From assembly GCF_008831075.1 (NCBI RefSeq), contig NZ_WBJX01000003.1, positions 372,001 to 436,000 of the forward strand: a stretch of 64,000 bases of DNA. The letters are read 5' to 3'. A program made the position numbers and the translations under genes. Source of the DNA: Pseudoclavibacter terrae. Lineage in GTDB: Bacteria; Actinomycetota; Actinomycetes; Actinomycetales; Microbacteriaceae. Below the pieces are notes generated by a model that searched no databases, was not told the DNA's origin, and saw nothing but the letters and a program-made list of their open reading frames with translations. This document shows positions 1 to 64,000 of this stretch, piece after piece (within the stretch, counting starts at the first letter, position 1; each line of letters starts with the position of its first letter).

Positions 1-825
1 GAACAGCTGGTAGATGTAGCGGAGCGCGAGACCGAGGCCGATGCTCACGATCATGGCGGGCACGAGGCGCACCCCGCGCTTGCGCAGCGGCTTCCAGAGC
101 GCCGCATCCTGGACCCATCCGAAGGCGGCGCCGAGGATGACGACGATGATGAGAGCCACGAAGATGTTGAGGCCCATCACGACGGCGAAGAGCCAGGCCA
201 TGAGGCCACCGAACGTGACCAGCTCGCCGTGCGAGAAGTTGTTCAGCCCGGTCGTGCCGAAGATCAGCGTGATGCCGATCGCGCCGAGCGCGATGAGCAG
301 GCCGAAGTTGAGCCCCGCGACGAGGCGCTCGATGAGCTGCGAGCCGAAGTTGCTGCTCTGCCTCGTGTCCTCACCGAGCGCGAAGAGGCGTCCGACGTTG
401 GTCGTCGACCACTCGTCTTCCGTGACCTCCGCGGTCGCGCCGTCTTCGTTGCGGAGGTCCACGCCGTCGGGCAGGGTCTCCGTGTCGAGCGTCACCGTGT
501 AGTTGCCGGGTCCGGGGACGGGGACGCGCCAGCGTCCGTCCTCACCCGACTCCACCGTCTCGGTGTACCCGTCGCCTTCGACGGTGAGTGAGACGCCCTC
601 GACGGGTTCGCTCTCGAAGTTGAGGATGCCGCTGATCGAGTACGCCGACTCTTCCGGGGGCTCGGACTCCGCGTTCGCGGGGCCGGCCATCGTGAAGACG
701 CCGAGGAACGCGAAGAGCGACATCGCGAGGGCCGCGAGCATTCGGTGCGTTTGGGTGAGCCGGGAGCGCCTGGCGGTCGCTGAGCGCGATCCGGCTGGCG
801 GGAGCGGACTGAGGAGAAGGGGCAC
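1..825 (-). CDS. livH: Branched-chain amino acid ABC transporter permease LivH with extra N-terminal domain (3' end outside window)
   Basis: This is the membrane permease of a high-affinity branched-chain amino acid (or amide/urea type) ABC importer. The visible 275 codons begin at GTG 825, chosen because GGAGGT lies 5 nt upstream. Residues about 29-50 form a signal-like hydrophobic helix ending PANA. Residues about 55-120 form a beta-rich Ig-like or carboxypeptidase-regulatory-like domain (ISGILNF, GDGRW-like turn, GNYTVTLD). The LivH core then follows, with membrane segments and the family motif GTTGLNNFSHGELV. The known family usually starts directly with the membrane core, so the roughly 150-residue extension is unusual, although I believe similar extensions occur in some actinobacteria. 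The C-terminal part and the rest of the operon lie beyond the window. The family call is secure; the substrate is not. Confidence 0.88.
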   Translation of the reverse strand, partial: MPLLLSPLPPAGSRSATARRSRLTQTHRMLAALAMSLFAFLGVFTMAGPANAESEPPEESAYSISGILNFESEPVEGVSLTVEGDGYTETVESGEDGRWRVPVPGPGNYTVTLDTETLPDGVDLRNEDGATAEVTEDEWSTTNVGRLFALGEDTRQSSNFGSQLIERLVAGLNFGLLIALGAIGITLIFGTTGLNNFSHGELVTFGGLMAWLFAVVMGLNIFVALIIVVILGAAFGWVQDAALWKPLRKRGVRLVPAMIVSIGLGLALRYIYQLF

Positions 826-1115
826 GGAGTACCTCCAGTGCGAGTCGGGCTGGGCACGACGACTGAACGAGATTCTGGAACTGCTATTGCTGCAAGCGAG
901 GATTCGCCACTCTGCGAATCTACGGATGGTTTGTATCGGCAATGTTTCTTTGCCGCTACACACGATAGCCGTGTGGGAGTGCGGCCGTGCGTCGTATGCG
1001 GCCCGAATGCGCAATTTTGTTCTACGTCACCACAAATGTGGCGGCTCAGTGGTTCAGAGGCTGCGGATGGTGCCAAGATCCTCGGTTCGGGAAGAACGTG
1101 GTCGCCTTGGGCGTG
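826..1115. other. Intergenic region upstream of livH, AT-richer, with short dyads
   Basis: This 290-bp spacer separates the livH start from the trhO stop and must carry the livH promoter on the minus strand. It is AT-richer than its flanks and contains perfect dyads: CCACA-AA-TGTGG (1030-1041), CACACG-N5-CGTGTG near 960-975 and GATTCGC-N6-GCGAATC (901-920). I cannot place a convincing -35/-10 pair. No conserved small gene or RNA is recognisable. Confidence 0.4.
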
Positions 1116-2048
1116 TCACCGACCGGATGGTGCCCCGCTGCCGGTGGTCGCGTGCTCGAGAGCATGCCGAGCGCAGAAGATCGGCAGCTCGCCGCAGCGC
1201 TCACAGGTGACGAAGCGCTCCCGACAGGAGGCGTCGCTGCAGTTCTGCGTGCGGTGCGTGGGCGCCGCGCACTCTCGGCAGCGCCCGAGCTTCTCGGTGT
1301 TCGGCCCGAACTCGAGGTGCTCGCGGGCGTCGAAGACGGCGAGCGATCCCTTCCAGAGGCCTTCGTCGCCGAACTGCTCGGCGTAGCGGACGATGCCGCC
1401 GTCGAGCTGGTACACCTCGCTGAAGCCACGCTTCACCATGAGCGCGGAGAGGACCTCGCAGCGCACGCCTCCCGTGCAGTAGGTGACGACGGGCTTCGAC
1501 TTCAGCTCGTCGTACTTGCCGGACTCGAGCTCGGCGATGAAGTCGCGGGTCGTGCCCGTCTCGGGCACGACGGCGCCCTCGAAGCGGCCGATCTGGGCTT
1601 CGATGGCGTTGCGGCCGTCGAAGAAGACGACGTCGTCGCGCGACTCGACCAGGGCGTGGACCTCGTCCGGGGCAAGGTGGGTGCCGCCGCCGACCACGCC
1701 GTGCTCGTCGACCTCCAGTTCCCCGGGCGCCCCGAAGCTCACGATCTCGTCCCGCACCTTGACGCTGAGGCGCGGGAAGTCGAGGCTCTGTCCGTTCTCA
1801 TCGAGGCCGGTGCCCTCCGACCACTTGTAGTCGGCGTCCTTGAACGCCGCGTACTCGCGGGTGGTGCGCACGTACCGCTTGAGCGCGTTGAGCTCGCCGC
1901 CGAGGGTGCCGTTGATGCCGTCCTTCGAGATCAGGATGCGCCCGCGCAGCCCCAGCGACGCCGCGAGGTCTCGCTGCCAGAGGCGGATCGCCTCGGGATC
2001 GGCGAGGGGCGCGAAGGCGTAGTAGAGCACGATCTTGGGGACAGCCAT
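1116..2048 (-). CDS. trhO: tRNA uridine(34) hydroxylase TrhO, rhodanese-like
   Basis: TrhO-family proteins (YceA/UPF0176) catalyse O2-dependent hydroxylation of uridine at wobble position 34 in tRNA. The 310-residue protein starts at ATG 2048 ([10 protein letters not shown]), which matches the usual family start; further in-frame sequence upstream is not homologous. It has an N-terminal acylphosphatase-like region (residues 1-95, with [11 protein letters not shown]), a rhodanese domain with the active-site loop CTGGVRCE (Cys191), and a cysteine-rich C-terminus ([18 protein letters not shown]) that could bind a metal. It is divergent from the glycosylase gene with only 79 bp between the starts. 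Confidence 0.93.
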
Positions 2049-2115
2049 GCGTTCGATTTTAGGTGAGCGGCGGTGCTCCGAGCGTCGGGGGTGCGCGGAT
2101 GTCGGTGGGTCTGCG

Positions 2116-2121
2116 TACCCT
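2116..2121 (+). promoter_or_regulatory. -10 element of a leaderless promoter for the glycosylase gene
   Basis: TACCCT ends exactly 6 nt before ATG 2128, which would place transcription start at the start codon. No Shine-Dalgarno sequence precedes the ATG. The same hexamer and spacing occur before the ankyrin gene and aspS in this window. Confidence 0.5.
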
Positions 2122-2127
2122 TGCCGC

Positions 2128-3060
2128 ATGCCAGATCGGGTCATGACGCTCTATCGGCCGGCGCTGCCGGTCGATGTGGTGCAGACCCTGTCGCCGCTCA
2201 TGCGGGGCAGGCGTGACCCGACCTGCTGGATGCACCCGGTCTCGCGGGACGTGTGGCGCACGTCGCACGCGCTCGCGGGTGGGGCGACGACCGTCTTCCG
2301 GCAGGCGCGGGACGGAGTCCGCATCGTGTCGTGGGGCGAGGCCGCCGAGATCGCGGTCGACGAAGCCCCAGTCCTTCTTGGCCGCGATGACGACTGGAGC
2401 GAGCTGCGCCTCGAGGCGCTCCCCGAGCTGGCGGATGTGCGGCGTCGCAACGAGGGGCTCCGGCTCCCGAAGTCGGGGGCGGTCTTCGAGGCGCTCAGTG
2501 CCGCCATCATCGAGCAGAAGATCACGGGCCTCGAAGCGCATCGAGCGTGGGACATCCTGCACCGCGACTACGCCGACCCTGCCCCCGGCCCAGCCGGGTT
2601 GGTGCCGCGCCACCTGCGGCTCCCGCTCACCCCGGAGCAGTGGCGGCGCATCCCGAGCTGGGACTGGCATCGAGCGGGCGTCGACCACTCCCGGACGGGT
2701 ACGGTCATCCGCTCCGCCACGGTCGCATCGGCGCTGGAGCGCACGGCGAGCCTGCCAACCGGGTCGGAAGAGCCCCTGCGCCGCCTCCGCTCGATCGTCG
2801 GCGTCGGCGTGTGGACGGCCAACGAGACCGTGCAACGCTCGCATGGCGACCCGGATGCGCCGAGCTTCAGCGACTACCACATCCCCAACATGGTGGGGTG
2901 GGCGCTCGCGGGTTGCGACGTCGACGACGACGGCATGCGGGAGCTGCTCGAGCCGTGGCGGGGGCACCGCGAGCGGGTCGTGCGCCTCATCAAACTGGCT
3001 GGCAACCCGCGCCCGAAGCATGGCGCGCGCATGACCGTGCAGGACCACCGCTTCCACTGA
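2128..3060 (+). CDS. AlkA/HhH-GPD family DNA-3-methyladenine glycosylase
   Basis: This is a base-excision repair glycosylase that removes alkylated purines. The 310-residue protein carries the helix-hairpin-helix GPD fold: the hairpin [12 protein letters not shown] is followed by the conserved catalytic aspartate in SFSDYHIP (Asp249). The N-terminal 90 residues form the AlkA-like beta domain. ATG 2128 was chosen because a -10 element sits 6 nt upstream (leaderless); ATG 2143 is an alternative. There is no 4Fe-4S cysteine cluster, which argues against Nth or MutY. The exact substrate range (3-meA versus other lesions) cannot be read from sequence. Confidence 0.88.
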
Positions 3061-3103
3061 GGGGGTCGTTCGCCCACGGCTGACGCGGTTTTCAGCAAAT
3101 TTT

Positions 3104-3130
3104 CTGGCACTCGACCTGGGTGAGTGCTAA
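3104..3130 (+). promoter_or_regulatory. CIRCE operator (HrcA binding site) upstream of hsp20
   Basis: The arms CTGGCACTC and GAGTGCTAA are separated by exactly 9 nt. This matches the CIRCE consensus TTAGCACTC-N9-GAGTGCTAA in all nine bases of the right arm and seven of nine in the left. It lies about 90 bp before the hsp20 start and probably overlaps its promoter. HrcA repression of the downstream gene is inferred from the known role of CIRCE. Confidence 0.88.
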
Positions 3131-3146
3131 TTTTCTGACCAAGGAA

Positions 3147-3167
3147 GTTGACACCAGTCGACTCAAG
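3147..3167 (+). promoter_or_regulatory. HAIR-like (HspR) operator, partly degenerate
   Basis: GTTGACA-N7-ACTCAAG resembles the HspR consensus CTTGAGT-N7-ACTCAAG. The right arm is perfect; the left arm keeps only the TTGA core and also reads as a TTGACA -35 hexamer. It starts 16 bp after the CIRCE element. HspR control of hsp20 genes is known in actinobacteria, but use of this site is inference. Confidence 0.5.
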
Positions 3168-3180
3168 TTCACCGCAGTCG

Positions 3181-3194
3181 CTCACGATCGTGAG
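3181..3194 (+). promoter_or_regulatory. 14-bp perfect palindrome in the hsp20 leader
   Basis: CTCACGATCGTGAG is a perfect dyad 26 bp upstream of the hsp20 ATG. It lies downstream of the CIRCE and HAIR-like sites and may be a third protein-binding site or a small mRNA hairpin. The binding factor is unknown. Confidence 0.35.
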
Positions 3195-3220
3195 TGTGCG
3201 TACAAGGAAGGGAAAACGAC

Positions 3221-3634
3221 ATGGCACGCGTCTTCGATCCGTTCCAGGAGATGGAACGACTTTTCCAGGGAGCACCGAACAGCCCGCGTTCGATGCCCAT
3301 CGACCTCTACCGTGAGGCCGACCACTACATCCTCACCGCCGACCTGCCGGGCATCGACCCCAGCTCGATCGACGTCGACCTCGACGGCCAGCAGCTCACG
3401 ATCCGCGCCGAGCGCAGCACCGTGAACGCTGAGGGTGCCAAGTGGCTCGTGCGTGAGCGCAACGGTGGCAGCTATCTCCGCCAGTTCACGCTCGGCCAGG
3501 GCCTCGACACCGAGCGCATCGCCGCGAGCTACGAGCATGGCGTGCTCACGGTGACGGTTCCCGTCAGCGAGCGCGCGAAGCCGCGCAAGATCGAGATCGA
3601 GACCGGTACGAAGGTCGAGACCATCCAGGCGTAG
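3221..3634 (+). CDS. Small heat-shock protein, Hsp20/alpha-crystallin family
   Basis: This is an ATP-independent holdase chaperone that binds unfolding proteins in the cytoplasm. The 137-residue protein starts at ATG 3221 (MARVFDPFQEM), preceded by AAGGAAGGG. It has a short N-terminal arm and a full alpha-crystallin domain (residues about 25-120), ending in the conserved GVLTVTVPVSE. A short C-terminal tail lacks a clear I-x-I motif; TIQA is present instead. It is monocistronic, ending at a strong hairpin. Upstream CIRCE and HAIR-like operators suggest HrcA, and possibly HspR, repression. Confidence 0.95.
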   Translation: MARVFDPFQEMERLFQGAPNSPRSMPIDLYREADHYILTADLPGIDPSSIDVDLDGQQLTIRAERSTVNAEGAKWLVRERNGGSYLRQFTLGQGLDTERIAASYEHGVLTVTVPVSERAKPRKIEIETGTKVETIQA

Positions 3635-3652
3635 CCGACAGGCGACGCAGCA

Positions 3653-3686
3653 GAAGGGGGCAGTGCGAGATCGCACTGCCCCCTTC
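3653..3686 (+). terminator. Bidirectional terminator between hsp20 and xylB
   Basis: A perfect 16-bp stem (GAAGGGGGCAGTGCGA paired with its complement, GA loop region) lies between the convergent hsp20 and xylB stops. Its symmetry allows it to terminate both strands. Confidence 0.85.
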
Positions 3687-3694
3687 GTGATGTC

Positions 3695-5134
3695 TCAGAC
3701 GGAACGCAGGCTCTTGCCTGACTCCTCGGCCTCCCGCGCGAGCTCCGCGGCCGCCGCGAACCGGGCTCGAAGTGCCGCATCAGGAGCCGGCTCGAGGCGC
3801 GCGATGGTCTCCACGGGCCAATCGGGGCGGCTGCCGGTCGCGACCCAGGCGGCCTGGCGGGCCGCGCCGTCGGCGACGTACTCGCCGGGCGCCGGGATTT
3901 CGACGGGTACCTCGAAGAGGGTCGGGGCGACGGCGCGCACACCCTCGCTCAGGGCGGCGCCGCCGATGAGCATGACGCGCTTCGCGTCGACGCCGAGCGC
4001 GCGGTGCGCGTCGAGCGCCTGAGCGAGGCTGCCGAGCATGCCCTCGACTGCGGCGCGGGCGAGGTTCTCGCGTGTGAAGGATCCACGCGTCATGCCGAGC
4101 AGAGATGCCGTCGCGTCCGGCAGGTCAGGAGTGCGCTCGCCGTCGAGGTACGGCACGAACGCGAGCCCGCCGGAGCCCACGGGGGCGGACGCGGCCAGCC
4201 GACCGAACTCCGCGTGGTCCACGCCGAGCACTGTCGCGGTCGTGTCGATGACGCGTGCCGCGTTGAGCGTGGCGGACAGGGGGAGGTACTCGCCCGTCGC
4301 GTCGGCGAAGCCCGCAAGACCGCCGTTCGGGTCGACAACCGGCCGCTCGGCGACCGAGAACACGGTGCCGGAGGTGCCGATCGAGACGACGACGTCACCG
4401 GCGCGAGCATTGAGGCCGAGCGCGGCACCTGCGTTGTCACCGGCTCCCGCGGCGACGAGCGCGCCAGCCGGAGTCCTGCCGGCGACCTCGGACGGCCCGA
4501 GCACGCGCGGCAGGATCACGTCATGCCCGAGTGCCGCGACGAGCAGCTCGCGGTCGTACTCGCCCGTGAACGGCGACCAGTAGCCGGTTCCGGACGCGTC
4601 GGAGCGGTCGGTCGTGAGCTTCGTCAGGTCGGGGCCGAGGGGGCTCTCGTCGGCGGGGCCGTAGCCGAGGAGCCGCCACGTGAGCCAGTCGTGGGGGAGT
4701 GCGACGGCGGCGACGCGTGCCGCGTTCTCGGGCTCCGCATCCCGGAGCCAGCGCAGCTTCGTGATGGTGAAGGAGGCGACGGGGACGAGGCCTGTGCGCT
4801 CGACGAGCGCCTCCTGCCCGAACTCCGCGATGAGGTCTCTGGCGGCACCCGCGCTACGCGTGTCGTTCCAGAGGAGCGCGTCGCGCACGACGTTGCCGTC
4901 GGCGTCGAGCGCCACCATGCCGTGCTGCTGGCCTGCGACGGAGATCGCCGCGACGTCATGGAGCCCACCCGCCGCCGCGGTCGCATCCTGAACGGCGGTC
5001 CACCAGTTCGCTGGGTCCACCTCAGTGCCAGGAGCGTGCGACGCGCGACCCTGGCGGATGAGCTCTCCCGTCACGGCGTCCCGGATGACGAGCTTGCAGC
5101 TCTGCGTACTCGAGTCGAAGCCGGCGACGAGCAT
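3695..5134 (-). CDS. xylB: Xylulokinase XylB (FGGY kinase)
   Basis: It phosphorylates D-xylulose to xylulose 5-phosphate, feeding the pentose phosphate pathway. The 479-residue protein starts at ATG 5134 ([14 protein letters not shown]), which gives the family N-terminus; the longer in-frame extension is not conserved. It shows the ATP-binding N-terminal motif [10 protein letters not shown], a substrate-contact region [10 protein letters not shown], the catalytic aspartate region [12 protein letters not shown], and the C-terminal FGGY signature near [15 protein letters not shown]. It lies downstream of xylA on the same strand with a 136-bp gap that contains a long hairpin, so its expression is probably lower than that of xylA or set separately. 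Confidence 0.95.
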
Positions 5135-5171
5135 GGTGGTCTGCTTTCTGTAGTGCTGGGGTGTGGTGCGC

Positions 5172-5233
5172 GACAGAGCTGGGGCGGATGCAGGCGCGTC
5201 GTTGGACGTGCGAGCATCCGCCACAGCTCTGTC
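5172..5233 (-). terminator. Long intercistronic hairpin between xylA and xylB
   Basis: GACAGAGCTG pairs perfectly with CAGCTCTGTC; after a 2-nt mismatch, GCGGATGC pairs with GCATCCGC, leaving a 22-nt loop. It has no uridine run on the xylA-xylB transcript. It could be a partial terminator, a processing site or a 3' stabiliser of xylA mRNA. A comparable hairpin follows the first gene of the divergent transporter arm. Confidence 0.6.
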
Positions 5234-5270
5234 AGGGGGACGGGGGAGTCCGTCGGGCGAGTGGCGGGGA

Positions 5271-6464
5271 CTAGCCGCGGGCGCCCATGAGGTGCTCGAG
5301 CGCGAGCTGCTGCAGGCGCACGAAGCCGAAGCCCTTGCCGTTGAAGTACGCGTTCGCGTCGAAGTCCTCGTACGCCGAGCGGTCGGCGAGGAAGTCGTCG
5401 TACGTCTCGCCCTCGCCGAGCGTGTTCGTGGAGAGCTCGTCGACGCGGGAAGCGGCGAGCGCCTCCTGCACCTCGGGGTCGGCGCGGAATGCCGCGGCGC
5501 GCTCCTTGAGGAGCAGGTACGTGCGCATGTTCGCCGCTGCCGACTCCCACACGCCCGTCTCGTCCTCGGTGCGCGAGGGCTTGTAGTCGAAGTGGCGCGG
5601 ACCCGTGTAGGTCTGGCCGCCGTTGGGGCCGCCGTTCTCGAGCAGGTCGACGAGCGCGAACGCGTTCTGCAGGTCGCCGTGACCGAAGACGAGGTCCTGG
5701 TCGTACTTGATGCCGCGCTGGCCGTTGAGGTCGATGTGGAACAGCTTGCCCTGGTAGAGGGCCTGTGCGATGCCGGCGGCGAAGTTGAGGCCGGCCATCT
5801 GCTCGTGGCCGACCTCGGGGTTCACGCCGACGAGCTCTGGACGCTCGAGCGTCTCGATGAAGGCGAGGGCGTGGCCGACCGTGGGGAGGAGGATGTCGCC
5901 GCGGGGCTCGTTCGGCTTCGGCTCGATCGCGAAGCGGATGTTGTAGCCCTTGTCGGTGACGTAGTCGCCGAGCAGGTTGACGGCCTCGCGGTAGCGCTCG
6001 AGTGCCTGGCGGATGTCCTTCGCGGAGTCGTACTCGGCGCCTTCGCGGCCGCCCCACATGACGAACGTCTCGGCGCCGAGCGAGGCGGCGAGGTCGAGGT
6101 TGCGGAGCACCTTGCGCAGCGCGAAGCGGCGCACGTCGCGGTCGTTGGAGGTGAAGCCGCCGTCCTTGAAGACCGGGGCGGAGAAGAGGTTCGTGGTGAC
6201 CATGGGAACGACGAGGCCCGTCGCGTCGAGTGCTCCGCGGAGGCGGGAGATCTGGGAGTCGCGCACCTCGTCGGTCGAGCCGAACGGGAAGAGGTCGTCG
6301 TCGTGGAACGTGAGTCCGTAGGCGCCGGCCTCGGCGAGCTTCTCGACGACGTGCACGACATCGAGGTCGGCGCGCGTCGGGCCGCCGAACGGGTCGGTGC
6401 CGTTGTAGCCGACGGTCCACAGACCGAACGAGAACTTGTCTGCGGGGGTGGGGGTCAGAGGCAT
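5271..6464 (-). CDS. xylA: Xylose isomerase XylA
   Basis: It isomerises D-xylose to D-xylulose in the cytoplasm with divalent metals. The 397-residue product from ATG 6464 ([10 protein letters not shown]) has the class I (actinobacterial) length. Seen in the sequence are the catalytic histidine in [11 protein letters not shown], the tryptophan motif FVMWGGREG, the metal/substrate motif [13 protein letters not shown], and [10 protein letters not shown] with a conserved His. It is the first gene of the minus-strand xylAB unit, divergent from the sugar transporter. A TATATG -10 and a shared AACTTA motif upstream suggest common control with the transporter by the ROK repressor nearby. Confidence 0.97.
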
Positions 6465-6492
6465 GAGGGTCCGTTCCAGATATCGTCGTTGA

Positions 6493-6515
6493 TAAGTTCT
6501 AGAGAGCAACATATA
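6493..6515 (-). promoter_or_regulatory. xylA promoter -10 (TATATG) with candidate operator AACTTA
   Basis: On the minus strand TATATG (6515-6510) is followed by 11 nt and then AACTTA (6498-6493). The transporter promoter on the opposite strand has the identical TATATG-11 nt-AACTTA arrangement, so the AACTTA segment is a candidate operator near the transcription start. No good -35 hexamer is visible. Confidence 0.5.
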
Positions 6516-6520
6516 GCATT

Positions 6521-6565
6521 CTGCGGTCGCAGATCCACCATCAGTTGTCGTTGAGATGCATCTCA
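6521..6565. promoter_or_regulatory. Two dyads between the divergent xyl promoters
   Basis: CTGCG-GT-CGCAG (6521-6532) and the perfect palindrome TGAGATGCATCTCA (6552-6565) lie between the two -10 elements of the divergent xyl promoters. The position suits an activator or global (catabolite) regulator shared by both promoters. The factor is not identifiable from sequence. Confidence 0.4.
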
Positions 6566-6607
6566 GCCGCCTGCGACCGCCAGTTTTGTCACGAATCCGA
6601 AACGGGG

Positions 6608-6653
6608 TTGCACAACTGCACCCAAGTGGGTATATGTTTGGCGCGACAACTTA
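6608..6653 (+). promoter_or_regulatory. Promoter of the sugar-binding protein gene with candidate XylR operator
   Basis: TTGCAC (6608-6613), a 17-nt spacer and TATATG (6631-6636) form a good vegetative promoter. AACTTA (6648-6653) follows the -10 after 11 nt, as at the divergent xylA promoter. Predicted initiation is near 6643, giving a leader of about 40 nt. Confidence 0.65.
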
Positions 6654-6685
6654 GGGCAAGACATTTCAGAGAGGAAATGACCTTC

Positions 6686-7807
6686 ATGTCAGCAACGAAG
6701 AAGTTGCTCGGTCTCGCAGTCGTTGGAGGCCTCGCACTCGGCCTCACCGCCTGCGACGCGCCAGCAGACCCAGCAGCAACCGGCGAAGCAGGAGCAGCAG
6801 TCGAGGTCGAGAGCGTCGGCATCTCCATGCCGACCCGCGAGCTCGAGCGTTGGATCAACGACGGCGCGCAGCTCCAGAGCAAGCTCGACGAGGCCGGCTT
6901 CACCACCGACCTCCAGTACGCCGAGAACGACCCGGACACGCAGATCTCGCAGATCCAGAACCAGATCGCCTCCGGAGTCGACGTGCTCGTCGTCGCCGCC
7001 ATCGACGGCTCGGTGCTCGCACCGGTCCTCCAGGACGCGGCTGACGAAGGCATCACGATCATCGCCTACGACCGCCTCATCAACGACACCGAGAACGTCG
7101 ACTACTACGCGACGTTCGACAACTACGCGGTCGGCAAGCTGCAGGGCGAGTACATCGTCGACACGCTCGACCTCGAGAACCAGCCGGGCCCGTTCTACCT
7201 CGAGCCGTTCGCCGGCAGCCCCGACGACAACAACGCGAAGTTCTTCTTCTCTGGCGCATGGGATGTCCTCAAGCCGTACATCGACGAGGGCAAGCTCGAG
7301 GTCGCCTCGGGCAAGGCGCCCGCGTCGAACGACGACTGGGCCTCAGTCGGCATCCAGGGCTGGGAGAGCGCTGGCGCTCAGGACGAGATGGAGAACCGTC
7401 TCGCCTCGAACTACAGCGACAAGAAGGTCGACGTCGTCCTCTCCCCGAACGACAGCCTCGCCCAGGGCATCTCGGAGGCGCTCGTCTCCTCCGGCTACAC
7501 GCCCGGCTCCGAGTGGCCCATCCTCACGGGTCAGGACGCTGACAAGGCCTCCGTCGTGAACATCCTCGCCGACAAGCAGTCCATGACGGTCTGGAAGGAC
7601 ACCCGCCTCCTCGGCGACCAGGTCTTCGCCATGATCGAGTCCCTCAAGGCCGGCACCGAGGTCGACGTCAACGACACCGAGAGCTACGACAACGGCGTCA
7701 AGGTCGTCCCCTCGTACCTCCTCGACCCCGAGGTCGTCACCAAGGACAGCGTGCAGGAGAAGCTCATCGACAGCGGCTTCCTCAAGGCATCGGACGTCGG
7801 ACTCTAA
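6686..7807 (+). CDS. Sugar ABC transporter substrate-binding lipoprotein, ChvE/multiple-monosaccharide type
   Basis: This is an extracytoplasmic receptor delivering xylose or related monosaccharides to the ABC transporter encoded next. ATG 6686 gives 373 residues and lies 11 nt after GAGAGG; ATG 6677 in the same frame is only 2 nt from it, so 6686 is preferred. It has a signal peptide with lipobox GLTAC (lipidated Cys about residue 22). The periplasmic-binding fold shows LQYAENDPDTQISQIQNQ, IIAYDRLI, NVDYYATFDN, FAGSPDDNNA and LTGQDAD, a pattern I know from ChvE/MmsA-type receptors. Its position opposite xylAB supports xylose as substrate; wider monosaccharide specificity is possible. Confidence 0.92.
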   Translation: MSATKKLLGLAVVGGLALGLTACDAPADPAATGEAGAAVEVESVGISMPTRELERWINDGAQLQSKLDEAGFTTDLQYAENDPDTQISQIQNQIASGVDVLVVAAIDGSVLAPVLQDAADEGITIIAYDRLINDTENVDYYATFDNYAVGKLQGEYIVDTLDLENQPGPFYLEPFAGSPDDNNAKFFFSGAWDVLKPYIDEGKLEVASGKAPASNDDWASVGIQGWESAGAQDEMENRLASNYSDKKVDVVLSPNDSLAQGISEALVSSGYTPGSEWPILTGQDADKASVVNILADKQSMTVWKDTRLLGDQVFAMIESLKAGTEVDVNDTESYDNGVKVVPSYLLDPEVVTKDSVQEKLIDSGFLKASDVGL

Positions 7808-7827
7808 CGAGTCACCGACACCACACA

Positions 7828-7880
7828 CGGAACGCGCTCGGGCTGGCTGTGCCCCCCACACCAGCCCGAGCGCGCTTCCG
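7828..7880 (+). terminator. Intercistronic hairpin after the binding-protein gene
   Basis: A 14-bp perfect stem (CGCGCTCGGGCTGG with its complement, 14-nt loop), extended by CGGAA/TTCCG across one bulged base, follows the receptor stop by 20 nt. There is no U-tract. Such hairpins after a binding-protein gene usually stabilise its mRNA and reduce read-through into the ATPase gene. Confidence 0.75.
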
Positions 7881-7946
7881 TGACAGCTCGCGCCTGAACG
7901 CGCAGAGCAACACCGAGCGTTGCAGCTCGGAAAGCGAGACGGAGCA

Positions 7947-9488
7947 ATGGTGCAAGACGACAAGATCCTGAAGATGTCGAACATCGTGAAGGAATTCAGC
8001 GGTGTTCGGGCCCTCTCGGGCGTCAACATCGAAGTCCAACGCGGCGAGGTGCACGGCATCTGCGGCGAGAACGGCGCTGGCAAGTCGACGCTCATGAAGG
8101 TCCTGAGCGGCGTCTACCCCCACGGCACCTTCGAGGGGACCATCGAGTTCGATGGCCGCGAGGTGCGGTACAAGAACATCAACGACAGCGAGCACGACGG
8201 CATCGTCATCATCCACCAGGAGCTCGCCCTCAGCCCCTACCTGTCGATCGCCGAGAACATCTTCCTCGGCAACGAGGTGCAGCGCTTCGGCATCATCGAC
8301 TGGGACGAGACCAACCGCCGCGCGGCAGAGCTGCTGAAGCGGGTCGGCCTCAACGAGAACCCCGCCACCGTGATCCGCGAGATCGGCGTCGGCAAGCAGC
8401 AGCTCGTCGAGATCGCGAAGGCGCTCTCCAAAGACGTGAAGCTCCTCATCCTCGACGAGCCCACCGCCGCCCTCAACGACGAAGACTCAGCCCACCTGCT
8501 CGGCCTCATCGAACAGCTGCGCGAGCAGGGCATCACCTCGATCATCATCTCCCACAAGCTCAAGGAGATCCGGCGCATCGCAGACCGCGTCACGATCATC
8601 CGCGACGGGGCGACGATCGACTCCATCGACATGAGCGAAGAGGATGCGACCGAAGGTCGGATCATCCGCGCCATGGTCGGCCGAGAGCTCAGCTCCATGT
8701 TCCCGCCGCGCGACGCGGTCATCGGGGAAGAGAAGCTGCGCGTCGAGAACTGGACCGTGCACCACCCAGCGGACCCGAGCCGCAAGGTCGTCGACGACGT
8801 GTCGTTCCACGTGCGCGCCGGCGAGATCATCGGCTTCGCAGGCCTCATGGGTGCGGGCCGCACGGAACTCGCGATGAGCATCTTCGGCCGCAGCTACGGC
8901 ACCAACATCTCCGGCGAGGTGTACAAGTCGGGGCAGCTGATCTCCACGAAGACCATCGACGAGTCCATCAAGAACGGCCTCGCCTACACGACGGAAGACC
9001 GCAAGCACCTCGGCCTCAACCTCATCGGCGACATCCAGGCGAACATCTCCGCCGCCGCCGCCAGGAAGGTCGCCCGCTGGGGCGTCGTCGACGGCATCAA
9101 GGAGAACGGCGTCGCCGAGGGCTACCGCAAGTCCATGAACATCAAGACGGCAAGCGTCGCGACCCTCACCGGCAAGCTCTCCGGAGGCAACCAGCAGAAG
9201 GTCGTGCTCAGCAAATGGCTGCAGACCGACCCAGACGTGCTGTTCCTCGACGAACCCACGCGCGGCATCGACGTCGGCGCCAAGTACGAGATCTACGGAC
9301 TCATCAACAAGCTCGTCGAACAGGGCAGGGCCGTCGTCGTCATCTCCTCCGAACTCCCCGAGCTGCTCGGTCTCGCCGACCGCATCTACACGATCTCCGA
9401 AGGCCGCCTCACCGGCGAAGTCACCAAGGAGAACGCAACCCAGGAACTCCTCATGCAGTACATGACCGCTGGAAAGGACGAGTCGTGA
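7947..9488 (+). CDS. Sugar ABC transporter ATPase with two nucleotide-binding domains (XylG/MmsA type)
   Basis: This is the cytoplasmic ATPase subunit energising monosaccharide import. ATG 7947 follows GGAG very closely; GTG 7950 with 5-nt spacing is equally plausible. The 513-residue protein is a tandem ABC. The first domain has GENGAGKST, the degenerate signature IGVGKQQ and [11 protein letters not shown]. The second has [10 protein letters not shown] in place of a classical Walker A (no GKS/T), LSGGNQQK and [11 protein letters not shown]. This asymmetry is typical of the RbsA/XylG/MglA family. The stop overlaps the permease start (GTGA), indicating translational coupling. Confidence 0.94.
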
Positions 9489-10693
9489 CCACCACGAACA
9501 CCGAGGCCGCGAGCGAAGCAGGCACCCGCAAAGTCAGGATGTCCGTCGACGTCCGCCAGTACGGGATCCTCGGCGCCCTCGCCGTCATCATCATCCTGTT
9601 CCAGATCCTCACCGGCGGAAAGCTACTGCTCCCCGCCAACATCAACAACCTCATCCAGCAGAACGCGTACGTGCTGATCCTCGCGGTCGGCATGATCATC
9701 GTGATCATCGCCGGCCACATCGACCTGTCGGTCGGATCGGTGGTCGCCGTCGTCGGCGCCATCACGGCCATCGCCATCACCCAATGGGGCCTGCCGTGGT
9801 TCGCGGCCGTGCTCATCGGCCTCGCGGCCGGGGCGGTGATCGGCGTCTGGCAGGGATTCTGGATCGCCTACGTGGGCATACCCGCGTTCATCGTGACGCT
9901 CGCCGGCATGCTCCTCTTCCGAGGCCTCACCCTCGTCCTCCTCACGGGCGGCACGATCAACGCGCTCCCCGACGAGTTCGTCGCCATCGGCAAGGGCTCG
10001 CTGCCACAGTCGATGGGCACCATGCTGGGCGGACACGACGTCGTCACCATGCTCATCGCGCTCGTCGTCGTCGCCGCGGTCATCGGAAGCCAGCTCCGCA
10101 CCCGCGCCCGCCGCAAGAAGCTCGACCTCCCGGTCGAACCGGGCGGAGCGCTCATCGCGAAGCTCGCCATCGTCGCGGTCGCCGTCCTCGCCTTCGCCTG
10201 GCTGCTCTCCGCGCACAAGGGCCTCCCGATCATCCTGATCATCCTGGCCGTGCTCATCATGCTCTACACGTTCATCCTGCAGCGCACCGTCTTCGGCCGG
10301 AACGTCTACGCCATGGGCGGCAACCTCTTCGCGGCCAAGATGAGCGGCGTGCGCACCGAGCGCGTCAACTTCCTCATTTTCGTCAACATGGGTGTGCTCG
10401 CCGCCCTCGCCGGCATCGTCACGACCGCCCGCGCAGGTGGCGCCGTCGCGTCCGCCGGAAACACGTACGAGCTCGACGCCATCGCGGCTGCCTTCATCGG
10501 CGGCGCGGCCGTGACCGGCGGAGTTGGTACCGTTATCGGCGCAGTCATCGGCGCGATGATCATGGGTGTCCTCAACATGGGACTCTCGATCCTCTCGGTC
10601 GACTCGGCGTGGCAGTCGGTCATCAAGGGACTCGTGCTGCTGCTCGCAGTCGCCATCGACGTGCTCGGCAAGCGCCGAGGTGGACGCAGCTGA
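9485..10693 (+). CDS. Sugar ABC transporter permease (XylH/MmsB type)
   Basis: This is the membrane permease of the monosaccharide importer. GTG 9485 overlaps the ATPase stop; it gives 402 residues with about ten hydrophobic segments. Motifs of the RbsC/XylH family are visible: [16 protein letters not shown] early, [12 protein letters not shown], and [20 protein letters not shown] near the EAA-like cytoplasmic loop. Codons are continuous with the preceding gene. It completes a receptor-ATPase-permease set. The ROK repressor gene follows after 128 bp. Confidence 0.93.
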
Positions 10694-10821
10694 TCAGTGC
10701 TCCGCCGCCCGCGCCCACCCGGCGCTGGCGGCGGAGCGGCTCGGCCGAGCGCCGACGTGCACGAACCAGGACAGCAGAAGACCACCACCACCACGATGAT
10801 GAGCGAGAGAAGAGGACGCGC

Positions 10822-11973
10822 ATGCCCACCGATCGCGTCGCGTCGTCGAACCTCTCCCTCATCCTCGAGCGCCTCCACCGCGGCGGCCAGGCATCCCGAG
10901 CCGAGCTGACCCGCGAGACGGGCCTCAACCGCTCCACCATCGCCGCCCTCGTCGCAGAGCTCGCAGATCGACGTATCGTCGAGGAGCAGGAGCCCGTCGC
11001 CACGAACCTCGTCGGACGGCCGAGCCCCATCGTCAACGTGTGCGACAAGATCGTCGCCGTCGCCGTCGTCCCCGAAGTGGACGCGCTCAACGTCGGCGTC
11101 GTGAGCTTTCGCGGCGAACTGCTGAAGCGCATCCGCTTCGAGACCGAGAAGCCACCGACCGCCAAAGAGGCCGTCGCCATCGTGAAAGCGCTCGTCGAAG
11201 GGCTCAGCGAGAGCCTGGACACCCTTTACGAATGCGTGGGAATCGGCGTCGCCGTGCCCGGCCTCGTCCGCGCCTCCGACGGCTTCGTGCGCTGGGTGCC
11301 CCACTTCGAGTGGCGCGACGTGCCACTCGCCGAGCAGCTGCAGCAGGCGACGGGCCTCCCCGTCCTCGCCGCGAACGACGCCAACCTCGGCGCAGTCGCC
11401 GAGCACATCTTCGGCGCGGGCCGCGGCATCAGCAACATGCTCTACATGAACGGCGGCGCGAGCGGCATCGGCGGCGGCATCATCGCCGACGACCGCCTCC
11501 TGCACGGTGTCGCCGGATACGCGGGGGAGTTCGGCCACAACCTCGTCGCGACCCCCGCCGCGCTCGGCACCTCCGGCGACGACGAACTCGAGCGCGTCGT
11601 CAGCAGGCGCCGCCTCCTCGCCGCGCTCGGCACCAAGAGCGCGAGCGACGACGAGCTGGAGCGCATGCTGCAGCAGAGCATCGACCCGGCCGTGAAGCTC
11701 GAGACGCACCGGCAGCTCGGCGTGCTGAGTGTCGGCGTGCGCAACATGATCAACATCCTCAACCCGGAGCGCGTCGTCCTCGGCGGGTTCCTCGGCGTGC
11801 TCCTCGACCTCGAACGCGACTACTTCCTCGAGATCCTCGCCGAGCACACCCTCGCCCCGAACTACGGCGAAGTCGAAGTCGTGCGCGCCGGACTCGGCAG
11901 CGACCTGCTCTTCATCGGCGCCGCCGAGCTGCAGTTCCAAGCCCTCATCGAGCGCGCCCACCTGCACCGCTGA
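10822..11973 (+). CDS. xylR: ROK-family transcriptional repressor, probable XylR
   Basis: It probably represses the divergent xyl genes until the sugar is bound. ATG 10822 (MPTDRVASSN) follows AGAGGA; the protein is 383 residues. Residues about 10-60 form a winged HTH (SRAELTRETGLNRSTIAALV), followed by a ROK sugar-kinase-like domain with GIGVAVPGLV, ANDANLGAVAEH, GIGGGIIADD and GYAGEFGHNLV. The usual ROK zinc motif (CxCGxxGCxE) is absent after the GEFGH motif; this region instead reads ATPAALGTSGDDELE. DNA binding therefore cannot rely on the standard zinc site. The assignment to xylose rests on gene context. Confidence 0.85.
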   Translation: MPTDRVASSNLSLILERLHRGGQASRAELTRETGLNRSTIAALVAELADRRIVEEQEPVATNLVGRPSPIVNVCDKIVAVAVVPEVDALNVGVVSFRGELLKRIRFETEKPPTAKEAVAIVKALVEGLSESLDTLYECVGIGVAVPGLVRASDGFVRWVPHFEWRDVPLAEQLQQATGLPVLAANDANLGAVAEHIFGAGRGISNMLYMNGGASGIGGGIIADDRLLHGVAGYAGEFGHNLVATPAALGTSGDDELERVVSRRRLLAALGTKSASDDELERMLQQSIDPAVKLETHRQLGVLSVGVRNMINILNPERVVLGGFLGVLLDLERDYFLEILAEHTLAPNYGEVEVVRAGLGSDLLFIGAAELQFQALIERAHLHR

Positions 11974-11977
11974 CGCC

Positions 11978-11995
11978 GCGCGCGGCTCCGCGCGC
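11978..11995 (+). terminator. GC hairpin just after xylR
   Basis: GCGCGC, a 6-nt GGCTCC loop and GCGCGC start 4 nt after the stop; no T-tract follows. It is a weak terminator candidate preceding the repeat cluster. Confidence 0.4.
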
Positions 11996-12063
11996 TTGGC
12001 CGCGACGCCTCGCCCGCGTTTGCGCCGCGCGACCGGCTCGCGTCGCGTGGCGTCGCCCGAGTT

Positions 12064-12127
12064 TCGGGATGGGTTTCTCGCTTTATCGCGGGAAACTTCC
12101 CGCAAGGAAGCGAGGTTCCCATCCCGA
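12064..12127. repeat. 64-bp interspersed hairpin repeat, copy 1
   Basis: This is an imperfect palindrome beginning TCGGGATGGG and ending CCCATCCCGA. The outer arms also pair CTCGCTT with AAGCGAG. Nested inside is a perfect stem GCGGGAA-AC-TTCCCGC. It is nearly identical to copy 2 at 12305. It lies in the spacer between the convergent xylR and fabH genes. Confidence 0.85.
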
Positions 12128-12174
12128 GATTGCGTGTTCGGGCTTGCGGGGCAGATTCCGCTGTCGGCCCCGAC

Positions 12175-12238
12175 TCGGGATGGCTTTCACGCACGCGGAT
12201 GGCTTGCAACCCATCCGGAAGCGCGAAACCCATCCGGA
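12175..12238. repeat. 64-bp interspersed hairpin repeat, divergent copy
   Basis: It has the same length and the same start (TCGGGATGG) as its neighbours, ending in the variant form CCATCCGGA. Here the arms pair GGGATGG with CCATCC and TTTC with GAAA. The inner stem is a different sequence, GGATGG/CCATCC, so structure is kept while sequence changed. Confidence 0.7.
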
Positions 12239-12304
12239 GGCGAGAAACCGGTCCGCGGACGTGGTTGATGGCGGCGTCCGTGGAGTGTCGTCGAGATGTG
12301 CGTC

Positions 12305-12368
12305 TCGGGATGGGTTTCTTGCTCTATCGCGGGAAACTTCCCGCAAGGAAGCGAGGTTCCCATCCCGA
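12305..12368. repeat. 64-bp interspersed hairpin repeat, copy 2
   Basis: It differs from copy 1 at only two positions of the left arm (CTTGCTC in place of CTCGCTT); inner stem and right arm are identical. It lies 48 bp before the fabH stop, on the other side of the divergent copy. Confidence 0.85.
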
Positions 12369-12415
12369 AAGCGGGCCGCCGGGCGGGATCCCGGGGACTC
12401 GGCCGGCGCTCGCGC

Positions 12416-13396
12416 TTACGCGGGGTTGCGGACCTCGGGGAACGCGATGACCTGCCCGGAGTAGCAGAAGCCGCCGCCGAAGCCGAGCAGCAGGGCGGGC
12501 CCACCTGGCTCGGCGACACCGGCCTCGACCTGCTTCGCGAGGGCGATCGGGATGGATGCGGCCGAGGTGTTGCCCGAGTAGACGACGTCGCGCGCGACGA
12601 CCTCGTCGGCGAGGCCGAGCTGCTTGCCGAGGGCGTCGATGATGCGCAGGTTCGCCTGATGCGGCACGAACGCGACGAGCTCGTCCGCCCGCACGCCACC
12701 CTTCGCGAGGGCGTCGATCGCGACGTGCTGCGCCTGCGTGATGGCCCAGCGGAAGACGCTGCGCCCTTCCTGCTCGAAGCGGCCGGAAGGCTGCTGGATG
12801 CGCACCAGGTTGCCGAGCTCGGGCTGCGAGCCCCAGGCGACGGGCGCGATGCCGGGTGTCTCGCTGCGTTCGAGGACCACGGCGCCCGCTCCGTCGGCCA
12901 TGAGGATGGCTGTGGTGCGGTCGGTCCAGTCCATGAAGTCGCTCATGCGCTCGGCACCGATGATGAGGGCACGGCTCGCGGAACCGGCCTGGATCGCCTG
13001 GTCGGCGACGGCGAGGGCCTGGGAGAAGCCGGCGCACGCGGCGTTGAGGTCGAAGGCGACAGGGTGGGTCGCGCCGATGCGCGTCGCCACCTGGGCGGCG
13101 GTTGATGGCGAGCGGTCCATTGCCGTCATCGTGGCGACGATGACCATGTCGATGTCCGAGCCCTGCACGTCGGCGGAGAGCAGCGCCTTGACGCCTGCTG
13201 CCGCCGCGAGGTCGGTGACGCTCTGCCCCTCTGCGGCCAGGCGGCGCTCGCGGATGCCGACACGCGAGGTGATCCACTCGTCGCTGGTGTCGAGAGTCTG
13301 CGACAGCTCGTCGTTGGTGACGACGCGCTCCGGCGACTCGTAGCCGACTCCGACGATGCGCGAGTGCACTGGCTGAGGTTGGGAGAAGGAAAGCAT
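12416..13396 (-). CDS. fabH: Beta-ketoacyl-ACP synthase III, FabH-like (stand-alone)
   Basis: It condenses acyl-CoA with malonyl-ACP to start fatty-acid (or related) chains. The 326-residue protein begins at ATG 13396 (MLSFSQPQPV). It has the complete Cys-His-Asn triad: Cys121 in NAACAGF, His in VPHQANLRI and Asn in YSGNTSAAS, plus the C-terminal GFGGGFCYSGQ. It stands alone between the repeat cluster and a META lipoprotein, not in a fabD-acpP-fabF cluster. It may therefore be an additional copy or serve a specialised primer; whether another FabH exists in this genome cannot be seen. Confidence 0.92.
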   Translation of the reverse strand: MLSFSQPQPVHSRIVGVGYESPERVVTNDELSQTLDTSDEWITSRVGIRERRLAAEGQSVTDLAAAAGVKALLSADVQGSDIDMVIVATMTAMDRSPSTAAQVATRIGATHPVAFDLNAACAGFSQALAVADQAIQAGSASRALIIGAERMSDFMDWTDRTTAILMADGAGAVVLERSETPGIAPVAWGSQPELGNLVRIQQPSGRFEQEGRSVFRWAITQAQHVAIDALAKGGVRADELVAFVPHQANLRIIDALGKQLGLADEVVARDVVYSGNTSAASIPIALAKQVEAGVAEPGGPALLLGFGGGFCYSGQVIAFPEVRNPA

Positions 13397-13514
13397 GATC
13401 AACGCAGAATCCTACCCTCCGGTCAGTGTCTGTCTCTGTGGGTGGTATTCGGAACGTGCGGGCTCGCCGGATTGCCCTAGGCGCGGAGGTGGCGGGCGAG
13501 GATGCGGCGGCCCG

Positions 13515-13880
13515 TCAGCCGCGGGGCAGCGTTCCGATCTGGTCGCCCGCTTCGTTGTAGATCACGAGCGAGTCGCCGTCGATCTCGGCGGAGCTCGCGC
13601 CGAGCAGCCACGTGTCGACGCCCTCGCAGAACATCATCGTCGAGGCGAGCGCCCCGAATTCGACCGTGCCGTCGGTCTCCGTCCACTCGCCCATGAGGCG
13701 GTTGCAGCCGTCGTTGCCCGTGACCTTGCCGTCGTCGGCGAGGTTGAGGCCTGGTTCCCCCTGCCCGCTCGAGTTCGGGGTACCCCAGGTGCCGGCTGCG
13801 GATGCGGCGGGAGCCGCGCATCCGGTGAGGAGCAGGAGAGCGGCTGCCGCGACTGCGATGCTGACGCCGATGGTCTTCAC
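13515..13880 (-). CDS. META-domain (HslJ-like) lipoprotein
   Basis: This is a small exported lipoprotein of 121 residues. GTG 13880 (VKTIGVSIAV) was chosen because GGAG lies 6 nt upstream and it directly begins a signal peptide with lipobox LLTGC. The mature part shows META-domain features: a DDGKVTGNDGCNRLMGEW segment with the conserved N-G-C-N motif, and a second Cys in TMMFCEG that may pair with it. META/HslJ proteins are linked to stress or antibiotic tolerance in other bacteria; the role here is unknown. It is monocistronic. Confidence 0.8.
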   Translation of the reverse strand: MKTIGVSIAVAAAALLLLTGCAAPAASAAGTWGTPNSSGQGEPGLNLADDGKVTGNDGCNRLMGEWTETDGTVEFGALASTMMFCEGVDTWLLGASSAEIDGDSLVIYNEAGDQIGTLPRG

Positions 13881-14047
13881 GGGTGCTCCGATGCTCAGGG
13901 GGATGGCCACATCGTAGCGACTAGGCGCAGTCGATCGGAGGCCCCCTCGCGGGGACCGTGCGGCGGAGCGGACGCACTCCTCGGGCGCGCAGGCCGTGCG
14001 GCTCACCGCGGAGGAACCGTCCTCCCAGTGGCACACGAGCGAGCGGA

Positions 14048-14053
14048 TACCCT
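14048..14053 (+). promoter_or_regulatory. -10 element of a leaderless promoter for the ankyrin gene
   Basis: TACCCT lies 6 nt before ATG 14060, and there is no Shine-Dalgarno sequence. This predicts a leaderless transcript. Confidence 0.5.
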
Positions 14054-14059
14054 GTCGGC

Positions 14060-14437
14060 ATGCCCGAACTGACTCCAGAACAAGTGGTGGCCCTCAAGGA
14101 GCTCGCGATGGGCTGTGCTCGTCGCGGGGACAGCCAGACGCTGCTGGATCTCATCGATCAGGGCATGCCCGTCGATCTGCAGGATGCGGCCGGCAACACC
14201 GCGCTGATGCTCGCCGCGTACAGCGGTCACGCGGGCACCGTCGAAGCGCTCATCGGTCGCGGCGCGGACGTCGACCTGCGCAATGCGCGAGACCAGTCGC
14301 CCATCGCCGGCGCTCTCTTCAAGGGGGAGGACGAGATCGTTCGGCTGCTCCGGGCGGCGGGCGCCGACCTTGACGCGGGGACGCCATCCGCGCGAGCGAC
14401 CGCGGACATGTTCGGGCAGGCGCACCTGCTGAGCTGA
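14060..14437 (+). CDS. Ankyrin-repeat protein
   Basis: This is a 125-residue cytoplasmic protein made almost entirely of ankyrin repeats: GNTALMLAAYSGHAGTVEAL and DQSPIAGALFKGEDEIVRLL are two clear units, flanked by partial repeats. There is no signal peptide or catalytic motif. Such compact ankyrin proteins act as protein-binding modules; the partner is unknown. It begins at ATG 14060 from a predicted leaderless promoter. The neighbours do not suggest a function. Confidence 0.82.
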   Translation: MPELTPEQVVALKELAMGCARRGDSQTLLDLIDQGMPVDLQDAAGNTALMLAAYSGHAGTVEALIGRGADVDLRNARDQSPIAGALFKGEDEIVRLLRAAGADLDAGTPSARATADMFGQAHLLS

Positions 14438-14520
14438 TCGCCCGACGGCGAACCCGTCGACCGGGATGCCCCGTCGCATCCGGTGAGCCGTGGAACAAGC
14501 GCTTGCCCCGGGGCGTTCGA

Positions 14521-15450
14521 GTGAACGTGACCACTTTGACGCCGCACGCACCCACGAGCGATGCCCTCGATCGGGCCCTCGCGTCGCTCGAATGGACGCT
14601 CGTCGGCTCGCACCGGCACCAGCTCACGTCTGGCGAGCCGTTTGCGCGACGCCACGATGGGCCGGGATTCGTCTACGTCTTCAGCGGTGTCGCGCGACTT
14701 GCGGTGCGGGGAGCGCCGAGCGAGGATCTCTCGGCTGGTGAGCTCGTGTTCTTCCCGCGCGCCCACTCGATATCGGTGCTGGCGACGGGCGACGTCGAGT
14801 TCATCGACGTGGGTTTCGAGGCGGCCCCGTTCGCGCATGCCGCGGCCGAGACGCTGCCCGCCGCGCTGGTCGTGCGCGACTTCGCGCGGCAGGAACCCTC
14901 GATGGTGGCCCTCATCGATGGCATGGCGTGCGCCTGGGGCCGTGACAGCGAGTCCGGTCGGCGCGGGGGCTCGAGCGCGCACCCTCGCGCCGGTGACGCC
15001 GTCATCTGCAGCCGCATCGCGACGACCATCGTGTCGACGGCGCTTCGGGCCTGGAACGAGGCGGGATGCGCGCCGGCGGGTTGGCTGCGGGACGTTGCGG
15101 AGCCACGGATCGCGGCCGCGCTCGAGGCACTCCACCAGGAGCCGGGCCACCCGTGGACGCTCGACGATCTCGCGAGGGCCGCGAGGATGTCGCGTTCGGC
15201 GTTCGCCCTCCGGTTCCAGGAGGCGGTCGGGGAGACGCCGATCGGGTACCTCACGCGTGTGCGCATGGAGACGGCGAAGGGGCTGCTGCTGCGGAGCGAG
15301 CTGACGATCGGCGCGGTCGCGAGCGGGCTCGGCTACGAGTCGCAGGCTGGCTTCAGCCGCGCGTTCCAGCGCCACACCGGGTCGACTCCGGGTCGCTGGA
15401 GGGTCGAGGCGCGGTCGGGAGCAGTCCAGGAGCCTCGCGCGAGCTCGTAG
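14521..15450 (+). CDS. AraC-family transcriptional regulator with cupin sensor domain
   Basis: This is an about 309-residue DNA-binding regulator. The N-terminal half carries a cupin-type sensing domain (GPGFVYVFSGVARLAVRG, LVFFPRAHSISVL), the family also called AraC cupin_6. The C-terminal 100 residues hold two HTH motifs (LDDLARAARMSRSAFALRF and IGAVASGLGYESQAGFSRAF). The start is uncertain: GTG 14521 is chosen, TTG 14503 and GTG 14527 are alternatives. It converges with an MFS gene, a common pairing in which the regulator controls the exporter; that link is inference. Confidence 0.85.
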   Translation: MNVTTLTPHAPTSDALDRALASLEWTLVGSHRHQLTSGEPFARRHDGPGFVYVFSGVARLAVRGAPSEDLSAGELVFFPRAHSISVLATGDVEFIDVGFEAAPFAHAAAETLPAALVVRDFARQEPSMVALIDGMACAWGRDSESGRRGGSSAHPRAGDAVICSRIATTIVSTALRAWNEAGCAPAGWLRDVAEPRIAAALEALHQEPGHPWTLDDLARAARMSRSAFALRFQEAVGETPIGYLTRVRMETAKGLLLRSELTIGAVASGLGYESQAGFSRAFQRHTGSTPGRWRVEARSGAVQEPRASS

Positions 15451-15490
15451 CGGGCATCCGCTCCCGTGCGGGGCCTGGACGACACGCGAG

Positions 15491-15537
15491 CGGATGCTGG
15501 CGCCCGCGAAGCCTCACGCAGCCGACGCCAGCATCCG
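15491..15537. terminator. Bidirectional hairpin between araC-type gene and MFS gene
   Basis: CGGATGCTGGCG pairs with CGCCAGCATCCG around a 23-nt loop, between two convergent stops. No T-tract is present, but position and strength suggest termination on both strands. Confidence 0.6.
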
Positions 15538-15573
15538 AAGCGACCTCAGTCGGTCGAAGCGACCTCAGTCGGT
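15536..15573. repeat. 19-bp perfect tandem duplication across the MFS stop codon
   Basis: CGAAGCGACCTCAGTCGGT occurs twice head to tail (15536-15554, 15555-15573). The distal copy contains the MFS stop codon and final residues. The proximal copy carries an identical, now redundant, stop. It looks like a recent local duplication. Confidence 0.85.
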
Positions 15574-16779
15574 GCGGCCCGGGAACCGTGCGCTGCCGAA
15601 GATGAGGCCGCCGACGATCGCGGACGCCGAGGCGACGACGAGCGCGGGTGTGACCCCGATCAGGTCGATGAGGAGCCCGCCGACGCCGGCGCCCAGCGTG
15701 ATGGCGAGCTGGAACCCCGCGACCGAGAGCCCGCCGCCCGACTCCATGCGGTCGGGCACGAGTCGACCCATCCACGTGCCGAGGGTCGTGAGCCAGCCGC
15801 CGAAGCCGATGCCCCAGGTGGTGACGGCCACGGCGACGAGCCACACCTCACCTGGCGCGAGCGCGACGATGCCGATGGAGACGCCGATGAGCAGTGGGAC
15901 GGCGAAGCGGAGCACCGCGAGGTGTCGGTCGACGAGGAGTCCGACGAGGAAGTTGCCGGCGACGCCTCCGATGCCGAACGCGACGAGCAGCGCGGCCACG
16001 CCGACGCTGTCGAGTCCGGGCACTCGGTCGATGGCGAGGCGGATGTACGTGAACGCGACGAAGTGTCCGAGGACGGTGAGGATGTGCCCCGTGAGCCCGA
16101 CGCGGATGCCCGGTACGCGCAGCGTGTCCACCAGGGAGCGCAGGCCGCCGCTCGACGCGGTCGGTGGCACGTGGGGAAGGGCGACTCGGAGGGCGATTGC
16201 GACGGCCACGGTCACGACGGCGACGCTCGCGAAGATGAGGCGCCAGTCCATGATCGTGCCGAGGTAGCTGCCGAGCGGCACGCCGGCGACGGTCGCGACC
16301 GTCGTCCCTGTGTTGACGAGCATGATGGCGCGGCCCAGGTGCTTGGGCTGCGAGAGGCTCGCCGCGATGGCGATCGACATTGCCCAGAAGGCGCCGAGCG
16401 CGGCGCCGAGCAGGAGGCGCGCGACGAGCAGCAGCACGAAGCCTGGCGCGACGGCCACGATCGCGCTCGAGAGTGCGGCGGCCCCGGCGAGGATCACGAG
16501 CAGCGTGCGGCGGTCGAGGCGGGGGACGAGGATGCCGATGGTCGGGGCGGTGAGGAATCCGACGAACGCGGTCACCGTGACCGTCTGGCCCGCCTGCCCC
16601 TCGGTGATGCCGAGCGAGGCGGCCATCGAGGGCAGCAGGCTCGGCGGCAGGAACTCGGCGAGGACGAGCACGAAGCTCGTCGCCATCATGGCCGCGATGG
16701 CGGCCCACGCCGTCTTCGCGGGTATCTGCGTCCGTGGTGACTGCGTCGCGGGGACAGTGGGGATGGTTCCGGTGGTCAT
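15565..16779 (-). CDS. MFS transporter (drug/sugar efflux, DHA1-like)
   Basis: This is a 404-residue inner-membrane secondary transporter with twelve hydrophobic segments. N-terminal helices start after a 25-residue cytoplasmic tail; a family-like motif LVPRLDRRTLLV lies between TM2 and TM3, and the GAFWAMSIAIAASLS region resembles AraJ/YdeA-type exporters. It starts at ATG 16779. The likely role is export of drugs or sugars, with proton exchange inferred from the family. It converges with the AraC-type regulator gene and follows the AI-2E gene on the same strand after 105 bp. Confidence 0.85.
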   Translation of the reverse strand: MTTGTIPTVPATQSPRTQIPAKTAWAAIAAMMATSFVLVLAEFLPPSLLPSMAASLGITEGQAGQTVTVTAFVGFLTAPTIGILVPRLDRRTLLVILAGAAALSSAIVAVAPGFVLLLVARLLLGAALGAFWAMSIAIAASLSQPKHLGRAIMLVNTGTTVATVAGVPLGSYLGTIMDWRLIFASVAVVTVAVAIALRVALPHVPPTASSGGLRSLVDTLRVPGIRVGLTGHILTVLGHFVAFTYIRLAIDRVPGLDSVGVAALLVAFGIGGVAGNFLVGLLVDRHLAVLRFAVPLLIGVSIGIVALAPGEVWLVAVAVTTWGIGFGGWLTTLGTWMGRLVPDRMESGGGLSVAGFQLAITLGAGVGGLLIDLIGVTPALVVASASAIVGGLIFGSARFPGRTD

Positions 16780-16884
16780 GCTCTCACCTTTGCCGAAGAC
16801 GGCGTCTCGTGGTTGATCGTGCGTCCGCGGGAGGTGACCGAACGTCCCGTCTCGCGGGCCGCACGGGCTTCGAGGCCGAGGCGA

Positions 16885-17970
16885 TCAGTTGCGTGCCTTG
16901 CGGGGGATGACGACCTCGCGGATGAGCAGGATGATGCCGGCGGAGATCGGGATCGCGACGAGTGCGCCGAGGAGGCCGAGCAGCGTGCCACCCGCGAGGG
17001 CCGCGATGAGCACCACGGAGCCGGGGATCTGCACGGCCTTCGACATGACTCGCGGGGTGAGGATGTACGCCTCGACCTGCATGTAGACGAGCATCGAGAT
17101 GAGCACGATCAGTGCCGAGATCGGCGACGCGAAGAGCGCGATGATCGTCATGACGATGGTCGTGACGATCGTTCCGATGAGTGGGATGAGCGTGATGAAG
17201 AACACCACGACGGCCACGATGAACGGGTACGGGGCGCCGACGGCCCACAGCAGCAGGCCGCTGAAGACGGAGTTGATGAAGGCGAGCACGACCATGCCGC
17301 TCAGGTAGGACCCGACGGACGCCATGATGCGCTCGGCGTAGTCCTCGAAGCGCGGTCGCACCGACGCGTCGATGAGCGAGTAGCCGGCCTGCTTCATCTT
17401 GCCGAGCGTCGCGACGAAGTTGATGACGAGGATGAAGATGAAGATGCCGCTCGAGACCCCGTTGACGATGGTCGTGCCTACCTGCAGGGCCCCGCCGCCG
17501 ACCGTCGCCCACGTGTTCGGGTCGACGAGCGTGTCCTGCGCCCAGTCGAGGGCGTTCTGGGCGGCGCCGTTCGTCGCCCTGTTGACGTCGTCGAACCAGC
17601 CCTCGGCGATGAGGCGGTCGACCTCCTGCGGCACGGTCGTCGCGAGCTGCGTGATCTGCGAGACGAGGATGGGGACGACGACCCAGACGAGGCCGACGAC
17701 GATCGCGATGAAGGCCAGGATGACGACGACGATCGCCATCCCGCGCTTGAGGCCCTTCCGCTGCAGCCAGCGCACGAGCGGGTCGAGTCCGAGGGTGATG
17801 AAGAACGCCACGAAGATCGACACGAGCACGGAGGACAGCTGCATGACGGTGGTCGCGAGGAGCGCCGCGAGCAGCAGTCCGATCGCGACCCAGAACCCCC
17901 ACATGACGGGGTTCCTGCGGAACAGGTCGGCCGTCGTCTTGGACAGTGCCGCTCGGGTTGGGTCGGCCAT
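16885..17970 (-). CDS. AI-2E family transporter (YdiK/TqsA-like membrane protein)
   Basis: This is a 361-residue integral membrane protein with about seven or eight helices. ATG 17970 follows GGAGG with 5-nt spacing. Characteristic features are the paired N-terminal helices, a central soluble segment (residues about 110-170), and the C-terminal PLIGTIVTTI and IPGSVVLIAALAGGTLLGLLGALVAIP motif that defines the family. Members are annotated as autoinducer-2 exporters but many act as Na+/H+ or other exporters, so the substrate is open. It is divergent from the GntR gene. Confidence 0.87.
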   Translation of the reverse strand: MADPTRAALSKTTADLFRRNPVMWGFWVAIGLLLAALLATTVMQLSSVLVSIFVAFFITLGLDPLVRWLQRKGLKRGMAIVVVILAFIAIVVGLVWVVVPILVSQITQLATTVPQEVDRLIAEGWFDDVNRATNGAAQNALDWAQDTLVDPNTWATVGGGALQVGTTIVNGVSSGIFIFILVINFVATLGKMKQAGYSLIDASVRPRFEDYAERIMASVGSYLSGMVVLAFINSVFSGLLLWAVGAPYPFIVAVVVFFITLIPLIGTIVTTIVMTIIALFASPISALIVLISMLVYMQVEAYILTPRVMSKAVQIPGSVVLIAALAGGTLLGLLGALVAIPISAGIILLIREVVIPRKARN

Positions 17971-18054
17971 CGGTGCCTCCTCGGCAACAGGGGGTGCGCT
18001 CGCCAGGGAGGGCGTCTGCTCGCCAAGGTTATGGCACGTTCGACTCGCGTGGTT

Positions 18055-18116
18055 ATGTATGCACAGGCTGGCAATGTCCGGAATGTGCTTGCCTGAAAGT
18101 CGGCTAATGCATACAT
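18055..18116. promoter_or_regulatory. Paired GntR-type operators upstream of the prp operon
   Basis: ATGTATGCA (18055-18063) and its exact inverse TGCATACAT (18108-18116) are 44 nt apart. The first reads TGT-ATGC-ACA, itself a GntR-like half-palindromic site. They flank the region where the divergent prp and AI-2E promoters should lie. Binding by the adjacent GntR protein is inference. Confidence 0.55.
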
Positions 18117-18143
18117 TGAGGGATGTTCGAACGAGGGGGTTCC

Positions 18144-18854
18144 ATGCGTGCCAGTGATCGGGTCTACGCGGTGCTCCGCGAGGAGATCCTCGCGGGCGCG
18201 CTTCCACCCGGCACCGTCCTCACCGAGGTGGAGCAGGGAAGCCGCCTCGATGTCTCCCGCACGCCGGTCCGCGGCGCCTTCACTCGGCTTCTCGCCGATG
18301 GCTTGGTCCGCAGCCAGTCGCCTCGGGTCCTCGTCGTCTCCGAGATCAGCACCGAGCGGGTCGTGCAGCTCTACGAGCTCCGAGAGGCGCTCGAGACGCA
18401 GGCCGCGGCGCTCGCGGCGATGCGCCGTGAAGCGACGCAGTTCGAGGCCATCCGCATCCGACTGCTCGAGGCCCCTCAGCTGCTCGAGCTCGGTGACGCG
18501 GGTGTCATCGAGTACTTCGAGCTGGTGGATGCCCTCGATCGTGCCATCGATGAGGCGGCCGCCAGCGAGTACCTGAGCGTGGCGCTCGAGTCGTGCCGCC
18601 TTCACTCGTCACGGGTGCGCAGGCTGTCGAGCCACAATCCGGAACGACTCCGGGAAGCGGCGAGCGAGCACCTCGGTGTCGTCGACGCGATCCTCGCGAG
18701 GGACCCGCGCCTCGCATCGCACGCGACCCACTTCCACCTGCATCGGAGCCTCACGACCGCGCTCGCCTCACTGCAGGCGCATGAGCCGCAGCCGAGCGCG
18801 CCGCGCCCGACCCTGTCCCAGCCATCTCCTCCCGAAGGGATCCTCTCCACGTGA
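18144..18854 (+). CDS. GntR-family (FCD) regulator of the 2-methylcitrate operon
   Basis: This is a 236-residue regulator from ATG 18144 ([15 protein letters not shown]), 4 nt after AGGGGG. The N-terminal winged HTH (residues about 5-70) shows [16 protein letters not shown] and [12 protein letters not shown]. The C-terminal all-helical FCD ligand domain has metal-type histidines late ([19 protein letters not shown]). The stop overlaps the prpD start (GTGA), so it is co-transcribed with the operon and likely senses a propionate-pathway intermediate. Two inverted ATGTATGCA sites lie upstream. Confidence 0.88.
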
Positions 18855-20386
18855 ATCTCCACGACGTCCGAGTCCACCGAAGCGACGAGAACCTCGAGCG
18901 CCACGACCAGTTGGCGTGGAAGATCGCCGAGGTCGCGGCCGACCCCGTCCCCGTCCAGGCGGACGTGACCGACATGGTCATCAACCGGGTCATCGACAAC
19001 GCCGCCGTCGCAGCGGCCTCCCTCACGCGGGCCCCGATCGTCGCGGCCCGTGACCAGGCGCTCGCGCACGGCGTCTCGCGGCACGGCGTCGGCGCGACGC
19101 TCTTCGGGCTCGAGGATGCGCAGCGCACGTCGCCGGAGTGGGCGGCCTGGGCGAACGGCGTCGCGGTGCGCGAGCTCGACTACCACGACACGTTCCTCGC
19201 CGCCGAGTACTCGCATCCGGGCGACAACATCCCGCCGATCCTCGCCGTCGCCCAGCACCTCGCCGGCCAGCGGGCGATCTCCGGTGAGCAGCTCGTGCGC
19301 GGCATCGCGACGGGCTACGAGATCCAGATCGACCTCGCCAAGGGCATCTGCCTCCACAAGCACAAGATCGACCACGTCGCGCACCTCGGCCCATCGGCCG
19401 CCGCGGGCATCGGCACGCTCCTCGGCCTCGACGCGGAGACGATCTTCCAGGCCGTCGGCCAGGCACTGCACACGACCACGGCGACGAGGCAGTCGCGCAA
19501 GGGCGAGATCTCGACGTGGAAGGCGCACGCGCCGGCCTTCGCGGGGAAGATGGCGGTCGAAGCCGTCGACCGCGCCATGCGCGGCCAGACCAGCCCGACC
19601 CCCATCTACGAGGGTGAAGACGGGGTCATCGCCTGGCTCCTCGGCGGCGTGGATGCGCGCTACCAGGTGCCGCTCCCGGATTCGGGGGAGTCGAAGACCG
19701 CGATCCTCGACAGCTACACGAAAGAGCACTCGGCCGAGTACCAGGCGCAGGCCTGGATCGACCTCGCCCGCAAGCTCCACAACGAGCACCCGCAGCTTGC
19801 CACGGCCCCCGACCGGATCGAGCGCATCCTCATCCGCTCCTCCCACCACACGCACTTCGTGATCGGCTCCGGAGCGAACGACCCGCAGAAGTACGACCCG
19901 TCGGCGAGCCGGGAGACGCTCGACCACTCGATCCCGTACATCTTCACGGTCGCCCTGCAGGACGGCGCCTGGCACCACGTCGGCTCGTACGCGCCGGAGC
20001 GCGCGGCGAGGCCGGACACGGTCGAGCTGTGGAAGCGTGTCGTGACCGAGGAGGACCCGGAGTGGACCCGCCGCTACCACTCGTTGGACATCGCCGAGAA
20101 GGCGTTCGGCGGCAGCGTCGAGATCACGCTCACCGACGGCACGGTCATCCGGGACGAGATCGCCGTCGCCGACGCGCACCCGCTCGGCGCGCGGCCGTTC
20201 GCGCGCGCAGAGTACGTGAACAAGTTCCGCACGCTCGCGGCGGGCGTCGTCGACGACGGTGAGATCGAGCGCTTCCTCGACACGGCACAGCGCCTCCCCG
20301 AGCTCGCGCCTGGGGAGCTCGGCCAGCTCGGCTTCGTCGCGCTGCCCGGCACGATCGAGTACACCGAAGGTGGGGGGATCTTCTGA
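18851..20386 (+). CDS. prpD: 2-methylcitrate dehydratase PrpD
   Basis: It dehydrates 2-methylcitrate to 2-methylaconitate in propionyl-CoA breakdown. The 511-residue MmgE/PrpD protein begins at GTG 18851, overlapping the regulator stop. Typical segments are visible: the N-terminal helical domain ([16 protein letters not shown]), [31 protein letters not shown] and the Lys-rich [18 protein letters not shown] region of the active site. The length fits PrpD rather than the shorter generic MmgE. The stop overlaps the prpB start (TGATG). Confidence 0.95.
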
Positions 20387-21300
20387 TGCTGTACGCCAAG
20401 ACCAGCCCAGCCGACAAGCGCGCCGCGTTCCGCGCGAGCCTCGCGAGCGGCGAGCTGCTGCGCTTCCCTGGCGCCTTCAACCCGCTCTCGGCCCGCCTCA
20501 TCGAGCAGAAGGGCTTCGAAGGCGTCTACATCTCCGGAGCCGTGCTCTCGGCCGATCTCGGGCTGCCGGATATCGGCCTCACGACGCTCACCGAGGTCGC
20601 CGGCCGTGGCAAGCAGATCGCCCGCATGACGGAGCTGCCCGCCATCATCGACGCGGACACCGGTTTCGGGGAGCCCATGAACGTCGCCCGCACCGTGCAG
20701 GAGCTCGAGGACGCGGGCCTCACCGGCATGCACATCGAGGACCAGGTCAACCCGAAGCGCTGCGGACACCTCGACGGCAAGCAGGTCGTCGACGAGGAGA
20801 CCGCGCTGAAGCGCATCAGGGCGGCGGTGGATGCGCGGCGAGATGACAACTTCCTCGTCATGGCCCGCACCGATATCCGGGCGGTCGAGGGGCTCGACGC
20901 CTCCATCGACCGCGCGAAGAAGCTCGTGGATGCGGGTGCCGACGCCATCTTCCCCGAGGCCATGGCCTCGCTCGAGGAATTCGAGGCCATGCGCGCCGCG
21001 GTCGACGTACCACTGCTCGCCAACATGACCGAGTTCGGCAAGAGCGAGCTCTTCACGGTGCAGCAGCTCGCCGACGTCGGCATGAACCTCGTCATCTGGC
21101 CCGTCTCGACGCTCCGCATCTCCATGGGGGCGACCGCCGGTGCGCTCGACGAGCTCATCAGCTACGGGACCCTCACCGGCAAGCTCGACGAGATGCAGCA
21201 CCGCTCGGAGCTGTACGACCTTGTCGACTACGAGGGGTATAACCACTTCGACAGCGGAGTGTTCAATTTCACCGTTCAGGAAAGGCCGGGTCAACGATGA
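20386..21300 (+). CDS. prpB: 2-methylisocitrate lyase PrpB
   Basis: It cleaves 2-methylisocitrate to pyruvate and succinate. The 304-residue product carries the family active site NPKRCGH (Cys126), the metal-binding segment DADTGFGEP and MHIEDQV. ATG 20386 overlaps the prpD stop, and its own stop overlaps the prpC start (ATGA). The length and KRCGH motif separate it from isocitrate lyase, which is much longer. Confidence 0.96.
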   Translation: MLYAKTSPADKRAAFRASLASGELLRFPGAFNPLSARLIEQKGFEGVYISGAVLSADLGLPDIGLTTLTEVAGRGKQIARMTELPAIIDADTGFGEPMNVARTVQELEDAGLTGMHIEDQVNPKRCGHLDGKQVVDEETALKRIRAAVDARRDDNFLVMARTDIRAVEGLDASIDRAKKLVDAGADAIFPEAMASLEEFEAMRAAVDVPLLANMTEFGKSELFTVQQLADVGMNLVIWPVSTLRISMGATAGALDELISYGTLTGKLDEMQHRSELYDLVDYEGYNHFDSGVFNFTVQERPGQR

Positions 21301-22412
21301 CTGAGCAGGAGATCTACAAGGGCCTCGCAGGGGTGCCCGTCGACTACAGCGCCATCTCGAAGGTCAATCCGGAGACGAACTCGCTGCTGTACCGCGGCTA
21401 CCCGGTGCAGGAGCTCGCAGCGCAGAAGAGCTTCGAGGAGGTCGCCCTGCTGCTGTGGGGCGGCGAGCTGCCGAGCGAGTCCGAGCTCGCCGACTTGGTG
21501 GCGCAGGAGCGTGCGGGTCGTGCGCTCGCGGACAACGTGCGCGCCGTGATCGACGCGCTGCCGAAGTCAGCGCATCCGATGGACGTGGTGCGCACGGCAG
21601 TGAGCATCATCGGCGCCAACGACCCGGACGCGGAAGACCCGTCGGCGGATGCGGAGCTCGCGAAGGCGAAGGCGCTCTTCGCCGCGCTGCCCGCGATCGT
21701 CGCGTACGACCAGCGGCGCAGGCACGGGCTGGAGCTCGTCGAACCGCGCGATGACCTCGACTACTCGCAGAACTTCCTCTGGATGACCTTCGGTGAGGAG
21801 GCTGCCCCCGAGGTCGTCGACGCCTTCCGCGTCTCGATGGTGCTCTACGCCGAGCACTCGTTCAACGCATCCACGTTCACCGCCCGCGTGATCACCTCCA
21901 CGACGGCCGACCTCTACTCGGCCGTCGTCGGCGCCGTGGGTGCGCTCAAGGGGGCGCTGCACGGCGGCGCGAACGAGGCGGTCATGCATACGTTCGACGA
22001 GATCGGCGAGGCCGCCAACGTCGAGGCGTGGCTCGACGACGCCCTCGCGAGCAAGAAGAAGATCATGGGCTTCGGGCACCGCGTCTACAAGAACGGCGAC
22101 TCACGCGTGCCCACCATGCACGCGGCGCTCGAGCGGCTGGTCGAGCACTACGACCGCCCGGACCTGCTCGAACTGGCCGAGGCCCTCGAGAAGAGCTTCG
22201 GCGAGCGGAAGGGCATCAAGCCCAACCTCGACTATCCGGCTGGCCCCGCGTACCACCTCATGGGGTTCGATACCCAGACCTTCACGCCGATCTTCGCGGC
22301 GGCGCGCATCACCGGATGGACGGCTCACATCATGGAGCAGGCGGCGGCCAACTCGCTCATCCGCCCGCTTGCGGTCTACAACGGCGTCGACGAGCGTCAC
22401 CTCGACGGCTGA
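21297..22412 (+). CDS. prpC: 2-methylcitrate synthase PrpC
   Basis: It condenses propionyl-CoA with oxaloacetate. The 371-residue citrate-synthase fold protein has the histidine motifs GALHGGANEAVM and GFGHRVYKNGDSRVP and the catalytic Asp in NLDYPAGPAYHLMGF. The shorter length and operon position favour methylcitrate over citrate synthase. It closes the regulator-prpD-prpB-prpC unit; a 64-bp hairpin repeat lies 26 bp after the stop. Confidence 0.95.
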   Translation: MTEQEIYKGLAGVPVDYSAISKVNPETNSLLYRGYPVQELAAQKSFEEVALLLWGGELPSESELADLVAQERAGRALADNVRAVIDALPKSAHPMDVVRTAVSIIGANDPDAEDPSADAELAKAKALFAALPAIVAYDQRRRHGLELVEPRDDLDYSQNFLWMTFGEEAAPEVVDAFRVSMVLYAEHSFNASTFTARVITSTTADLYSAVVGAVGALKGALHGGANEAVMHTFDEIGEAANVEAWLDDALASKKKIMGFGHRVYKNGDSRVPTMHAALERLVEHYDRPDLLELAEALEKSFGERKGIKPNLDYPAGPAYHLMGFDTQTFTPIFAAARITGWTAHIMEQAAANSLIRPLAVYNGVDERHLDG

Positions 22413-22438
22413 CCCGCGGCCGGGCCTCGCTCGACGAC

Positions 22439-22502
22439 TCGGGATGGGTATGTCCCTTCGTGTTGGGGAACTTCCCGCAACAAAGGGATGTTTCCAGCCG
22501 GA
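22439..22502. repeat. 64-bp interspersed hairpin repeat, copy 4 (prpC downstream)
   Basis: It starts TCGGGATGGG and is 64 bp long like the three copies near 12.1 kb, ending CCGGA. The outer stem uses GTCCCTT/AAGGGAT where copy 1 has CTCGCTT/AAGCGAG, including one compensatory pair change. The inner AACTTCCCGCAA is conserved. It again lies in a convergent spacer. Confidence 0.78.
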
Positions 22503-22544
22503 GCGTCGAAGATGCCTCGATCGGGGCCGCGCGTGCGGCGTCGA

Positions 22545-22883
22545 TCAGCGCGGACGGATGCTGGCCGACGTCTCGAGAAGCCTCGGCGCCTCGAGACGAT
22601 ACAGCCCCCACGTGCCGCTGCGCTCATAGCTGAGGTACCCGCCGTCGACGAGGACCCGCAGGTGGTGCGAGGCCGTGGACTGCGCGCATCCGAGAGCAGC
22701 CACTAGCTCGGTCACCGTCGTCGGCCGATCGGGATTCGCCGCGACGAGCGAGAGGATGCGCAGCCTTGTCGGGTCGGCGAGCACCTGGAGTCCGTGGGCG
22801 AGCGCGTTGGCGCTCGCAGCGTCGAGCGGAGCCGCGGAAGCGGCACCGGGCCACGCGAAATCAGGAGTCGGCGTCACGACCAC
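22545..22883 (-). CDS. ArsR-family winged-helix regulator
   Basis: This is a 112-residue DNA-binding protein. The core ADPTRLRILSLVAANPDRP, TVTELVAALGCAQSTASHHL and the wing GGYLSYERSGTWGLYRL define the ArsR fold. The metal motif ELCVCDL is absent and only one Cys is present, so classical arsenic or metal sensing is unlikely. GTG 22883 (or 22877) starts within the last codons of the MarR gene, an overlap of about 23 nt, so the two regulators are probably co-transcribed. Confidence 0.82.
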   Translation of the reverse strand: MVVTPTPDFAWPGAASAAPLDAASANALAHGLQVLADPTRLRILSLVAANPDRPTTVTELVAALGCAQSTASHHLRVLVDGGYLSYERSGTWGLYRLEAPRLLETSASIRPR

Positions 22884-23325
22884 GCCCGCCCGCCTGCCCG
22901 AGGCGCAGCTTGGTGCACAGGTACTGCAGGGTGCGCAGCTCGTCGGCGTCGAGCGCGCTTGTCATCCGCTCCTGGATGTTGCGCATGTGGGTGCGCGCCG
23001 CGCGCGTGAACTCGGCCCGACCGTCCGGGGTGATCTCGATGAGCGTGGAGCGCAGGTCGAGCCGGTCGTCGATCTTGACGAGGAAGCCGCGCTGCACAAG
23101 GCGGTCGACGAGCCGCGACACGGACGACTGCGTGATGAGCACGTTGCGGTTCAGGTCTCGCAGGCGGATGCGCCCCTGCGGTTCGCGGACGACGTTGAAG
23201 AGTACGTCGTACTCGTTCATCGACATCGAATTGCTCGCGAACTCGCCGCGCAGCTCACGCATGATGGAGACCTGCGCACGAAACAGCGATTCCCACGCCT
23301 CTACGGGGTTGCTCGTCGTCGGCAT
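22861..23325 (-). CDS. MarR-family transcriptional regulator
   Basis: This is a 154-residue winged-helix regulator starting at ATG 23325. The HTH lies at about residues 50-100: LRDLNRNVLITQSSVSRLVDRL followed by the wing KIDDRLDLRSTLIEITPDG with the conserved D-x-R-S motif. A perfect 16-bp palindrome 40 bp upstream is the likely autoregulatory operator. It overlaps the downstream ArsR-type gene. The ligand and other targets are unknown. Confidence 0.88.
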   Translation of the reverse strand: MPTTSNPVEAWESLFRAQVSIMRELRGEFASNSMSMNEYDVLFNVVREPQGRIRLRDLNRNVLITQSSVSRLVDRLVQRGFLVKIDDRLDLRSTLIEITPDGRAEFTRAARTHMRNIQERMTSALDADELRTLQYLCTKLRLGQAGGRGRDADS

Positions 23326-23364
23326 CGGGCCTCCTGCTTCTTCGTCTCGGCAGCTTCCGTCGAG

Positions 23365-23380
23365 TGTACTGGCCAGTACA
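23365..23380. promoter_or_regulatory. 16-bp perfect palindrome, probable MarR operator
   Basis: TGTACTGGCCAGTACA is a perfect dyad 39 bp upstream of the MarR start, where the promoter should be. Length and symmetry match MarR-type operators. Confidence 0.65.
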
Positions 23381-23468
23381 TTGCTCGGCGGAATCCGGCG
23401 CGATGATGGGGCAGGACTGCCCTGATCCGGGTACTCCGATGCGGAGGAGGGAACGGCTCGGCGTGCGC

Positions 23469-24164
23469 TCAGAGGCGGTCGGGTGACTGCGCGTTCGGGT
23501 ACAGCACGTCGACGTCGGCGTGCCGGTCGAAGCGGTATCCGGTTCCGCGCACCGTGCGCACGATGTCGCCGTACGCGCCGAGCTTCGAGCGGAGGCGTCG
23601 GACGTGCACGTCGATGGTGCGCTCGTTCGGTCGCTCCTCGTCGCTGTCGCGCCAGAGGATGTCGATGATCTCTGTGCGGTCGACGGTGCGGCCCTCGCGA
23701 AGCACCAGCGCCTGGAGGAGCTCGAACTCCTTGTAGGTGAGGCCGGCGTTCTCGCCGGAGACGCTCACGCGCTTGCGGGTCGTGTCGATCGTGACGCCCT
23801 CCGCCGGGTCCGGCTGGTGGTCCTCCTCGACGCCGCGCGCGGCCAGCGCCTGCGGGTCCTGGAGCGCGAGGCGAACGACCTCGACGTCGCGACCTCCCGC
23901 GCCCTTGGGGGCGAGCGCCACGGCGGCGTGCGTCTCAGCATGCGGCGCAACCTCGGCCGTGACGCGCTTGAGCGCCTCGACGAGCTCGGTGAGCGTCGTT
24001 CCGTCGAGGTTGGCTTTGGCCTCGTCGAGGCCGACGTAGAGAACGAAACCGCGCGCCTCTGGCGCGGCGGAGACCGCCTGGACGTAGGCGGGGCGGGGGG
24101 TTTCTGGGATCTGGGTCACGGCATTCAGGGTGCGGGGGCGGCGGAAGTCGGTTGCGAGAGACAT
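23469..24164 (-). CDS. Orphan winged-helix protein with OmpR/PhoB-type DNA-binding domain
   Basis: This 231-residue protein consists of an uncharacterised N-terminal half (residues 1-125, no receiver-domain aspartate pocket) and a C-terminal OmpR/PhoB-type winged helix (LTYKEFELLQALVLREGRTV, NERTIDVHVRRLRSKLG, IVRTVRGTGYRF). It is therefore a response-regulator-like DNA-binding protein without phospho-acceptor. ATG 24164 follows AAAGGA by 8 nt. A strong promoter lies about 335 nt upstream, giving a long leader. The target genes are unknown. Confidence 0.85.
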   Translation of the reverse strand: MSLATDFRRPRTLNAVTQIPETPRPAYVQAVSAAPEARGFVLYVGLDEAKANLDGTTLTELVEALKRVTAEVAPHAETHAAVALAPKGAGGRDVEVVRLALQDPQALAARGVEEDHQPDPAEGVTIDTTRKRVSVSGENAGLTYKEFELLQALVLREGRTVDRTEIIDILWRDSDEERPNERTIDVHVRRLRSKLGAYGDIVRTVRGTGYRFDRHADVDVLYPNAQSPDRL

Positions 24165-24543
24165 TGGGTGAAGTCCTTTGGGGTGATGATGCTCGAGGCG
24201 CCCGCGTGCAGGCGGGGCCGGTTCGCGACGGTTCGCGAACGATGCCGAGGGGCTGGAGCCTCAGCGGGGTGCGACCGGGTGCAGAGAGCAGTGCGGTCAA
24301 GCTGGCCCAGGGGGCGCAGTGTTCCTTCTTCGAGAGAGAGCTTCACGGAGAAGGGGGCAAAGAATGCGGCGACTCGACGAGCAGAATTCGGAGTCAGCGA
24401 CACATTCGACAGGACATCGCGGTGCTGGGCATCATCATGCCAGCGGTTCCCGTCGCCGAAAAGGCGGTCAGGGTGCGCGATGGGTTCGTCATGCGGCCAG
24501 TATGTTTCTTCGTGACCGCGCATGTCAACAGATGACGCGAAGT
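24165..24543 (-). other. Long untranslated leader region of the winged-helix gene
   Basis: These 379 bases separate upp from the winged-helix gene. If transcription starts just after the promoter at 24499-24528, about 330 nt precede the start codon. An in-frame 32-codon reading frame (ATG about 24494, MTNPSRTLTAFS) could be a leader peptide, but it has no homologue known to me. No recognised riboswitch is visible. Confidence 0.4.
24499..24528 (-). promoter_or_regulatory. Vegetative promoter for the winged-helix gene
   Basis: On the minus strand TTGACA (24528-24523), an 18-nt spacer and CATACT (24504-24499) are close to the sigma-70-type consensus. The start would be near 24492. Confidence 0.6.
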
Positions 24544-25179
24544 TTATTCCGCGACACCGTAGAGGCGGTCGCCCGCGTCGCCGAGGCCAGGGACGATGAA
24601 GCCGTCTTCGTTCAGGCCCTCGTCGAGCGCTCCGACGACGACGGTGACGTTCCGGTCCGCGAACGCCTCGCGCATCCGCTCGATGCCCTCGGGGGAAGCG
24701 ACGATGCAGATCGCCGTCACGTCGACCGCGCCTGCGTCGAACAGGAAGTCGATCGCGGCGACAAGTGAACCGCCGGTGGCGAGCATCGGGTCGAGCGCGA
24801 AGCACTGTCGGTTCGCGAGATTCTCGGGAAGACGCTTCGCGTAGGTCTCCGGCTGCAGCGTCTCCTCGTTGCGGCGCATCCCGAGGAAGCCGACCTCGAC
24901 GTTCGGGACGAGCTTGAGGAAGCCGTCGAGCATGCCAAGGCCAGCGCGGATGATCGGCACGACCAGCGGGACGGGGTCGGTCATGCGCAGCCCCGTGGTC
25001 TTGGCGACGGGCGTCTGCAGTTCGTAGGATTCCGTGCGCACGTCGCGGGTCGCCTCGTAGCTGAGCAGCGTCACCAGCTCCTCGACAAGCGAGCGGAACT
25101 GCTGCGACGAGGTCCTCTCGTCCCGCAGCACCGAGAGCTTGTGGGTGATGAGCGGGTGGTCGGCTACGTGCAGGCGCAT
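24544..25179 (-). CDS. upp: Uracil phosphoribosyltransferase
   Basis: It salvages uracil with PRPP to UMP. The 211-residue protein starts at ATG 25179 ([10 protein letters not shown]) and carries the PRPP loop [11 protein letters not shown], the N-terminal [13 protein letters not shown] motif, and the C-terminal uracil-binding [16 protein letters not shown] hexamer 7 nt before ATG suggests a leaderless mRNA. It is divergent from tadA, as in many actinobacteria. Confidence 0.97.
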
Positions 25180-25186
25180 GAAATAC

Positions 25187-25192
25187 AGAGTA
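25187..25192 (-). promoter_or_regulatory. -10 element of a probable leaderless upp promoter
   Basis: TACTCT on the minus strand ends 7 nt before the upp ATG. No Shine-Dalgarno sequence is present. Confidence 0.4.
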
Positions 25193-25251
25193 ACGAAGCC
25201 GGAGGCATCCCGGTGACATCCGCGCGGACCCGCAGCCCCGGCGGTGGGAAG

Positions 25252-25722
25252 ATGGGCAGCGTGTCACTCCACGTCGACGAGCGCCTGCACGAGCTCATGG
25301 GAATCGCCCTTGGCGAGGCAGAACTGGCGCTCGCGAGCGGGGACGTGCCCATCGGGGCCGTCGTCACCGACGCATCCGGCGCCGTCATCGCGACCGCTCA
25401 CAACGAGCGCGAGCTGACCGGCGACCCGACCGGCCACGCCGAGGTGCTCGCCCTGCGCCGCGCCGCGGAGCGGCTCGGTACGTGGCGGCTCGACGGATGC
25501 ACGCTCGTCGTCACGCTCGAGCCGTGCGCCATGTGCGCTGGCGCGATCCTCTCCGCCCGCATCGGCACCCTCGTCTACGGCGCCTGGGACGACAAGGCGG
25601 GCGCCGTCGGGTCGCGGTACGACCTCGTGCGAGATCGACGGCTGCCAGAACGGGCGGTCGTCATCGCGGGCGTGCGCGAGGCGGAGTGCGGGGCCCTCGT
25701 GCGGGGCTTCTTCCGCGACTGA
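25252..25722 (+). CDS. tadA: tRNA-specific adenosine deaminase TadA
   Basis: It deaminates A34 of tRNA-Arg(ACG) to inosine. The 156-residue zinc deaminase has HAE (His62, Glu64 catalytic) in [11 protein letters not shown] and PCAMC (Cys92, Cys95), plus the TadA-specific [14 protein letters not shown]. The start is unsure: ATG 25252 is used, while GTG 25261 has a better-spaced upstream GGGAAG. It converges on a small gene at 25739 with 16 bp between stops. Confidence 0.94.
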
Positions 25723-25738
25723 CTCTCGAGCGCTCCGG

Positions 25739-26086
25739 CTAGTCGACGGAGCGGATGACGATCGACTCGGTGCTCACGTGCACGTTGTGGCGTTCCGTCA
25801 CGTCCGGCTCCACGAAGATCGCCTCCGCGTGAGGCGCCGCCTCACGGACGAGGGCGCGCAGCTGGGCGAGGACCGGGGGAAGGTCGAGCACCTGGGGGAG
25901 GTTCAGCACGGAGACGCGCACGCCGACGAGCGTGACTCGGTCATCGACTTCCACGCTGCGCACCTGGAGCACTTCACCCACGTGCGGGTTTTCGAGCAGC
26001 AGTTCGCGGATGTGTGCGGCGAGTTCCGGATTCGGCACGAGTTCCCCTTCGACGGTGACGAGTAACGGCCAGCATACCGAGACCAC
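25739..26086 (-). CDS. Small protein resembling the cytosolic C-terminal domain of CDF cation exporters
   Basis: This is a 115-residue soluble protein from GTG 26086 (weakly supported start). It has no membrane segment. The pattern HVGEVLQVRSVEVDDRVTLV, a beta strand with VGVRVSVL, then LPPVLAQLRALVREAAPHAE and IFVEPD, resembles the alpha-beta metal-binding dimerisation domain that follows the membrane part of CDF (ZT_dimer) exporters. No transporter domain precedes it: the upstream sequence is the proC promoter. It may be a free-standing domain or a remnant. The protein reading is supported by good codon bias; the family call is tentative. Confidence 0.5.
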   Translation of the reverse strand: MVSVCWPLLVTVEGELVPNPELAAHIRELLLENPHVGEVLQVRSVEVDDRVTLVGVRVSVLNLPQVLDLPPVLAQLRALVREAAPHAEAIFVEPDVTERHNVHVSTESIVIRSVD

Positions 26087-26140
26087 CCTGACGTCTCTCA
26101 GAGCAGGTGCTGCATTCGGGCGTTGTCGGTGGTGCATCCG

Positions 26141-26146
26141 TACAAT
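26141..26146 (+). promoter_or_regulatory. -10 element of a leaderless proC promoter
   Basis: TACAAT, one mismatch from TATAAT, ends 6 nt before the proC ATG, so the transcript should start at the start codon. Confidence 0.55.
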
Positions 26147-26152
26147 CCGGGT

Positions 26153-26992
26153 ATGACGGCACTGACTTACGCGTTCCTCGGCGGCGGCAACATGAACGGC
26201 GCGATCCTGCGCGGGCTGCTGGATGCGCCCCTCGGCGAGGGTGCGCGCGTCCACGTCACGACGAGGTCGGCGGCTTCCGCCGCCGCCGCTGAGAGCGACG
26301 ACCGGGTCACGACGACGGCGCTCGAGAACGAGCCGCGTGCGAACCTGGCCGCAGTCGAGCACGCGGACGTCGTCGTCCTGGGCGTCAAGCCCTATCTCAT
26401 CGGCGAGCTCCTCGACGAGATCGCGTCCTCGCTCAAGCCGGATGCAGTGGTCATCTCCGTGGCCGCCGGCGTGCGCCTCGAGAGCCTGGCCGCCCGGCTG
26501 CCGGAGGGCGCCCAGATCGTCAGGTCGATGCCCAACACGCCCGCGAGCATCGGGCTCGGGGTGACGGGCCTTGCCGCCAACGCGTCGACGAGCGAGCAGT
26601 CGCTGGCCGTCGCGGTCGCGCTCTTCGAGAGCGTCGGACGCGTCGCCACCGTCGACGAAGACCGCATCGACGCGCTCGCGGCCGTCTCCGGCTCGGGGCC
26701 TGCTCACGTGTTCCTGCTGATCGAGCAGTACCTCGAGGCGACGAAGCGCCTGGGCTTCGATGAGGACCTCGCCAGGGAGCTGGTGGTCGGCACGTTCGAG
26801 GGAGCCGTCGGCATGGTCGTGCGCGACCCGGACACCGAGCCGGCCGAGCTGCGCCGGCGCGTGACCAGCCCGAACGGCACCACCGAGCGCTCCGTCGCTG
26901 AGTTGCAGGACGGCGACCTCGCGGGTCTCTTCGAGCGTGCGTTCGCCGCGAACCAGCGACGCTCGGCCGAGCTCGCCGCCGAGAACTCCTGA
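26153..26992 (+). CDS. proC: Pyrroline-5-carboxylate reductase ProC
   Basis: It reduces pyrroline-5-carboxylate to proline. The 279-residue protein from ATG 26153 starts with a Rossmann motif FLGGGNMNGAILRGL. It has GVKPYLIGELL, RSMPNTPASIGLGVTG and the C-terminal signature LRRRVTSPNGTTERSV, a P5CR hallmark. A leaderless promoter is predicted. It begins 67 bp from the divergent CDF-domain-like gene. Confidence 0.96.
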   Translation: MTALTYAFLGGGNMNGAILRGLLDAPLGEGARVHVTTRSAASAAAAESDDRVTTTALENEPRANLAAVEHADVVVLGVKPYLIGELLDEIASSLKPDAVVISVAAGVRLESLAARLPEGAQIVRSMPNTPASIGLGVTGLAANASTSEQSLAVAVALFESVGRVATVDEDRIDALAAVSGSGPAHVFLLIEQYLEATKRLGFDEDLARELVVGTFEGAVGMVVRDPDTEPAELRRRVTSPNGTTERSVAELQDGDLAGLFERAFAANQRRSAELAAENS

Positions 26993-27081
26993 GCACCACA
27001 CGCTTCGCCCGCACGGCGGCGGGCACTGGGGCAAGGGATGCGTAGGCTTGATGACTTGAACGAACAGCGGGAGGGGCGGCC

Positions 27082-28635
27082 ATGAGCGGTCGGAAGCACG
27101 TCTTCACGGAAGACCTGTACCTCGTGCTCGGCGTCTCCCGCAGCGCGTCCTTCGAGGAGATCCGGCGAGTCGGGCGCGCACGGCAACGTGAGTCGCATCC
27201 CGACCTCGGCGGCAGCTCCGACGACTTCGTGCGGGTCCGCCTCGCGGTCGAGGTGCTCACCGAGGAGAGCACTCGCCAAGAGCATGACGCCTGGCTCTCC
27301 GGCGGCGGCTCGCGGCGTGTCCGCTCGCAGCAGCGGACCCAGTGGGCTCCGACGAGCAGACGCTCGGCCGGCGGGGGTGGTCGATTCCGCACGCCACCGC
27401 GCTCCGGGGCGACGAAGGAGTCCGCCACCTCAGCCCCGCGCCGCAGCGCGCACGCGGAACCCGCGACCCGCGACGCCCCGCCTCCTGCCCGCATCCCGGC
27501 CCAGAGCTTCGACGTCCGGCGCATGGCCTGGTTCCGCACCCGCTGGCCGGAGCACCCCGTGTACTGGCCGCCGGCTGTGGCCGCGACGCGTCCGTTCACG
27601 CGCCGCGAGCTGACGGCAGTGTCGGTGCACGCCGCCATCGTCATCGTCGGCGCGCTGCTCCTCGTGCTCGACGTGTCGTTCGCTCGGCTCACCGTTCCCA
27701 CGTTCGGGCCAGGCATCGAGCCGACGATGTGGCCGGCCGTGCTCCTCTACGTGGGATTGAGCGCTGCCTGGCTCGCCCTGCGTCTCAGAGTCCGCGCGAA
27801 CCGCTGGGCGCTGGCCATGTGGCTCGCGACCCTCGTGATCGCCATCGCGGCGAGCGTGCTGTCTGCGACCCTCGGCGTCATGTCCCTGTTCGCCACGACG
27901 GCCGGCATGCAGAACCCGGCCTTCGCGAGCCTGCTCGTGCAGGCCGCCATCTACCTCGCCGCGGCCGTGTCCGGCTACTTCGCGTGGTCGGGTCTCGCTC
28001 AGCGACGCGTCGCGGTCACCAGGGAGCGGCTGCTGGTGCAGCTCGCCAACGAGTCAGCCCCGCCTGCCGGCGGTGGCAGGCGGGTCTGGGGCGAGCCTGG
28101 CCAGACGGCCATGGATGCGGGTGGCACTGCGGGCGGGACGAACCCCATGCGCGCGTTCCTCGCCCAGCGCTCCGTCGGCGAGCCGCTCGCTCAGCTTCTC
28201 CGCATCCCCGGCGTTCGAGTCGTGCACGGGCTGCGCGTCCCCGGCCAGAATGCCGGTTCGATCGCGCACGCCATCGTCAGCGGTCGCCGGGTCGCGCTCG
28301 TCGACGACGAGCTGTGGGCGCCCGGCACGTACGGCATCTCGCGTGACGGTGAGCTCACCCACAACGGCGTCGCCTTCTCCTCACCTGCCGCCGAGTTCCC
28401 GCACGCCGTCGAGCGCTTCCACGAGCTGTTCGGCGAGATGTCCGAGGTGCGCGGCTGGATGACGGTGGTCGCGGAACGCGAGGGGCCCCTCGAGGTCGAC
28501 AACGCGCTCACCTGGCAGCGAGTGCGCCTCGCGACGACGGAGTCGCTGCTGCGCGAAGTCGGCGACTGGCTCGCCGGCGACGGCAACCGGGTCGACCGGC
28601 TGCTGCTGCGCGACCTGATCGCGCACAAGCGCTGA
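27082..28635 (+). CDS. J-domain membrane protein with C-terminal NERD-like domain
   Basis: This 517-residue protein has a rare layout. Residues 8-70 form a DnaJ J domain (LYLVLGVSRSASFEEIRRV) with an intact HPD motif (39-41). Residues about 75-150 form an Arg/Ala/Pro-rich linker. Four hydrophobic helices follow (about 175-320). The C-terminal soluble region contains a segment (GVRVVHGLRVPG, IAHAIVSGRRVALVDDELWAPGTY) that resembles NERD nuclease-related domains, although the catalytic Lys of the usual D-x-K is replaced. ATG 27082 follows GGGAGGGG. It may recruit Hsp70 to the membrane. The fusion is clear; the function is unknown. Confidence 0.75.
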   Translation: MSGRKHVFTEDLYLVLGVSRSASFEEIRRVGRARQRESHPDLGGSSDDFVRVRLAVEVLTEESTRQEHDAWLSGGGSRRVRSQQRTQWAPTSRRSAGGGGRFRTPPRSGATKESATSAPRRSAHAEPATRDAPPPARIPAQSFDVRRMAWFRTRWPEHPVYWPPAVAATRPFTRRELTAVSVHAAIVIVGALLLVLDVSFARLTVPTFGPGIEPTMWPAVLLYVGLSAAWLALRLRVRANRWALAMWLATLVIAIAASVLSATLGVMSLFATTAGMQNPAFASLLVQAAIYLAAAVSGYFAWSGLAQRRVAVTRERLLVQLANESAPPAGGGRRVWGEPGQTAMDAGGTAGGTNPMRAFLAQRSVGEPLAQLLRIPGVRVVHGLRVPGQNAGSIAHAIVSGRRVALVDDELWAPGTYGISRDGELTHNGVAFSSPAAEFPHAVERFHELFGEMSEVRGWMTVVAEREGPLEVDNALTWQRVRLATTESLLREVGDWLAGDGNRVDRLLLRDLIAHKR

Positions 28636-28724
28636 CCCGGGCTCGGCAGGGCCTCCGTCGCGCAGCCGACACCCGGCGGAACGGAATCAGTCGTGCGGCC
28701 GATCCCACGGCATCCGCCGCTGAG

Positions 28725-28730
28725 TAGCGT
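28725..28730 (+). promoter_or_regulatory. -10 element of a leaderless promoter for the CPBP gene
   Basis: TAGCGT ends exactly 6 nt before ATG 28737. The identical hexamer and spacing precede menB. Confidence 0.42.
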
Positions 28731-28736
28731 CGAAGC

Positions 28737-29912
28737 ATGAGCAACCACAGCATGACTCCGACCCCGACCGGCAGTGCTCCGCTCACCGAGCAGCGCGCCT
28801 CCGGCAGCAGCAGACTCACGTACGACCACGCGCTGAGCCCGATCGGTCGCGGAAAGGGCTGGTGGAGGGGCGTTCTCTTCATCGCGTTCCTCGTGGCCGG
28901 GTTCTTCGCGACGTCGTTGACCATCGGCCTGATCGGGTTCGGTATCTCGGCGCTCACCGGCGAGCTCACCGAGGCGCAGATGACGGCGATGATGGAAACC
29001 GGCGTCGTCCCGATGACGCCCTCGATCTTCGTCACCAACAACCTCGCGCTCGCGGCCCTCCTCCCGCTCGCCTACCTCGGCCAGCGGATGCTGTTCGGCG
29101 TCCGGCCGGGCACCATCTCGTCGGTGACGGGCCGCTTCCGCTGGTCCTGGTTCCGCAAGCTCGCGCTGGTGATCGTTCCGGTCTTCGCCGTCTACTCGGC
29201 CGCGCTCTTCCTGCTCGAGCCAGCCGAGCTCAACATCGACGGCACCGCGATGCTCATGCTCGCGTTCGTGCTGCTCACGACGCCCTTCCAGGCCGCAGCT
29301 GAGGAGTATGTGGCGCGCGGCGGCTTCCAGCGCGCCGCCGGCTCATGGTTCGCTGGCCCACAGCTGTCCTTCATCGTCGGAACCGCCGTCTCCGCAACGC
29401 TCTTCTGCCTCGCGCACGGCGCGGGCGACTGGTGGCTCATCGGGTACTACTTCTTCTTCGGCGTGATCATGTCGGTCACCGTCAAGTACACGGGCGGGCT
29501 CGAGAGCGCCGTGCTCATCCACGCGTCGAACAACGTCATGCTGTTCATCCCGGCCGTGCTCACCGGCCAGCTCAGCGAAGGCATCGACCGCTCTGCGGGG
29601 GCGGGTGGCCCGATCATGCTCCTCCCTGCCGCGTTCCTGGCCGTCGTCGCCGCCTTTGTCATCTGGCGCGCGAAGAAGGAGGGCATCGAGACCACGACGG
29701 CCCCGCTCGTCACCGCCAAGCAGCGTCGCGAGGCCGAGGCTCGGGCCGCCTACGAACTGCATGCCCAGCAGCAGGCGCAGCTCGCCCAGCAGGCCGCGCA
29801 GCAGCCCATGCAGACCTACGGCGGCACTCCCAGCCACGCGTACGGGCAGGTCCCGAGCCAGCCGCAGCCTGGTTCTCCTCCTCCGGCGGACACGACCGGG
29901 GGACGCGACTAG
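28737..29912 (+). CDS. CPBP-family intramembrane metalloprotease
   Basis: This is a 391-residue membrane protein of the CAAX-protease/bacteriocin-processing (CPBP, Abi) family. Motif 1 AEEYVARGGFQRA holds Glu189 and Glu190 and the Arg; motif 2 includes LAHGAGDWW with the metal-type His; motif 3 is LIHASNNV. Eight hydrophobic segments span residues about 45-325. The C-terminal 60 residues are a Gln/Pro-rich low-complexity cytosolic tail (AQQQAQLAQQAAQQ). The substrate is unknown. It is monocistronic with a strong terminator. Confidence 0.88.
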   Translation: MSNHSMTPTPTGSAPLTEQRASGSSRLTYDHALSPIGRGKGWWRGVLFIAFLVAGFFATSLTIGLIGFGISALTGELTEAQMTAMMETGVVPMTPSIFVTNNLALAALLPLAYLGQRMLFGVRPGTISSVTGRFRWSWFRKLALVIVPVFAVYSAALFLLEPAELNIDGTAMLMLAFVLLTTPFQAAAEEYVARGGFQRAAGSWFAGPQLSFIVGTAVSATLFCLAHGAGDWWLIGYYFFFGVIMSVTVKYTGGLESAVLIHASNNVMLFIPAVLTGQLSEGIDRSAGAGGPIMLLPAAFLAVVAAFVIWRAKKEGIETTTAPLVTAKQRREAEARAAYELHAQQQAQLAQQAAQQPMQTYGGTPSHAYGQVPSQPQPGSPPPADTTGGRD

Positions 29913-29946
29913 CGCCGGTCGAGCTCCGCGAGCGGTCGGGCACGAC

Positions 29947-29988
29947 GAAGCCCCTCGAGATGGAACCAGCGTCCATCCGAGGGGCTTC
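29947..29988 (+). terminator. Strong hairpin between CPBP gene and M20 gene
   Basis: GAAGCCCCTCG pairs perfectly with CGAGGGGCTTC; an inner ATGGA/TCCAT adds to the stem. It lies between convergent stops and its outer end GAAG/CTTC suits both directions. Confidence 0.85.
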
Positions 29989-30023
29989 CTCGTGTCAGTG
30001 CTCAGAACCCGCCGCGAACGTGA

Positions 30024-31223
30024 TCAGCGCGCGTCGAATGCCGCTTTCGCCTCGGCCGCGAGGCTCGGCTCCCGGAACACGGCGAGGGCCGTGGCCGCGA
30101 GCATGGCCGCGCCATCTGCGATCGTCGCTGAGGCGGTCGGGCCGTCTGCGGCCTCGGCGAACTCCCTCGTGTGCGTCACGCCGTCGGGAATGAGCTGGAT
30201 CATCGGGTGGATCGATGGGACGACGTGGCTGACGTTGCCCATGTCGGTGGACCCCGTGATGGGCTCCTCCGTGACCGCCCGGCCGAGCCGCTCGTACGCC
30301 GAGTGCGCGAGATCCGCGAGCACGGGGTTCGAGATGAGCGAGTAGTAGGCGGGCGTGTTCTCCTCGATCAGGACCGAGCAGCCGGTGGCGATCGCCGCGC
30401 CCTCGAAGCAGGCACGCACCCGGGGCACGATGTCCTCGAGCAGGTGGTCGCGCTCGTTGGCGCGCACGAAGATGCGCAGCGCCGAGCGCTCCGGGATGAT
30501 GTTCGGCGCCTGGCCGCCATCCGTGACGATCGCGTGCACGCGGGCATCGTCGGTCAGCTGCTGCCTGAGCAGCCCGATAGCGGTCAGCGAGAGGGTGGAG
30601 GCGTCGAGCGCATTGATGCCCGTCTCGGGGCTCGCGGCGGCGTGGCTGGCACGCCCCGTGAACGTGACGTCGAGCGCCACCCGCGACAGCGTCGATCCGC
30701 CGACCGTGTTCGTCGCAGCCGGATGCACCATGATCGCGAGGTCGATGCCGTCCAGCACCCCTCCCTCGATCATCGGGACCTTGCCAGCAGCGCCCTCTTC
30801 GCCTGGGCTGCCGATCACCACCAGGTGGGCGGGGGTTCCAGGGGCGGCCGTGAGCGCGTCCTTCAGCAGCATCCCCGCGCCGAGCCCGCTGGCCGCGATG
30901 ATGTTGTGCCCGCAGGCGTGGCCGATGCCCTCCAGTGCGTCGTATTCGCAGAACACGGCGATCGTCGGGGTCTCCGCGTTCGCGTCCGGGGTCGACCATC
31001 GGCCGACGAACGCCGTGTCGAGACCGGCGAAGCCGCGTTCCACGGCGAACCCGGCCGACTCGAGCTCGGACGAGAGCCGCGCCGCGGCGTGCACCTCGGT
31101 GAAGCGGATCTCCGGGTTGGCGTGCAGGTCGGCGGCGACGTCGGCGAGCAGGGGCAGGCGGGCGGGCAGATGCGCGCCGAGCTCGTCGACGATGGCGGGC
31201 ACGTGGTCGGTGCGGGTGTTCAT
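30024..31223 (-). CDS. M20-family amidohydrolase (AbgB-like)
   Basis: This is a 399-residue zinc peptidase of the M20D amidohydrolase type, probably cleaving an acyl- or p-aminobenzoyl-amino acid. Metal-site motifs are CEYDALEGIGHACGHNI, GSPGEEGAAGK (catalytic Glu) and IMVHPA; the dimerisation domain contains FTGRASHAAASPETGINALDA. ATG 31223 follows GGAGG with 10-nt spacing. It is downstream of an AbgT transporter on the same strand, the same pairing as the E. coli abg genes, so the cytosolic enzyme likely processes what AbgT imports. Confidence 0.9.
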   Translation of the reverse strand: MNTRTDHVPAIVDELGAHLPARLPLLADVAADLHANPEIRFTEVHAAARLSSELESAGFAVERGFAGLDTAFVGRWSTPDANAETPTIAVFCEYDALEGIGHACGHNIIAASGLGAGMLLKDALTAAPGTPAHLVVIGSPGEEGAAGKVPMIEGGVLDGIDLAIMVHPAATNTVGGSTLSRVALDVTFTGRASHAAASPETGINALDASTLSLTAIGLLRQQLTDDARVHAIVTDGGQAPNIIPERSALRIFVRANERDHLLEDIVPRVRACFEGAAIATGCSVLIEENTPAYYSLISNPVLADLAHSAYERLGRAVTEEPITGSTDMGNVSHVVPSIHPMIQLIPDGVTHTREFAEAADGPTASATIADGAAMLAATALAVFREPSLAAEAKAAFDAR

Positions 31224-31242
31224 GTTCGGTGTTCCTCCACTT

Positions 31243-31272
31243 GGGTCGGGGTCGGGGTCGGAGTCGGAGTCG
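31243..31272. repeat. Hexanucleotide tandem repeat between abgT and the M20 gene
   Basis: Five copies of the unit GGGTCG or GAGTCG run head to tail, ending 20 bp upstream of the M20 start codon, just ahead of its ribosome-binding site. The copy number could vary by slippage. Confidence 0.85.
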
Positions 31273-31290
31273 GGTCGTGGGGCGCGCAGA

Positions 31291-32865
31291 TCAGCCGCCC
31301 ATCATGAGGGAATGGCCGGGGCCGACGGGCAGCTCGAAGAGGCCCCACACGAGCAGCTGCAGCAGCCAGACGCCCCAGATCGCGATCGTGAACGGCATGA
31401 CGAGGCTGAACAGGGTGCCGAGGCCTCCCTTCGGCGCCCACTTCTGCATGAGGCCGAGGACGACCGGGAGCAGCGGGTTCATCGGCACGAGCGGGTTCGA
31501 TGCGGAGTCGGTGATGCGGAACGCGGCCTGCACGTAGGCGGGGTCCACGCCGTTGAGCATGAACATGGGCACGAAGATCGGCGCGAGCAGGGTCCACAGC
31601 GCCGACCCGCTCGTGAGCAGCAGCGCTGGGACGAACACGAAGACGCTGAAGATCATGAGGCCGCCGATGCCGCCGAGCCCTGTCGCCTCCATCGCGTCCG
31701 CCCCGCCGGTGGCGAGGAGCAGGCCGATCTGCGACCACGAGAACCAGGCGATGGCCTGGGCCGCCGTGAAGATGACGACGATGAACGGCACGAGCTCCTT
31801 GACCGCATCCGTCATCATGGTGGGGACCTGCGCCCAGCTCGTGAGGGTCCCCGCGATGACGCCGTAGGTGATGCCGCCGATGAGGAACATGAAGAGGATG
31901 AAGATGGGGATGCTCGACATGAACGGCGAGCGCAGGATGGCGCCGTCCTCACCTTGCAGGGCGGAGCCCGGCAGCAGGAGGAGGACCACCAGCACCGCGA
32001 GGTAGGCGACGATCGCGACCGCCGCGATGAGGAGTGCGCGGCGCTCCTTGCTGCTGACCGGCTTCGGGTCGGAGTCGGGAGTGGGTGCGCCCGGGAGGAG
32101 CTTCGTCTCCGGGGGTACGTACGTGCCGAGCTTCGGTTCGAGGAAGCGCTGGCAGACCAGGGTGATCGTGATGGACAGGATCACGGTCGACGACGCGAAG
32201 AAGTAGTAGTTCGCGAGCACGGAGACCTCGGCGCCCGGGTCGACGATCTGCGCGGCGCTCGTCGTGATGCCGGACATGAGCACGTCGGTGCCTGCGGGGA
32301 CCACGTTCGCGCTGAAGCCGGCGATGACGGCGGCATACGAGGCGATGAACCCGGCGAGCGGGTGCCGACCCGCGGCGAGGAAGGCGGCCGCGGCGAGTGG
32401 GGGCAGGATGATGACCGCCGTGTCAGACGCCAGATTGCCCATGAGGCTCACGAAGACGACCACGTACGTCACGGCCCACTTCGGTGCGGAGAGCACCGTG
32501 GCGCGCATGAAGGTGCTCAGCAGGCCCGTGCGCTCCGCGACGCCGATGCCGAGCATGACCGTGATGATGAGGCCGAACGGGGGGAACGTGATGAAGTTCT
32601 CGATCGCCGTCGAGACCGCGTAGACGAGGCCCTCCGAGGAGAGGATGCTGCGGATGGGGACGACGTCGCCGGTTGCCGGATCGATCGTCGAAGCGCCGAG
32701 CCCTGCCGCAACGGCCGAGGCGACCGCGACGAGGCCGGCGAGGATGAGGAAGAGGAAGAACGGATGCGGGAGGCGGTTGCCGATGCGCTCAACGCCGCGC
32801 AGCATCCTTCCGCTGAGTCCTGGCGCCTCCGCGAGCGTGAGCTCCGTGGTGTCAGTCCGAGTCAT
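31291..32865 (-). CDS. abgT: AbgT-family transporter
   Basis: This 524-residue membrane protein has the length and topology of AbgT/MtrF transporters, which take up p-aminobenzoyl-glutamate or export sulfonamides. The family helical hairpin residues are visible: NLASDTAVIILPPLAAAAF, PLAGFIASYAAVIAGFSANVVPAGTD and the late ITDSASNPLVPMNPLLPVVLG. ATG 32865 has GGAG 5 nt upstream. The downstream gene is an M20 hydrolase, supporting uptake and cleavage of an amidated aminobenzoate or peptide. It is divergent from a duplicated Lrp-type regulator. Confidence 0.92.
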   Translation of the reverse strand: MTRTDTTELTLAEAPGLSGRMLRGVERIGNRLPHPFFLFLILAGLVAVASAVAAGLGASTIDPATGDVVPIRSILSSEGLVYAVSTAIENFITFPPFGLIITVMLGIGVAERTGLLSTFMRATVLSAPKWAVTYVVVFVSLMGNLASDTAVIILPPLAAAAFLAAGRHPLAGFIASYAAVIAGFSANVVPAGTDVLMSGITTSAAQIVDPGAEVSVLANYYFFASSTVILSITITLVCQRFLEPKLGTYVPPETKLLPGAPTPDSDPKPVSSKERRALLIAAVAIVAYLAVLVVLLLLPGSALQGEDGAILRSPFMSSIPIFILFMFLIGGITYGVIAGTLTSWAQVPTMMTDAVKELVPFIVVIFTAAQAIAWFSWSQIGLLLATGGADAMEATGLGGIGGLMIFSVFVFVPALLLTSGSALWTLLAPIFVPMFMLNGVDPAYVQAAFRITDSASNPLVPMNPLLPVVLGLMQKWAPKGGLGTLFSLVMPFTIAIWGVWLLQLLVWGLFELPVGPGHSLMMGG

Positions 32866-32945
32866 GAGCACTCCGATGTTCGAGGGGACTTCGCTGTCCT
32901 GAGTGTTCTGATTCTGCTTTACGGCTTTGTTACGGTGGTCGCATC

Positions 32946-32963
32946 TGGCCAGAAACTGGTCCA
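32946..32963. promoter_or_regulatory. Dyad next to the Lrp-type regulator start
   Basis: TGGCCAGAAACTGGTCCA is an imperfect palindrome (7 of 9 pairs) ending 2 nt before ATG 32966 and about 80 bp upstream of abgT. It is a candidate binding site for the regulator. Confidence 0.45.
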
Positions 32964-32965
32964 AT

Positions 32966-33994
32966 ATGTTCGATATGGATCTCCAGGTGCGAGAAGTGTC
33001 CCCGGTGCTGTCCGAATCGGACCTCGCGCTCATCGACGTCATGCAGGAGGACCCGCGGGCGCCGTGGGCGCAGATCGGTCAGACGATCGGCGTCAGCGCT
33101 CCCACCGCCCGCCGTCGCTGGGAACGGCTCCAATCTGACGACTCCGCCTGGGTCACGACGCACGTCGGCTGGAACTCCGGCGTCGTCACCGCCATCGTCG
33201 CGGTGCAGTGCAGGCCAGGGTCCGTCGAGACCGTCATCGAGGCGTTCGTCACGCATCCGCGGGTCGTGACGATCGCCGAGATCACCGGCGACCACGACCT
33301 CATGCTCACCGTCCTCGTCCCTGACGTGCACGAGCTGCGCCGGTTCCTCCGTCTCGGCCTGACCTCGCACGCCGACGTCGCACGCATGCGCACCATGCTC
33401 GTGACGCGGATGTTCCTGGACGGCTCGCACTGGCGATCGGGGTTCGGCACGTCCTCGCGACAGGTGGAGGCCCGAGACGGCAGCACGTCCCCGTCTGCGT
33501 CGCTCTCACCCGCCCTTGCGACGGCCATCAGCATCCTCGAACGCAACGGTCGCGCGCCCAGCAGCGAGCTGGCCTCGGCGCTCGGCGTCTCGGAAGCGCA
33601 CGCGAGGCGGTTCGTGCACCGCGCAGTGCGGTCCGGGCACATCGTGCAGCGCATCGACGTGCAGCTCGAGCAGCCCCGCTGGCCGTATTCGCTGGTGCTG
33701 TGGATGGTCGTCCCGGCCGGCCGCCTCTACTCGGCCGCCGCGCGCATCAGCCAGCGCCAGTCCGTGCGTGCCTGCGCGGCGCTCGCGGGAGGCAGCGCGA
33801 ACCTGTACGCCATCGTCTGGCTGAGCTCACTCGCAGAAGCGCCGGACGTGGAGATGCAGATCGTGCAGGACGGTGACGTGCGCGTCGTCGAGCGCAGCAT
33901 CATGCTCCACTACAGCAAGCGCATGGGGCACGTGTTCGACGGCAGCCAGCGCCGCACCGGCCACGTGCCCTGGGTCGACGGTGCGGCTACGTGA
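32966..33994 (+). CDS. Lrp/AsnC-type regulator with two tandem modules
   Basis: This 342-residue regulator contains two AsnC-like units. The first has an HTH (ALIDVMQEDPRAPWAQIGQ, VSAPTARRRWERL) and a RAM-like ligand domain (VVTIAEITGDHDLMLTVLVPD). The second repeats this (AISILERNGRAPSSELASAL, VSEAHARRFVHRAV, then a more divergent effector domain). Single-unit Lrp proteins are about 150 residues, so this is a duplicated form common in actinobacteria. ATG 32966 or 32975 is the start. It is divergent from abgT and probably its regulator. Its stop overlaps that of trkA by 8 bp. Confidence 0.86.
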   Translation: MFDMDLQVREVSPVLSESDLALIDVMQEDPRAPWAQIGQTIGVSAPTARRRWERLQSDDSAWVTTHVGWNSGVVTAIVAVQCRPGSVETVIEAFVTHPRVVTIAEITGDHDLMLTVLVPDVHELRRFLRLGLTSHADVARMRTMLVTRMFLDGSHWRSGFGTSSRQVEARDGSTSPSASLSPALATAISILERNGRAPSSELASALGVSEAHARRFVHRAVRSGHIVQRIDVQLEQPRWPYSLVLWMVVPAGRLYSAAARISQRQSVRACAALAGGSANLYAIVWLSSLAEAPDVEMQIVQDGDVRVVERSIMLHYSKRMGHVFDGSQRRTGHVPWVDGAAT

Positions 33995-34655
33995 GGGCGG
34001 CGAACCGCTCCACGTCGGAAGCTGAACCCGAGACGATCACGAGGTCGTGGTTCGAGACCACGGTGTCGGCCATCGCGTAGGTGAACGGCTTGCCCGGGCT
34101 CTTCACGCCGACGACCGTCACTCGGTACTTCGTGCGCACCCCGGACTCCATGAGCGGCACCCCGCGGATCGCCTTCGGCGGGTAGAGCTTCACGAGCACG
34201 AAGTCGTCGTCGAACTGGATGAAGTCGAGCATCCGCCCCGAGAGCAGGTGCGCGATGCGCTCACCGGCCTCACGCTCCGGGTAGATGACGTGGTGCGCGC
34301 CGATGCGGCCGAGGATCTTGCCGTGCGTCGCCGACATGGCCTTCGCCCAGATCTGCGGCACCTTCAGGTCAGACAGGTTCGCTGTCACGAGCACGCTCGA
34401 CTCGAGCGACGTGCCGACCGCGACGACGGCGACCGCGAACTCGTGCGCACCGATCTGCCGCAGCGCCTCGATGTTGCGCGCATCCGCCTGGACGGCGTGC
34501 GTCACGCGCTCCGCCCACTTCTGGACGAGGCCCTCGTCGGTGTCGACCGCGAGCACCTCTCGCCCCTGACGCTGCAGCTGGCCCGCAGTCGCAGCGCCGA
34601 ATCGGCCGAGGCCGATGACGAGCACCGGCGCATTGTGTGGAATCGGCTCACCCAA
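33987..34655 (-). CDS. trkA: Potassium channel regulatory subunit TrkA/KtrA (RCK protein)
   Basis: This is a 222-residue cytosolic gating subunit for the K+ channel encoded upstream. Residues 10-130 form an RCK N-terminal Rossmann fold (VLVIGLGRFGAATA, LAVDTDEGLVQKW) binding NAD(H) or ATP. Residues 145-222 form a TrkA_C domain. The single RCK_N/RCK_C arrangement matches KtrA rather than the double-length E. coli TrkA. ATG 34655 lies 8 nt inside the end of the channel gene, giving translational coupling. Its stop overlaps that of the convergent Lrp gene. Confidence 0.93.
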   Translation of the reverse strand: MGEPIPHNAPVLVIGLGRFGAATAGQLQRQGREVLAVDTDEGLVQKWAERVTHAVQADARNIEALRQIGAHEFAVAVVAVGTSLESSVLVTANLSDLKVPQIWAKAMSATHGKILGRIGAHHVIYPEREAGERIAHLLSGRMLDFIQFDDDFVLVKLYPPKAIRGVPLMESGVRTKYRVTVVGVKSPGKPFTYAMADTVVSNHDLVIVSGSASDVERFAALT

Positions 34656-36105
34656 CGATGATCCTTTCTTCGGGCAGCCGGAACAGCTGCTTGTGCTCGC
34701 TGGACGCGAGGGCTGCGGCCATGGTGACCGTGCCGACGCGGCCGAGCCACATGGTGATGGAGAGAATGTACGCGCCCTGCTCCGGCAGATCGCCGGTGAG
34801 GCCCGTCGACAGGCCGCAGGTCGCGAACGCGCTGATCGCCTCGAACAGCGCCTCGTCGAACGGCACGGAGGCGAAGTGCATGAGCGAGATGGAGGAGACG
34901 GCCACGATCGTCGCGCCCCACAGCGTCACGCTGACGGCGAGGCGGAGCACGTCGTTCGGGATGCGGCGTCCGAACGCCTGGATGTCGTTGACGCCCTTGG
35001 CCTCCGCGAACGCGGCGAGGAAGAGGATGGCCAGCGTCGTGACCTTGATGCCCCCGGCGGTCGATGCGCTGCCACCACCCACGAACATCAGCATCTGCAT
35101 CGCCAGCATCGTGGCGGGGTCGGCGTTCGCGAGGTCGATCGTGGAGAACCCGCCGGAGCGGGTCATGGCAGACATGAAGCCCGCCGTCATCGGACGGAAC
35201 ACGGGCTCCTGCGCGCCGATCGTCGCAGGGTTGTCACCCTCGAGGAAGTAGATCGCGATCGCGCCCAGCACGAAGAGCAGCACGGTCGTCGACAGCGTCA
35301 GCTTCACGTGCACGGAGATGCGCTGCCTCGTCTTCACCCAGCGCGTGAGCGCGAAGATGACGGGGAAGCCGAGGCTGCCGAGGAACACTGCGGTCGCGAG
35401 GCAGGTGAGCATCCACGCATCCGTCGCGAACGGCTCGATGCCGGTGCTCGTCGGCATGAAGCCCGTGTTGGTGAAGGCCGAGGTCGCCCAGAAGAAGCCG
35501 TCCAGGATCGCGTCCCACAGTGGCTCACCGGCGATGAGGAGGCGCGGGATGATGAGCAGCGCGACGCACGTCTCGATGATGACGAGCGAGATCGCGACCG
35601 TCGCGAGGATGCCGCCGATGTCGCCGAGCTTCACGGCCTGCGACTCGGAGACCGGGCCAGCGTGCGTGCGCAGGGCGTTGCTGTCGCTCGCGGCGACGAG
35701 CTTCTGCCGCAGGCCGAGGCGCCGCGTGACGATCGCGCCCATGATGCTCGCCAGCGTGAGCACGCCGATCGCGCCCACCTGCATGCCGAGGAACACCATG
35801 AAGTGTCCGAACCCGGACCAGTGCGTCGCCATGTCGACCACGGAGAGGCCCGTGACGCAGATCGTCGAGACCGCCGTGAAGAGCGCCTCGTGGAACGGAG
35901 TGACCGTTCCGTCTGCTGACGAGATCGGCAGCATGTAGATCGTCGTCCACAGCAGGATGATGCTCGTGAAGATGATCACCGCGAACCGTGACGGCGTGTG
36001 GTGGGCGAAGTCGTCGATCTTCCGGCCGACCGCGGAGACGATGCGCCGCAGCAGCCCATCCGTGTCCACGGGAGCGGGGATGCTCGAGGCCCGCGGTGTG
36101 CGCAT
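34648..36105 (-). CDS. trkH: Potassium uptake channel TrkH/KtrB
   Basis: This 485-residue membrane channel belongs to the SKT superfamily. Four pore-loop repeats are seen with TVSTICVTGLSVVDM, TSAFTNTGFMPTST, GFMSAMTRSGGFSTIDL and AISAFATCGLSTGLTG, each holding the selectivity glycine. ATG 36105 was chosen with GGGG 5 nt upstream; GTG 36108 is possible. It forms a two-gene operon with the RCK subunit. A perfect 12-bp stem lies 26 bp upstream, within the probable leader. Confidence 0.94.
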   Translation of the reverse strand: MRTPRASSIPAPVDTDGLLRRIVSAVGRKIDDFAHHTPSRFAVIIFTSIILLWTTIYMLPISSADGTVTPFHEALFTAVSTICVTGLSVVDMATHWSGFGHFMVFLGMQVGAIGVLTLASIMGAIVTRRLGLRQKLVAASDSNALRTHAGPVSESQAVKLGDIGGILATVAISLVIIETCVALLIIPRLLIAGEPLWDAILDGFFWATSAFTNTGFMPTSTGIEPFATDAWMLTCLATAVFLGSLGFPVIFALTRWVKTRQRISVHVKLTLSTTVLLFVLGAIAIYFLEGDNPATIGAQEPVFRPMTAGFMSAMTRSGGFSTIDLANADPATMLAMQMLMFVGGGSASTAGGIKVTTLAILFLAAFAEAKGVNDIQAFGRRIPNDVLRLAVSVTLWGATIVAVSSISLMHFASVPFDEALFEAISAFATCGLSTGLTGDLPEQGAYILSITMWLGRVGTVTMAAALASSEHKQLFRLPEERIIVG

Positions 36106-36130
36106 CACATCCCCACTTCACAGCACAGTC

Positions 36131-36162
36131 GACCGACGCCTCACGTGCGCGAGGCGTCGGTC
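36131..36162. other. 12-bp perfect stem-loop in the trkH / HTH-gene divergent region
   Basis: GACCGACGCCTC, an 8-nt loop and GAGGCGTCGGTC lie 26 bp upstream of trkH and 155 bp upstream of the divergent HTH gene. No T-tract follows on either strand. It may be a 5' leader hairpin of trkH mRNA or a protein site. Confidence 0.6.
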
Positions 36163-36316
36163 ATGCTACTCCTCGCGCGTGGAATCGCGAATACGTGGCA
36201 CGGGATGATTCGCTCTGCACCTTGTTTCTGCAGGGCTCTGGGCCATAAGGTATTCAACTGACACTCACTTCACTTCCGTAACGCGCGGATCATCCGTCAC
36301 CTTGGAGCTGCAACAC

Positions 36317-36529
36317 ATGGCAAACGACCTGTCTGATGTGCGGTTCCTGACCGTTGCCGAGGTGGCAGAGCTCATGCGGGTCTCGAAGATGACGGTGTAC
36401 CGACTTGTGCACTCCGGTGAACTTCCCGCGGTGCGGTTCGGCCGCTCGTTCCGGGTGCCGGAGTCGGCAGTCTCCGAGGCCATCAAGCAGTCCGGCCGCG
36501 GAGACGAGTTCGGTCAGCACACCGCCTGA
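36317..36529 (+). CDS. Excisionase-family (MerR-like) helix-turn-helix DNA-binding protein
   Basis: This 70-residue protein is almost entirely one winged-HTH of the excisionase/MerR type: FLTVAEVAELMRVSKMTVYR followed by LVHSGELPAVRFGRSFRVP. No phage or integrase gene is near. The close pattern and its position just before the bS22 gene match, from memory, a conserved actinobacterial regulator found next to bS22 in mycobacteria. So it is a chromosomal regulator, not an excisionase. ATG 36317 follows GGAG. Confidence 0.87.
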   Translation: MANDLSDVRFLTVAEVAELMRVSKMTVYRLVHSGELPAVRFGRSFRVPESAVSEAIKQSGRGDEFGQHTA

Positions 36530-36653
36530 GTCTTCCTGGACCCTGAGTTGTTGTCGGACACAGGGTTACCGGCAGGTGACGTGTAAGCTGACGCCAGCGA
36601 TGCCGCAGCCCACCGCTGCGCGCACCTCGTACTTGTAGATAAAGGATGTTCCT

Positions 36654-36752
36654 ATGGGTTCAGTAGTCAAGAAGCGCCGCAAGCGCATGGCGAAGAAGAA
36701 GCACCGCAAGCTGCTTCGCAAGACTCGCCACCAGCGTCGCAACAAGAAGTAG
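36654..36752 (+). CDS. Small ribosomal protein bS22 (AURKAIP1/COX24 domain)
   Basis: This 32-residue, extremely basic protein starts [18 protein letters not shown] and ends in KK; 20 of 32 residues are Lys, Arg or His. It matches the actinobacterial bS22 protein bound to the 30S decoding region. AAAGGA lies 7 nt before ATG 36654. It follows the HTH gene by 124 bp, and a hairpin follows 8 nt after its stop. It is below the size of typical gene-calling cut-offs but clear by sequence. Confidence 0.95.
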
Positions 36753-36760
36753 TCGCGACG

Positions 36761-36800
36761 ACGCAGAGCGCCGGGCCCTCGGGTCAGGCGTTTTCTGCGT
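36761..36800 (+). terminator. Terminator after the bS22 gene
   Basis: ACGCAGA and CGCC pair with GGCG and TCTGCGT around a central loop, with a TTTT bulge on the 3' arm. It begins 8 nt after the bS22 stop. Confidence 0.65.
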
Positions 36801-36908
36801 TAAAGCGCGGGTTTGCTGCGGCCGGGAGCGCGCTTGTGGTGGCTCCCCGCGCGCCTTGACGACCACAACGCCGCTCTCGTCCGCGTGGTCTCTGCGAGAC
36901 TCGAGGGC

Positions 36909-37175
36909 ATGACGGATGCGCGCGTTCCGACGATCACCTTCCTGGGCAAGCCGGGCTGCCACCTCTGCGAGGAGGCGGAGCCGGTGGTGCGGGAGGTCGC
37001 CGCCCGCCACAGCGCTGAGCTGTCGGTGCTGAGCATCCTCGACGACGCAGCGCTGCAGCAGCGCTTCGGCGAGCTCATTCCGGTCGTGCTCATCGATGGC
37101 GAGCAGCACTCGCAGTGGTTCGTCGAGGCTGAGCGGCTGGATGCGGCGGTGGCTGCCGCCGCTGCTCGGCGGTGA
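36909..37175 (+). CDS. Glutaredoxin/thioredoxin-like protein (DUF836 type)
   Basis: This 88-residue thiol-redox protein has an early C-x-x-C motif GKPGCHLCEEAE and the thioredoxin-fold continuation IPVVLIDGEQHSQWFVE with the cis-Pro. Such small proteins are annotated as glutaredoxin-like (C-terminal DUF836); the substrate is unknown. ATG 36909 is chosen from the protein start MTDARVPTITFLG; no good ribosome site is seen. It converges with the FHA gene. Confidence 0.87.
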   Translation: MTDARVPTITFLGKPGCHLCEEAEPVVREVAARHSAELSVLSILDDAALQQRFGELIPVVLIDGEQHSQWFVEAERLDAAVAAAAARR

Positions 37176-37211
37176 GCACGGGCTGGAGCTGCCCGCGCCT
37201 GAACAGCGGCT

Positions 37212-38291
37212 TCAGCCTGCGAGCGCGGGCTCGGTGCTGACTCGGCAGACGACGTCGCCGAGGCGGAGGCGGGCTCCGCTCGGCACGCGGTAGACGACGC
37301 CCGGCGAGAATGCCGAGTCGCCGGCGCCGCTGAGGTGCACTCCGTGCGTCGAGTGGTAGTCGGTGACGAGGATGCGGCCGGCCCGGTCGAGGTCCACGAG
37401 CGCGTGGGTGCGCGACACGGTGTTGTCTCGACTGTCGACGCGGACCGGGATGCGTCCGTCGACGGGCGACGGGTTGCGGCCGACGGCGGCGCTGCCGGCC
37501 AGCACTGCGCGGGAGCTGTCGTCGAACTCGATGACGAGGGCCCTGGGCGCGGCCGTCGACCGTGCCGCCGTTCGGCGCGATGACCGCCGCGGCCGGTGTT
37601 CGGTTCCAGGCCCGGGCATTGGCGTTGGCTCGGTGGTCGGCTCGGTCTGCGGCTCGGTCTTCGTCTCCGGTCCGGTCTTCGTCTCGGTTCCGATGGCTTG
37701 CGCGAGCTCCGGTGCTCGTGCCGTCCCGGGATCCAGCCTCCTGCTCGGTGCTGTGGTCGCCGCCTGCGAGGATGCCCGACGCAGCGCCCGGCGCCCGGCG
37801 CGTGGCTCACTGATGACCGGCTGGTCGGGTTCAGTGTCGGCGCGCCTCCGCAGGGCGATGCCGTAGCGGAGCAGCGGCTCTGGCGTGCCGCAGCGCCGGC
37901 AGCGAGTCTCGGCTGCCGTCGCGATTGCGGCGCAGGCAACGCACGTGCCCACGATGGCCGTGAGCTCGGGTTCGCTCCCCGCATCGTTCTGCGGCAGTCC
38001 GTCTGCTCGGATCGCCCGGATGGCCCCCGATGGGTGCACGGCGAACTCCTGCATCCGGTTCTCCTCGTGCAGCTCGAGTCGGATCGCGCGGGCGATGGTC
38101 TGCGCGAGGCGCGTGCACCGGGCGACGACGGATGCATGCGCGGCGTCGCGATCGTCGGCGGAGATCTCAGCTGGGGTCGAGTTCCAGGACAGCATGCCGC
38201 CGCCACGCGCGTCGATGCGCGCGGTGACACGCGGCCAGGTGGGCACGGCTTCGCCCGGCTCCGGTTCGCGACGCGTGCGCCTCCCCGCCAT
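37212..38291 (-). CDS. FHA-domain protein with zinc-ribbon-like motif
   Basis: This is a 359-residue cytosolic protein. The N-terminal 125 residues are of unknown fold. A zinc-ribbon-like CVAC...CRRC (about residues 117-134) follows. A Thr/Glu/Pro/Lys-rich repetitive linker (TETKTGPETKTEPQTEPTTE) joins it to a C-terminal FHA domain with AAVGRNP, SRTHALVDLD and DYHSTHGV, the phosphothreonine-binding loops. It is the last gene of the minus-strand arm of the T4SS-like module, 1 nt from the M23 gene, so it may bind a phosphorylated component. No kinase gene is visible here. Confidence 0.85.
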   Translation of the reverse strand: MAGRRTRREPEPGEAVPTWPRVTARIDARGGGMLSWNSTPAEISADDRDAAHASVVARCTRLAQTIARAIRLELHEENRMQEFAVHPSGAIRAIRADGLPQNDAGSEPELTAIVGTCVACAAIATAAETRCRRCGTPEPLLRYGIALRRRADTEPDQPVISEPRAGRRALRRASSQAATTAPSRRLDPGTARAPELAQAIGTETKTGPETKTEPQTEPTTEPTPMPGPGTEHRPRRSSRRTAARSTAAPRALVIEFDDSSRAVLAGSAAVGRNPSPVDGRIPVRVDSRDNTVSRTHALVDLDRAGRILVTDYHSTHGVHLSGAGDSAFSPGVVYRVPSGARLRLGDVVCRVSTEPALAG

Positions 38292-39508
38292 CAGAAGCTC
38301 ACTCCGCGCGCGTCGAGGAACGGAAGCGGATCGGCGCGTTCGCCGTCGACGAGCACTTCGAAGTGGAGGTGGCAGCCGGTGGACTGGCCGCTTGTGCCCG
38401 TGACGCCGATCTGCTGACCGGCGGTGACGACCGCCCCAACTCCGACGAGGTAGCCGTCAGCTTCCATGTGGAGGTATTTCGTGACGAGCCCCCCGCCGTG
38501 GTCGACTCGGATCGTGCCGTTCCCGGAGCTGTCGGGTTCGGCTTCGACGACGGTCCCGGACTGCGCGGCCCAGATCTGCCCGCCGCAGCCGCCCGCCGCG
38601 AGATCGATGCCGTTGTGCATGCGCCATTCGAAGTCGGTCGGGTGGAACCGGTTCCCGAACGTGTCGGTGAGCGCGCCGGCACCGGGTGCGGCCCAGCCCG
38701 AGGGGCTCAGGATCGCGGCGCTGCCGCTGCCGCTGCCGCTGCCACCGGAGCCGGCGGCAGCCGCGCTTGCCGCCCCACAGCCGCCGTCCGCGTCCGCACT
38801 GGCTCCGGCGGTCGGGGGAGTTCCCGTGCCAAGCCCCGTGCTGGTTCCGCTGATGGTCTCGCTCACGGTGACGGCCGCCTGCCAGTACTTCGCATAGTGC
38901 TGCGGGTCGGCGTTTCCCTGGACGCGATGTGCGGCCTCCGACGGCGCGAGCGCGTCGCGCTCGGCGACTGCGAGCAGCGCGGTGAAGAAGCTGCTGGCGC
39001 TTGCGTGCGGATCCATTCGGTCGGCGTAGCTCCCCCACGCGCCGTTGTCGCGTTGCTGAAAGAGCCCCCGTGAGTCGGGACCGGCCGCGTCGCCATGGTC
39101 GAGCACCTGCAGGGTCGACTCGCCGATGGCGGTCATGACCCCGATGACCTGGTCGCGGACCCCGAGACCGGCCTCGCGGCCCGCGGTCAGGATGTGCGCG
39201 GCATTCGAGAGCTGAGCGCCAGCGAACTCGGCCGGCTCGCCGTCGATCGTGGTGCTGACGGTGAGGCCCGACGCCGAGGCCGGGTCGGCATCGATGGCAC
39301 CGGCGGCGCCCCCAGACCCGCCCGTGCTGGTTCCCGGAGCGGTGCCGAGCGGAACGATGGGCACCGAGAACCCGGAGGTGGCGCAGGCCGCCACGCTCGC
39401 GAGCGATGTGCTCGCGATGGTCGTGAGCACCAAGGCCCCGAGCAGCAGTGCCGGCGCGAGCAGGATCGCGATCGTGCCGACCAACCATGCACCGGCTCGC
39501 GAGCTCAC
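38291..39508 (-). CDS. Cell-wall hydrolase with lysozyme-like and M23 endopeptidase domains (VirB1-like)
   Basis: This 405-residue protein is anchored by an N-terminal membrane helix (residues about 8-32). Residues about 95-205 look like a lysozyme/transglycosylase-like domain (VMTAIGESTLQV, RGLFQQRDNGAWG). A Gly/Ser-rich linker follows, then a LytM/M23 zinc endopeptidase with HNGIDLAA (His298, Asp302) and HLHFEV (His380, His382). It probably opens peptidoglycan for the secretion apparatus, as VirB1 does. GTG 39508 overlaps the stop of the upstream lipoprotein gene (GTGA). Confidence 0.9.
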   Translation of the reverse strand: MSSRAGAWLVGTIAILLAPALLLGALVLTTIASTSLASVAACATSGFSVPIVPLGTAPGTSTGGSGGAAGAIDADPASASGLTVSTTIDGEPAEFAGAQLSNAAHILTAGREAGLGVRDQVIGVMTAIGESTLQVLDHGDAAGPDSRGLFQQRDNGAWGSYADRMDPHASASSFFTALLAVAERDALAPSEAAHRVQGNADPQHYAKYWQAAVTVSETISGTSTGLGTGTPPTAGASADADGGCGAASAAAAGSGGSGSGSGSAAILSPSGWAAPGAGALTDTFGNRFHPTDFEWRMHNGIDLAAGGCGGQIWAAQSGTVVEAEPDSSGNGTIRVDHGGGLVTKYLHMEADGYLVGVGAVVTAGQQIGVTGTSGQSTGCHLHFEVLVDGERADPLPFLDARGVSF

Positions 39509-40020
39509 GAGGCTCCGTCCGGTGGTGCGATCTGGCTGACGAGCCAGGGCCCGGATCCGTCGCGCACGAGCAGGAGCCGGTACGAACCGCCGCCTGTCGG
39601 GACATCGACGTGGGCGAGGTAGCCGCTGGCGTCGCGTTCCACCGCGATCTGTCCATCGGCTGTCACCGCAGGGATGGACGCCGGGTCGACAGAGCTCAGC
39701 GCCGCGACCGCCGCCGCGGTGAGGTGGGGCTCGAGCGCCTCGAGCCAGTCCCGCTGGGAGTCGTCGCGACGCAGGTAGGCGCTCATGGCGGCGGACGCGA
39801 CGCCGATCGCCGCGGCATCCGACCCGTCATCGTGTGTCGGCGAGGGCTCCGGGGCCTCCGCTTCGATGTGCTCGTCCTGCGACCCGTCGGCGGGCTCAGG
39901 CGGCCGATCCGTCGGCGCCAGTCGGCTCGGCGGTGTCGTCGGCGGCCCGTCGGCTGGCGAGCATCCGCTCACTCCCAGGGCCAGTGCTGCCAGCGCAGCG
40001 ATTGCGATCTTCTGGCGCAT
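39505..40020 (-). CDS. Lipoprotein of the T4SS-like module, unknown function
   Basis: This 171-residue exported lipoprotein has a signal peptide (MRQKIAIAALAALALG) with lipobox VSGC. A Pro/Glu-rich linker precedes a 100-residue C-terminal domain with alpha-beta character (YLRRDDSQRDWLEALEPH, SYRLLLVRDGSGPWLVSQI). The latter resembles NTF2-like folds seen in conjugation proteins, but this is weak. ATG 40020 begins the signal peptide. It is the first gene of the minus-strand arm, divergent from the pilin-like gene. Confidence 0.7.
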   Translation of the reverse strand: MRQKIAIAALAALALGVSGCSPADGPPTTPPSRLAPTDRPPEPADGSQDEHIEAEAPEPSPTHDDGSDAAAIGVASAAMSAYLRRDDSQRDWLEALEPHLTAAAVAALSSVDPASIPAVTADGQIAVERDASGYLAHVDVPTGGGSYRLLLVRDGSGPWLVSQIAPPDGAS

Positions 40021-40335
40021 CGAGCACCCCTTCCCAGCCACAGCGCGGCTGCGGCGAGCACCAATCTAGGTCGCTCGGAGCGGCCAGGCTTCGGCCTGTG
40101 GATAACTCTCGGTGGCCACCTGGGCCGTGCGTAGAGTCCATTCCTGTACCGAGCCGGCACCAACACCGACGAGCCATCTGAGGGCGTCGACGGTTCGGCT
40201 CGGACACCGGGGCGAGACACGGCGCGGAGCCTCGAGCGCGTGTGGTCCGACCCCGGTGCTGCCAGACCTCGCCTGCGTGGGGTCGCTCTTCGGCGCGCGT
40301 TGTCGCGCCTTCATCTCGACAGGAGACCTCTGATC
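40021..40335. other. Divergent control region of the T4SS-like module
   Basis: This 315-bp spacer must hold the promoters of both arms. It contains GTAGAGT (40130-40136), a possible -10 for the plus strand, an AGGAGA ribosome site at 40321, and a perfect DnaA-box 9-mer. No gene is supported: reading frames through it are not conserved-looking. Confidence 0.45.
40097..40105 (-). promoter_or_regulatory. Single perfect DnaA-box sequence
   Basis: TGTGGATAA is the exact complement of TTATCCACA. It is isolated, with no cluster of boxes and no AT-rich unwinding region, so it may be chance or a regulatory DnaA site. Confidence 0.3.
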
Positions 40336-40626
40336 ATGACGACCCTCGCACTCGCGATTTTGCTCGACACCACCGCGCACCTGGTGACGCTGCCCGACCC
40401 CGACCCCGTGCAGCCTCCGGGGACGGAGGGCCTCACGACGCTGCTCGGCTGGGTGAAGTGGATCGGGCTCGCGGTGTGCGTGCTCGGCCTCATCGCCGCC
40501 GGCACGATGATGGCGATCCAGTCGCGCAGAGGCGAGGGCGGCGAGCACGCGGGCAAGATCGGCATGGCGCTCGGCGGGGTCATCATCATCTCGGCGGCGA
40601 CGAGCCTCGTCGGCTTCTTCGTCTGA
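40336..40626 (+). CDS. Two-helix membrane protein, VirB2/TrbC pilin-like
   Basis: This 96-residue protein has a cleavable or short N-terminal hydrophobic segment (MTTLALAILL), a Pro-rich region, then two membrane helices (WIGLAVCVLGLIAAGTMMAI and ALGGVIIISAATSLVGFFV) separated by a short charged loop (SRRGEGGEHAG). This matches VirB2/TrbC-type conjugal pilin architecture and its place at the head of a T4SS-like gene set. ATG 40336 follows AGGAGA by 9 nt. The function is inferred from size, topology and context. Confidence 0.7.
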   Translation: MTTLALAILLDTTAHLVTLPDPDPVQPPGTEGLTTLLGWVKWIGLAVCVLGLIAAGTMMAIQSRRGEGGEHAGKIGMALGGVIIISAATSLVGFFV

Positions 40627-40627
40627 C

Positions 40628-41473
40628 GTGCGGCGGGCGAGCATCATGCCGAACAGCAGACCGAGACCGCGCCGATCTGCCCGCCTCAGCTCCGGAACGC
40701 CCTCGGGGCGCCCCGGGTTCGTCGTGGCCGCGCTCGGCGTCGCGCTGCTGGTGGTGGCCGGTGTCGTCGTCTCGGTCCTGGCGGCGTTCGGGGGTGAGGC
40801 TCCCGGTGGGGGTGAAGACGCGCCGGCCGAGCTGGCGAGGTCCACTCCAACGCTCGACGCACGCGCCGATCCCCGGCCTGCCGGTGCTGGCGACACGCTG
40901 TCACCCAGCCGCTGCGGGCTGTCCGAACCCGGTGCGCCTGACCCTGCCGAGTCGGAGGAGTGGCGGCTCGCGATCGCGCCCGAGACCAGCTGGCGGGATG
41001 TCGACGTGAACCTCGCCCCGAGCGCACCGGCCACGGGTCCGGGGGAGACCCACGAGGCAGGGTTCGCCTCCTGCTTCCAGCGTTCGCCGGAGGGGGCGCT
41101 GTTCGCCGCCGCGAACTTCCTCGTGCAGTCGAACACGGCGGGTCTCCGGGGCCCGCTCCTCGACCATGCCCTGGCACCTGGCCCCCATCGAGATGCGCTC
41201 CTCGCAGCGTCGAAGTCGGGGGCAGAGTCGGGCTCCTCGGGTGAGCTCATCCGACTCCAGATCGTGGGCTACCGGATGCTCGCCTTCGACGGACAGACCG
41301 CGCGCGTCGACGTCGCCCAGCGCGTCACGGTCGATGGCGCGAGCAACTTCATCGCCGCCGTCGTCGACCTCGAGTGGGTCGACGGCGACTGGCGGATCCC
41401 GACCGACGACCCGCACCCCGTGCGCATGCAGGCGCTCGGCGACGTCGGCGGCTACGTGCGGTGGGGTGCCTGA
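40628..41473 (+). CDS. Bitopic membrane protein, possibly VirB8/TcpC-like
   Basis: This 281-residue protein has a basic cytosolic tail, one membrane helix (FVVAALGVALLVVAGVVVSVL, about residues 31-52) and a large exported domain. The C-terminal 150 residues contain EGALFAAANFLVQ and a final beta segment VAQRVTVDG, AAVVDLEWVDGDWRI, typical of NTF2-like VirB8/TcpC domains. Two cysteines (SRCGLSEPG, SCFQRSP) could form a disulfide. GTG 40628 is used; ATG 40646 is possible. The stop overlaps the next start (TGATG). Confidence 0.68.
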   Translation: MRRASIMPNSRPRPRRSARLSSGTPSGRPGFVVAALGVALLVVAGVVVSVLAAFGGEAPGGGEDAPAELARSTPTLDARADPRPAGAGDTLSPSRCGLSEPGAPDPAESEEWRLAIAPETSWRDVDVNLAPSAPATGPGETHEAGFASCFQRSPEGALFAAANFLVQSNTAGLRGPLLDHALAPGPHRDALLAASKSGAESGSSGELIRLQIVGYRMLAFDGQTARVDVAQRVTVDGASNFIAAVVDLEWVDGDWRIPTDDPHPVRMQALGDVGGYVRWGA

Positions 41474-43050
41474 TGGCTGACTGCGGACTCGGCGACTTCG
41501 AGTGCTATTCGAAGGAGATCGCCTCGACGGTGTGGAGCCGAACGCGTGAGGCGCTCCAGAACGACGTCAACGAGTGGGTGGCCGAGCAGATCTCGACGCT
41601 CGGCACCATGTGGGTCGACGTGCCGACACCAGACCTCGGGACGACGGGAGCCGCGGCGGGTTCGGCTGCCGCCGCGCCGACCGGTGACGTCGAAGCGCAC
41701 CTCGGCACGGTGCTCGGGTACGTCAGCTGGATCTCGGGCACGGTCGCCGTCCTCGGGCTCGTGCTCCTGGCCGTCATGGTGGGGCTCCGGATCCGCTCCG
41801 GCGATGGGGTCCCGTTCCACGGCAGACTGTTCGCGGTGCTCGCGGGCGGGGTCCTCATCGCGGGCGCCTCCTCGCTGGTGTCCGCGCTCGTCCCCACCGC
41901 CCCGGCGGCGTCGACCAACACCGCGACGTTCCTGCAGTCTTCGACGTGGTGGATCGCGGGCGTCTGCGCCATCGCCTCCGTCATGATCGGCGGCGCGCGC
42001 ATGGCGTGGGAGCAGCGGGCCAGGCCGGGGCAGGAGCTTCTGAAGAGCCTGCTCACGCTGGTGGTCGTCGCGAGTGCGGGCCTCACGATCGTGTGGCTGC
42101 TCGTCCGCGCGGGGGACTCCTTCTCGACCTGGATCATCGACGAGTCGCTCGAGTGCGACCTCGACGGGGCCCCGAACTGCTTCAAGGACAACGTGGGCGT
42201 CATGCTCGGGGGCTCCGTCGCGGGCCTCGCCGGCGGTGCTGTCGGCAGCTCCGGCGGAGCGGTCGTGAGCGGCATCAGCAACGGCCTCTTCATCGGCGTG
42301 ATCGTCGGTCTCGTCTCGGTGGTGCAGGTGCTGCTCATGATCGTGCGGGGCGGGATGCTCGTCATCCTCTCGGGCATCCTGCCGCTCGCCGCGTCTGCGA
42401 CGAACACGGACCTCGGCAAGGGGTGGTTCCAACGCTGCGTCGCCTGGCTGACCGCCTTCATCCTCTACAAACCGGCCGCGGCGATCGTCTACGCCGCCGG
42501 TTTCCGCATGAGCGGGGCCGCCCCGTCCTCGGAGGGCAGCGCCGTCCTGACCACCTACACGGGACTCGTCATCCTCGCCCTGGCGATCGTCGCGCTCCCC
42601 GCGCTCATGCGCTTCGTGACGCCCATGGTCGGGGCGCTCGCCTCGAGCGGCGGGGGCGCATCCATCGCCAACGCGGTCGCGGACCGCGTTCCGGAGGGCG
42701 CGCGCCCCCGACCGAGCACCGCGCCACAGGGCAGCACCGCCTCGCGCGGGGCCGCTGGGGCGCCGCGAGGCGGGGCACCGACACCAGGGGCAAGGGCGAC
42801 GCCGCCCAGATCCCCGTCAACGCCGGGCTCCCCAGCGCCGTCGCTCGGGCCGGCGAAAACCTCCGCCTCCCCGGGGGCGGCGTCCGGAGCAGGCGCGGCG
42901 GCGAGAGCAGGCAAGGTCGCGGGTGGTCCATACGCTGCGGCGGCGCTCACGGCCGTCCAGCCCGTGAAGAAGGCGATCCAGTACGGCACGGATGCTGCGA
43001 TCACGGTCGCGGAGCGGACAACCGGAGAGGAGCCGAGCGGTGGTCGATAG
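41473..43050 (+). CDS. TrbL/VirB6-like polytopic membrane protein
   Basis: This 525-residue inner-membrane channel component has about eight hydrophobic helices between residues 75 and 400 (for example SWISGTVAVLGLVLLAVMVG, VVQVLLMIVRGGMLVILSGI). It ends in a 110-residue Ala/Pro/Ser/Gly-rich cytosolic tail. The long polytopic core with a disordered tail is typical of TrbL/VirB6. ATG 41473 overlaps the previous stop. Cys residues in DCGLGDFECYS and ECDLDGAPNCF may be structural. Confidence 0.85.
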   Translation: MADCGLGDFECYSKEIASTVWSRTREALQNDVNEWVAEQISTLGTMWVDVPTPDLGTTGAAAGSAAAAPTGDVEAHLGTVLGYVSWISGTVAVLGLVLLAVMVGLRIRSGDGVPFHGRLFAVLAGGVLIAGASSLVSALVPTAPAASTNTATFLQSSTWWIAGVCAIASVMIGGARMAWEQRARPGQELLKSLLTLVVVASAGLTIVWLLVRAGDSFSTWIIDESLECDLDGAPNCFKDNVGVMLGGSVAGLAGGAVGSSGGAVVSGISNGLFIGVIVGLVSVVQVLLMIVRGGMLVILSGILPLAASATNTDLGKGWFQRCVAWLTAFILYKPAAAIVYAAGFRMSGAAPSSEGSAVLTTYTGLVILALAIVALPALMRFVTPMVGALASSGGGASIANAVADRVPEGARPRPSTAPQGSTASRGAAGAPRGGAPTPGARATPPRSPSTPGSPAPSLGPAKTSASPGAASGAGAAARAGKVAGGPYAAAALTAVQPVKKAIQYGTDAAITVAERTTGEEPSGGR

Positions 43051-44548
43051 CTCGATGGCGCGACAGGTGCGCACGTACGGGAACTGGCGGAAGCCGACCT
43101 CTGCAGGTCTCCTCGGGCTCGGCTCCGTGGGCACGGCGCTGCTGCTGGGCGGGCTGGTGCTCGTGGTCGTCGCCGTCATGATCTCCGGCATCATCGCGGC
43201 GTTGATCGTGGCGACGGCGATCGGGGTCTCGCTGCTGCTGCTCGTCGTGCGAGACGCGCACGGCAAGAACGCGCTCTCCCGGATCGGGGCCCGTTCAGGG
43301 TGGGCGCTGTCCCGCGCGAAGGGGGAGGCGAGCTACCGTTCTGGCCCGATCGGCCGCGTGCCCTGGGCGACCTACCAGTTGCCCGGCATCGCGGCGCCGA
43401 CGAGGCTGAGCGAGCACAGCGACTCGCACGGACGCCCCTTCGCGCTGCTCCTCACGCCAGCCGTCGGCAGCTACACGGTGGTGTTCGGCACTGAACCGGA
43501 TGGCGCGGCCCTTGTCGACCAGGAGCAGATCGACTCGTGGGTTGCCGAATGGGGCCACTGGCTCTCGAGTCTCGGCGACGAGCAGGGGATCGAGGCGGCC
43601 TCGGTGACCATCGAGACGGCTCCAGACTCCGGCACGCGCCTGCGGCGCGAGGTCGCCATGAACATCGACCCGAACGCGCCAGCCTTCGCTCGCGCCGTGC
43701 TCGAGGAGACCGTCGCCGACTACCCGGAGGGCTCATCCACCGTGAAGGCCTTCGTCGCGCTCACCTTCCAAAGCTCGCTCCGAACCGGTGCGCGGCGGCG
43801 GGCCCCCGACGAGATGGCGCGAGAGCTCGCGGCCCGCCTCCCCGGCCTCACCGCGGGACTGCAGGCGACCGGCGCCGGCGCCGCGCAACCGCTCACAGCG
43901 CAGGAGGTCTGCGAGATCGTTCGGGTCGCCTACGATCCCGCCGTCGCCGTGCTCATCGACGAAGCGCACGCCACCGGTGAGACCCCGGAACTCAGCTGGA
44001 GCGACGTCGGTCCGGCGGCAGCCCGGGCCAGCTGGGGCGGCTACCGCCACGATTCCGCCTACTCGACGACCTGGGCGATGACCGTCGCGCCACGAGGCAG
44101 TGTGCAGTCGAGCGTGCTCGCCCGCCTGCTCGCGCCGCACCGGGACATCGCCCGTAAACGGGTAACGCTGCTCTACCGCCCCATTGACGCGGCCCGCGCC
44201 GCCGCCCTCGTCGAGGCCGACCTCAGCGCCGCCCAGTTCAGGCAGACGTCGAGCTCGAAGCCGGCCGCGCGCGACACGCTCGCCGTGCGAGCGGCCGCGG
44301 CGACCGCCAGCGAGGAGGCATCCGGTGCGGGCCTCGTGAACTTCGGGGCACTCGTCACGGCGACGGTGCTCGACGCGGAACACGAGCTCGACGCGCGGGC
44401 GGCCGTCGACAACCTCGCCGCGACCGCACGCCTCCGCCTGCGGCCCGTCTACGGATCCCAGGACTCGGCCTTCGCCGCGGCGCTGCCGCTCGGCCTCGTC
44501 CTCAGCAAGCACCTCAGAGTGCCGAGCGAACTGCGAGAGAAACTGTGA
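43040..44548 (+). CDS. SCO6880-family T4SS protein (VirB3/PrgI-like helices plus VirB4 N-terminal-like domain)
   Basis: This 502-residue protein begins VRTYGNWRKPTSAGL after a short tail. Two adjacent helices (residues about 25-75) resemble VirB3/PrgI/TcpE membrane subunits. The rest (80-500) is a soluble alpha-beta region without Walker motifs, as in the SCO6880 family. It fits the N-terminal half of VirB4-like ATPases that is otherwise missing from the next gene. GTG 43040 has GAGAGGAG 6 nt upstream and overlaps the TrbL-like gene by 11 nt. The stop overlaps the ATPase start (GTGA). Confidence 0.8.
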   Translation: MVDSSMARQVRTYGNWRKPTSAGLLGLGSVGTALLLGGLVLVVVAVMISGIIAALIVATAIGVSLLLLVVRDAHGKNALSRIGARSGWALSRAKGEASYRSGPIGRVPWATYQLPGIAAPTRLSEHSDSHGRPFALLLTPAVGSYTVVFGTEPDGAALVDQEQIDSWVAEWGHWLSSLGDEQGIEAASVTIETAPDSGTRLRREVAMNIDPNAPAFARAVLEETVADYPEGSSTVKAFVALTFQSSLRTGARRRAPDEMARELAARLPGLTAGLQATGAGAAQPLTAQEVCEIVRVAYDPAVAVLIDEAHATGETPELSWSDVGPAAARASWGGYRHDSAYSTTWAMTVAPRGSVQSSVLARLLAPHRDIARKRVTLLYRPIDAARAAALVEADLSAAQFRQTSSSKPAARDTLAVRAAAATASEEASGAGLVNFGALVTATVLDAEHELDARAAVDNLAATARLRLRPVYGSQDSAFAAALPLGLVLSKHLRVPSELREKL

Positions 44549-46107
44549 ACCGACCACGCCAGAGAACCGCGAAGCAGCCCGCGCAAGCGCGCCCGCGACC
44601 CCAGGAGCGACCGGGCGCGCGAGGCTGGAGCGGCGCCGGCAGGGGCGCATCCACGTACGTCCAGGCCCACGACGAGTGGCGCGGCACGACCGTCCAGGTG
44701 TGCGGGCTCTGGCCGTTCGCGGTCGGGACCGGCACTCCGATGATCGGGGTGCCCCTCGGCCGGCACACGCAGACCGGGGCGACCCTGTGCTGCGACCCCA
44801 TCTCGTGGTTCCAGCGAGCCAAGCTCATCAGCAACCCGTCCGCGTTCATCCTCGGCAAGCCGGGGCTCGGCAAGTCCTCGCTGGTGCGACGGATGGCGAC
44901 GGGGCTCGCCGGCTACGGCGTGATGCCGCTCGTGCTCGGCGACCTGAAGCCCGACCACGTCGACATGATCACGGCCCTCGGGGGCCAGGTCATCTCGCTG
45001 GGACGCGGCCGCGGCTACCTCAACGTGCTCGACCCCGGCGAGGCGACGGCAGCTGCGAAGCGACTCAGAGCCCACGGCTTCGAGGCCGAGGCCAGCCAGG
45101 TGCTCGCCGACGCCCACGGTCGCCGGCACACGATGGTCGCCGCCCTCCTCACGATCATGCGCCTCCAGCCGCCCAGCGACCGCGAGGAGACGATCATCGA
45201 CCGCGCCCTCAAATGGCTCGACGAGCACCACGACGGGGTGCCCGTGCTCGGCGACCTCCTCGAGGTCGTGCAGGCAGGGCCACCGGAGGTGCGTGCGGTT
45301 GCGCTCGACCGAGGAGACGACAGCCGGTACAAGGCGATCACGGAAGACCTGGAGGCGTCGCTCATCGGGCTCGTCGGGGGCGGCAGGCTCGGCGAGACCT
45401 TCTCGCGGCAGACCACCAACCCCATGCGGCGTGACGCGCCCGTCGTCTACGACGTCTCCTCGATCGACGACTCCGACGTCGACCTGCAGGCCGCCGCGCT
45501 CCTCGCCTGCTGGTCCGCGGGGTTCGGCACCGTCAACGTCGCCAACGTGCTCGCGGACGCGGGACTCGAACCCCGACGGCACTACTTCGTCATCCTCGAC
45601 GAACTGTGGCGAGCGCTTCGGGCAGGCAAGGGCATGGTCGACCGCGTCGACGCCCTCACCCGCCTCAACCGGCAGCGAGGAGTCGGCATGGCCATGATCT
45701 CGCACACCATGAGCGACCTCCTCGCCCTGCCCACCGAGTCGGAGCGGATGAAGGCGAAAGGCTTCGTGGAACGCGCCGGCATGGTCATCTGCGGCGGGCT
45801 GCCCGGGGCCGAGATGCCGCGCCTCACCTCAGCGGTGCCGCTGTCGCTCGCCGAGCAGGAGCTCCTCATCGGCTGGCAGGACCCACCCGCCTGGGACCCG
45901 ACCAGCGGCCGGGAGGCCGAACCTCCCGGGCGAGGCAAGTTCCTCGTCAAGGTCGGCGGTCGGCCCGGGATTCCGGTCGACGTGCAGCTCACCGCCGCGG
46001 AAGCGAGCATCAACGACACCAACAAGCTCTGGCACGAGGCGAGCAGGGTGACCGGTGACGCTCCGGAAACGGGCCGCAAGCGCGAACCAGACCGGGGGAA
46101 GTCATGA
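44545..46107 (+). CDS. VirB4/TraC-like secretion ATPase (C-terminal motor part)
   Basis: This 520-residue P-loop ATPase has Walker A ILGKPGLGKSSLV (about residues 103-113), VLGDLKPDHVD, and Walker B FVILDELWRAL, with the VirB4-type late motif GMAMISHTMSDLLALP. It lacks the roughly 400-residue N-terminal domain of full VirB4, which seems to be encoded by the preceding gene. The N-terminus is basic and Pro-rich. GTG 44545 is coupled to the upstream gene and the stop overlaps the VirD4 start (ATGA). Confidence 0.9.
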   Translation: MNRPRQRTAKQPAQARPRPQERPGARGWSGAGRGASTYVQAHDEWRGTTVQVCGLWPFAVGTGTPMIGVPLGRHTQTGATLCCDPISWFQRAKLISNPSAFILGKPGLGKSSLVRRMATGLAGYGVMPLVLGDLKPDHVDMITALGGQVISLGRGRGYLNVLDPGEATAAAKRLRAHGFEAEASQVLADAHGRRHTMVAALLTIMRLQPPSDREETIIDRALKWLDEHHDGVPVLGDLLEVVQAGPPEVRAVALDRGDDSRYKAITEDLEASLIGLVGGGRLGETFSRQTTNPMRRDAPVVYDVSSIDDSDVDLQAAALLACWSAGFGTVNVANVLADAGLEPRRHYFVILDELWRALRAGKGMVDRVDALTRLNRQRGVGMAMISHTMSDLLALPTESERMKAKGFVERAGMVICGGLPGAEMPRLTSAVPLSLAEQELLIGWQDPPAWDPTSGREAEPPGRGKFLVKVGGRPGIPVDVQLTAAEASINDTNKLWHEASRVTGDAPETGRKREPDRGKS

Positions 46108-47861
46108 GCGGACCGAGGAAGCGCGGGCCGGGCGGACTGGCCACAGAGACCGCCCTGCTCTGGGTCGCGCTCGGCACGGTCATCGTCGCCGTCGGCGGCA
46201 CGAACCTCTGCGTGCGCGTCGCGAACACGGTCGATGGCACGGGGGCAGAACTGCCGGCCAACCTCTTCGCCCTGTTCTTCGACGTGCTGCGAGGCCGCGT
46301 CCAGTGGACGGAGACCGCGACGTGGCTCGCCGTCGTGATGGGTCTCGCGGTCCCGTTCGCGTGCTCTGCCCTGATGCTGATCACCCGCCGCCGAGCCGGC
46401 GCTCGCCGACTCGATCACGCCGCGGTCCTGCTCGGCCGGGGGAGGGAGATCGCAGCCATCAGCGCTCGCGGGGCCAGGGCCAGCAGCCGACGTCTCGGCG
46501 TCGACGGGCCGATCGGCGTGCGACTCGGCACGAGCATCCCGGGAGCTGCACCGGTGTATGCAGGGTGGGAGGACATGCAGGTCAACATCAGTGGCCCGCG
46601 CACCGGGAAGTCGACGGCCTTCGCCATCCCAGCTATCGTCGAGGCGCCCGGTGCGGTCATCGTCACGTCGAACAAGCGCGACGTCGTCGACGCGACGCGC
46701 GGGGTGCGAGCTGCAACGGGCCGCGTCTGGGTCTTCGACCCGCAGTCCGTAGCCGGTGAAGCCGCCCAGTGGTGGTGGGACCCGCTGAGCTACGTCACCG
46801 ACGAGGTGCAGGCAGGCAAGCTCGCAGACCACTTCGCCAGCGGGTCGAGGGAGCCCGGTTCCAGGGCCGACGCGTTCTTCGACCCCGCCGCGAAAGACCT
46901 CCTCGCGGCGCTCCTGCTCGCCGGGGCGCTCGCGGGCAGACGCATCACCGAGGTGTATCGGTGGGTGACTCGACCGGGCGACGACGAAGCCGTCGGCATC
47001 CTGCAGGACAACGGGTTTCGGCTCATCGCCGACCAGCTCGAAGGGGTCATCAGCGCACCCGACAGGCAGCGCGGCGGCATCTACGGAACCGCCCAGCAGA
47101 TGGCCTCGTGCCTGACCAGCAGGGCCCTCGCCTCCTGGATCACGCCGACAGCCGAACCCGACGGCCGACCGCGGTTCGACCCCCACCAGTTCGTGCGTGG
47201 CACCGACACCCTCTACTCGCTCTCCCGCGAGGGGCAGGGGAGCACGGGTCCCCTCGTCACCGCCCTCACCGTCGCCGTGGCGGAGGCGGCAGAAGAACTC
47301 GCGGCGGCATCACCGTCCGGTCGACTCGCCCGGCCCCTCCTTGGCGTGCTCGACGAAGCCGCGAACGTCTGCCGGTGGCGCACCCTCCCCGACCTCTACA
47401 GCCACTACGGCTCGCGTGGCATCGTGCTCATCACCATCCTCCAGTCCTGGTCGCAGGGCGTTGAAGTCTGGGGCGAGGGAGGTATGCGAAAGCTCTGGTC
47501 CGCCGCGAACGTCAAGGTCTACGGCGGTGGGGTCAGCGAGGCGGCCTTCCTCGAGGAGCTCTCCAAACTCGTCGGAGACCACGACAGGGAACTCTCCTCG
47601 CTGAGCTACGGCCGAGGCCACCGCACCGTCTCGAGGCAGCTCCACCGCGAACGCATCCTCGACGTCTCCGAGCTCGCCGCGCTCCCACGCGGGCGTGCCC
47701 TCGTCCTTGCATCCGGCGCGCGCCCGACCCTCATCAAGACCCGGTCGTGGATGCAGGGCCCGCACGCGTCCCGCATCCGCGCCTCGATCACGCGCCACGG
47801 CCCCGGCGAGGGTCCTGCCCCCAGCTTGGACGCACCCGCGCGCGCGGGGGAGCAGCGATGA
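46104..47861 (+). CDS. VirD4/TraG-like coupling ATPase
   Basis: This 585-residue membrane ATPase normally brings the substrate (DNA-relaxase or protein) to a T4SS. It has two N-terminal helices (about 15-35 and 72-95), Walker A SGPRTGKSTAF (Lys169), VTSNKRDVVDAT, and Walker B LLGVLDEAANVCRWRTLPD followed by GIVLITILQSWSQG. These are TraG/TraD-type motifs. ATG 46104 overlaps the VirB4-like stop. No relaxase gene accompanies it in the window, so its substrate is unknown. Confidence 0.93.
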   Translation: MSGPRKRGPGGLATETALLWVALGTVIVAVGGTNLCVRVANTVDGTGAELPANLFALFFDVLRGRVQWTETATWLAVVMGLAVPFACSALMLITRRRAGARRLDHAAVLLGRGREIAAISARGARASSRRLGVDGPIGVRLGTSIPGAAPVYAGWEDMQVNISGPRTGKSTAFAIPAIVEAPGAVIVTSNKRDVVDATRGVRAATGRVWVFDPQSVAGEAAQWWWDPLSYVTDEVQAGKLADHFASGSREPGSRADAFFDPAAKDLLAALLLAGALAGRRITEVYRWVTRPGDDEAVGILQDNGFRLIADQLEGVISAPDRQRGGIYGTAQQMASCLTSRALASWITPTAEPDGRPRFDPHQFVRGTDTLYSLSREGQGSTGPLVTALTVAVAEAAEELAAASPSGRLARPLLGVLDEAANVCRWRTLPDLYSHYGSRGIVLITILQSWSQGVEVWGEGGMRKLWSAANVKVYGGGVSEAAFLEELSKLVGDHDRELSSLSYGRGHRTVSRQLHRERILDVSELAALPRGRALVLASGARPTLIKTRSWMQGPHASRIRASITRHGPGEGPAPSLDAPARAGEQR

Positions 47862-48247
47862 GCGACGCGGAGACGCACCCAGGCGGCGAAGGCACGCCCT
47901 CCCGCCAGTTCGCGTGTCTCGACGACTTCGTGCGCCAGTTCGTGAGCCGATCGTGCGCCCGGCGGGTGGACGGGCGCACACGAGTCTGGTCGGCCCGCTG
48001 GTGGGACTCACCCGAAGCGGTGCTCCGCCTCCGCGGGCTCTGGCAGGCGTGGGAGGAGCTGAAGGACTCGCCAGGCGGGGCCTGTCTCTGGTTCCGGGAC
48101 CACGCCGACTACCACCTCGGCGTGCTCTTCAGCCCAGACGGCCCCTTCGAGTCGAGCCCCGACGTGCGCGACAGCACCAACCGCCGCGGCGACGACCTGC
48201 CCTGCGCACCACCCCCGCCCGGACACGAGGCGACGCTGCGCGGCTGA
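47858..48247 (+). CDS. DUF4913 protein
   Basis: This 129-residue soluble protein shows the DUF4913 pattern: FACLDDFVRQFVSR, WSARWWDSPEAVLRLRGLW, then LWFRDHADYHLGVLFSPDGPF. Such proteins occur with actinobacterial conjugation and T4SS genes; their role is unknown. The Trp-rich core suggests a small helical binding domain. ATG 47858 overlaps the VirD4 stop. It is the last gene of the module and ends before a hairpin. Confidence 0.82.
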   Translation: MSDAETHPGGEGTPSRQFACLDDFVRQFVSRSCARRVDGRTRVWSARWWDSPEAVLRLRGLWQAWEELKDSPGGACLWFRDHADYHLGVLFSPDGPFESSPDVRDSTNRRGDDLPCAPPPPGHEATLRG

Positions 48248-48259
48248 CGCATGACGCGG

Positions 48260-48293
48260 CAGAGCCGCCCGCGAGAGATCGCGGACGGCTCTG
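48260..48293. terminator. Hairpin between the T4SS-like module and aspS
   Basis: CAGAGCCG-C-CCGCGA pairs with TCGCGG-A-CGGCTCTG around GAGA (one internal mismatch). It lies between two convergent stops. Confidence 0.75.
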
Positions 48294-48327
48294 AGGTCGC
48301 TGCCGGTCGGCGGCAGCGCGATGAAAC

Positions 48328-49638
48328 CTACGGCTGCAGGCGGTTCGGACCGCGGAAGAGGTACGTGACCTCGCGCAGCGTCGTCTGGTGCAGCATCAGC
48401 ATCAGGATGCGCGCGAAGCCCATGCCGAACCCACCGTGAGGCGGCGCGCCGTAGCGGAAGAAGTCGAGGTAGAAGCCGAGCTCGTCGACCTCCATGCCCT
48501 TCTGCTTCGCCTGCTCCTCGAGCACGTCCACACGGTGCTCGCGCTGGGCACCCGTCGAGATCTCGACGCCGTTCCAGATGAGGTCGTAGCTCTTCGTGAG
48601 CGACTCGTCACCCTCGTGGCGCATGTGGTAGAACGGGCGAATCGACGCGGGGTAGTCCGTGAGGAACACGAACTCGTGGCCGAACGTCTCCTGCACGTGC
48701 GCCGCGATCTGACGCTCGCCCTCGGGGTCGAGGTCGAGGTCGTTGCGCTCCAGCTTGTGGCCACGCGCCTCGACGATCTCACGAGCCTCGAGCAGCGGGA
48801 TGCGCGGGAACGGCAGCGACGGAACGACGATGTCGACGTCGAAGAGCGCCTTGATCTCCTCGCCGTGCGCATCCTTGACCGCATGCAGGCCAGCGACCAT
48901 GAGCTGCTCCTGCATCTGCATGACGTCCTCGTGCGACTCGATCCAGCTCACCTCGGCATCGATGCCGGTGAACTCGGTCGCGTGGCGCGACGTGAACGAA
49001 GGGTCGGCGCGGAACACAGGCCCGATCTCGAAGATCTTGCCGAGGCCCGAGCTCATCGCCATCTGCTTGAAGAACTGCGGGCTCTGCGCGAGGTACGCGC
49101 TCGTCTCGAAGTAGTCGACCTTGAAGAGCTCCGCCTTCGACTCGGACGCCGACGCCATGAGCTTCGGCGTGAAGAGCTCGACGTAGCCGTTCTCCACCCA
49201 GTACGTGCGGAACGCGTGCGCGAACGTCGTCTGAATGCGGAAGATGAGGGCGTTGCGGGGGATGCGCAGGTCGAGGAAGCGCCAGTCGAGGCGCTTGTCG
49301 ATCGACGTGTCCTCGGCGATGGGCGTCTCGGGGAGCGCTGCGGTCTCGACGACGATCTCGTCGACCTTGACCTCGAGCCCGCCGAGCTTCACGCGCTCGT
49401 CGGCCTTCTTCTGGCCGCGCACGGAGATGAAGCTGCCCTGCGCGAGGGCGGAGATCGTGTCGGAGATCGACTCACGCCCCTCGGCGCGCGGGTTCACGAG
49501 CTGGACGGCGCCGCTCTCGTCACGGAGGACGACGAACTGCACCTTCTTCTGGTCTCGAACCGTATCGACCCACCCCTGCACAAGCACGGGGCCGTCTTCG
49601 AGCGTGGAAAGGGAGGAGATGAGGGCGCGATCAGTCAC
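48328..49638 (-). CDS. aspS: Aspartyl-tRNA synthetase, archaeal/eukaryotic type (probably non-discriminating)
   Basis: This 436-residue class II synthetase charges tRNA-Asp and, in many organisms with this type, also tRNA-Asn. It has an OB-fold anticodon domain (residues 1-100) and a catalytic core with motif 2 FRADPSFTSRHATEFTGID and motif 3 GFGMGFARILMLML. The bacterial GAD insertion domain (typical total about 590 residues) is missing. The length and the motif 2 sequence fit the archaeal type. GTG 49638 is predicted leaderless. Asn-tRNA would then need GatCAB transamidation; those genes are not in view. Confidence 0.93.
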   Translation of the reverse strand: MTDRALISSLSTLEDGPVLVQGWVDTVRDQKKVQFVVLRDESGAVQLVNPRAEGRESISDTISALAQGSFISVRGQKKADERVKLGGLEVKVDEIVVETAALPETPIAEDTSIDKRLDWRFLDLRIPRNALIFRIQTTFAHAFRTYWVENGYVELFTPKLMASASESKAELFKVDYFETSAYLAQSPQFFKQMAMSSGLGKIFEIGPVFRADPSFTSRHATEFTGIDAEVSWIESHEDVMQMQEQLMVAGLHAVKDAHGEEIKALFDVDIVVPSLPFPRIPLLEAREIVEARGHKLERNDLDLDPEGERQIAAHVQETFGHEFVFLTDYPASIRPFYHMRHEGDESLTKSYDLIWNGVEISTGAQREHRVDVLEEQAKQKGMEVDELGFYLDFFRYGAPPHGGFGMGFARILMLMLHQTTLREVTYLFRGPNRLQP

Positions 49639-49644
49639 CTGGCA

Positions 49645-49650
49645 AGGGTA
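49645..49650 (-). promoter_or_regulatory. -10 element of a leaderless aspS promoter
   Basis: TACCCT on the minus strand ends 6 nt before GTG 49638, matching the layout before the glycosylase gene. Confidence 0.5.
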
Positions 49651-49742
49651 CCCGAGGCCAACGCGCGTGCGAGCGGGAAGAGAACAAGGCACGGCTTGGG
49701 TCGCGGATGCGCATCCTGTGCCTGAGTGTCGGTGGCGGTTCG

Positions 49743-49748
49743 TAGACT
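49743..49748 (+). promoter_or_regulatory. -10 element of a leaderless promoter for the phosphatase/cytochrome operon
   Basis: TAGACT ends 7 nt before ATG 49756; no ribosome-binding site is present. It would drive the five-gene operon to ccsB. Confidence 0.5.
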
Positions 49749-49755
49749 GGAACGC

Positions 49756-50403
49756 ATGGCGGCACAGCGAATCCACCTCGTCCGCCACGGCGAGGTCGAA
49801 AACCCAAACGGGCTCCTCTACGGGCGGCTCCCAGGCTTCGGGCTCTCCGAGCTCGGCGCCCGCATGGCACGCGTGACCGCGGAAGACCTGCACGCCCGTG
49901 CCGTACCGGCAACCCGACTCGTCGTCTCTCCGCTGCAGAGGACCCGGGAGTCAGCGGCACCGATCGCCGAGCTGTTCGGGCTCGAGCCGGTCATCGACGA
50001 GCGCGTCATCGAGCCGACGAACGCGTTCGAGGGCAGGCGCATGACGGGCAAGTACGGCGCGCTGCGTCGCCCAGGATCGTGGCCGAAGCTCGTCAACCCG
50101 CTGCGCCCCAGCTGGGGCGAGGCGTACAAGTCCATCGTCGCCCGCATGCGCGAGGCGGTGCTCGACGGCGCAGAGCTCGCCGACGGCGGCGATGTTATCG
50201 TGGTCTCCCACCAGCTGCCGATCTGGATGGTGCACCGAGCGCTCTCGAAGGAGCCGCTCCCGCACAACCCGAAGCACCGGCGGTGCTCGCTCTCGAGCAT
50301 CACGACGCTGGAATACCACCCCGCAACCGGCTTCGTGGAAGCCGACTACCGCGAACCGGCGGCGCAGGAACTCAGCGCCGCCACCGATGAGGGAGCCGTG
50401 TGA
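49756..50403 (+). CDS. Histidine phosphatase family protein
   Basis: This 215-residue phosphatase of the phosphoglycerate-mutase-like superfamily has the phospho-acceptor motif LVRHGEVENP (His11), the second arginine region VVSPLQRTRESA, and the distal VVSHQLPIWMVHR with the second catalytic His. The substrate is undetermined. It is the first gene of an overlapping operon with resA, ccdA, resB and ccsB; its stop overlaps the resA start. This location is typical in actinobacteria, but a role in cytochrome biogenesis is unproven. Confidence 0.9.
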   Translation: MAAQRIHLVRHGEVENPNGLLYGRLPGFGLSELGARMARVTAEDLHARAVPATRLVVSPLQRTRESAAPIAELFGLEPVIDERVIEPTNAFEGRRMTGKYGALRRPGSWPKLVNPLRPSWGEAYKSIVARMREAVLDGAELADGGDVIVVSHQLPIWMVHRALSKEPLPHNPKHRRCSLSSITTLEYHPATGFVEADYREPAAQELSAATDEGAV

Positions 50404-51035
50404 CCATCCGCTCAGAGAGCGTGAAGACGTCGCGCTCTGCCCGACCCCTCCGCATCGCGTTCGCGTCGCTGGGCGTTGCGACGATGCTCCTGCTGGCCGC
50501 GTGCGCCCCGAGCGAGGACCTCGCCGATCAGGCACGCGATGCTGGAGCAGGCACCGTGGCGAGCGACGGCAGCTACGAGATCTTCCCCGAGGGTGAGCGC
50601 AAGGCTCCGATCGAGTTCGGCGGCGTCACCGAGTTCGGCGACGAGCTCTCGAGCGACGACCTCGTCGGCTCGGTCACCGTCGTGAACTTCTGGTACGCCT
50701 CCTGCCCGCCGTGCCGCCTCGAGGCGCCCGACCTGCAGGCGCTCTGGGAAGAGCGTCAAGACGACGGCGTCGAGTTCGTCGGCGTCAACATCTACGACCA
50801 GGCCGCCACCGCGAAAACCTTCGCCGAGACGCAGGGCATCACCTACCCGTCGATCCTCGACGTCGACGACGCGAGCGTTCGCCTCGCCTTCGCCGACAAC
50901 GTGCCGCCTCAGGCCATTCCGTCGACGCTCGTGCTCGACGCCGAGGGCCGCGTGGCATCGGTGATCCGCGGACCCATCGACCCGTCGATCCTCGGCTCGA
51001 TGATCACCGACACCCTCGCCGAGAGCAGCAAGTGA
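50400..51035 (+). CDS. resA: TlpA/ResA-like thiol-disulfide oxidoreductase, lipoprotein
   Basis: It probably keeps apocytochrome c heme-binding cysteines reduced outside the membrane. The 211-residue protein has a signal peptide with lipobox LLAAC (Cys35) and a thioredoxin fold with FWYASCPPCRLEAP (Cys102, Cys105) and the cis-Pro loop QAIPSTLVLD. GTG 50400 overlaps the preceding stop, and its stop overlaps ccdA. It is the ResA component of system II cytochrome c maturation. Confidence 0.93.
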   Translation: MTIRSESVKTSRSARPLRIAFASLGVATMLLLAACAPSEDLADQARDAGAGTVASDGSYEIFPEGERKAPIEFGGVTEFGDELSSDDLVGSVTVVNFWYASCPPCRLEAPDLQALWEERQDDGVEFVGVNIYDQAATAKTFAETQGITYPSILDVDDASVRLAFADNVPPQAIPSTLVLDAEGRVASVIRGPIDPSILGSMITDTLAESSK

Positions 51036-51973
51036 CCACTGCCCTCTTCGCTGCATCCGCACTGACCGCCGTCGCACCCGGCAACGCGGTCGGCGAGACC
51101 ATCGTGAGCGGGCAGCTGCTCTTCGCGATCCCCCTCGCCCTCCTCGCTGGCCTCATCTCCTTCGCGTCGCCCTGCGTGCTCCCGGTCGTCCCCGGATACC
51201 TCGGGCTCGTCGGGGCTGTCGCTCAGGATGCGCCAGCCAAGAGCACCTCGCGCACCCCGATCGGAGCAGTGGCCACAGGGGGCACCGGAGGAGGCGCGGC
51301 AGCTGCTGCAGCAGCGATGGGCGGCGGCTCGAGCACAGGCTCCTCCGCAGCGTCGACCGCGCCCGCGAAGCCCTCCCTCATCACCCGTCTCACCACCGGC
51401 CGAGGCCGGGTCGCGTTCGGGGCGACCCTGTTCGTGCTGGGGTTCTCCGTCATCTACGTGCTCTCCGGCGCAGCGTTCGGGCAGATCGGCATCTGGCTGT
51501 TGGAGTACCAGGGCGCAGTCATGCGGGTGCTCGGCGCGATCGTCATCCTCATGGGTGTCGTCTTCATCGGCCAGGTGTCGTTCATGCAGCGCACCGCGCG
51601 CCTGAAGTTCGCCCCATCCGGGTTGCTGGGTGCACCGCTGCTTGGCGTGGTCTTCGGCATCGGGTGGACCCCGTGCCTCGGCCCGACGCTCGCCGCGATC
51701 ATGGCCCTCGGGGCGCAGACGGCCTCCCCGTCCAGGGGCGCCCTGCTCGCGTTCTTCTACTGCGTCGGGCTCGGCCTGCCGTTCATCCTCATCGCACTCG
51801 GGCTCGGCCGCGTGACCACGGGAGTCAACTGGCTCCGCAAGCACATCCGAACCATCAACCTGATTGGCGGAGGCCTCCTCATCGTCCTCGGATTCCTGAT
51901 GCTCATCGGCGTCTGGCAGCAGATCATGTTCGCGTTCGCCGCGATGCTCCCCGGTTATGTCGCGCCCCTCTGA
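51032..51973 (+). CDS. ccdA: CcdA-type thiol-disulfide interchange membrane protein
   Basis: It transfers electrons from cytosolic thioredoxin to ResA across the membrane. The 313-residue protein has six core helices with the paired cysteine motifs FASPCVLPVVPGYLG and GIGWTPCLGPTLA. A roughly 60-residue Gly/Ala/Ser-rich loop (residues about 62-118) is inserted after TM1, larger than in B. subtilis CcdA. GTG 51032 overlaps resA; the last 17 nt overlap resB. Confidence 0.95.
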   Translation: MTTALFAASALTAVAPGNAVGETIVSGQLLFAIPLALLAGLISFASPCVLPVVPGYLGLVGAVAQDAPAKSTSRTPIGAVATGGTGGGAAAAAAAMGGGSSTGSSAASTAPAKPSLITRLTTGRGRVAFGATLFVLGFSVIYVLSGAAFGQIGIWLLEYQGAVMRVLGAIVILMGVVFIGQVSFMQRTARLKFAPSGLLGAPLLGVVFGIGWTPCLGPTLAAIMALGAQTASPSRGALLAFFYCVGLGLPFILIALGLGRVTTGVNWLRKHIRTINLIGGGLLIVLGFLMLIGVWQQIMFAFAAMLPGYVAPL

Positions 51974-53762
51974 TCACTTCGACGCGGGCAAGGTCGGCTT
52001 CGAAGCCCGCGATCGCGATCCGAAGAAGACCGCACGCACCCGAGCGTCCACGCCGGGCGCGCCAGGCGGCGTCAAGAAGCCTGGCCGCGCGTCCGCGCTC
52101 GTCGCCTGGCTGCGCACCGCCTGGCGTCAGCTCACGAGCATGCGCACGGCGCTGCTCCTGCTCCTGCTCCTCGCGATCGCGGCCGTGCCCGGCTCGCTCG
52201 TGCCGCAGCGCTCGAGCGACCCCAACGGCGTCATCGTCTACCAGGACACGTACCCCGACATCGCGCCGTTCCTTGACGACATCGGCATGTTCGACGTCTA
52301 CAGCTCGCCGTGGTTCACCGCCATCTACCTGCTGCTCTTCGTCTCGCTCATCGGCTGCATCATCCCGCGCATCAAGCACCACTGGGACGCACTGCGCTCG
52401 AAGCCCCCGAAGACCCCGGCGCGCCTCTCCCGCCTCGACGCCTACTCGACGCAGGTGCTCGACGCCTCCCTCGACCCGAAGCGCGGTGCCGTCATCGACG
52501 AAGCCGCGAAGGTGCTGCGCGAGAAGAGGTACCGCACGGTCATCTTCGACGACGGCCGACGCGGGGTCTCGGTCTCCGCAGAGCGCGGATACATGCGCGA
52601 GACCGGAAACCTGGTCTTCCACTCCGCCATGGTCGGCATCATCGTCGCAGTCGGCATCGGCGGCGGCTACACCTGGTCGGGACAGCGGGTGCTCGTCGAA
52701 GGCCAGACCTTCGTGAACGGGCTCGTCAGCTACTCGTCGTTCAACCCGGGCCGCTTCTTCACCCCGGACGCGCTCGCGCCGTTCTCCATGCGCCTCGACT
52801 CCTTCGACATCACGTACGAGGAAGAGAACCAGAACGCCATCGGGCAGGCCACCGACTACGCGGCGAACGTCACCGTCAACACGCCGGGCGGCGAAGCCAG
52901 AAGCGAGACCGTCCGCGTCAACGACCCCCTTCGCTTCGCCGGCACCGACAGCTACCTCCTCGGCAACGGGTACGCCCCGGAGATCACCGTGCGAGACCCA
53001 GACGGCAACGCCGTGTTCTCCGACTTCGTGCCGTTCCTCCCGCAGGACTCCTTCCTCACCTCCATGGGCGTCGTGAAGGTGCCGGATGGACTCGACGAGC
53101 AGATCGGCATGCTCGGCTTCTTCTACCCGTCGGCGGTGGAGCTCGAGTCGGGTGCCCTCACCTCCAACCACCCGGACCTCCGCGACCCGATGCTGACCCT
53201 CAACGTCTACTCGGGCGACCTCGGCCTCGACGAAGGGGTGCCGAGGTCCGTCTACACGCTCGACACCGACACGCTCACACCGATCGCCGCACGCGATCTC
53301 GACGTCAAGCCCATCGAGCTGCGCCCCGGCGAGACCGCCGAGCTCCCGAACGGCCTCGGCACCATCGAACTCGGCGAGGTTCCCCGCTACGCCTCGTTCG
53401 ACGTGCACGACGACCCGACGCAGATCCCGGTCCTCATCTTCGCCGTGCTCATCATCGGCGGCCTCTTCACGTCACTGCTCGTGCCACGGCGACGCCTGTG
53501 GGTGAAGGCCACCACGCGAGCCGACGGCACCGTGCTCGTCGAGTACGCGGGCCTCGCCCGCGGAGACGATCCGCAGCTGGCAGCGGCCGTCAACGATCTC
53601 CTCGACCTGCACACCAGAAAAATCGTAGGCTTAGCCGAACCCGCGTCGCCGGCCCGCGACTCCGGGGGCTCGCAACGAACCGAGCCCACCCGAAGCTCAG
53701 AACCCGGCGCCGGCAACCAAGGCGCGGCGCTCGCCTCTTCTCCCACTCAGGAAGCTCCATGA
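51957..53762 (+). CDS. resB: Cytochrome c biogenesis protein ResB
   Basis: ResB forms, with CcsB/ResC, the system II heme-export and cytochrome c synthase complex. The 601-residue protein has a 65-residue basic N-terminal tail, helices at about residues 65-85, 118-135, 218-238 and 497-518, and a large extracytoplasmic domain between the last two. Conserved early segment SMRTALLLLLLLAIAAVPGS and VFHSAMVGIIVAVG (with the heme-type His) are visible. The C-terminus is a disordered Pro/Ser tail. ATG 51957 overlaps ccdA and its stop overlaps ccsB (ATGA). Confidence 0.94.
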   Translation: MSRPSDHFDAGKVGFEARDRDPKKTARTRASTPGAPGGVKKPGRASALVAWLRTAWRQLTSMRTALLLLLLLAIAAVPGSLVPQRSSDPNGVIVYQDTYPDIAPFLDDIGMFDVYSSPWFTAIYLLLFVSLIGCIIPRIKHHWDALRSKPPKTPARLSRLDAYSTQVLDASLDPKRGAVIDEAAKVLREKRYRTVIFDDGRRGVSVSAERGYMRETGNLVFHSAMVGIIVAVGIGGGYTWSGQRVLVEGQTFVNGLVSYSSFNPGRFFTPDALAPFSMRLDSFDITYEEENQNAIGQATDYAANVTVNTPGGEARSETVRVNDPLRFAGTDSYLLGNGYAPEITVRDPDGNAVFSDFVPFLPQDSFLTSMGVVKVPDGLDEQIGMLGFFYPSAVELESGALTSNHPDLRDPMLTLNVYSGDLGLDEGVPRSVYTLDTDTLTPIAARDLDVKPIELRPGETAELPNGLGTIELGEVPRYASFDVHDDPTQIPVLIFAVLIIGGLFTSLLVPRRRLWVKATTRADGTVLVEYAGLARGDDPQLAAAVNDLLDLHTRKIVGLAEPASPARDSGGSQRTEPTRSSEPGAGNQGAALASSPTQEAP

Positions 53763-54853
53763 TCGAAACGCTGTCCAGCTGGTCGAACCTGCTCCTCTAC
53801 ATCGCAATAGCGGTGTACTCGATCGCGTTCATCGCGTTCTCCATGGATCTGGCGGGACGCAGCGCGCGGGCCGCCGAACGCACCGAGCGGCAGTCCGCCG
53901 TCGGTGCCACCGCCGCACGTCGCAACACGCTTGTAGGTGCGGCCGCCGGTCCGGCGGGGGCAAGCACGTACGACGCGGCCGCGCGCGAGCGAGAGATGGC
54001 CGAACCGGCCACCTACACGACGGACGATCCCGCGAGCTCCGTCTCGCTCGCATCCACTCGCACCGAATCGGGTGACGCCTGGCGCGACACGCGGGCAACG
54101 CCGTCGCTGCGCATCGCCATGTGGCTCACCGTCGCAGCCTTCCTCGTGCACCTCGCCGCCACGGTCCTTCGCGGCATCGCCGCCGACCGTGTGCCCTGGT
54201 CGAACATGTTCGAGTACTCGATGACCTCGACGCTGCTCATCGTGCTCGTCTTCCTGCTCGCCCGCTTCTGGGCGGACGTGCGCTTCCTCGGCACCTTCAT
54301 CACGGGCTTCACCGTCATCACCCTCGGCATCGCCACGCTCGGCTTCTACGTCGACGTCGTGCCGCTCGCCCCGGCGCTCCAGTCGGTGTGGCTCGTCATC
54401 CACGTCTTCGTCGCCTCCCTCGCCACCGGATGCCTCGCCATCGGCGCGGGCCTGAGCGTCGCGCAGCTCCTGCAGACGCGTCGCGTCGCCCGCGTGCGCG
54501 CCGGCCTCCCGTCGCGCCTCAAGCTCCTCTCCGCGCTGCCGGACGCGGTGCGCCTCGAGAACCTCGCCTACCGCATCAACATCGTCGGCTTCATCCTCTG
54601 GACCTTCACCCTCATGGCTGGTGCGATCTGGGCAGAACGCGCTTGGGGTCGCTACTGGGGCTGGGACACCAAGGAGGTGTGGACCTTCATCATCTGGGTG
54701 GTCTACGCCGGGTACATCCACGCCCGCGCGACGCGCGGCTGGCGCGGGTCACCCTCCGCGTGGCTCGCCATCGCCGGGTTCGCGACGGTCATGTTCAACT
54801 TCGGCGTCGTGAACGTCTTCTTCAAGGGCCTGCACGCCTACTCGGGCCTGTAA
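53759..54853 (+). CDS. ccsB: Cytochrome c biogenesis protein CcsB/ResC (heme handling)
   Basis: This is the partner of ResB. The 364-residue membrane protein has about eight helices and the tryptophan-rich WWD motif RYWGWDTKEVWTFIIW (near residue 296) that binds heme, plus conserved histidines in LVIHVFVAS and YIHARATRGW. Between TM1 and TM2 lies an about 90-residue low-complexity cytosolic segment, longer than usual. ATG 53759 is coupled to resB. It is the last gene of the operon, ending 40 bp from the convergent menC stop. Confidence 0.95.
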   Translation: MIETLSSWSNLLLYIAIAVYSIAFIAFSMDLAGRSARAAERTERQSAVGATAARRNTLVGAAAGPAGASTYDAAAREREMAEPATYTTDDPASSVSLASTRTESGDAWRDTRATPSLRIAMWLTVAAFLVHLAATVLRGIAADRVPWSNMFEYSMTSTLLIVLVFLLARFWADVRFLGTFITGFTVITLGIATLGFYVDVVPLAPALQSVWLVIHVFVASLATGCLAIGAGLSVAQLLQTRRVARVRAGLPSRLKLLSALPDAVRLENLAYRINIVGFILWTFTLMAGAIWAERAWGRYWGWDTKEVWTFIIWVVYAGYIHARATRGWRGSPSAWLAIAGFATVMFNFGVVNVFFKGLHAYSGL

Positions 54854-54893
54854 GTCACCGCCGTCCCGTCAGCGGCGGTCGGCCGTACAGGGT

Positions 54894-55907
54894 TCAGTAG
54901 CCGTTGCGCCCAGCTGACGCGGTCAGCAGAGCGTGGCAGCGACTGATGCGGGCGCGCCACCAGTCCTGACGAACGGACGGTGACGCCAGGCGCTCGAGCG
55001 CGGCCTCGTCGATCGCGACCGGGGTGAGCGGGATGCGCCCGGCGCGAGGTCGGAGCGGCTCCGCCACGACGTCATCCGCGAGGAGCGACGCCGTGCCGAG
55101 ACCTGCGTCGTGTCGCGGCTCGGGCAGGGCTGCGACCAGTTGCGCGCCCATCGCGATGCCCACGGATGAGTCGAGGGCACTCGACACCGTGGCCGGGAGC
55201 CCTGTCGCGCGCACGATCTCGGCGGCGCGGCGAACGCCTCCCAGGGGCTGCATCTTCACGACGATCACGTCGGCCGCGCCGAGACGCGCGACTTCGAGCG
55301 GGTCCTCTGCCTTGCGGATGGACTCGTCGGCGGCGATCGGCACGGCGATTCCCTCGGCGACGAGGCGCCGCCGAAGCTGCACGAGCTCCGCGGCGGTCGA
55401 GCAGGGCTGCTCCGCGTACTCGAGGTCGAAGCGAGCGAGCACGCGGAGGGCCTGGACCGCCTCGTCGACCGACCAGCCGCCGTTCGCGTCGACGCGCAGC
55501 CGTGCATCCGAGCCCAGTCGCTCGCGGACCCCTCGCACCCTGGCGACGTCGTCGGCGAGCGCCTGCCCGCGCTCGGCGACTTTGATCTTCGCCGTCCGGC
55601 AGCCATCGAAGCGGGCAAGCACGCTGTCGAGCTTCGACGTTTCGACGGCGGGCACGGTCGCGTTGACCCACACCTCCCCGTCAGAGCGCCGGGGCAAGGA
55701 GGCGTCGAAGCCGAACTCGAGGGCGGCGCGCAGCCAGTTCGCGGCCTCCGCGTCTTCGTACTCGAGGAACGGCGAGAACTCGCTCCAGGCCTGGGTGCCG
55801 CGGATGATCGCCGCTTCCCGCGCATCCACGCCCCGGAAGCGCGTCACCAGGGGGAGCGTCACGATGTGCGTGCGGGCGAGGAGCTCGTCCAGGTCGGGCA
55901 GCTGCAT
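54894..55907 (-). CDS. menC: o-Succinylbenzoate synthase MenC
   Basis: It dehydrates SHCHC to o-succinylbenzoate in menaquinone synthesis. The 337-residue enolase-superfamily protein has the KxK motif AKIKVAE, metal ligands in RVDANGGW, EYAEQPC and AADESI, and the second catalytic lysine in VVKMQPLGG. ATG 55907 (MQLPDLDELLA) is chosen; longer in-frame sequence upstream lacks homology. It lies opposite to the other men genes and is divergent from a small membrane protein gene. Confidence 0.93.
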   Translation of the reverse strand: MQLPDLDELLARTHIVTLPLVTRFRGVDAREAAIIRGTQAWSEFSPFLEYEDAEAANWLRAALEFGFDASLPRRSDGEVWVNATVPAVETSKLDSVLARFDGCRTAKIKVAERGQALADDVARVRGVRERLGSDARLRVDANGGWSVDEAVQALRVLARFDLEYAEQPCSTAAELVQLRRRLVAEGIAVPIAADESIRKAEDPLEVARLGAADVIVVKMQPLGGVRRAAEIVRATGLPATVSSALDSSVGIAMGAQLVAALPEPRHDAGLGTASLLADDVVAEPLRPRAGRIPLTPVAIDEAALERLASPSVRQDWWRARISRCHALLTASAGRNGY

Positions 55908-56081
55908 GCGCCCATTCTCTCGCTCTTCTCGATGGCTGGCGCGGCGGCCACTGGTCCGAGCCGCAGCTGCTGGTTCGTGCCGCTGTCGCGCCGGACGGGA
56001 ACAAGCGGTCGAGCTGGGTGCGATCCGTCCGGATCGCGCTAGGCTGGGGCATCGATCCGTCACACCGGACGCGAAACCCTT

Positions 56082-56618
56082 ATGTCTACGAATCTCTCCA
56101 GCCCCGCACCTCGCTTCAGCCCGCCGCCGGCTGACGAGGACTTCGACGACGGCCTCCTCGGCCCGGCGCCGGAGGCGCGTCAGCCCGCGCGCTCTGCGTC
56201 TGTCGTCCGCAAGCCGGGATACGACAAGCCCCAGCATCGGCACGGCACGGTCGTCCAGCGCACCTGGTACGAGATCGCGTTCAACCCGCGACGTTGGTCG
56301 GCAGGGCACTGGGCGTTGCTCGGCGTGCTCATCACGGTGCTGGCGGACGTGTTCGTGTTCTTCTACGCGTCGAACCTGTTCGGCATCGACCGCAAGTTCG
56401 AGATCGAGATGTGGCTGCTCACGGCGGGAATCGCCGGATTCCTGACGATCGCTCTTGCGCTCTGGGGCATCATCTTCAACAGCGCGAGGGGAGCTGCGAT
56501 CTTCGCGCTCATCCTCGGCTTGCCGTTCGGTGCGCCGCCAGCGTGGCTGGTCGGCAACACGCTGGTCCAGCTCATGGCAAACGGCGGCACGCTGCCTGTT
56601 GCGCCGCCTCTCTGGTAG
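56082..56618 (+). CDS. Membrane protein of unknown function
   Basis: I do not recognise this 178-residue protein. It has a Pro-rich, acidic then basic N-terminal cytosolic tail (residues 1-70) and three predicted helices: WALLGVLITVLADVFVFFYA, LTAGIAGFLTIALALWGIIF and AAIFALILGLPFGAPPAWLV. A TAGGCT hexamer at 56039-56044 may be the -10. It sits between menC and menB, so a link to quinone metabolism is possible but unsupported. Confidence 0.7.
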   Translation: MSTNLSSPAPRFSPPPADEDFDDGLLGPAPEARQPARSASVVRKPGYDKPQHRHGTVVQRTWYEIAFNPRRWSAGHWALLGVLITVLADVFVFFYASNLFGIDRKFEIEMWLLTAGIAGFLTIALALWGIIFNSARGAAIFALILGLPFGAPPAWLVGNTLVQLMANGGTLPVAPPLW

Positions 56619-56678
56619 TTCCTGACGGAACGGGGCGTTCCCCGTGGGCTGCTCGTCTGGTCGCGGCCGCGAGTCGGT

Positions 56679-56684
56679 TAGCGT
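56679..56684 (+). promoter_or_regulatory. -10 element of a leaderless menB promoter
   Basis: TAGCGT ends 6 nt before ATG 56691. The CPBP gene has the same hexamer and spacing. Confidence 0.42.
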
Positions 56685-56690
56685 TGGGGC

Positions 56691-57602
56691 ATGACTGCCT
56701 TCGTCTCCGAACTCTTCGACGCCGAGCGCTGGCGCACCGTCCCGGGCTTCGAGGAGCTCACCGACCTCACGTATCACCTGGATGTGACGGGGCGCATCGC
56801 CCGTGTCGCCTTCAACCGGCCTGAGGTCCGCAACGCGTTCCGGCCGCAGACGGTCGACGAGCTGGCGCGGGCGCTCGATGACGCGCGCATGAACCCGCGC
56901 GTCGGGGTGGTGCTGCTGACCGGCAACGGGCCGAGCCCGAAGGACGGCGGCTGGGCGTTCTGCTCGGGCGGCGACCAGCGCATCCGCGGTCGCGACGGGT
57001 ACAAGTACGCCGACGGCGAGACGCGTGACACGATCGACGCGGCCCGCAACGGGCGCCTGCATATCCTCGAGGTGCAGCGTCTCATCCGCTTCATGCCGAA
57101 GGTCGTCATCGCGGTCGTCCCCGGCTGGGCGGCGGGCGGCGGCCACTCGCTGCACGTGGTCTGTGACCTGTCTATCGCGTCGCGCGAGCATGCGAAGTTC
57201 AAGCAGACGGATGCGGACGTCGGGTCGTTCGATGCCGGATACGGCTCCGCGTACTTCGCGAAGCAGGTGGGGCAGAAGTTCGCGCGCGAGGTGTTCTTCC
57301 TCGCGGAGGAGTACTCGGCGGATCGAGCCATGGAGATGGGCACCGTGAACCGGGTTGTGCCGCACGCGGAGCTCGAGGTCGAGGCGGTGCGCATGGCGGA
57401 AACGATCCTGACGAAGTCGCCGACGGCGATCCGCATGCTGAAGTTCGCGTTCAACGCCGTCGACGACGGCCTCGTGGGTCAGCAGGTGTTCGCCGGCGAG
57501 GCGACCCGTCTCGCCTATGGAACCGATGAGGCCGTCGAGGGGCGTGATTCGTTCCTCGAGAAGCGTGAGCCCGACTGGTCGCCGTTCCCGTGGCAGTTCT
57601 AG
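56691..57602 (+). CDS. menB: 1,4-dihydroxy-2-naphthoyl-CoA synthase MenB
   Basis: It closes the naphthoate ring from succinylbenzoyl-CoA. The 303-residue crotonase-fold enzyme has the oxyanion segment FCSGGDQRIRGRDGY, GWAAGGGHSLHVVCDLSIAS and the MenB-specific TDADVGSFDAGYGSAYFA, and ends in ...REPDWSPFPW-like C-terminus (EPDWSPFPWQF). The next gene, menE, follows after 40 bp. Confidence 0.97.
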   Translation: MTAFVSELFDAERWRTVPGFEELTDLTYHLDVTGRIARVAFNRPEVRNAFRPQTVDELARALDDARMNPRVGVVLLTGNGPSPKDGGWAFCSGGDQRIRGRDGYKYADGETRDTIDAARNGRLHILEVQRLIRFMPKVVIAVVPGWAAGGGHSLHVVCDLSIASREHAKFKQTDADVGSFDAGYGSAYFAKQVGQKFAREVFFLAEEYSADRAMEMGTVNRVVPHAELEVEAVRMAETILTKSPTAIRMLKFAFNAVDDGLVGQQVFAGEATRLAYGTDEAVEGRDSFLEKREPDWSPFPWQF

Positions 57603-57642
57603 CGCCGGCCGGCTGGTCCGGGTCGGCGGCGGGGTCCTCGCG

Positions 57643-59001
57643 ATGACGGCTGGATCGTCGGGCGCCGCGGGCCTGCGGCGGCTCGTTCGCGTGGATGCGC
57701 GCGACCCGGCCGCCGTCACGGCGGCGCTCGAGGGAGCCCTGGATGGCGAGGGACCCGCCGTCCTGCCGACTGCCGGCCCGGGGGTGACCGCGGATACCTC
57801 GGCGGCCGCGTCCACCTCGGATTCCGGCGGTTCCGACGGCGGCGCCCTTCAGCGCGTGCCGACCGACGTGGTGCTCGTCATCGAGACGAGCGGCTCGACG
57901 GCCGAGCCGAAGCGGGTCATGCTCACGGAACGCGCACTGCGCGCGTCCGCGGCGGCCACGTACGCCAGGTTCGATGAGCTCTTCGGCGCCCCCGGCCAGC
58001 CAGCCGAGGTCACTCGACAGTGGCTGCTGACCCTGCCCGCCTCCTACGTGGCGGGAGCTCAGGTGCTCATGCGGTCGATGCTCGCTGGAACCGAGCCTGT
58101 TGTGCTCGGCGACGAGCACTTCACCGCAGAGGGCTTCGCGCGCGCGGCGGGTGAGCTGACCGCCGAGCGGCGCTACGTGTCGCTCGTCCCGGCGCAGCTC
58201 TCGCGACTGCTCGACGCCGCGGAGACCGAGGCGGCGGCTGGTCCGGTCGCGGGCGCCGTCGCGCGCTTCGACGCGATCCTTGTCGGTGGGCAGGCGCTGC
58301 CGCCCTCGCTTCGGTCGCGGGCACGGGACCTCGGCTGGAACCTCGTGACGAGCTACGGCTCGAGCGAGACGAGCGGCGGCAGCCTCTACAACGGGGAGCC
58401 GCTCGACGGGGTCAAGGTGCGGATCCGCGACGGCGAGGTGCAGCTGGCGGGCCCCGTGCTGTGCGCTGGCTACCTCGGTGATCCGCGCAGGACCGCGGAG
58501 GCGTTCGTCGAGGACGACGGGGAGCGCTGGTACCGCACGAGCGACGGAGGGCGGCTCGAGATCGACGAGGCGACGGGCCGCGAACGGCTCGTGGTGACGG
58601 GCCGACTCGACAACGTCATCGTCTCCGGTGGGGAGAAGGTGCTCCTCGACCGGGTCGAGGGCATCGTGCGCCGACTGCCCGGCCTCGAGGGGGCCGTCGT
58701 CGTCGCCGCGCCGTCTGAGCAGTGGGGGCAGGTGCCAGCGCTGGTGGTCGAGGCGTCGGCCTGGGCGCCTGACACGCCCTTGCCCGATGTCGGGGCGACG
58801 TTGCTGGATGCACGTGCGCTCGCGGACGAGGGGCGTTGGCGCTCCGTTCGCGAGGCGACGGCGGCCGCCGGCCGTGCGGCGCGTCCGGCGCTCCTCGTGA
58901 TCGCACCGAGCATCCCGCACCTGCCCAGTGGGAAGCCGGACCGTCGTTCGTTGGAGGACCTGGTCGCGCGGCTCTCCCACGGAGGTGCCGACGAGGTCTG
59001 A
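57643..59001 (+). CDS. menE: o-Succinylbenzoate-CoA ligase MenE
   Basis: It activates o-succinylbenzoate to its CoA ester, the MenB substrate. The 452-residue protein belongs to the ANL superfamily: P-loop VIETSGSTAEPKRVML, the AMP motif VTSYGSSETSGG, RTSDGG, and the hinge VVTGRLDNVIVSGGEKV with the catalytic lysine near SGKPDRRSL. It is shorter than typical acyl-CoA synthetases, as usual for actinobacterial MenE. ATG 57643 is used; the N-terminal boundary is uncertain because the frame stays open upstream. Confidence 0.9.
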   Translation: MTAGSSGAAGLRRLVRVDARDPAAVTAALEGALDGEGPAVLPTAGPGVTADTSAAASTSDSGGSDGGALQRVPTDVVLVIETSGSTAEPKRVMLTERALRASAAATYARFDELFGAPGQPAEVTRQWLLTLPASYVAGAQVLMRSMLAGTEPVVLGDEHFTAEGFARAAGELTAERRYVSLVPAQLSRLLDAAETEAAAGPVAGAVARFDAILVGGQALPPSLRSRARDLGWNLVTSYGSSETSGGSLYNGEPLDGVKVRIRDGEVQLAGPVLCAGYLGDPRRTAEAFVEDDGERWYRTSDGGRLEIDEATGRERLVVTGRLDNVIVSGGEKVLLDRVEGIVRRLPGLEGAVVVAAPSEQWGQVPALVVEASAWAPDTPLPDVGATLLDARALADEGRWRSVREATAAAGRAARPALLVIAPSIPHLPSGKPDRRSLEDLVARLSHGGADEV

Positions 59002-59057
59002 GCCTGGAGATCGACTTACCCGGGTTGCGGCGAACGATCGCCGGGCGCTCGGCGGAG

Positions 59058-60296
59058 TCAGGCCTCTGGGGTGTGCTTCGGCGTGCGGTTGGCGGCGGCC
59101 GAGCGTCGGCGGACGAAGAGTGCCGTGCCTAGTGCGGCTCCGAGCAGGACCAGCACGCCCGCAATGACAAGTGGTGCGGTCGGTGCGGTCGGTGCCGGGG
59201 CTGTCGGCTGGGCGGTGGCGGTCGCGCTCGCCGTGGCAGTCGGCGCGGTCGCCTCGGGCGTGCCCGGTTCGAGGCTCGTTCGCAGCGCGGCTCCCACGGT
59301 CTCCGCGAGGTAGGCGACACCGGCCTCGTTGGGATGCAGCGCGCCGAGCTTGAGGGATGCACCGGGTGTGGTCGGCGTCCCCTCGCCCGGTTCCAGCGTG
59401 ATGCCGTTCATGTACGAGTCCGTGGTCGTGCAGGCGGAGTGGGCGGCCGTCGCCTCGAGGGTGGAGATGAAGGTGGCGCCGCTGGCCTCGGCCGCCGTCT
59501 GTATGGCCGCGTCGAGGTGCGCTTCCGTCTCGTGCAGGTATGCGGTGTCGACGTCGGTGAACGGGAAGGAGTTCTCCGGGTAGCCGGCCGCGGTGAAGGC
59601 GGGGGAGAAGCAGCCTCCGACCGGAGTGTTCGTGGGGTCCGGGGTGATGGCGGGGTACCCGACGACGACGATCTCGGCGTTGGGTGCCTTCTCGGTGACG
59701 AGGGCGAACGTCGACGCCAGCGCAGGGGCGACCAGCGAGTCGATGCGGTCCTTCAGGGTGTCGACTTCGACGCCTCCTCCGCTGACGACGTACTTCGAAC
59801 GGCAGTTGGGCGTGGTCTGATCGGCGACGAGGGGTCCGAGGGAGCTCGCTGCGATGCACGATGCGGCGATGTCCGAGAACTGCAGGTCGTTCCCGCCGAT
59901 CGACAGGGTGACGATCTCGGTCGTGGCGGAGAGGCTCGCCGACTGCACTGGCGCGCTCGCACCGGCCGCGGTGACCTGCTCGACATCGCGGATGTCGGCG
60001 GTGACGGCGCCGCTGCACGTGCGGTCGTCGAGGGTCAGGCCGAGCGATTCGGCGATGCGGTGCGGGTAGTTCGCGAGTGCCTGGAAGCAGCCGGCGGCTG
60101 GCTCCTCGCTGAACGGCTCGAGGCCGAAGCCGGCGGAGTACGAGTCGCCCAGGGCGACGTACTCACGCCCCTGCGTGCCTCCGCTCACCGTCGGATCGCC
60201 GAGGGGCGCCGCGAGGGCCCCGGGAGCAACGAGCAGGACGATGCCTGCGGCCGCGAGGCAGACGGCCGCCGCGCGAACGCGTGATCGGGAAGTCAT
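59058..60296 (-). CDS. Surface-anchored SGNH/GDSL hydrolase (lipase/esterase)
   Basis: This 412-residue exported esterase has a signal peptide (cleavage near GALAAP). The SGNH blocks are present: VALGDSYSAGFG (Ser), TCSGAV, SIGGNDLQ and ALHPNEAGVAYL (His). Six cysteines suggest disulfides, as in actinobacterial GDSL lipases. A Thr/Ala/Pro-rich stalk (residues about 350-375) leads to a C-terminal helix and basic tail (VRRRSAAANR), so it stays membrane-anchored. ATG 60296 follows AGGAGA. Confidence 0.9.
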   Translation of the reverse strand: MTSRSRVRAAAVCLAAAGIVLLVAPGALAAPLGDPTVSGGTQGREYVALGDSYSAGFGLEPFSEEPAAGCFQALANYPHRIAESLGLTLDDRTCSGAVTADIRDVEQVTAAGASAPVQSASLSATTEIVTLSIGGNDLQFSDIAASCIAASSLGPLVADQTTPNCRSKYVVSGGGVEVDTLKDRIDSLVAPALASTFALVTEKAPNAEIVVVGYPAITPDPTNTPVGGCFSPAFTAAGYPENSFPFTDVDTAYLHETEAHLDAAIQTAAEASGATFISTLEATAAHSACTTTDSYMNGITLEPGEGTPTTPGASLKLGALHPNEAGVAYLAETVGAALRTSLEPGTPEATAPTATASATATAQPTAPAPTAPTAPLVIAGVLVLLGAALGTALFVRRRSAAANRTPKHTPEA

Positions 60297-60443
60297 GGAT
60301 CTCCTGTGAAGCGGGCGTCGATCGGGGGCGGGGAGGTGGTGGTCTCATAGTGCCACCGTGATGCTGGCCGAGAACGGGATGGCGAGCTCGCTTCTCGGGG
60401 TCGCCGACCGTCGTCGTCGGGATGCGGGCCGCGCGCCGCCCTC

Positions 60444-60449
60444 TAGAAT
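60444..60449 (+). promoter_or_regulatory. -10 element of a leaderless menA promoter
   Basis: TAGAAT, one mismatch from TATAAT, ends 6 nt before GTG 60456. Confidence 0.6.
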
Positions 60450-60455
60450 CGCTCC

Positions 60456-61433
60456 GTGGCGCAGAAACAGAAGCAGAGACAGCGGAAGCAGCAAGCGAAC
60501 CCGACGCAGCGGCCCCGGCCGAAAGCCGGCGAGGTGCGCAAGCTGGATGCGCGCGCCTGGATCTCCGGTGCCCGGCTGCGCACGCTCCCGCTCGCCATCG
60601 CCCCGGTGCTGCTGGGCACGGCCGGCGCCATCGTCGACGGGCCGCTCGGCGAGTACCACTGGGTGCGCGCGCTCGCCTGCCTCGCGGTCGCCCTGTGCCT
60701 GCAGATCGGCGTGAACTACGCGAACGACTACTCCGACGGCATCCGCGGCACGGATGCCTACCGCGTCGGCCCCGCCCGTCTGACCGGTTCGGGCCTCGTC
60801 GACCCGAAGCGCGTGCGACTCGTCGCCTTCATCTTCTTCGGCCTCGGCGCCCTCGCAGGTCTCTTCCTGGTCGTCACTTCCGGACAGTGGTGGCTGCTGG
60901 CCGTCGGCGCGGTCGCGATCCTGGCGGCCTGGTTCTATACGGGTGGCAAGCGTCCGTACGGATACGCGGGGCTCGGCGAGGTGTTCGTCTTCGTGTTCTT
61001 CGGCCTCGTCGCGACCGCCGGCACGACGTTCGTGCAGATCGGCAGCGTCTCCACGAACGTGTGGATCATGGCAACCGCGATCGGCCTCTTCTCCTGCGCT
61101 GTGCTCATGGTCAACAACATCCGCGACATCGAGCAGGATCGCCTCGCCGGCAAGCGCACGCTTGCTGTGCTCGTCGGCCCGGTCGTCTCGCGCTGGCTCT
61201 TCGGCGTCTTCACGCTGGCGCCGTTCGTGCTCGCCATCCTCTTCGCCATCGCCTACCGCAACGCGATCTTCACGTTCTTCGCCCTGCTGCTCGCCGCTCC
61301 CGCGGTCCTCATCACAGCGACGGCCCGCAAGCCGAAGGAGCTCATCCTCGCGCTCATGCTGACGAGCTTCGCGACGCTCGCCTACGCGCTGCTGCTCGGC
61401 TTCGGCATCGTGTTCAGCGGATACGTGCGCTAG
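60456..61433 (+). CDS. menA: 1,4-dihydroxy-2-naphthoate polyprenyltransferase MenA
   Basis: It prenylates 1,4-dihydroxy-2-naphthoate to demethylmenaquinone in the membrane. The 325-residue UbiA-family protein has a basic Gln/Lys-rich N-terminus, about eight helices, the first Asp motif NYANDYSDGIRGTD and the second NNIRDIEQDRLAGKRT. GTG 60456 follows a leaderless -10. Its TAG stop overlaps the convergent DUF4229 stop in a shared CTAG. Confidence 0.96.
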   Translation: MAQKQKQRQRKQQANPTQRPRPKAGEVRKLDARAWISGARLRTLPLAIAPVLLGTAGAIVDGPLGEYHWVRALACLAVALCLQIGVNYANDYSDGIRGTDAYRVGPARLTGSGLVDPKRVRLVAFIFFGLGALAGLFLVVTSGQWWLLAVGAVAILAAWFYTGGKRPYGYAGLGEVFVFVFFGLVATAGTTFVQIGSVSTNVWIMATAIGLFSCAVLMVNNIRDIEQDRLAGKRTLAVLVGPVVSRWLFGVFTLAPFVLAILFAIAYRNAIFTFFALLLAAPAVLITATARKPKELILALMLTSFATLAYALLLGFGIVFSGYVR

Positions 61434-61816
61434 CTGTTCGGCGAGTGCTGCGGCGAAGAGTCGGGCGTCTGCTCTTCACCGGAGTCCACCTTGGCTGGCT
61501 CAGTCTCGTCAGTCTCGGTGCCTGGCTCGGCCGCGGCGGTTTCAGCGGTGGAGTCCAAGGCCGCGTCCTCGTCCTTGTCGTCGGCGGTGCGCGCGTCCTT
61601 GCGCTCGGTGAGGCGCTGTAGGTCGTCGCCCATCTGCTGGCGTGTGCCGCGCAGGAAGATGACGGAGATGCACGCGCTGATGACGGCGCCGACGAGGGCG
61701 CCGGCCAGCCAGTTCCACTGCCAGGCGGGCAGGGCCAGCATGACCACGGCGAATGGCACCGCGAACGCGAGCAGTCTGATGACGGAGTAGACAAGCCAGG
61801 CGCGCTTCGAGTTCAT
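61430..61816 (-). CDS. DUF4229 membrane protein
   Basis: This 128-residue protein has two N-terminal helices (WLVYSVIRLLAFAVPFAVVM and WLAGALVGAVISACISVIFL), then a basic RGTRQQMGDDLQRLTERKD segment and an acidic disordered tail. This is the DUF4229 layout, frequent next to men genes in actinobacteria. The function is unknown. It converges with menA with overlapping stops. Confidence 0.8.
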   Translation of the reverse strand: MNSKRAWLVYSVIRLLAFAVPFAVVMLALPAWQWNWLAGALVGAVISACISVIFLRGTRQQMGDDLQRLTERKDARTADDKDEDAALDSTAETAAAEPGTETDETEPAKVDSGEEQTPDSSPQHSPNS

Positions 61817-61912
61817 CCGGCAATTCTACGAGCGGGCGGGTGAGCCCGGGTTCGCCCAGAGCACAGACGCCACCAGGTCGGGTGGAGGCAAGTCGCGTAT
61901 CCTCGGGGAACC

Positions 61913-62482
61913 ATGTCTCGCCTCCTCATTACTGCCGCAGTCATCGTCGTCGCGGTGACCATCTTCGCCGTGGTCGATTGCGCGATGACGGACGCAAAGC
62001 GCACTCGCGCGCTCCCGAAACCCGTCTGGGTTGTCGTGGTCTTGCTGGTTCCCGTGGTCGGCCCGCTCCTGTGGCTGTTCTTCGGCAAGGTGCGCGGCAA
62101 CGCGGCCGCCGTGAAGCCCGTGCAGACGACGCCGGATGACGACGAGACGTTCCTCAAGTCCATCGGCATCGAGTCCGACAGCGAGGAGCGCATCCGCAAG
62201 CTGGAGGAAGAGCTGAAGGCGCTCGACGACGTGGAGTTCCCGGCCGCCGCGCCGAAGGGCCCCGTCACCGAAGGCGGCGCCGCGACGGCGCTGGAGGATG
62301 CTGCAGACGAGCCCGTGAAGGGCGAGCGGACCTCGAAGGCTGACAGGACCGAGAAGCCCGCCAAGCCGGAGCTCGGCGGCAAGAAGCCGCGCAAGGGCGA
62401 AGCAGGCGACGCCGGGCATGACGGCGAGCCCATCGAGCACAAGGACGACTGGACTCAGGGCGACGGGTCGTCCCGTGCCTGA
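61913..62482 (+). CDS. PLDc_N-domain membrane protein
   Basis: This 189-residue protein begins with a helix (LLITAAVIVVAVTIFAVVDC), the loop TDAKRTRALPKPVW and a second helix (VVVVLLVPVVGPLLWLFFGK), the PLDc_N (phospholipase D nuclease N-terminal) pattern. A long charged, probably coiled-coil and disordered tail (residues 75-189, EERIRKLEEELKALD) follows. There is no PLD catalytic HKD motif. TATCCT lies 9 nt upstream of ATG 61913. The menD start overlaps its last codons. Confidence 0.8.
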   Translation: MSRLLITAAVIVVAVTIFAVVDCAMTDAKRTRALPKPVWVVVVLLVPVVGPLLWLFFGKVRGNAAAVKPVQTTPDDDETFLKSIGIESDSEERIRKLEEELKALDDVEFPAAAPKGPVTEGGAATALEDAADEPVKGERTSKADRTEKPAKPELGGKKPRKGEAGDAGHDGEPIEHKDDWTQGDGSSRA

Positions 62483-64000
62483 TCGGCACGCCGACCCCGA
62501 ACCTCCCCACTCGCAGCGCCCCGCAGGGGGCGATGCGTCGGCTGTCTCAACGCCGGTGCCCGCCTCGCTGCCCCGCACCGGAAACCCGGCCACCGACTTC
62601 AGCCTCGACTTCCTCGCCCAGCTGGTCCAGCGCGGGGTCACTGACCTCGTCGTCTGCCCAGGGTCTCGCTCGCAGGCGCTGTCGCTGGTCGCGGCCGAAC
62701 TGGAACGTGTCGGCGCGGTCCGGCTGCACGTTCGCATCGATGAGCGCTCCGCTGGCTTCTTCGCGCTCGGCCTCGCTGCCGAGACCGGGCGAGCGGTCCC
62801 CGTCATCACGACGTCAGGGACAGCGGTCGCCAACCTGCTCCCGGCCATGCTCGAGGCGTTCCATGCCACCGTGCCGCTGGTCGCCGTCACCGCGGACCGC
62901 CCCGAGGAGCTCCTCGGCATCGGTGCCAACCAGGCGACGACGCAGCCGGGCATCTTCGGCCCCAACGTTCCGCACGAGGCCGTGCAGGCGCCGGTCGGGG
63001 CCCCGGATGAGGCGCCGCTCGCAGAGCGCCTTGCGATCCGTGCAGCTGACACGCGCGGGCCGCTGCACCTGAACCTCGCGTTCCGCGACCCGCTGAGCGT
63101 TGCCGTTCCGGAACTGGACGAGTGGGCCGCCGCCGCTCCCGATGACCGAGCCGCGGCCGACCAAGGCCGAGCCGCAGCAGTCCAGGGGGACGCGGCCGAC
63201 ACGCTCGACATCGAGGCGGCGGACTGGCCCCGCACGCTTGTCATCGCAGGCGCCGCTGCCGGCCCTGAGGCGGAGAAGGTCGCGCACGAAGGTGGCTGGC
63301 CGCTCATCGCGGAGGCCACGAGCGGTTCGCGCTACGGGCGCAACCTCGTGCTCGCCTACCGTCAGCTGCTCGGCGCGACCTCCCCGCGCCCAGACCTCCG
63401 CGACACGATCGAGCGGGTGCTGGTCTTCGGCCACCCGACGCTCAGCCGCGAGATTCCCCAGCTCATCGCACGCGACGACGTCCACGCCGTGGTCGTCGGC
63501 CCGACCGGTGGTGAGCCGTACAACCCGGCGCACGCGGTCGCCGCGCACGTCGACGCCGTGCGCGTGCATCCGGTGCCGCCCGCTGATGCGGATGCGAGAA
63601 CCGAATCCCGCGCCTGGCTCCGCGAGTGGGTGCTCGCGAGTCGAGCGCTGGTGGAGGCGGGCGCCGAGCAGACCCCGGCGCCCGACATCGAGGCGTCCCG
63701 TTCCAGCGACACCGCGGTGCGGGGTCGCTTCGCGAAGCAGGAACTGGCGGTCGCTCGCACCAAGGTCGACCGGCGGATGCTCGCGGAGGCGGTGTGGAGC
63801 GCGACGTGGCCGCATGACCGGCTGGTCCTCGGAGCGTCGACGCTCATCCGCTCGCTCGACGCCCAGGTGGCCGGGAAGCCCATCCGGGTCCACGCCAACC
63901 GCGGTCTCGCGGGCATCGACGGCACGATCGCGACGACCCTTGGAGTCGCCGTCGGCAGCCAGCTCGGCGGTCCGGTGTCAGCCCAGGGTGGCGTGACGCG
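62475..64000 (+). CDS. menD: SEPHCHC synthase MenD (3' end outside window)
   Basis: This is the thiamine-diphosphate enzyme committing isochorismate to menaquinone. The visible 508 codons from GTG 62475 (overlapping the upstream stop by 8 nt; GTG near 62559 is an alternative) contain VVCPGSRSQALSL, the ThDP glutamate in HVRIDERSAGFFALGLA, TTSGTAVANLLPAMLEA, VTADRPEELLGIGANQAT, and later HANRGLAGIDGTIATTLG, all typical of MenD. The frame stays open to the window end. Confidence 0.95.
   Translation, partial: MPDRHADPEPPHSQRPAGGDASAVSTPVPASLPRTGNPATDFSLDFLAQLVQRGVTDLVVCPGSRSQALSLVAAELERVGAVRLHVRIDERSAGFFALGLAAETGRAVPVITTSGTAVANLLPAMLEAFHATVPLVAVTADRPEELLGIGANQATTQPGIFGPNVPHEAVQAPVGAPDEAPLAERLAIRAADTRGPLHLNLAFRDPLSVAVPELDEWAAAAPDDRAAADQGRAAAVQGDAADTLDIEAADWPRTLVIAGAAAGPEAEKVAHEGGWPLIAEATSGSRYGRNLVLAYRQLLGATSPRPDLRDTIERVLVFGHPTLSREIPQLIARDDVHAVVVGPTGGEPYNPAHAVAAHVDAVRVHPVPPADADARTESRAWLREWVLASRALVEAGAEQTPAPDIEASRSSDTAVRGRFAKQELAVARTKVDRRMLAEAVWSATWPHDRLVLGASTLIRSLDAQVAGKPIRVHANRGLAGIDGTIATTLGVAVGSQLGGPVSAQGGVT

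Follow-up and report, generated by a model that had tools for sequence, protein, structure and literature searches.

The window, a 64,000-nucleotide stretch of Pseudoclavibacter terrae DNA, raises a simple question: what is a palindrome of 64 bp that occurs three times in one intergenic spacer and once more in another? The proposal came from a sequence-only reading, which described four elements of exactly 64 bp with a common start and a complementary end, and all four were found where it placed them (Table 1).

Four palindromes between tail-to-tail genes

Each element starts with TCGGGATGG. Elements 1 and 3 end in its exact complement, element 2 terminates in CCATCCGGA (one mismatch to that complement) and element 4 in CCAGCCGGA (two mismatches). 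The inner stems are as first described (GCGGGAA/TTCCCGC and GGATGG/CCATCC), and so is the outer pair 17/48, which is G-C in elements 1-3 and C-G in element 4; the C-G form, at columns 19/50 of the alignment used below, was present in 1 of 61 distinct P. terrae copies. All four elements lie between tail-to-tail genes, the first three between a ROK-family gene and a FabH-like gene (with an alternative longer start at 13402 in the ORF list), and the fourth between genes for citrate synthase and an ArsR-type regulator, the latter overlooked by our custom codon-usage gene caller.

Folded as 70-nt segments, elements 1 to 4 gave -48.9, -37.7, -41.6 and -35.2 kcal/mol, respectively (z -8.1, -5.1, -7.1 and -4.0), and for each element none of 200 shuffles was as stable. 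The label "double hairpin" given to them was correct in that outer and inner stems are both present, but these belong to one long hairpin and not to two separate ones. In a scan of window positions 11900-12500, elements 1-3 showed neither a T-tract nor a terminator consensus; the GC-rich stem of an intrinsic terminator is present there, with no terminator-like site in which a U-tract follows it. Membership of an Rfam RNA family was rejected, as no covariance model matched at its gathering score over the whole window, and two miRNA models that matched around elements 1-3 fell far under theirs. An uptake signal was likewise rejected because exact TCGGGATGG occurs just once outside the elements in the window.

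Two other inverted repeats were noted in the window. One, at 3653-3686, is a perfect 16-bp inverted repeat with a 2-nt loop between convergent genes and resembles an ordinary end hairpin. The other, at 5172-5233, is a 29-bp inverted repeat, 86% complementary, between two minus-strand genes, and has no TCGGGATGG box.

Table 1. Palindromic elements, their neighbouring genes and subfamily C copies. The first eight rows give window positions; P. terrae (G000) subfamily C copies are given by contig.
Feature	Position	Strand	Remarks
Element 1	12061-12130 (64-bp core 12064-12127)	.	Subfamily A
Element 2	12172-12241 (core 12175-12238)	.	Subfamily B
Element 3	12302-12371 (core 12305-12368)	.	Subfamily A; 96% identity with element 1 over 67 nt
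Element 4	22436-22505 (core 22439-22502)	.	Diverged subfamily A
ROK-family gene	10822-11973	+	Reads into elements 1-3
FabH-like 3-oxoacyl-ACP synthase III gene	12416-13369	-	Opposite side; reads into elements 1-3
Citrate synthase gene	21297-22412	+	Reads into element 4
ArsR-type regulator gene	22545-22883	-	Opposite side; reads into element 4; basis ORF and Pfam
Subfamily C, P. terrae	C9:52877-52936
Subfamily C, P. terrae	C1:160013-160071
Subfamily C, P. terrae	C5:55508-55569
Subfamily C, P. terrae	C5:28870-28931
Subfamily C, P. terrae	C4:115683-115744
Subfamily C, further loci	L212-L218

Copy number and anatomy of the family

The P. terrae genome (3.91 Mb, 11 contigs) was searched with element 1 as query, which returned 117 matches at E ≤ 10, with many sites matched on both strands. 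In 35 regions retrieved from the vicinity of these matches, the profile finds 66 copies, against none in a base shuffle of the same regions. A covariance model of subfamily B added eight regions, five of which contain seven extra copies by profile; in this model (R1) two innermost pairs were misplaced in the structure string, and copies were still found. The genome thus holds 73 copies by profile in 42 spacers, and the proposed repeat is neither a chance pattern nor a matter of a few copies. Three of the 73 score below 45, the lowest (L192:3012, at 26.4) being aligned by the B model at 67 positions rather than 68. Among the three extra regions without a profile match, L191 has a variant shortened by about 5 nt, and L193 and L194 carry subfamily C. 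At least seven P. terrae places have a length other than 68 under the B model, some of them subfamily C or damaged copies, with 150 of 2185 candidates scored.

Copies are often grouped. Eighteen of the 42 groups contain more than one copy, 15 contain both A and B, and a single P. terrae spacer can hold up to six; at locus L043, four copies repeat with a 102-bp period, indicating tandem duplication.

The conserved unit spans about 70 bp around a 64-bp core and folds into a single long stem carrying an outer and an inner pair of boxes; 63 copies could be aligned gap-free over 68 columns. Weak conservation, (G)TY...RA(C), extends about 3 nt past each core end and then stops. The 73 copies split into subfamily A (33), with the inner stem GGGAA/TTCCC, and subfamily B (40), with GGATGG/CCATCC. 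The two have in common the outer TCGGGATGG/CCATCCCGA and an inner GG/CC core, with mostly CTTC/GAAG between them. Of the 80 arms of subfamily B, 66 have two GATGG boxes, and in all 66 the second one stands 19 nt inward; in subfamily A the inner GATGG box is lost or degenerate, and one spacing was countable.

A pattern search identified a third subfamily, C, with the form TGATGGGTTT...AAACCCATCA and a layout similar to that of A and B, at 17 places in five genomes. Ten of these are palindromes of 59-60 bp, and seven are 62 bp long with a shifted layout. In ten copies chosen from the 17 places, all 16 countable box spacings were 19 or 20. Some C copies have three consecutive GATGGG boxes. Flanks were called for three P. 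terrae copies of this subfamily (those on C9, on C1 and at C5:55508), all of which lie between convergent genes; some copies in other genomes do not.

Location relative to genes

In P. terrae, 27 of the 42 element-bearing spacers are convergent, 15 are codirectional and none is divergent, as compared to 54, 127 and 60, respectively, of 241 background spacers drawn from 18 element-free 20-kb stretches that were picked by hand from this genome. Both the convergent excess (p 7e-9) and the divergent deficit (p 8e-6) depend on gene calls from a codon-usage caller written for this analysis and unchecked against the official annotation, and the convergent count includes L043, a doubtful case in which a called gene spans the array. 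The 74 spacers of other species divide into 46 convergent, 27 codirectional and 1 divergent. The sole copy in a called divergent spacer (L094:3763-3830, P. helvolus) has an orthologous stretch in the window, at about 55926-56011, that is without the element. The suspected bias toward tail-to-tail spacers is therefore strong, but the claim that the elements are confined to such spacers and never lie upstream of genes went too far, given the 15 codirectional spacers and the divergent one in P. helvolus. The median distance to a stop codon is 59 bp (68 distances, one negative value dropped) and that to a start codon is 109 (15 distances).

Element-free convergent spacers carry strong hairpins as well: their best 70-nt minimum free energy was 7.9 kcal/mol under that of shuffled sequence (n = 33), versus 1.0 for divergent spacers (n = 66), in a folding done on the plus strand only, for which reason the "++" and "--" classes are not comparable. 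The element thus occupies the niche of ordinary end hairpins. With the elements cut out, stems of at least nine pairs were left in 5 of 26 convergent element spacers and occur in 21 of 59 element-free ones (p 0.20); in codirectional spacers the counts were 5 of 15 and 25 of 164, so that such stems are if anything commoner with the element. These counts do not support replacement of a terminator by the element. A separate hairpin of the ordinary kind, conserved and with compensating changes, is present in one orthologous spacer (L131:1100-1500 and L206:2401-2700). It stands beside the element in Pseudoclavibacter sp. RFBB5 and beside a remnant in P. terrae, where only a fragment of the element is retained.

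Distribution and turnover

The B model, run with stricter filters on 60 genomes, matched five, all among the ten of the same genus, and gave no match in the 50 genomes of 48 other genera. The A model, run within the ten genus genomes, matched the same five, and the C pattern marks those five as well, with no match to its reversed control in any of the ten. One of the five negative genus genomes (G005) is only 83% complete. Named carriers among the matches listed are P. helvolus DSM 20419 and Pseudoclavibacter sp. RFBB5, AY1H1 and AY1F1; judging by equal element scores and alignments, genomes G001, G004, G006 and G007 appear to be P. helvolus, RFBB5, AY1F1 and AY1H1, respectively, or very close strains. 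Both-strand matches to the A model at E ≤ 1e-9 numbered 65 in P. terrae, 67 in G004, 19 in G001, 17 in G007 and 6 in G006, and those to the B model 69, 36, 73, 77 and 41 in the same order. Some A matches in G001, G007 and G006 coincide with B matches, so subfamily A is rarer there than its counts say. The P. terrae/G004 line is accordingly far richer in subfamily A, for which a gain in that line would be the simplest account. The outer-arm pattern alone occurs in at least 95 stretches, and 13 of the 80 loci listed for it are from outside Pseudoclavibacter; none of these 13 contains the element by profile, nor does one viral contig with the pattern.

Element-bearing loci tend to recur at the same places. 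Of the 35 P. terrae regions, 33 align for 250 bp or more with a locus in another species that bears an element, the loci compared having been fetched for their elements. The citrate synthase locus differs between genomes: in a scan of the gene with flanks of up to 1.5 kb, the element was present by profile in P. terrae and G004 and absent in the other seven genus genomes with the gene, three of which (G001, G006 and G007) have family members at other loci; G009 gave no match to the gene at the threshold applied. Two presence/absence cases between P. terrae and RFBB5 have ragged edges with no target duplication seen. In one of them P. terrae retains GTCTCGGGATGG but not the rest of the element, which makes loss likelier there. 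An orthologous spacer (L039:2999, L132:6196 and L140:4469) holds subfamily A in P. terrae and subfamily B in P. helvolus and AY1F1.

Rates were compared between P. terrae and RFBB5/G004 over 15 hand-chosen locus pairs with 21 paired copies. Third codon positions were 0.860 identical and the first two positions 0.980, as compared to 0.883 for the element interior and 0.836 for the rest of the aligned spacer; the interior therefore changes at nearly the rate of third codon positions. The outer arms were 0.960 identical, a value inflated because the RFBB5 loci had been fetched by exact outer arms. Adjoining spacer contributed 587 gap columns to 1322 aligned ones, and the paired copies contributed none, in a count that copies with indels could not enter.

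Maintenance of pairing

When 61 distinct copies were laid out on the symmetric hairpin, 191 cells were changed on both sides, as compared to 101 in column shuffles. Subfamily B alone gave 46 such changes against 28, and subfamily A alone gave 31 against 28.5, which is not significant. Because related sequences inflate the column-shuffle control, orthologous copies were compared instead. The pairs came from 41 locus pairs, hand-chosen for matching flanks and covering 28 of the 35 P. terrae regions; each copy was matched to its most identical counterpart, a choice biased towards similar pairs, and two type-switch comparisons, both at L039, were excluded from the permutation test. Among 31 pairs between P. 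terrae and RFBB5/G004, two-arm changes numbered 24 versus 15.4 when permuted (21 of 2000 permutations as high), and changes from one Watson-Crick pair to another 5 versus 3.1 (386 of 2000, not significant). The excess was larger in 20 pairs with more distant species, at 46 versus 32.2 for two-arm changes and 25 versus 12.6 for Watson-Crick to Watson-Crick changes, with no permutation of 2000 as high in either case. It persisted when one pair was kept per P. terrae locus (14 pairs; 31 versus 20.6, 2 of 2000 as high, and 16 versus 8.8, 6 of 2000 as high).

The suggestion that structure is preserved while sequence varies consequently stands between subfamilies and between distant orthologues, but within subfamily A, and for pair restoration between the nearest species, the signal is not significant. 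On the sense strand of codirectional spacers, pooled over P. terrae and other species, G-U (62) was no commoner than A-C (69; p 0.60), and selection on an RNA stem is therefore not indicated.

Comparison with known repeats

Dispersed imperfect extragenic palindromes that form clusters and tandem arrays are described as REP, BIME and REPIN sequences in Escherichia coli, Pseudomonas and Stenotrophomonas (PMC3733652, PMC3116915, PMC2817692), and the family is alike in these respects. Like a REPIN, each element consists of two inverted halves that form a hairpin, with multi-copy groups and the tandem unit at L043 paralleling REPIN/BIME organisation; like REPs, it is intergenic and sits mostly in convergent or codirectional spacers. 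It differs in size, as accounts of REPs give lengths of 20-40 bp (PMC3733652) or about 20-60 bp (PMC3116915), and this element is a single stem of nearly fixed length that exceeds both. Actinobacteria do not appear among the phyla listed for GTAG or CGTC repeats in the available text of PMC3733652. The GTAG tag occurred at none of 146 element ends. CGTC was found at 20 of the 146, with its GTC mostly paired; the GT[TC]/[AG]AC flanks are complementary, and CGTC is therefore not an unpaired end tag. The Y1_Tnp domain (PF01797) gave no hit in the P. terrae genome at E ≤ 10 and none in the ten genus genomes at E ≤ 0.001; among 14 control genomes, 5 were positive. The suggested search for a RAYT-like gene thus yielded no Y1/RAYT transposase in the genus, and a RAYT-mobilised REP was rejected. 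With neither end tag nor RAYT found, the family is not placed in the GTAG or CGTC REP superfamilies.

Other small repeats were also considered. ERIC/IRU, Correia/NEMIS, RUP and similar elements have unrelated hosts and are not known to share the family's sequence or length, and the R'/R'' boxes of integron attC sites presumably do not fit the element ends. The former resemble the family in being small, mainly intergenic palindromes without a transposase of their own (PMC2229807). Bidirectional intrinsic terminators of Bacillus cereus are likewise hairpins between convergent genes with pair-preserving changes (PMC5381666); unlike them, the family has no U-tract at elements 1-3, and it has a conserved primary sequence, changes in copy number and often several copies per spacer. 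No description of the family was found in the open-licence PMC papers searched. The genome note on P. helvolus G8 and W3 (PMC4816609) mentions, in its available text, only predicted CRISPR elements. Speculatively, tandem arrays of a palindrome, such as that at L043, could be misread as CRISPR by a predictor.

The impression that no described family matches is accordingly borne out for the sequence, within the open-licence search, but in its architecture, clustering, tandem expansion and location the family follows the known REP/BIME pattern. The family is very probably a dispersed palindromic repeat of the REP kind; it resembles REPs in clustering, location and turnover, but falls outside the GTAG and CGTC superfamilies.

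Discussion

The preferred reading, to which we assign a probability of about 0.5, is a non-autonomous, RAYT-less palindromic repeat, so far of one Pseudoclavibacter clade, that is kept at gene 3' ends as a putative two-way transcript-end structure. Its spread and retention are documented by comparison. Species differ in copy number and in the spacers occupied, units multiply in tandem within a spacer, element-bearing loci recur at corresponding places between species, and pairing is maintained through paired changes. Once transcribed, the stem-loop may act in both directions as a termination aid or a block to 3' exonucleases. Copies inside genes or promoters would be removed by selection, and those at the ends of coding strands would mainly persist because the stem-loop works both ways there. 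Proximity to stop codons, the strong hairpins of element-free convergent spacers and the maintained pairing favour the view that the stem-loop probably serves as a two-way transcript-end structure. Counting against it are the missing T-tract, the lack of a G-U bias, multi-copy spacers, the residual stems of codirectional spacers and the separate hairpin at L131/L206; six copies in a spacer are more than an end signal requires.

Several of these points also fit a purely selfish repeat, which is less likely but quite possible. Such an element would land anywhere, its copies in 3' spacers would survive because they are least harmful there, and pairing would be kept by template switching between the arms of the quasi-palindrome during replication. 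Template switching creates and maintains hairpins (PMC8794818), and as a known means of hairpin-arm repair it could be an alternative source of the covariation and account for kept pairing without function; in some orthologues the two-arm changes do form an adjacent run, for example columns 14-17 in L064/L083. Interior identity near that of third codon positions, the even G-U and A-C counts, the arrays of up to six copies and the five of ten genus genomes in which the family was not found all agree with this. The near-identity of the outer boxes argues the other way, though at a value inflated by the exact-arm retrieval, as do the shared positions of element-bearing loci across species and the greater closeness of copies to stops than to starts. 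Movement in trans by an ordinary DDE transposase, which would make the family MITE-like with long terminal inverted repeats, is very improbable: lineage-specific presence at the citrate synthase locus (P. terrae and G004 only, of nine genus genomes with the gene) speaks for it, but the ragged edges without target duplication in the two cases examined speak against it. Nor was a separate pair of ends seen in the P. terrae genome, where the checked cluster starts and outliers of the 117 matches all fell within the 35 fetched regions.

The mirrored GATGG boxes, two per arm and about 19-20 nt apart, raise the idea of binding arrays for a dedicated DNA-binding protein, with hairpin geometry setting the phase. 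The constant spacings in B and C and the marking of the same five genomes by the A, B and C searches suit this, but the inner box is lost in A, 7 of the 17 C places have a shifted layout, and fixed spacing is also expected from common descent; we regard the idea as improbable. The same layout, with its degenerate inner box in A, and the identical set of five genomes also underlie a rather unlikely broader scheme, in which A, B and C would form one modular palindrome system on GATGG boxes, spread by non-Y1 machinery that recognises the boxes. The further notion that this machinery exchanges copies in place derives from the L039 spacer, with A in P. terrae where two other species have B.

While the best-studied REP families are tied to RAYT, the Pseudoclavibacter family behaves similarly without a recognisable one. 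Carriers and non-carriers within one actinobacterial genus provide a natural comparison for the spread and possible role of such a repeat, and its many orthologous hairpins offer a chance to separate selection for pairing from template-switch mutation.
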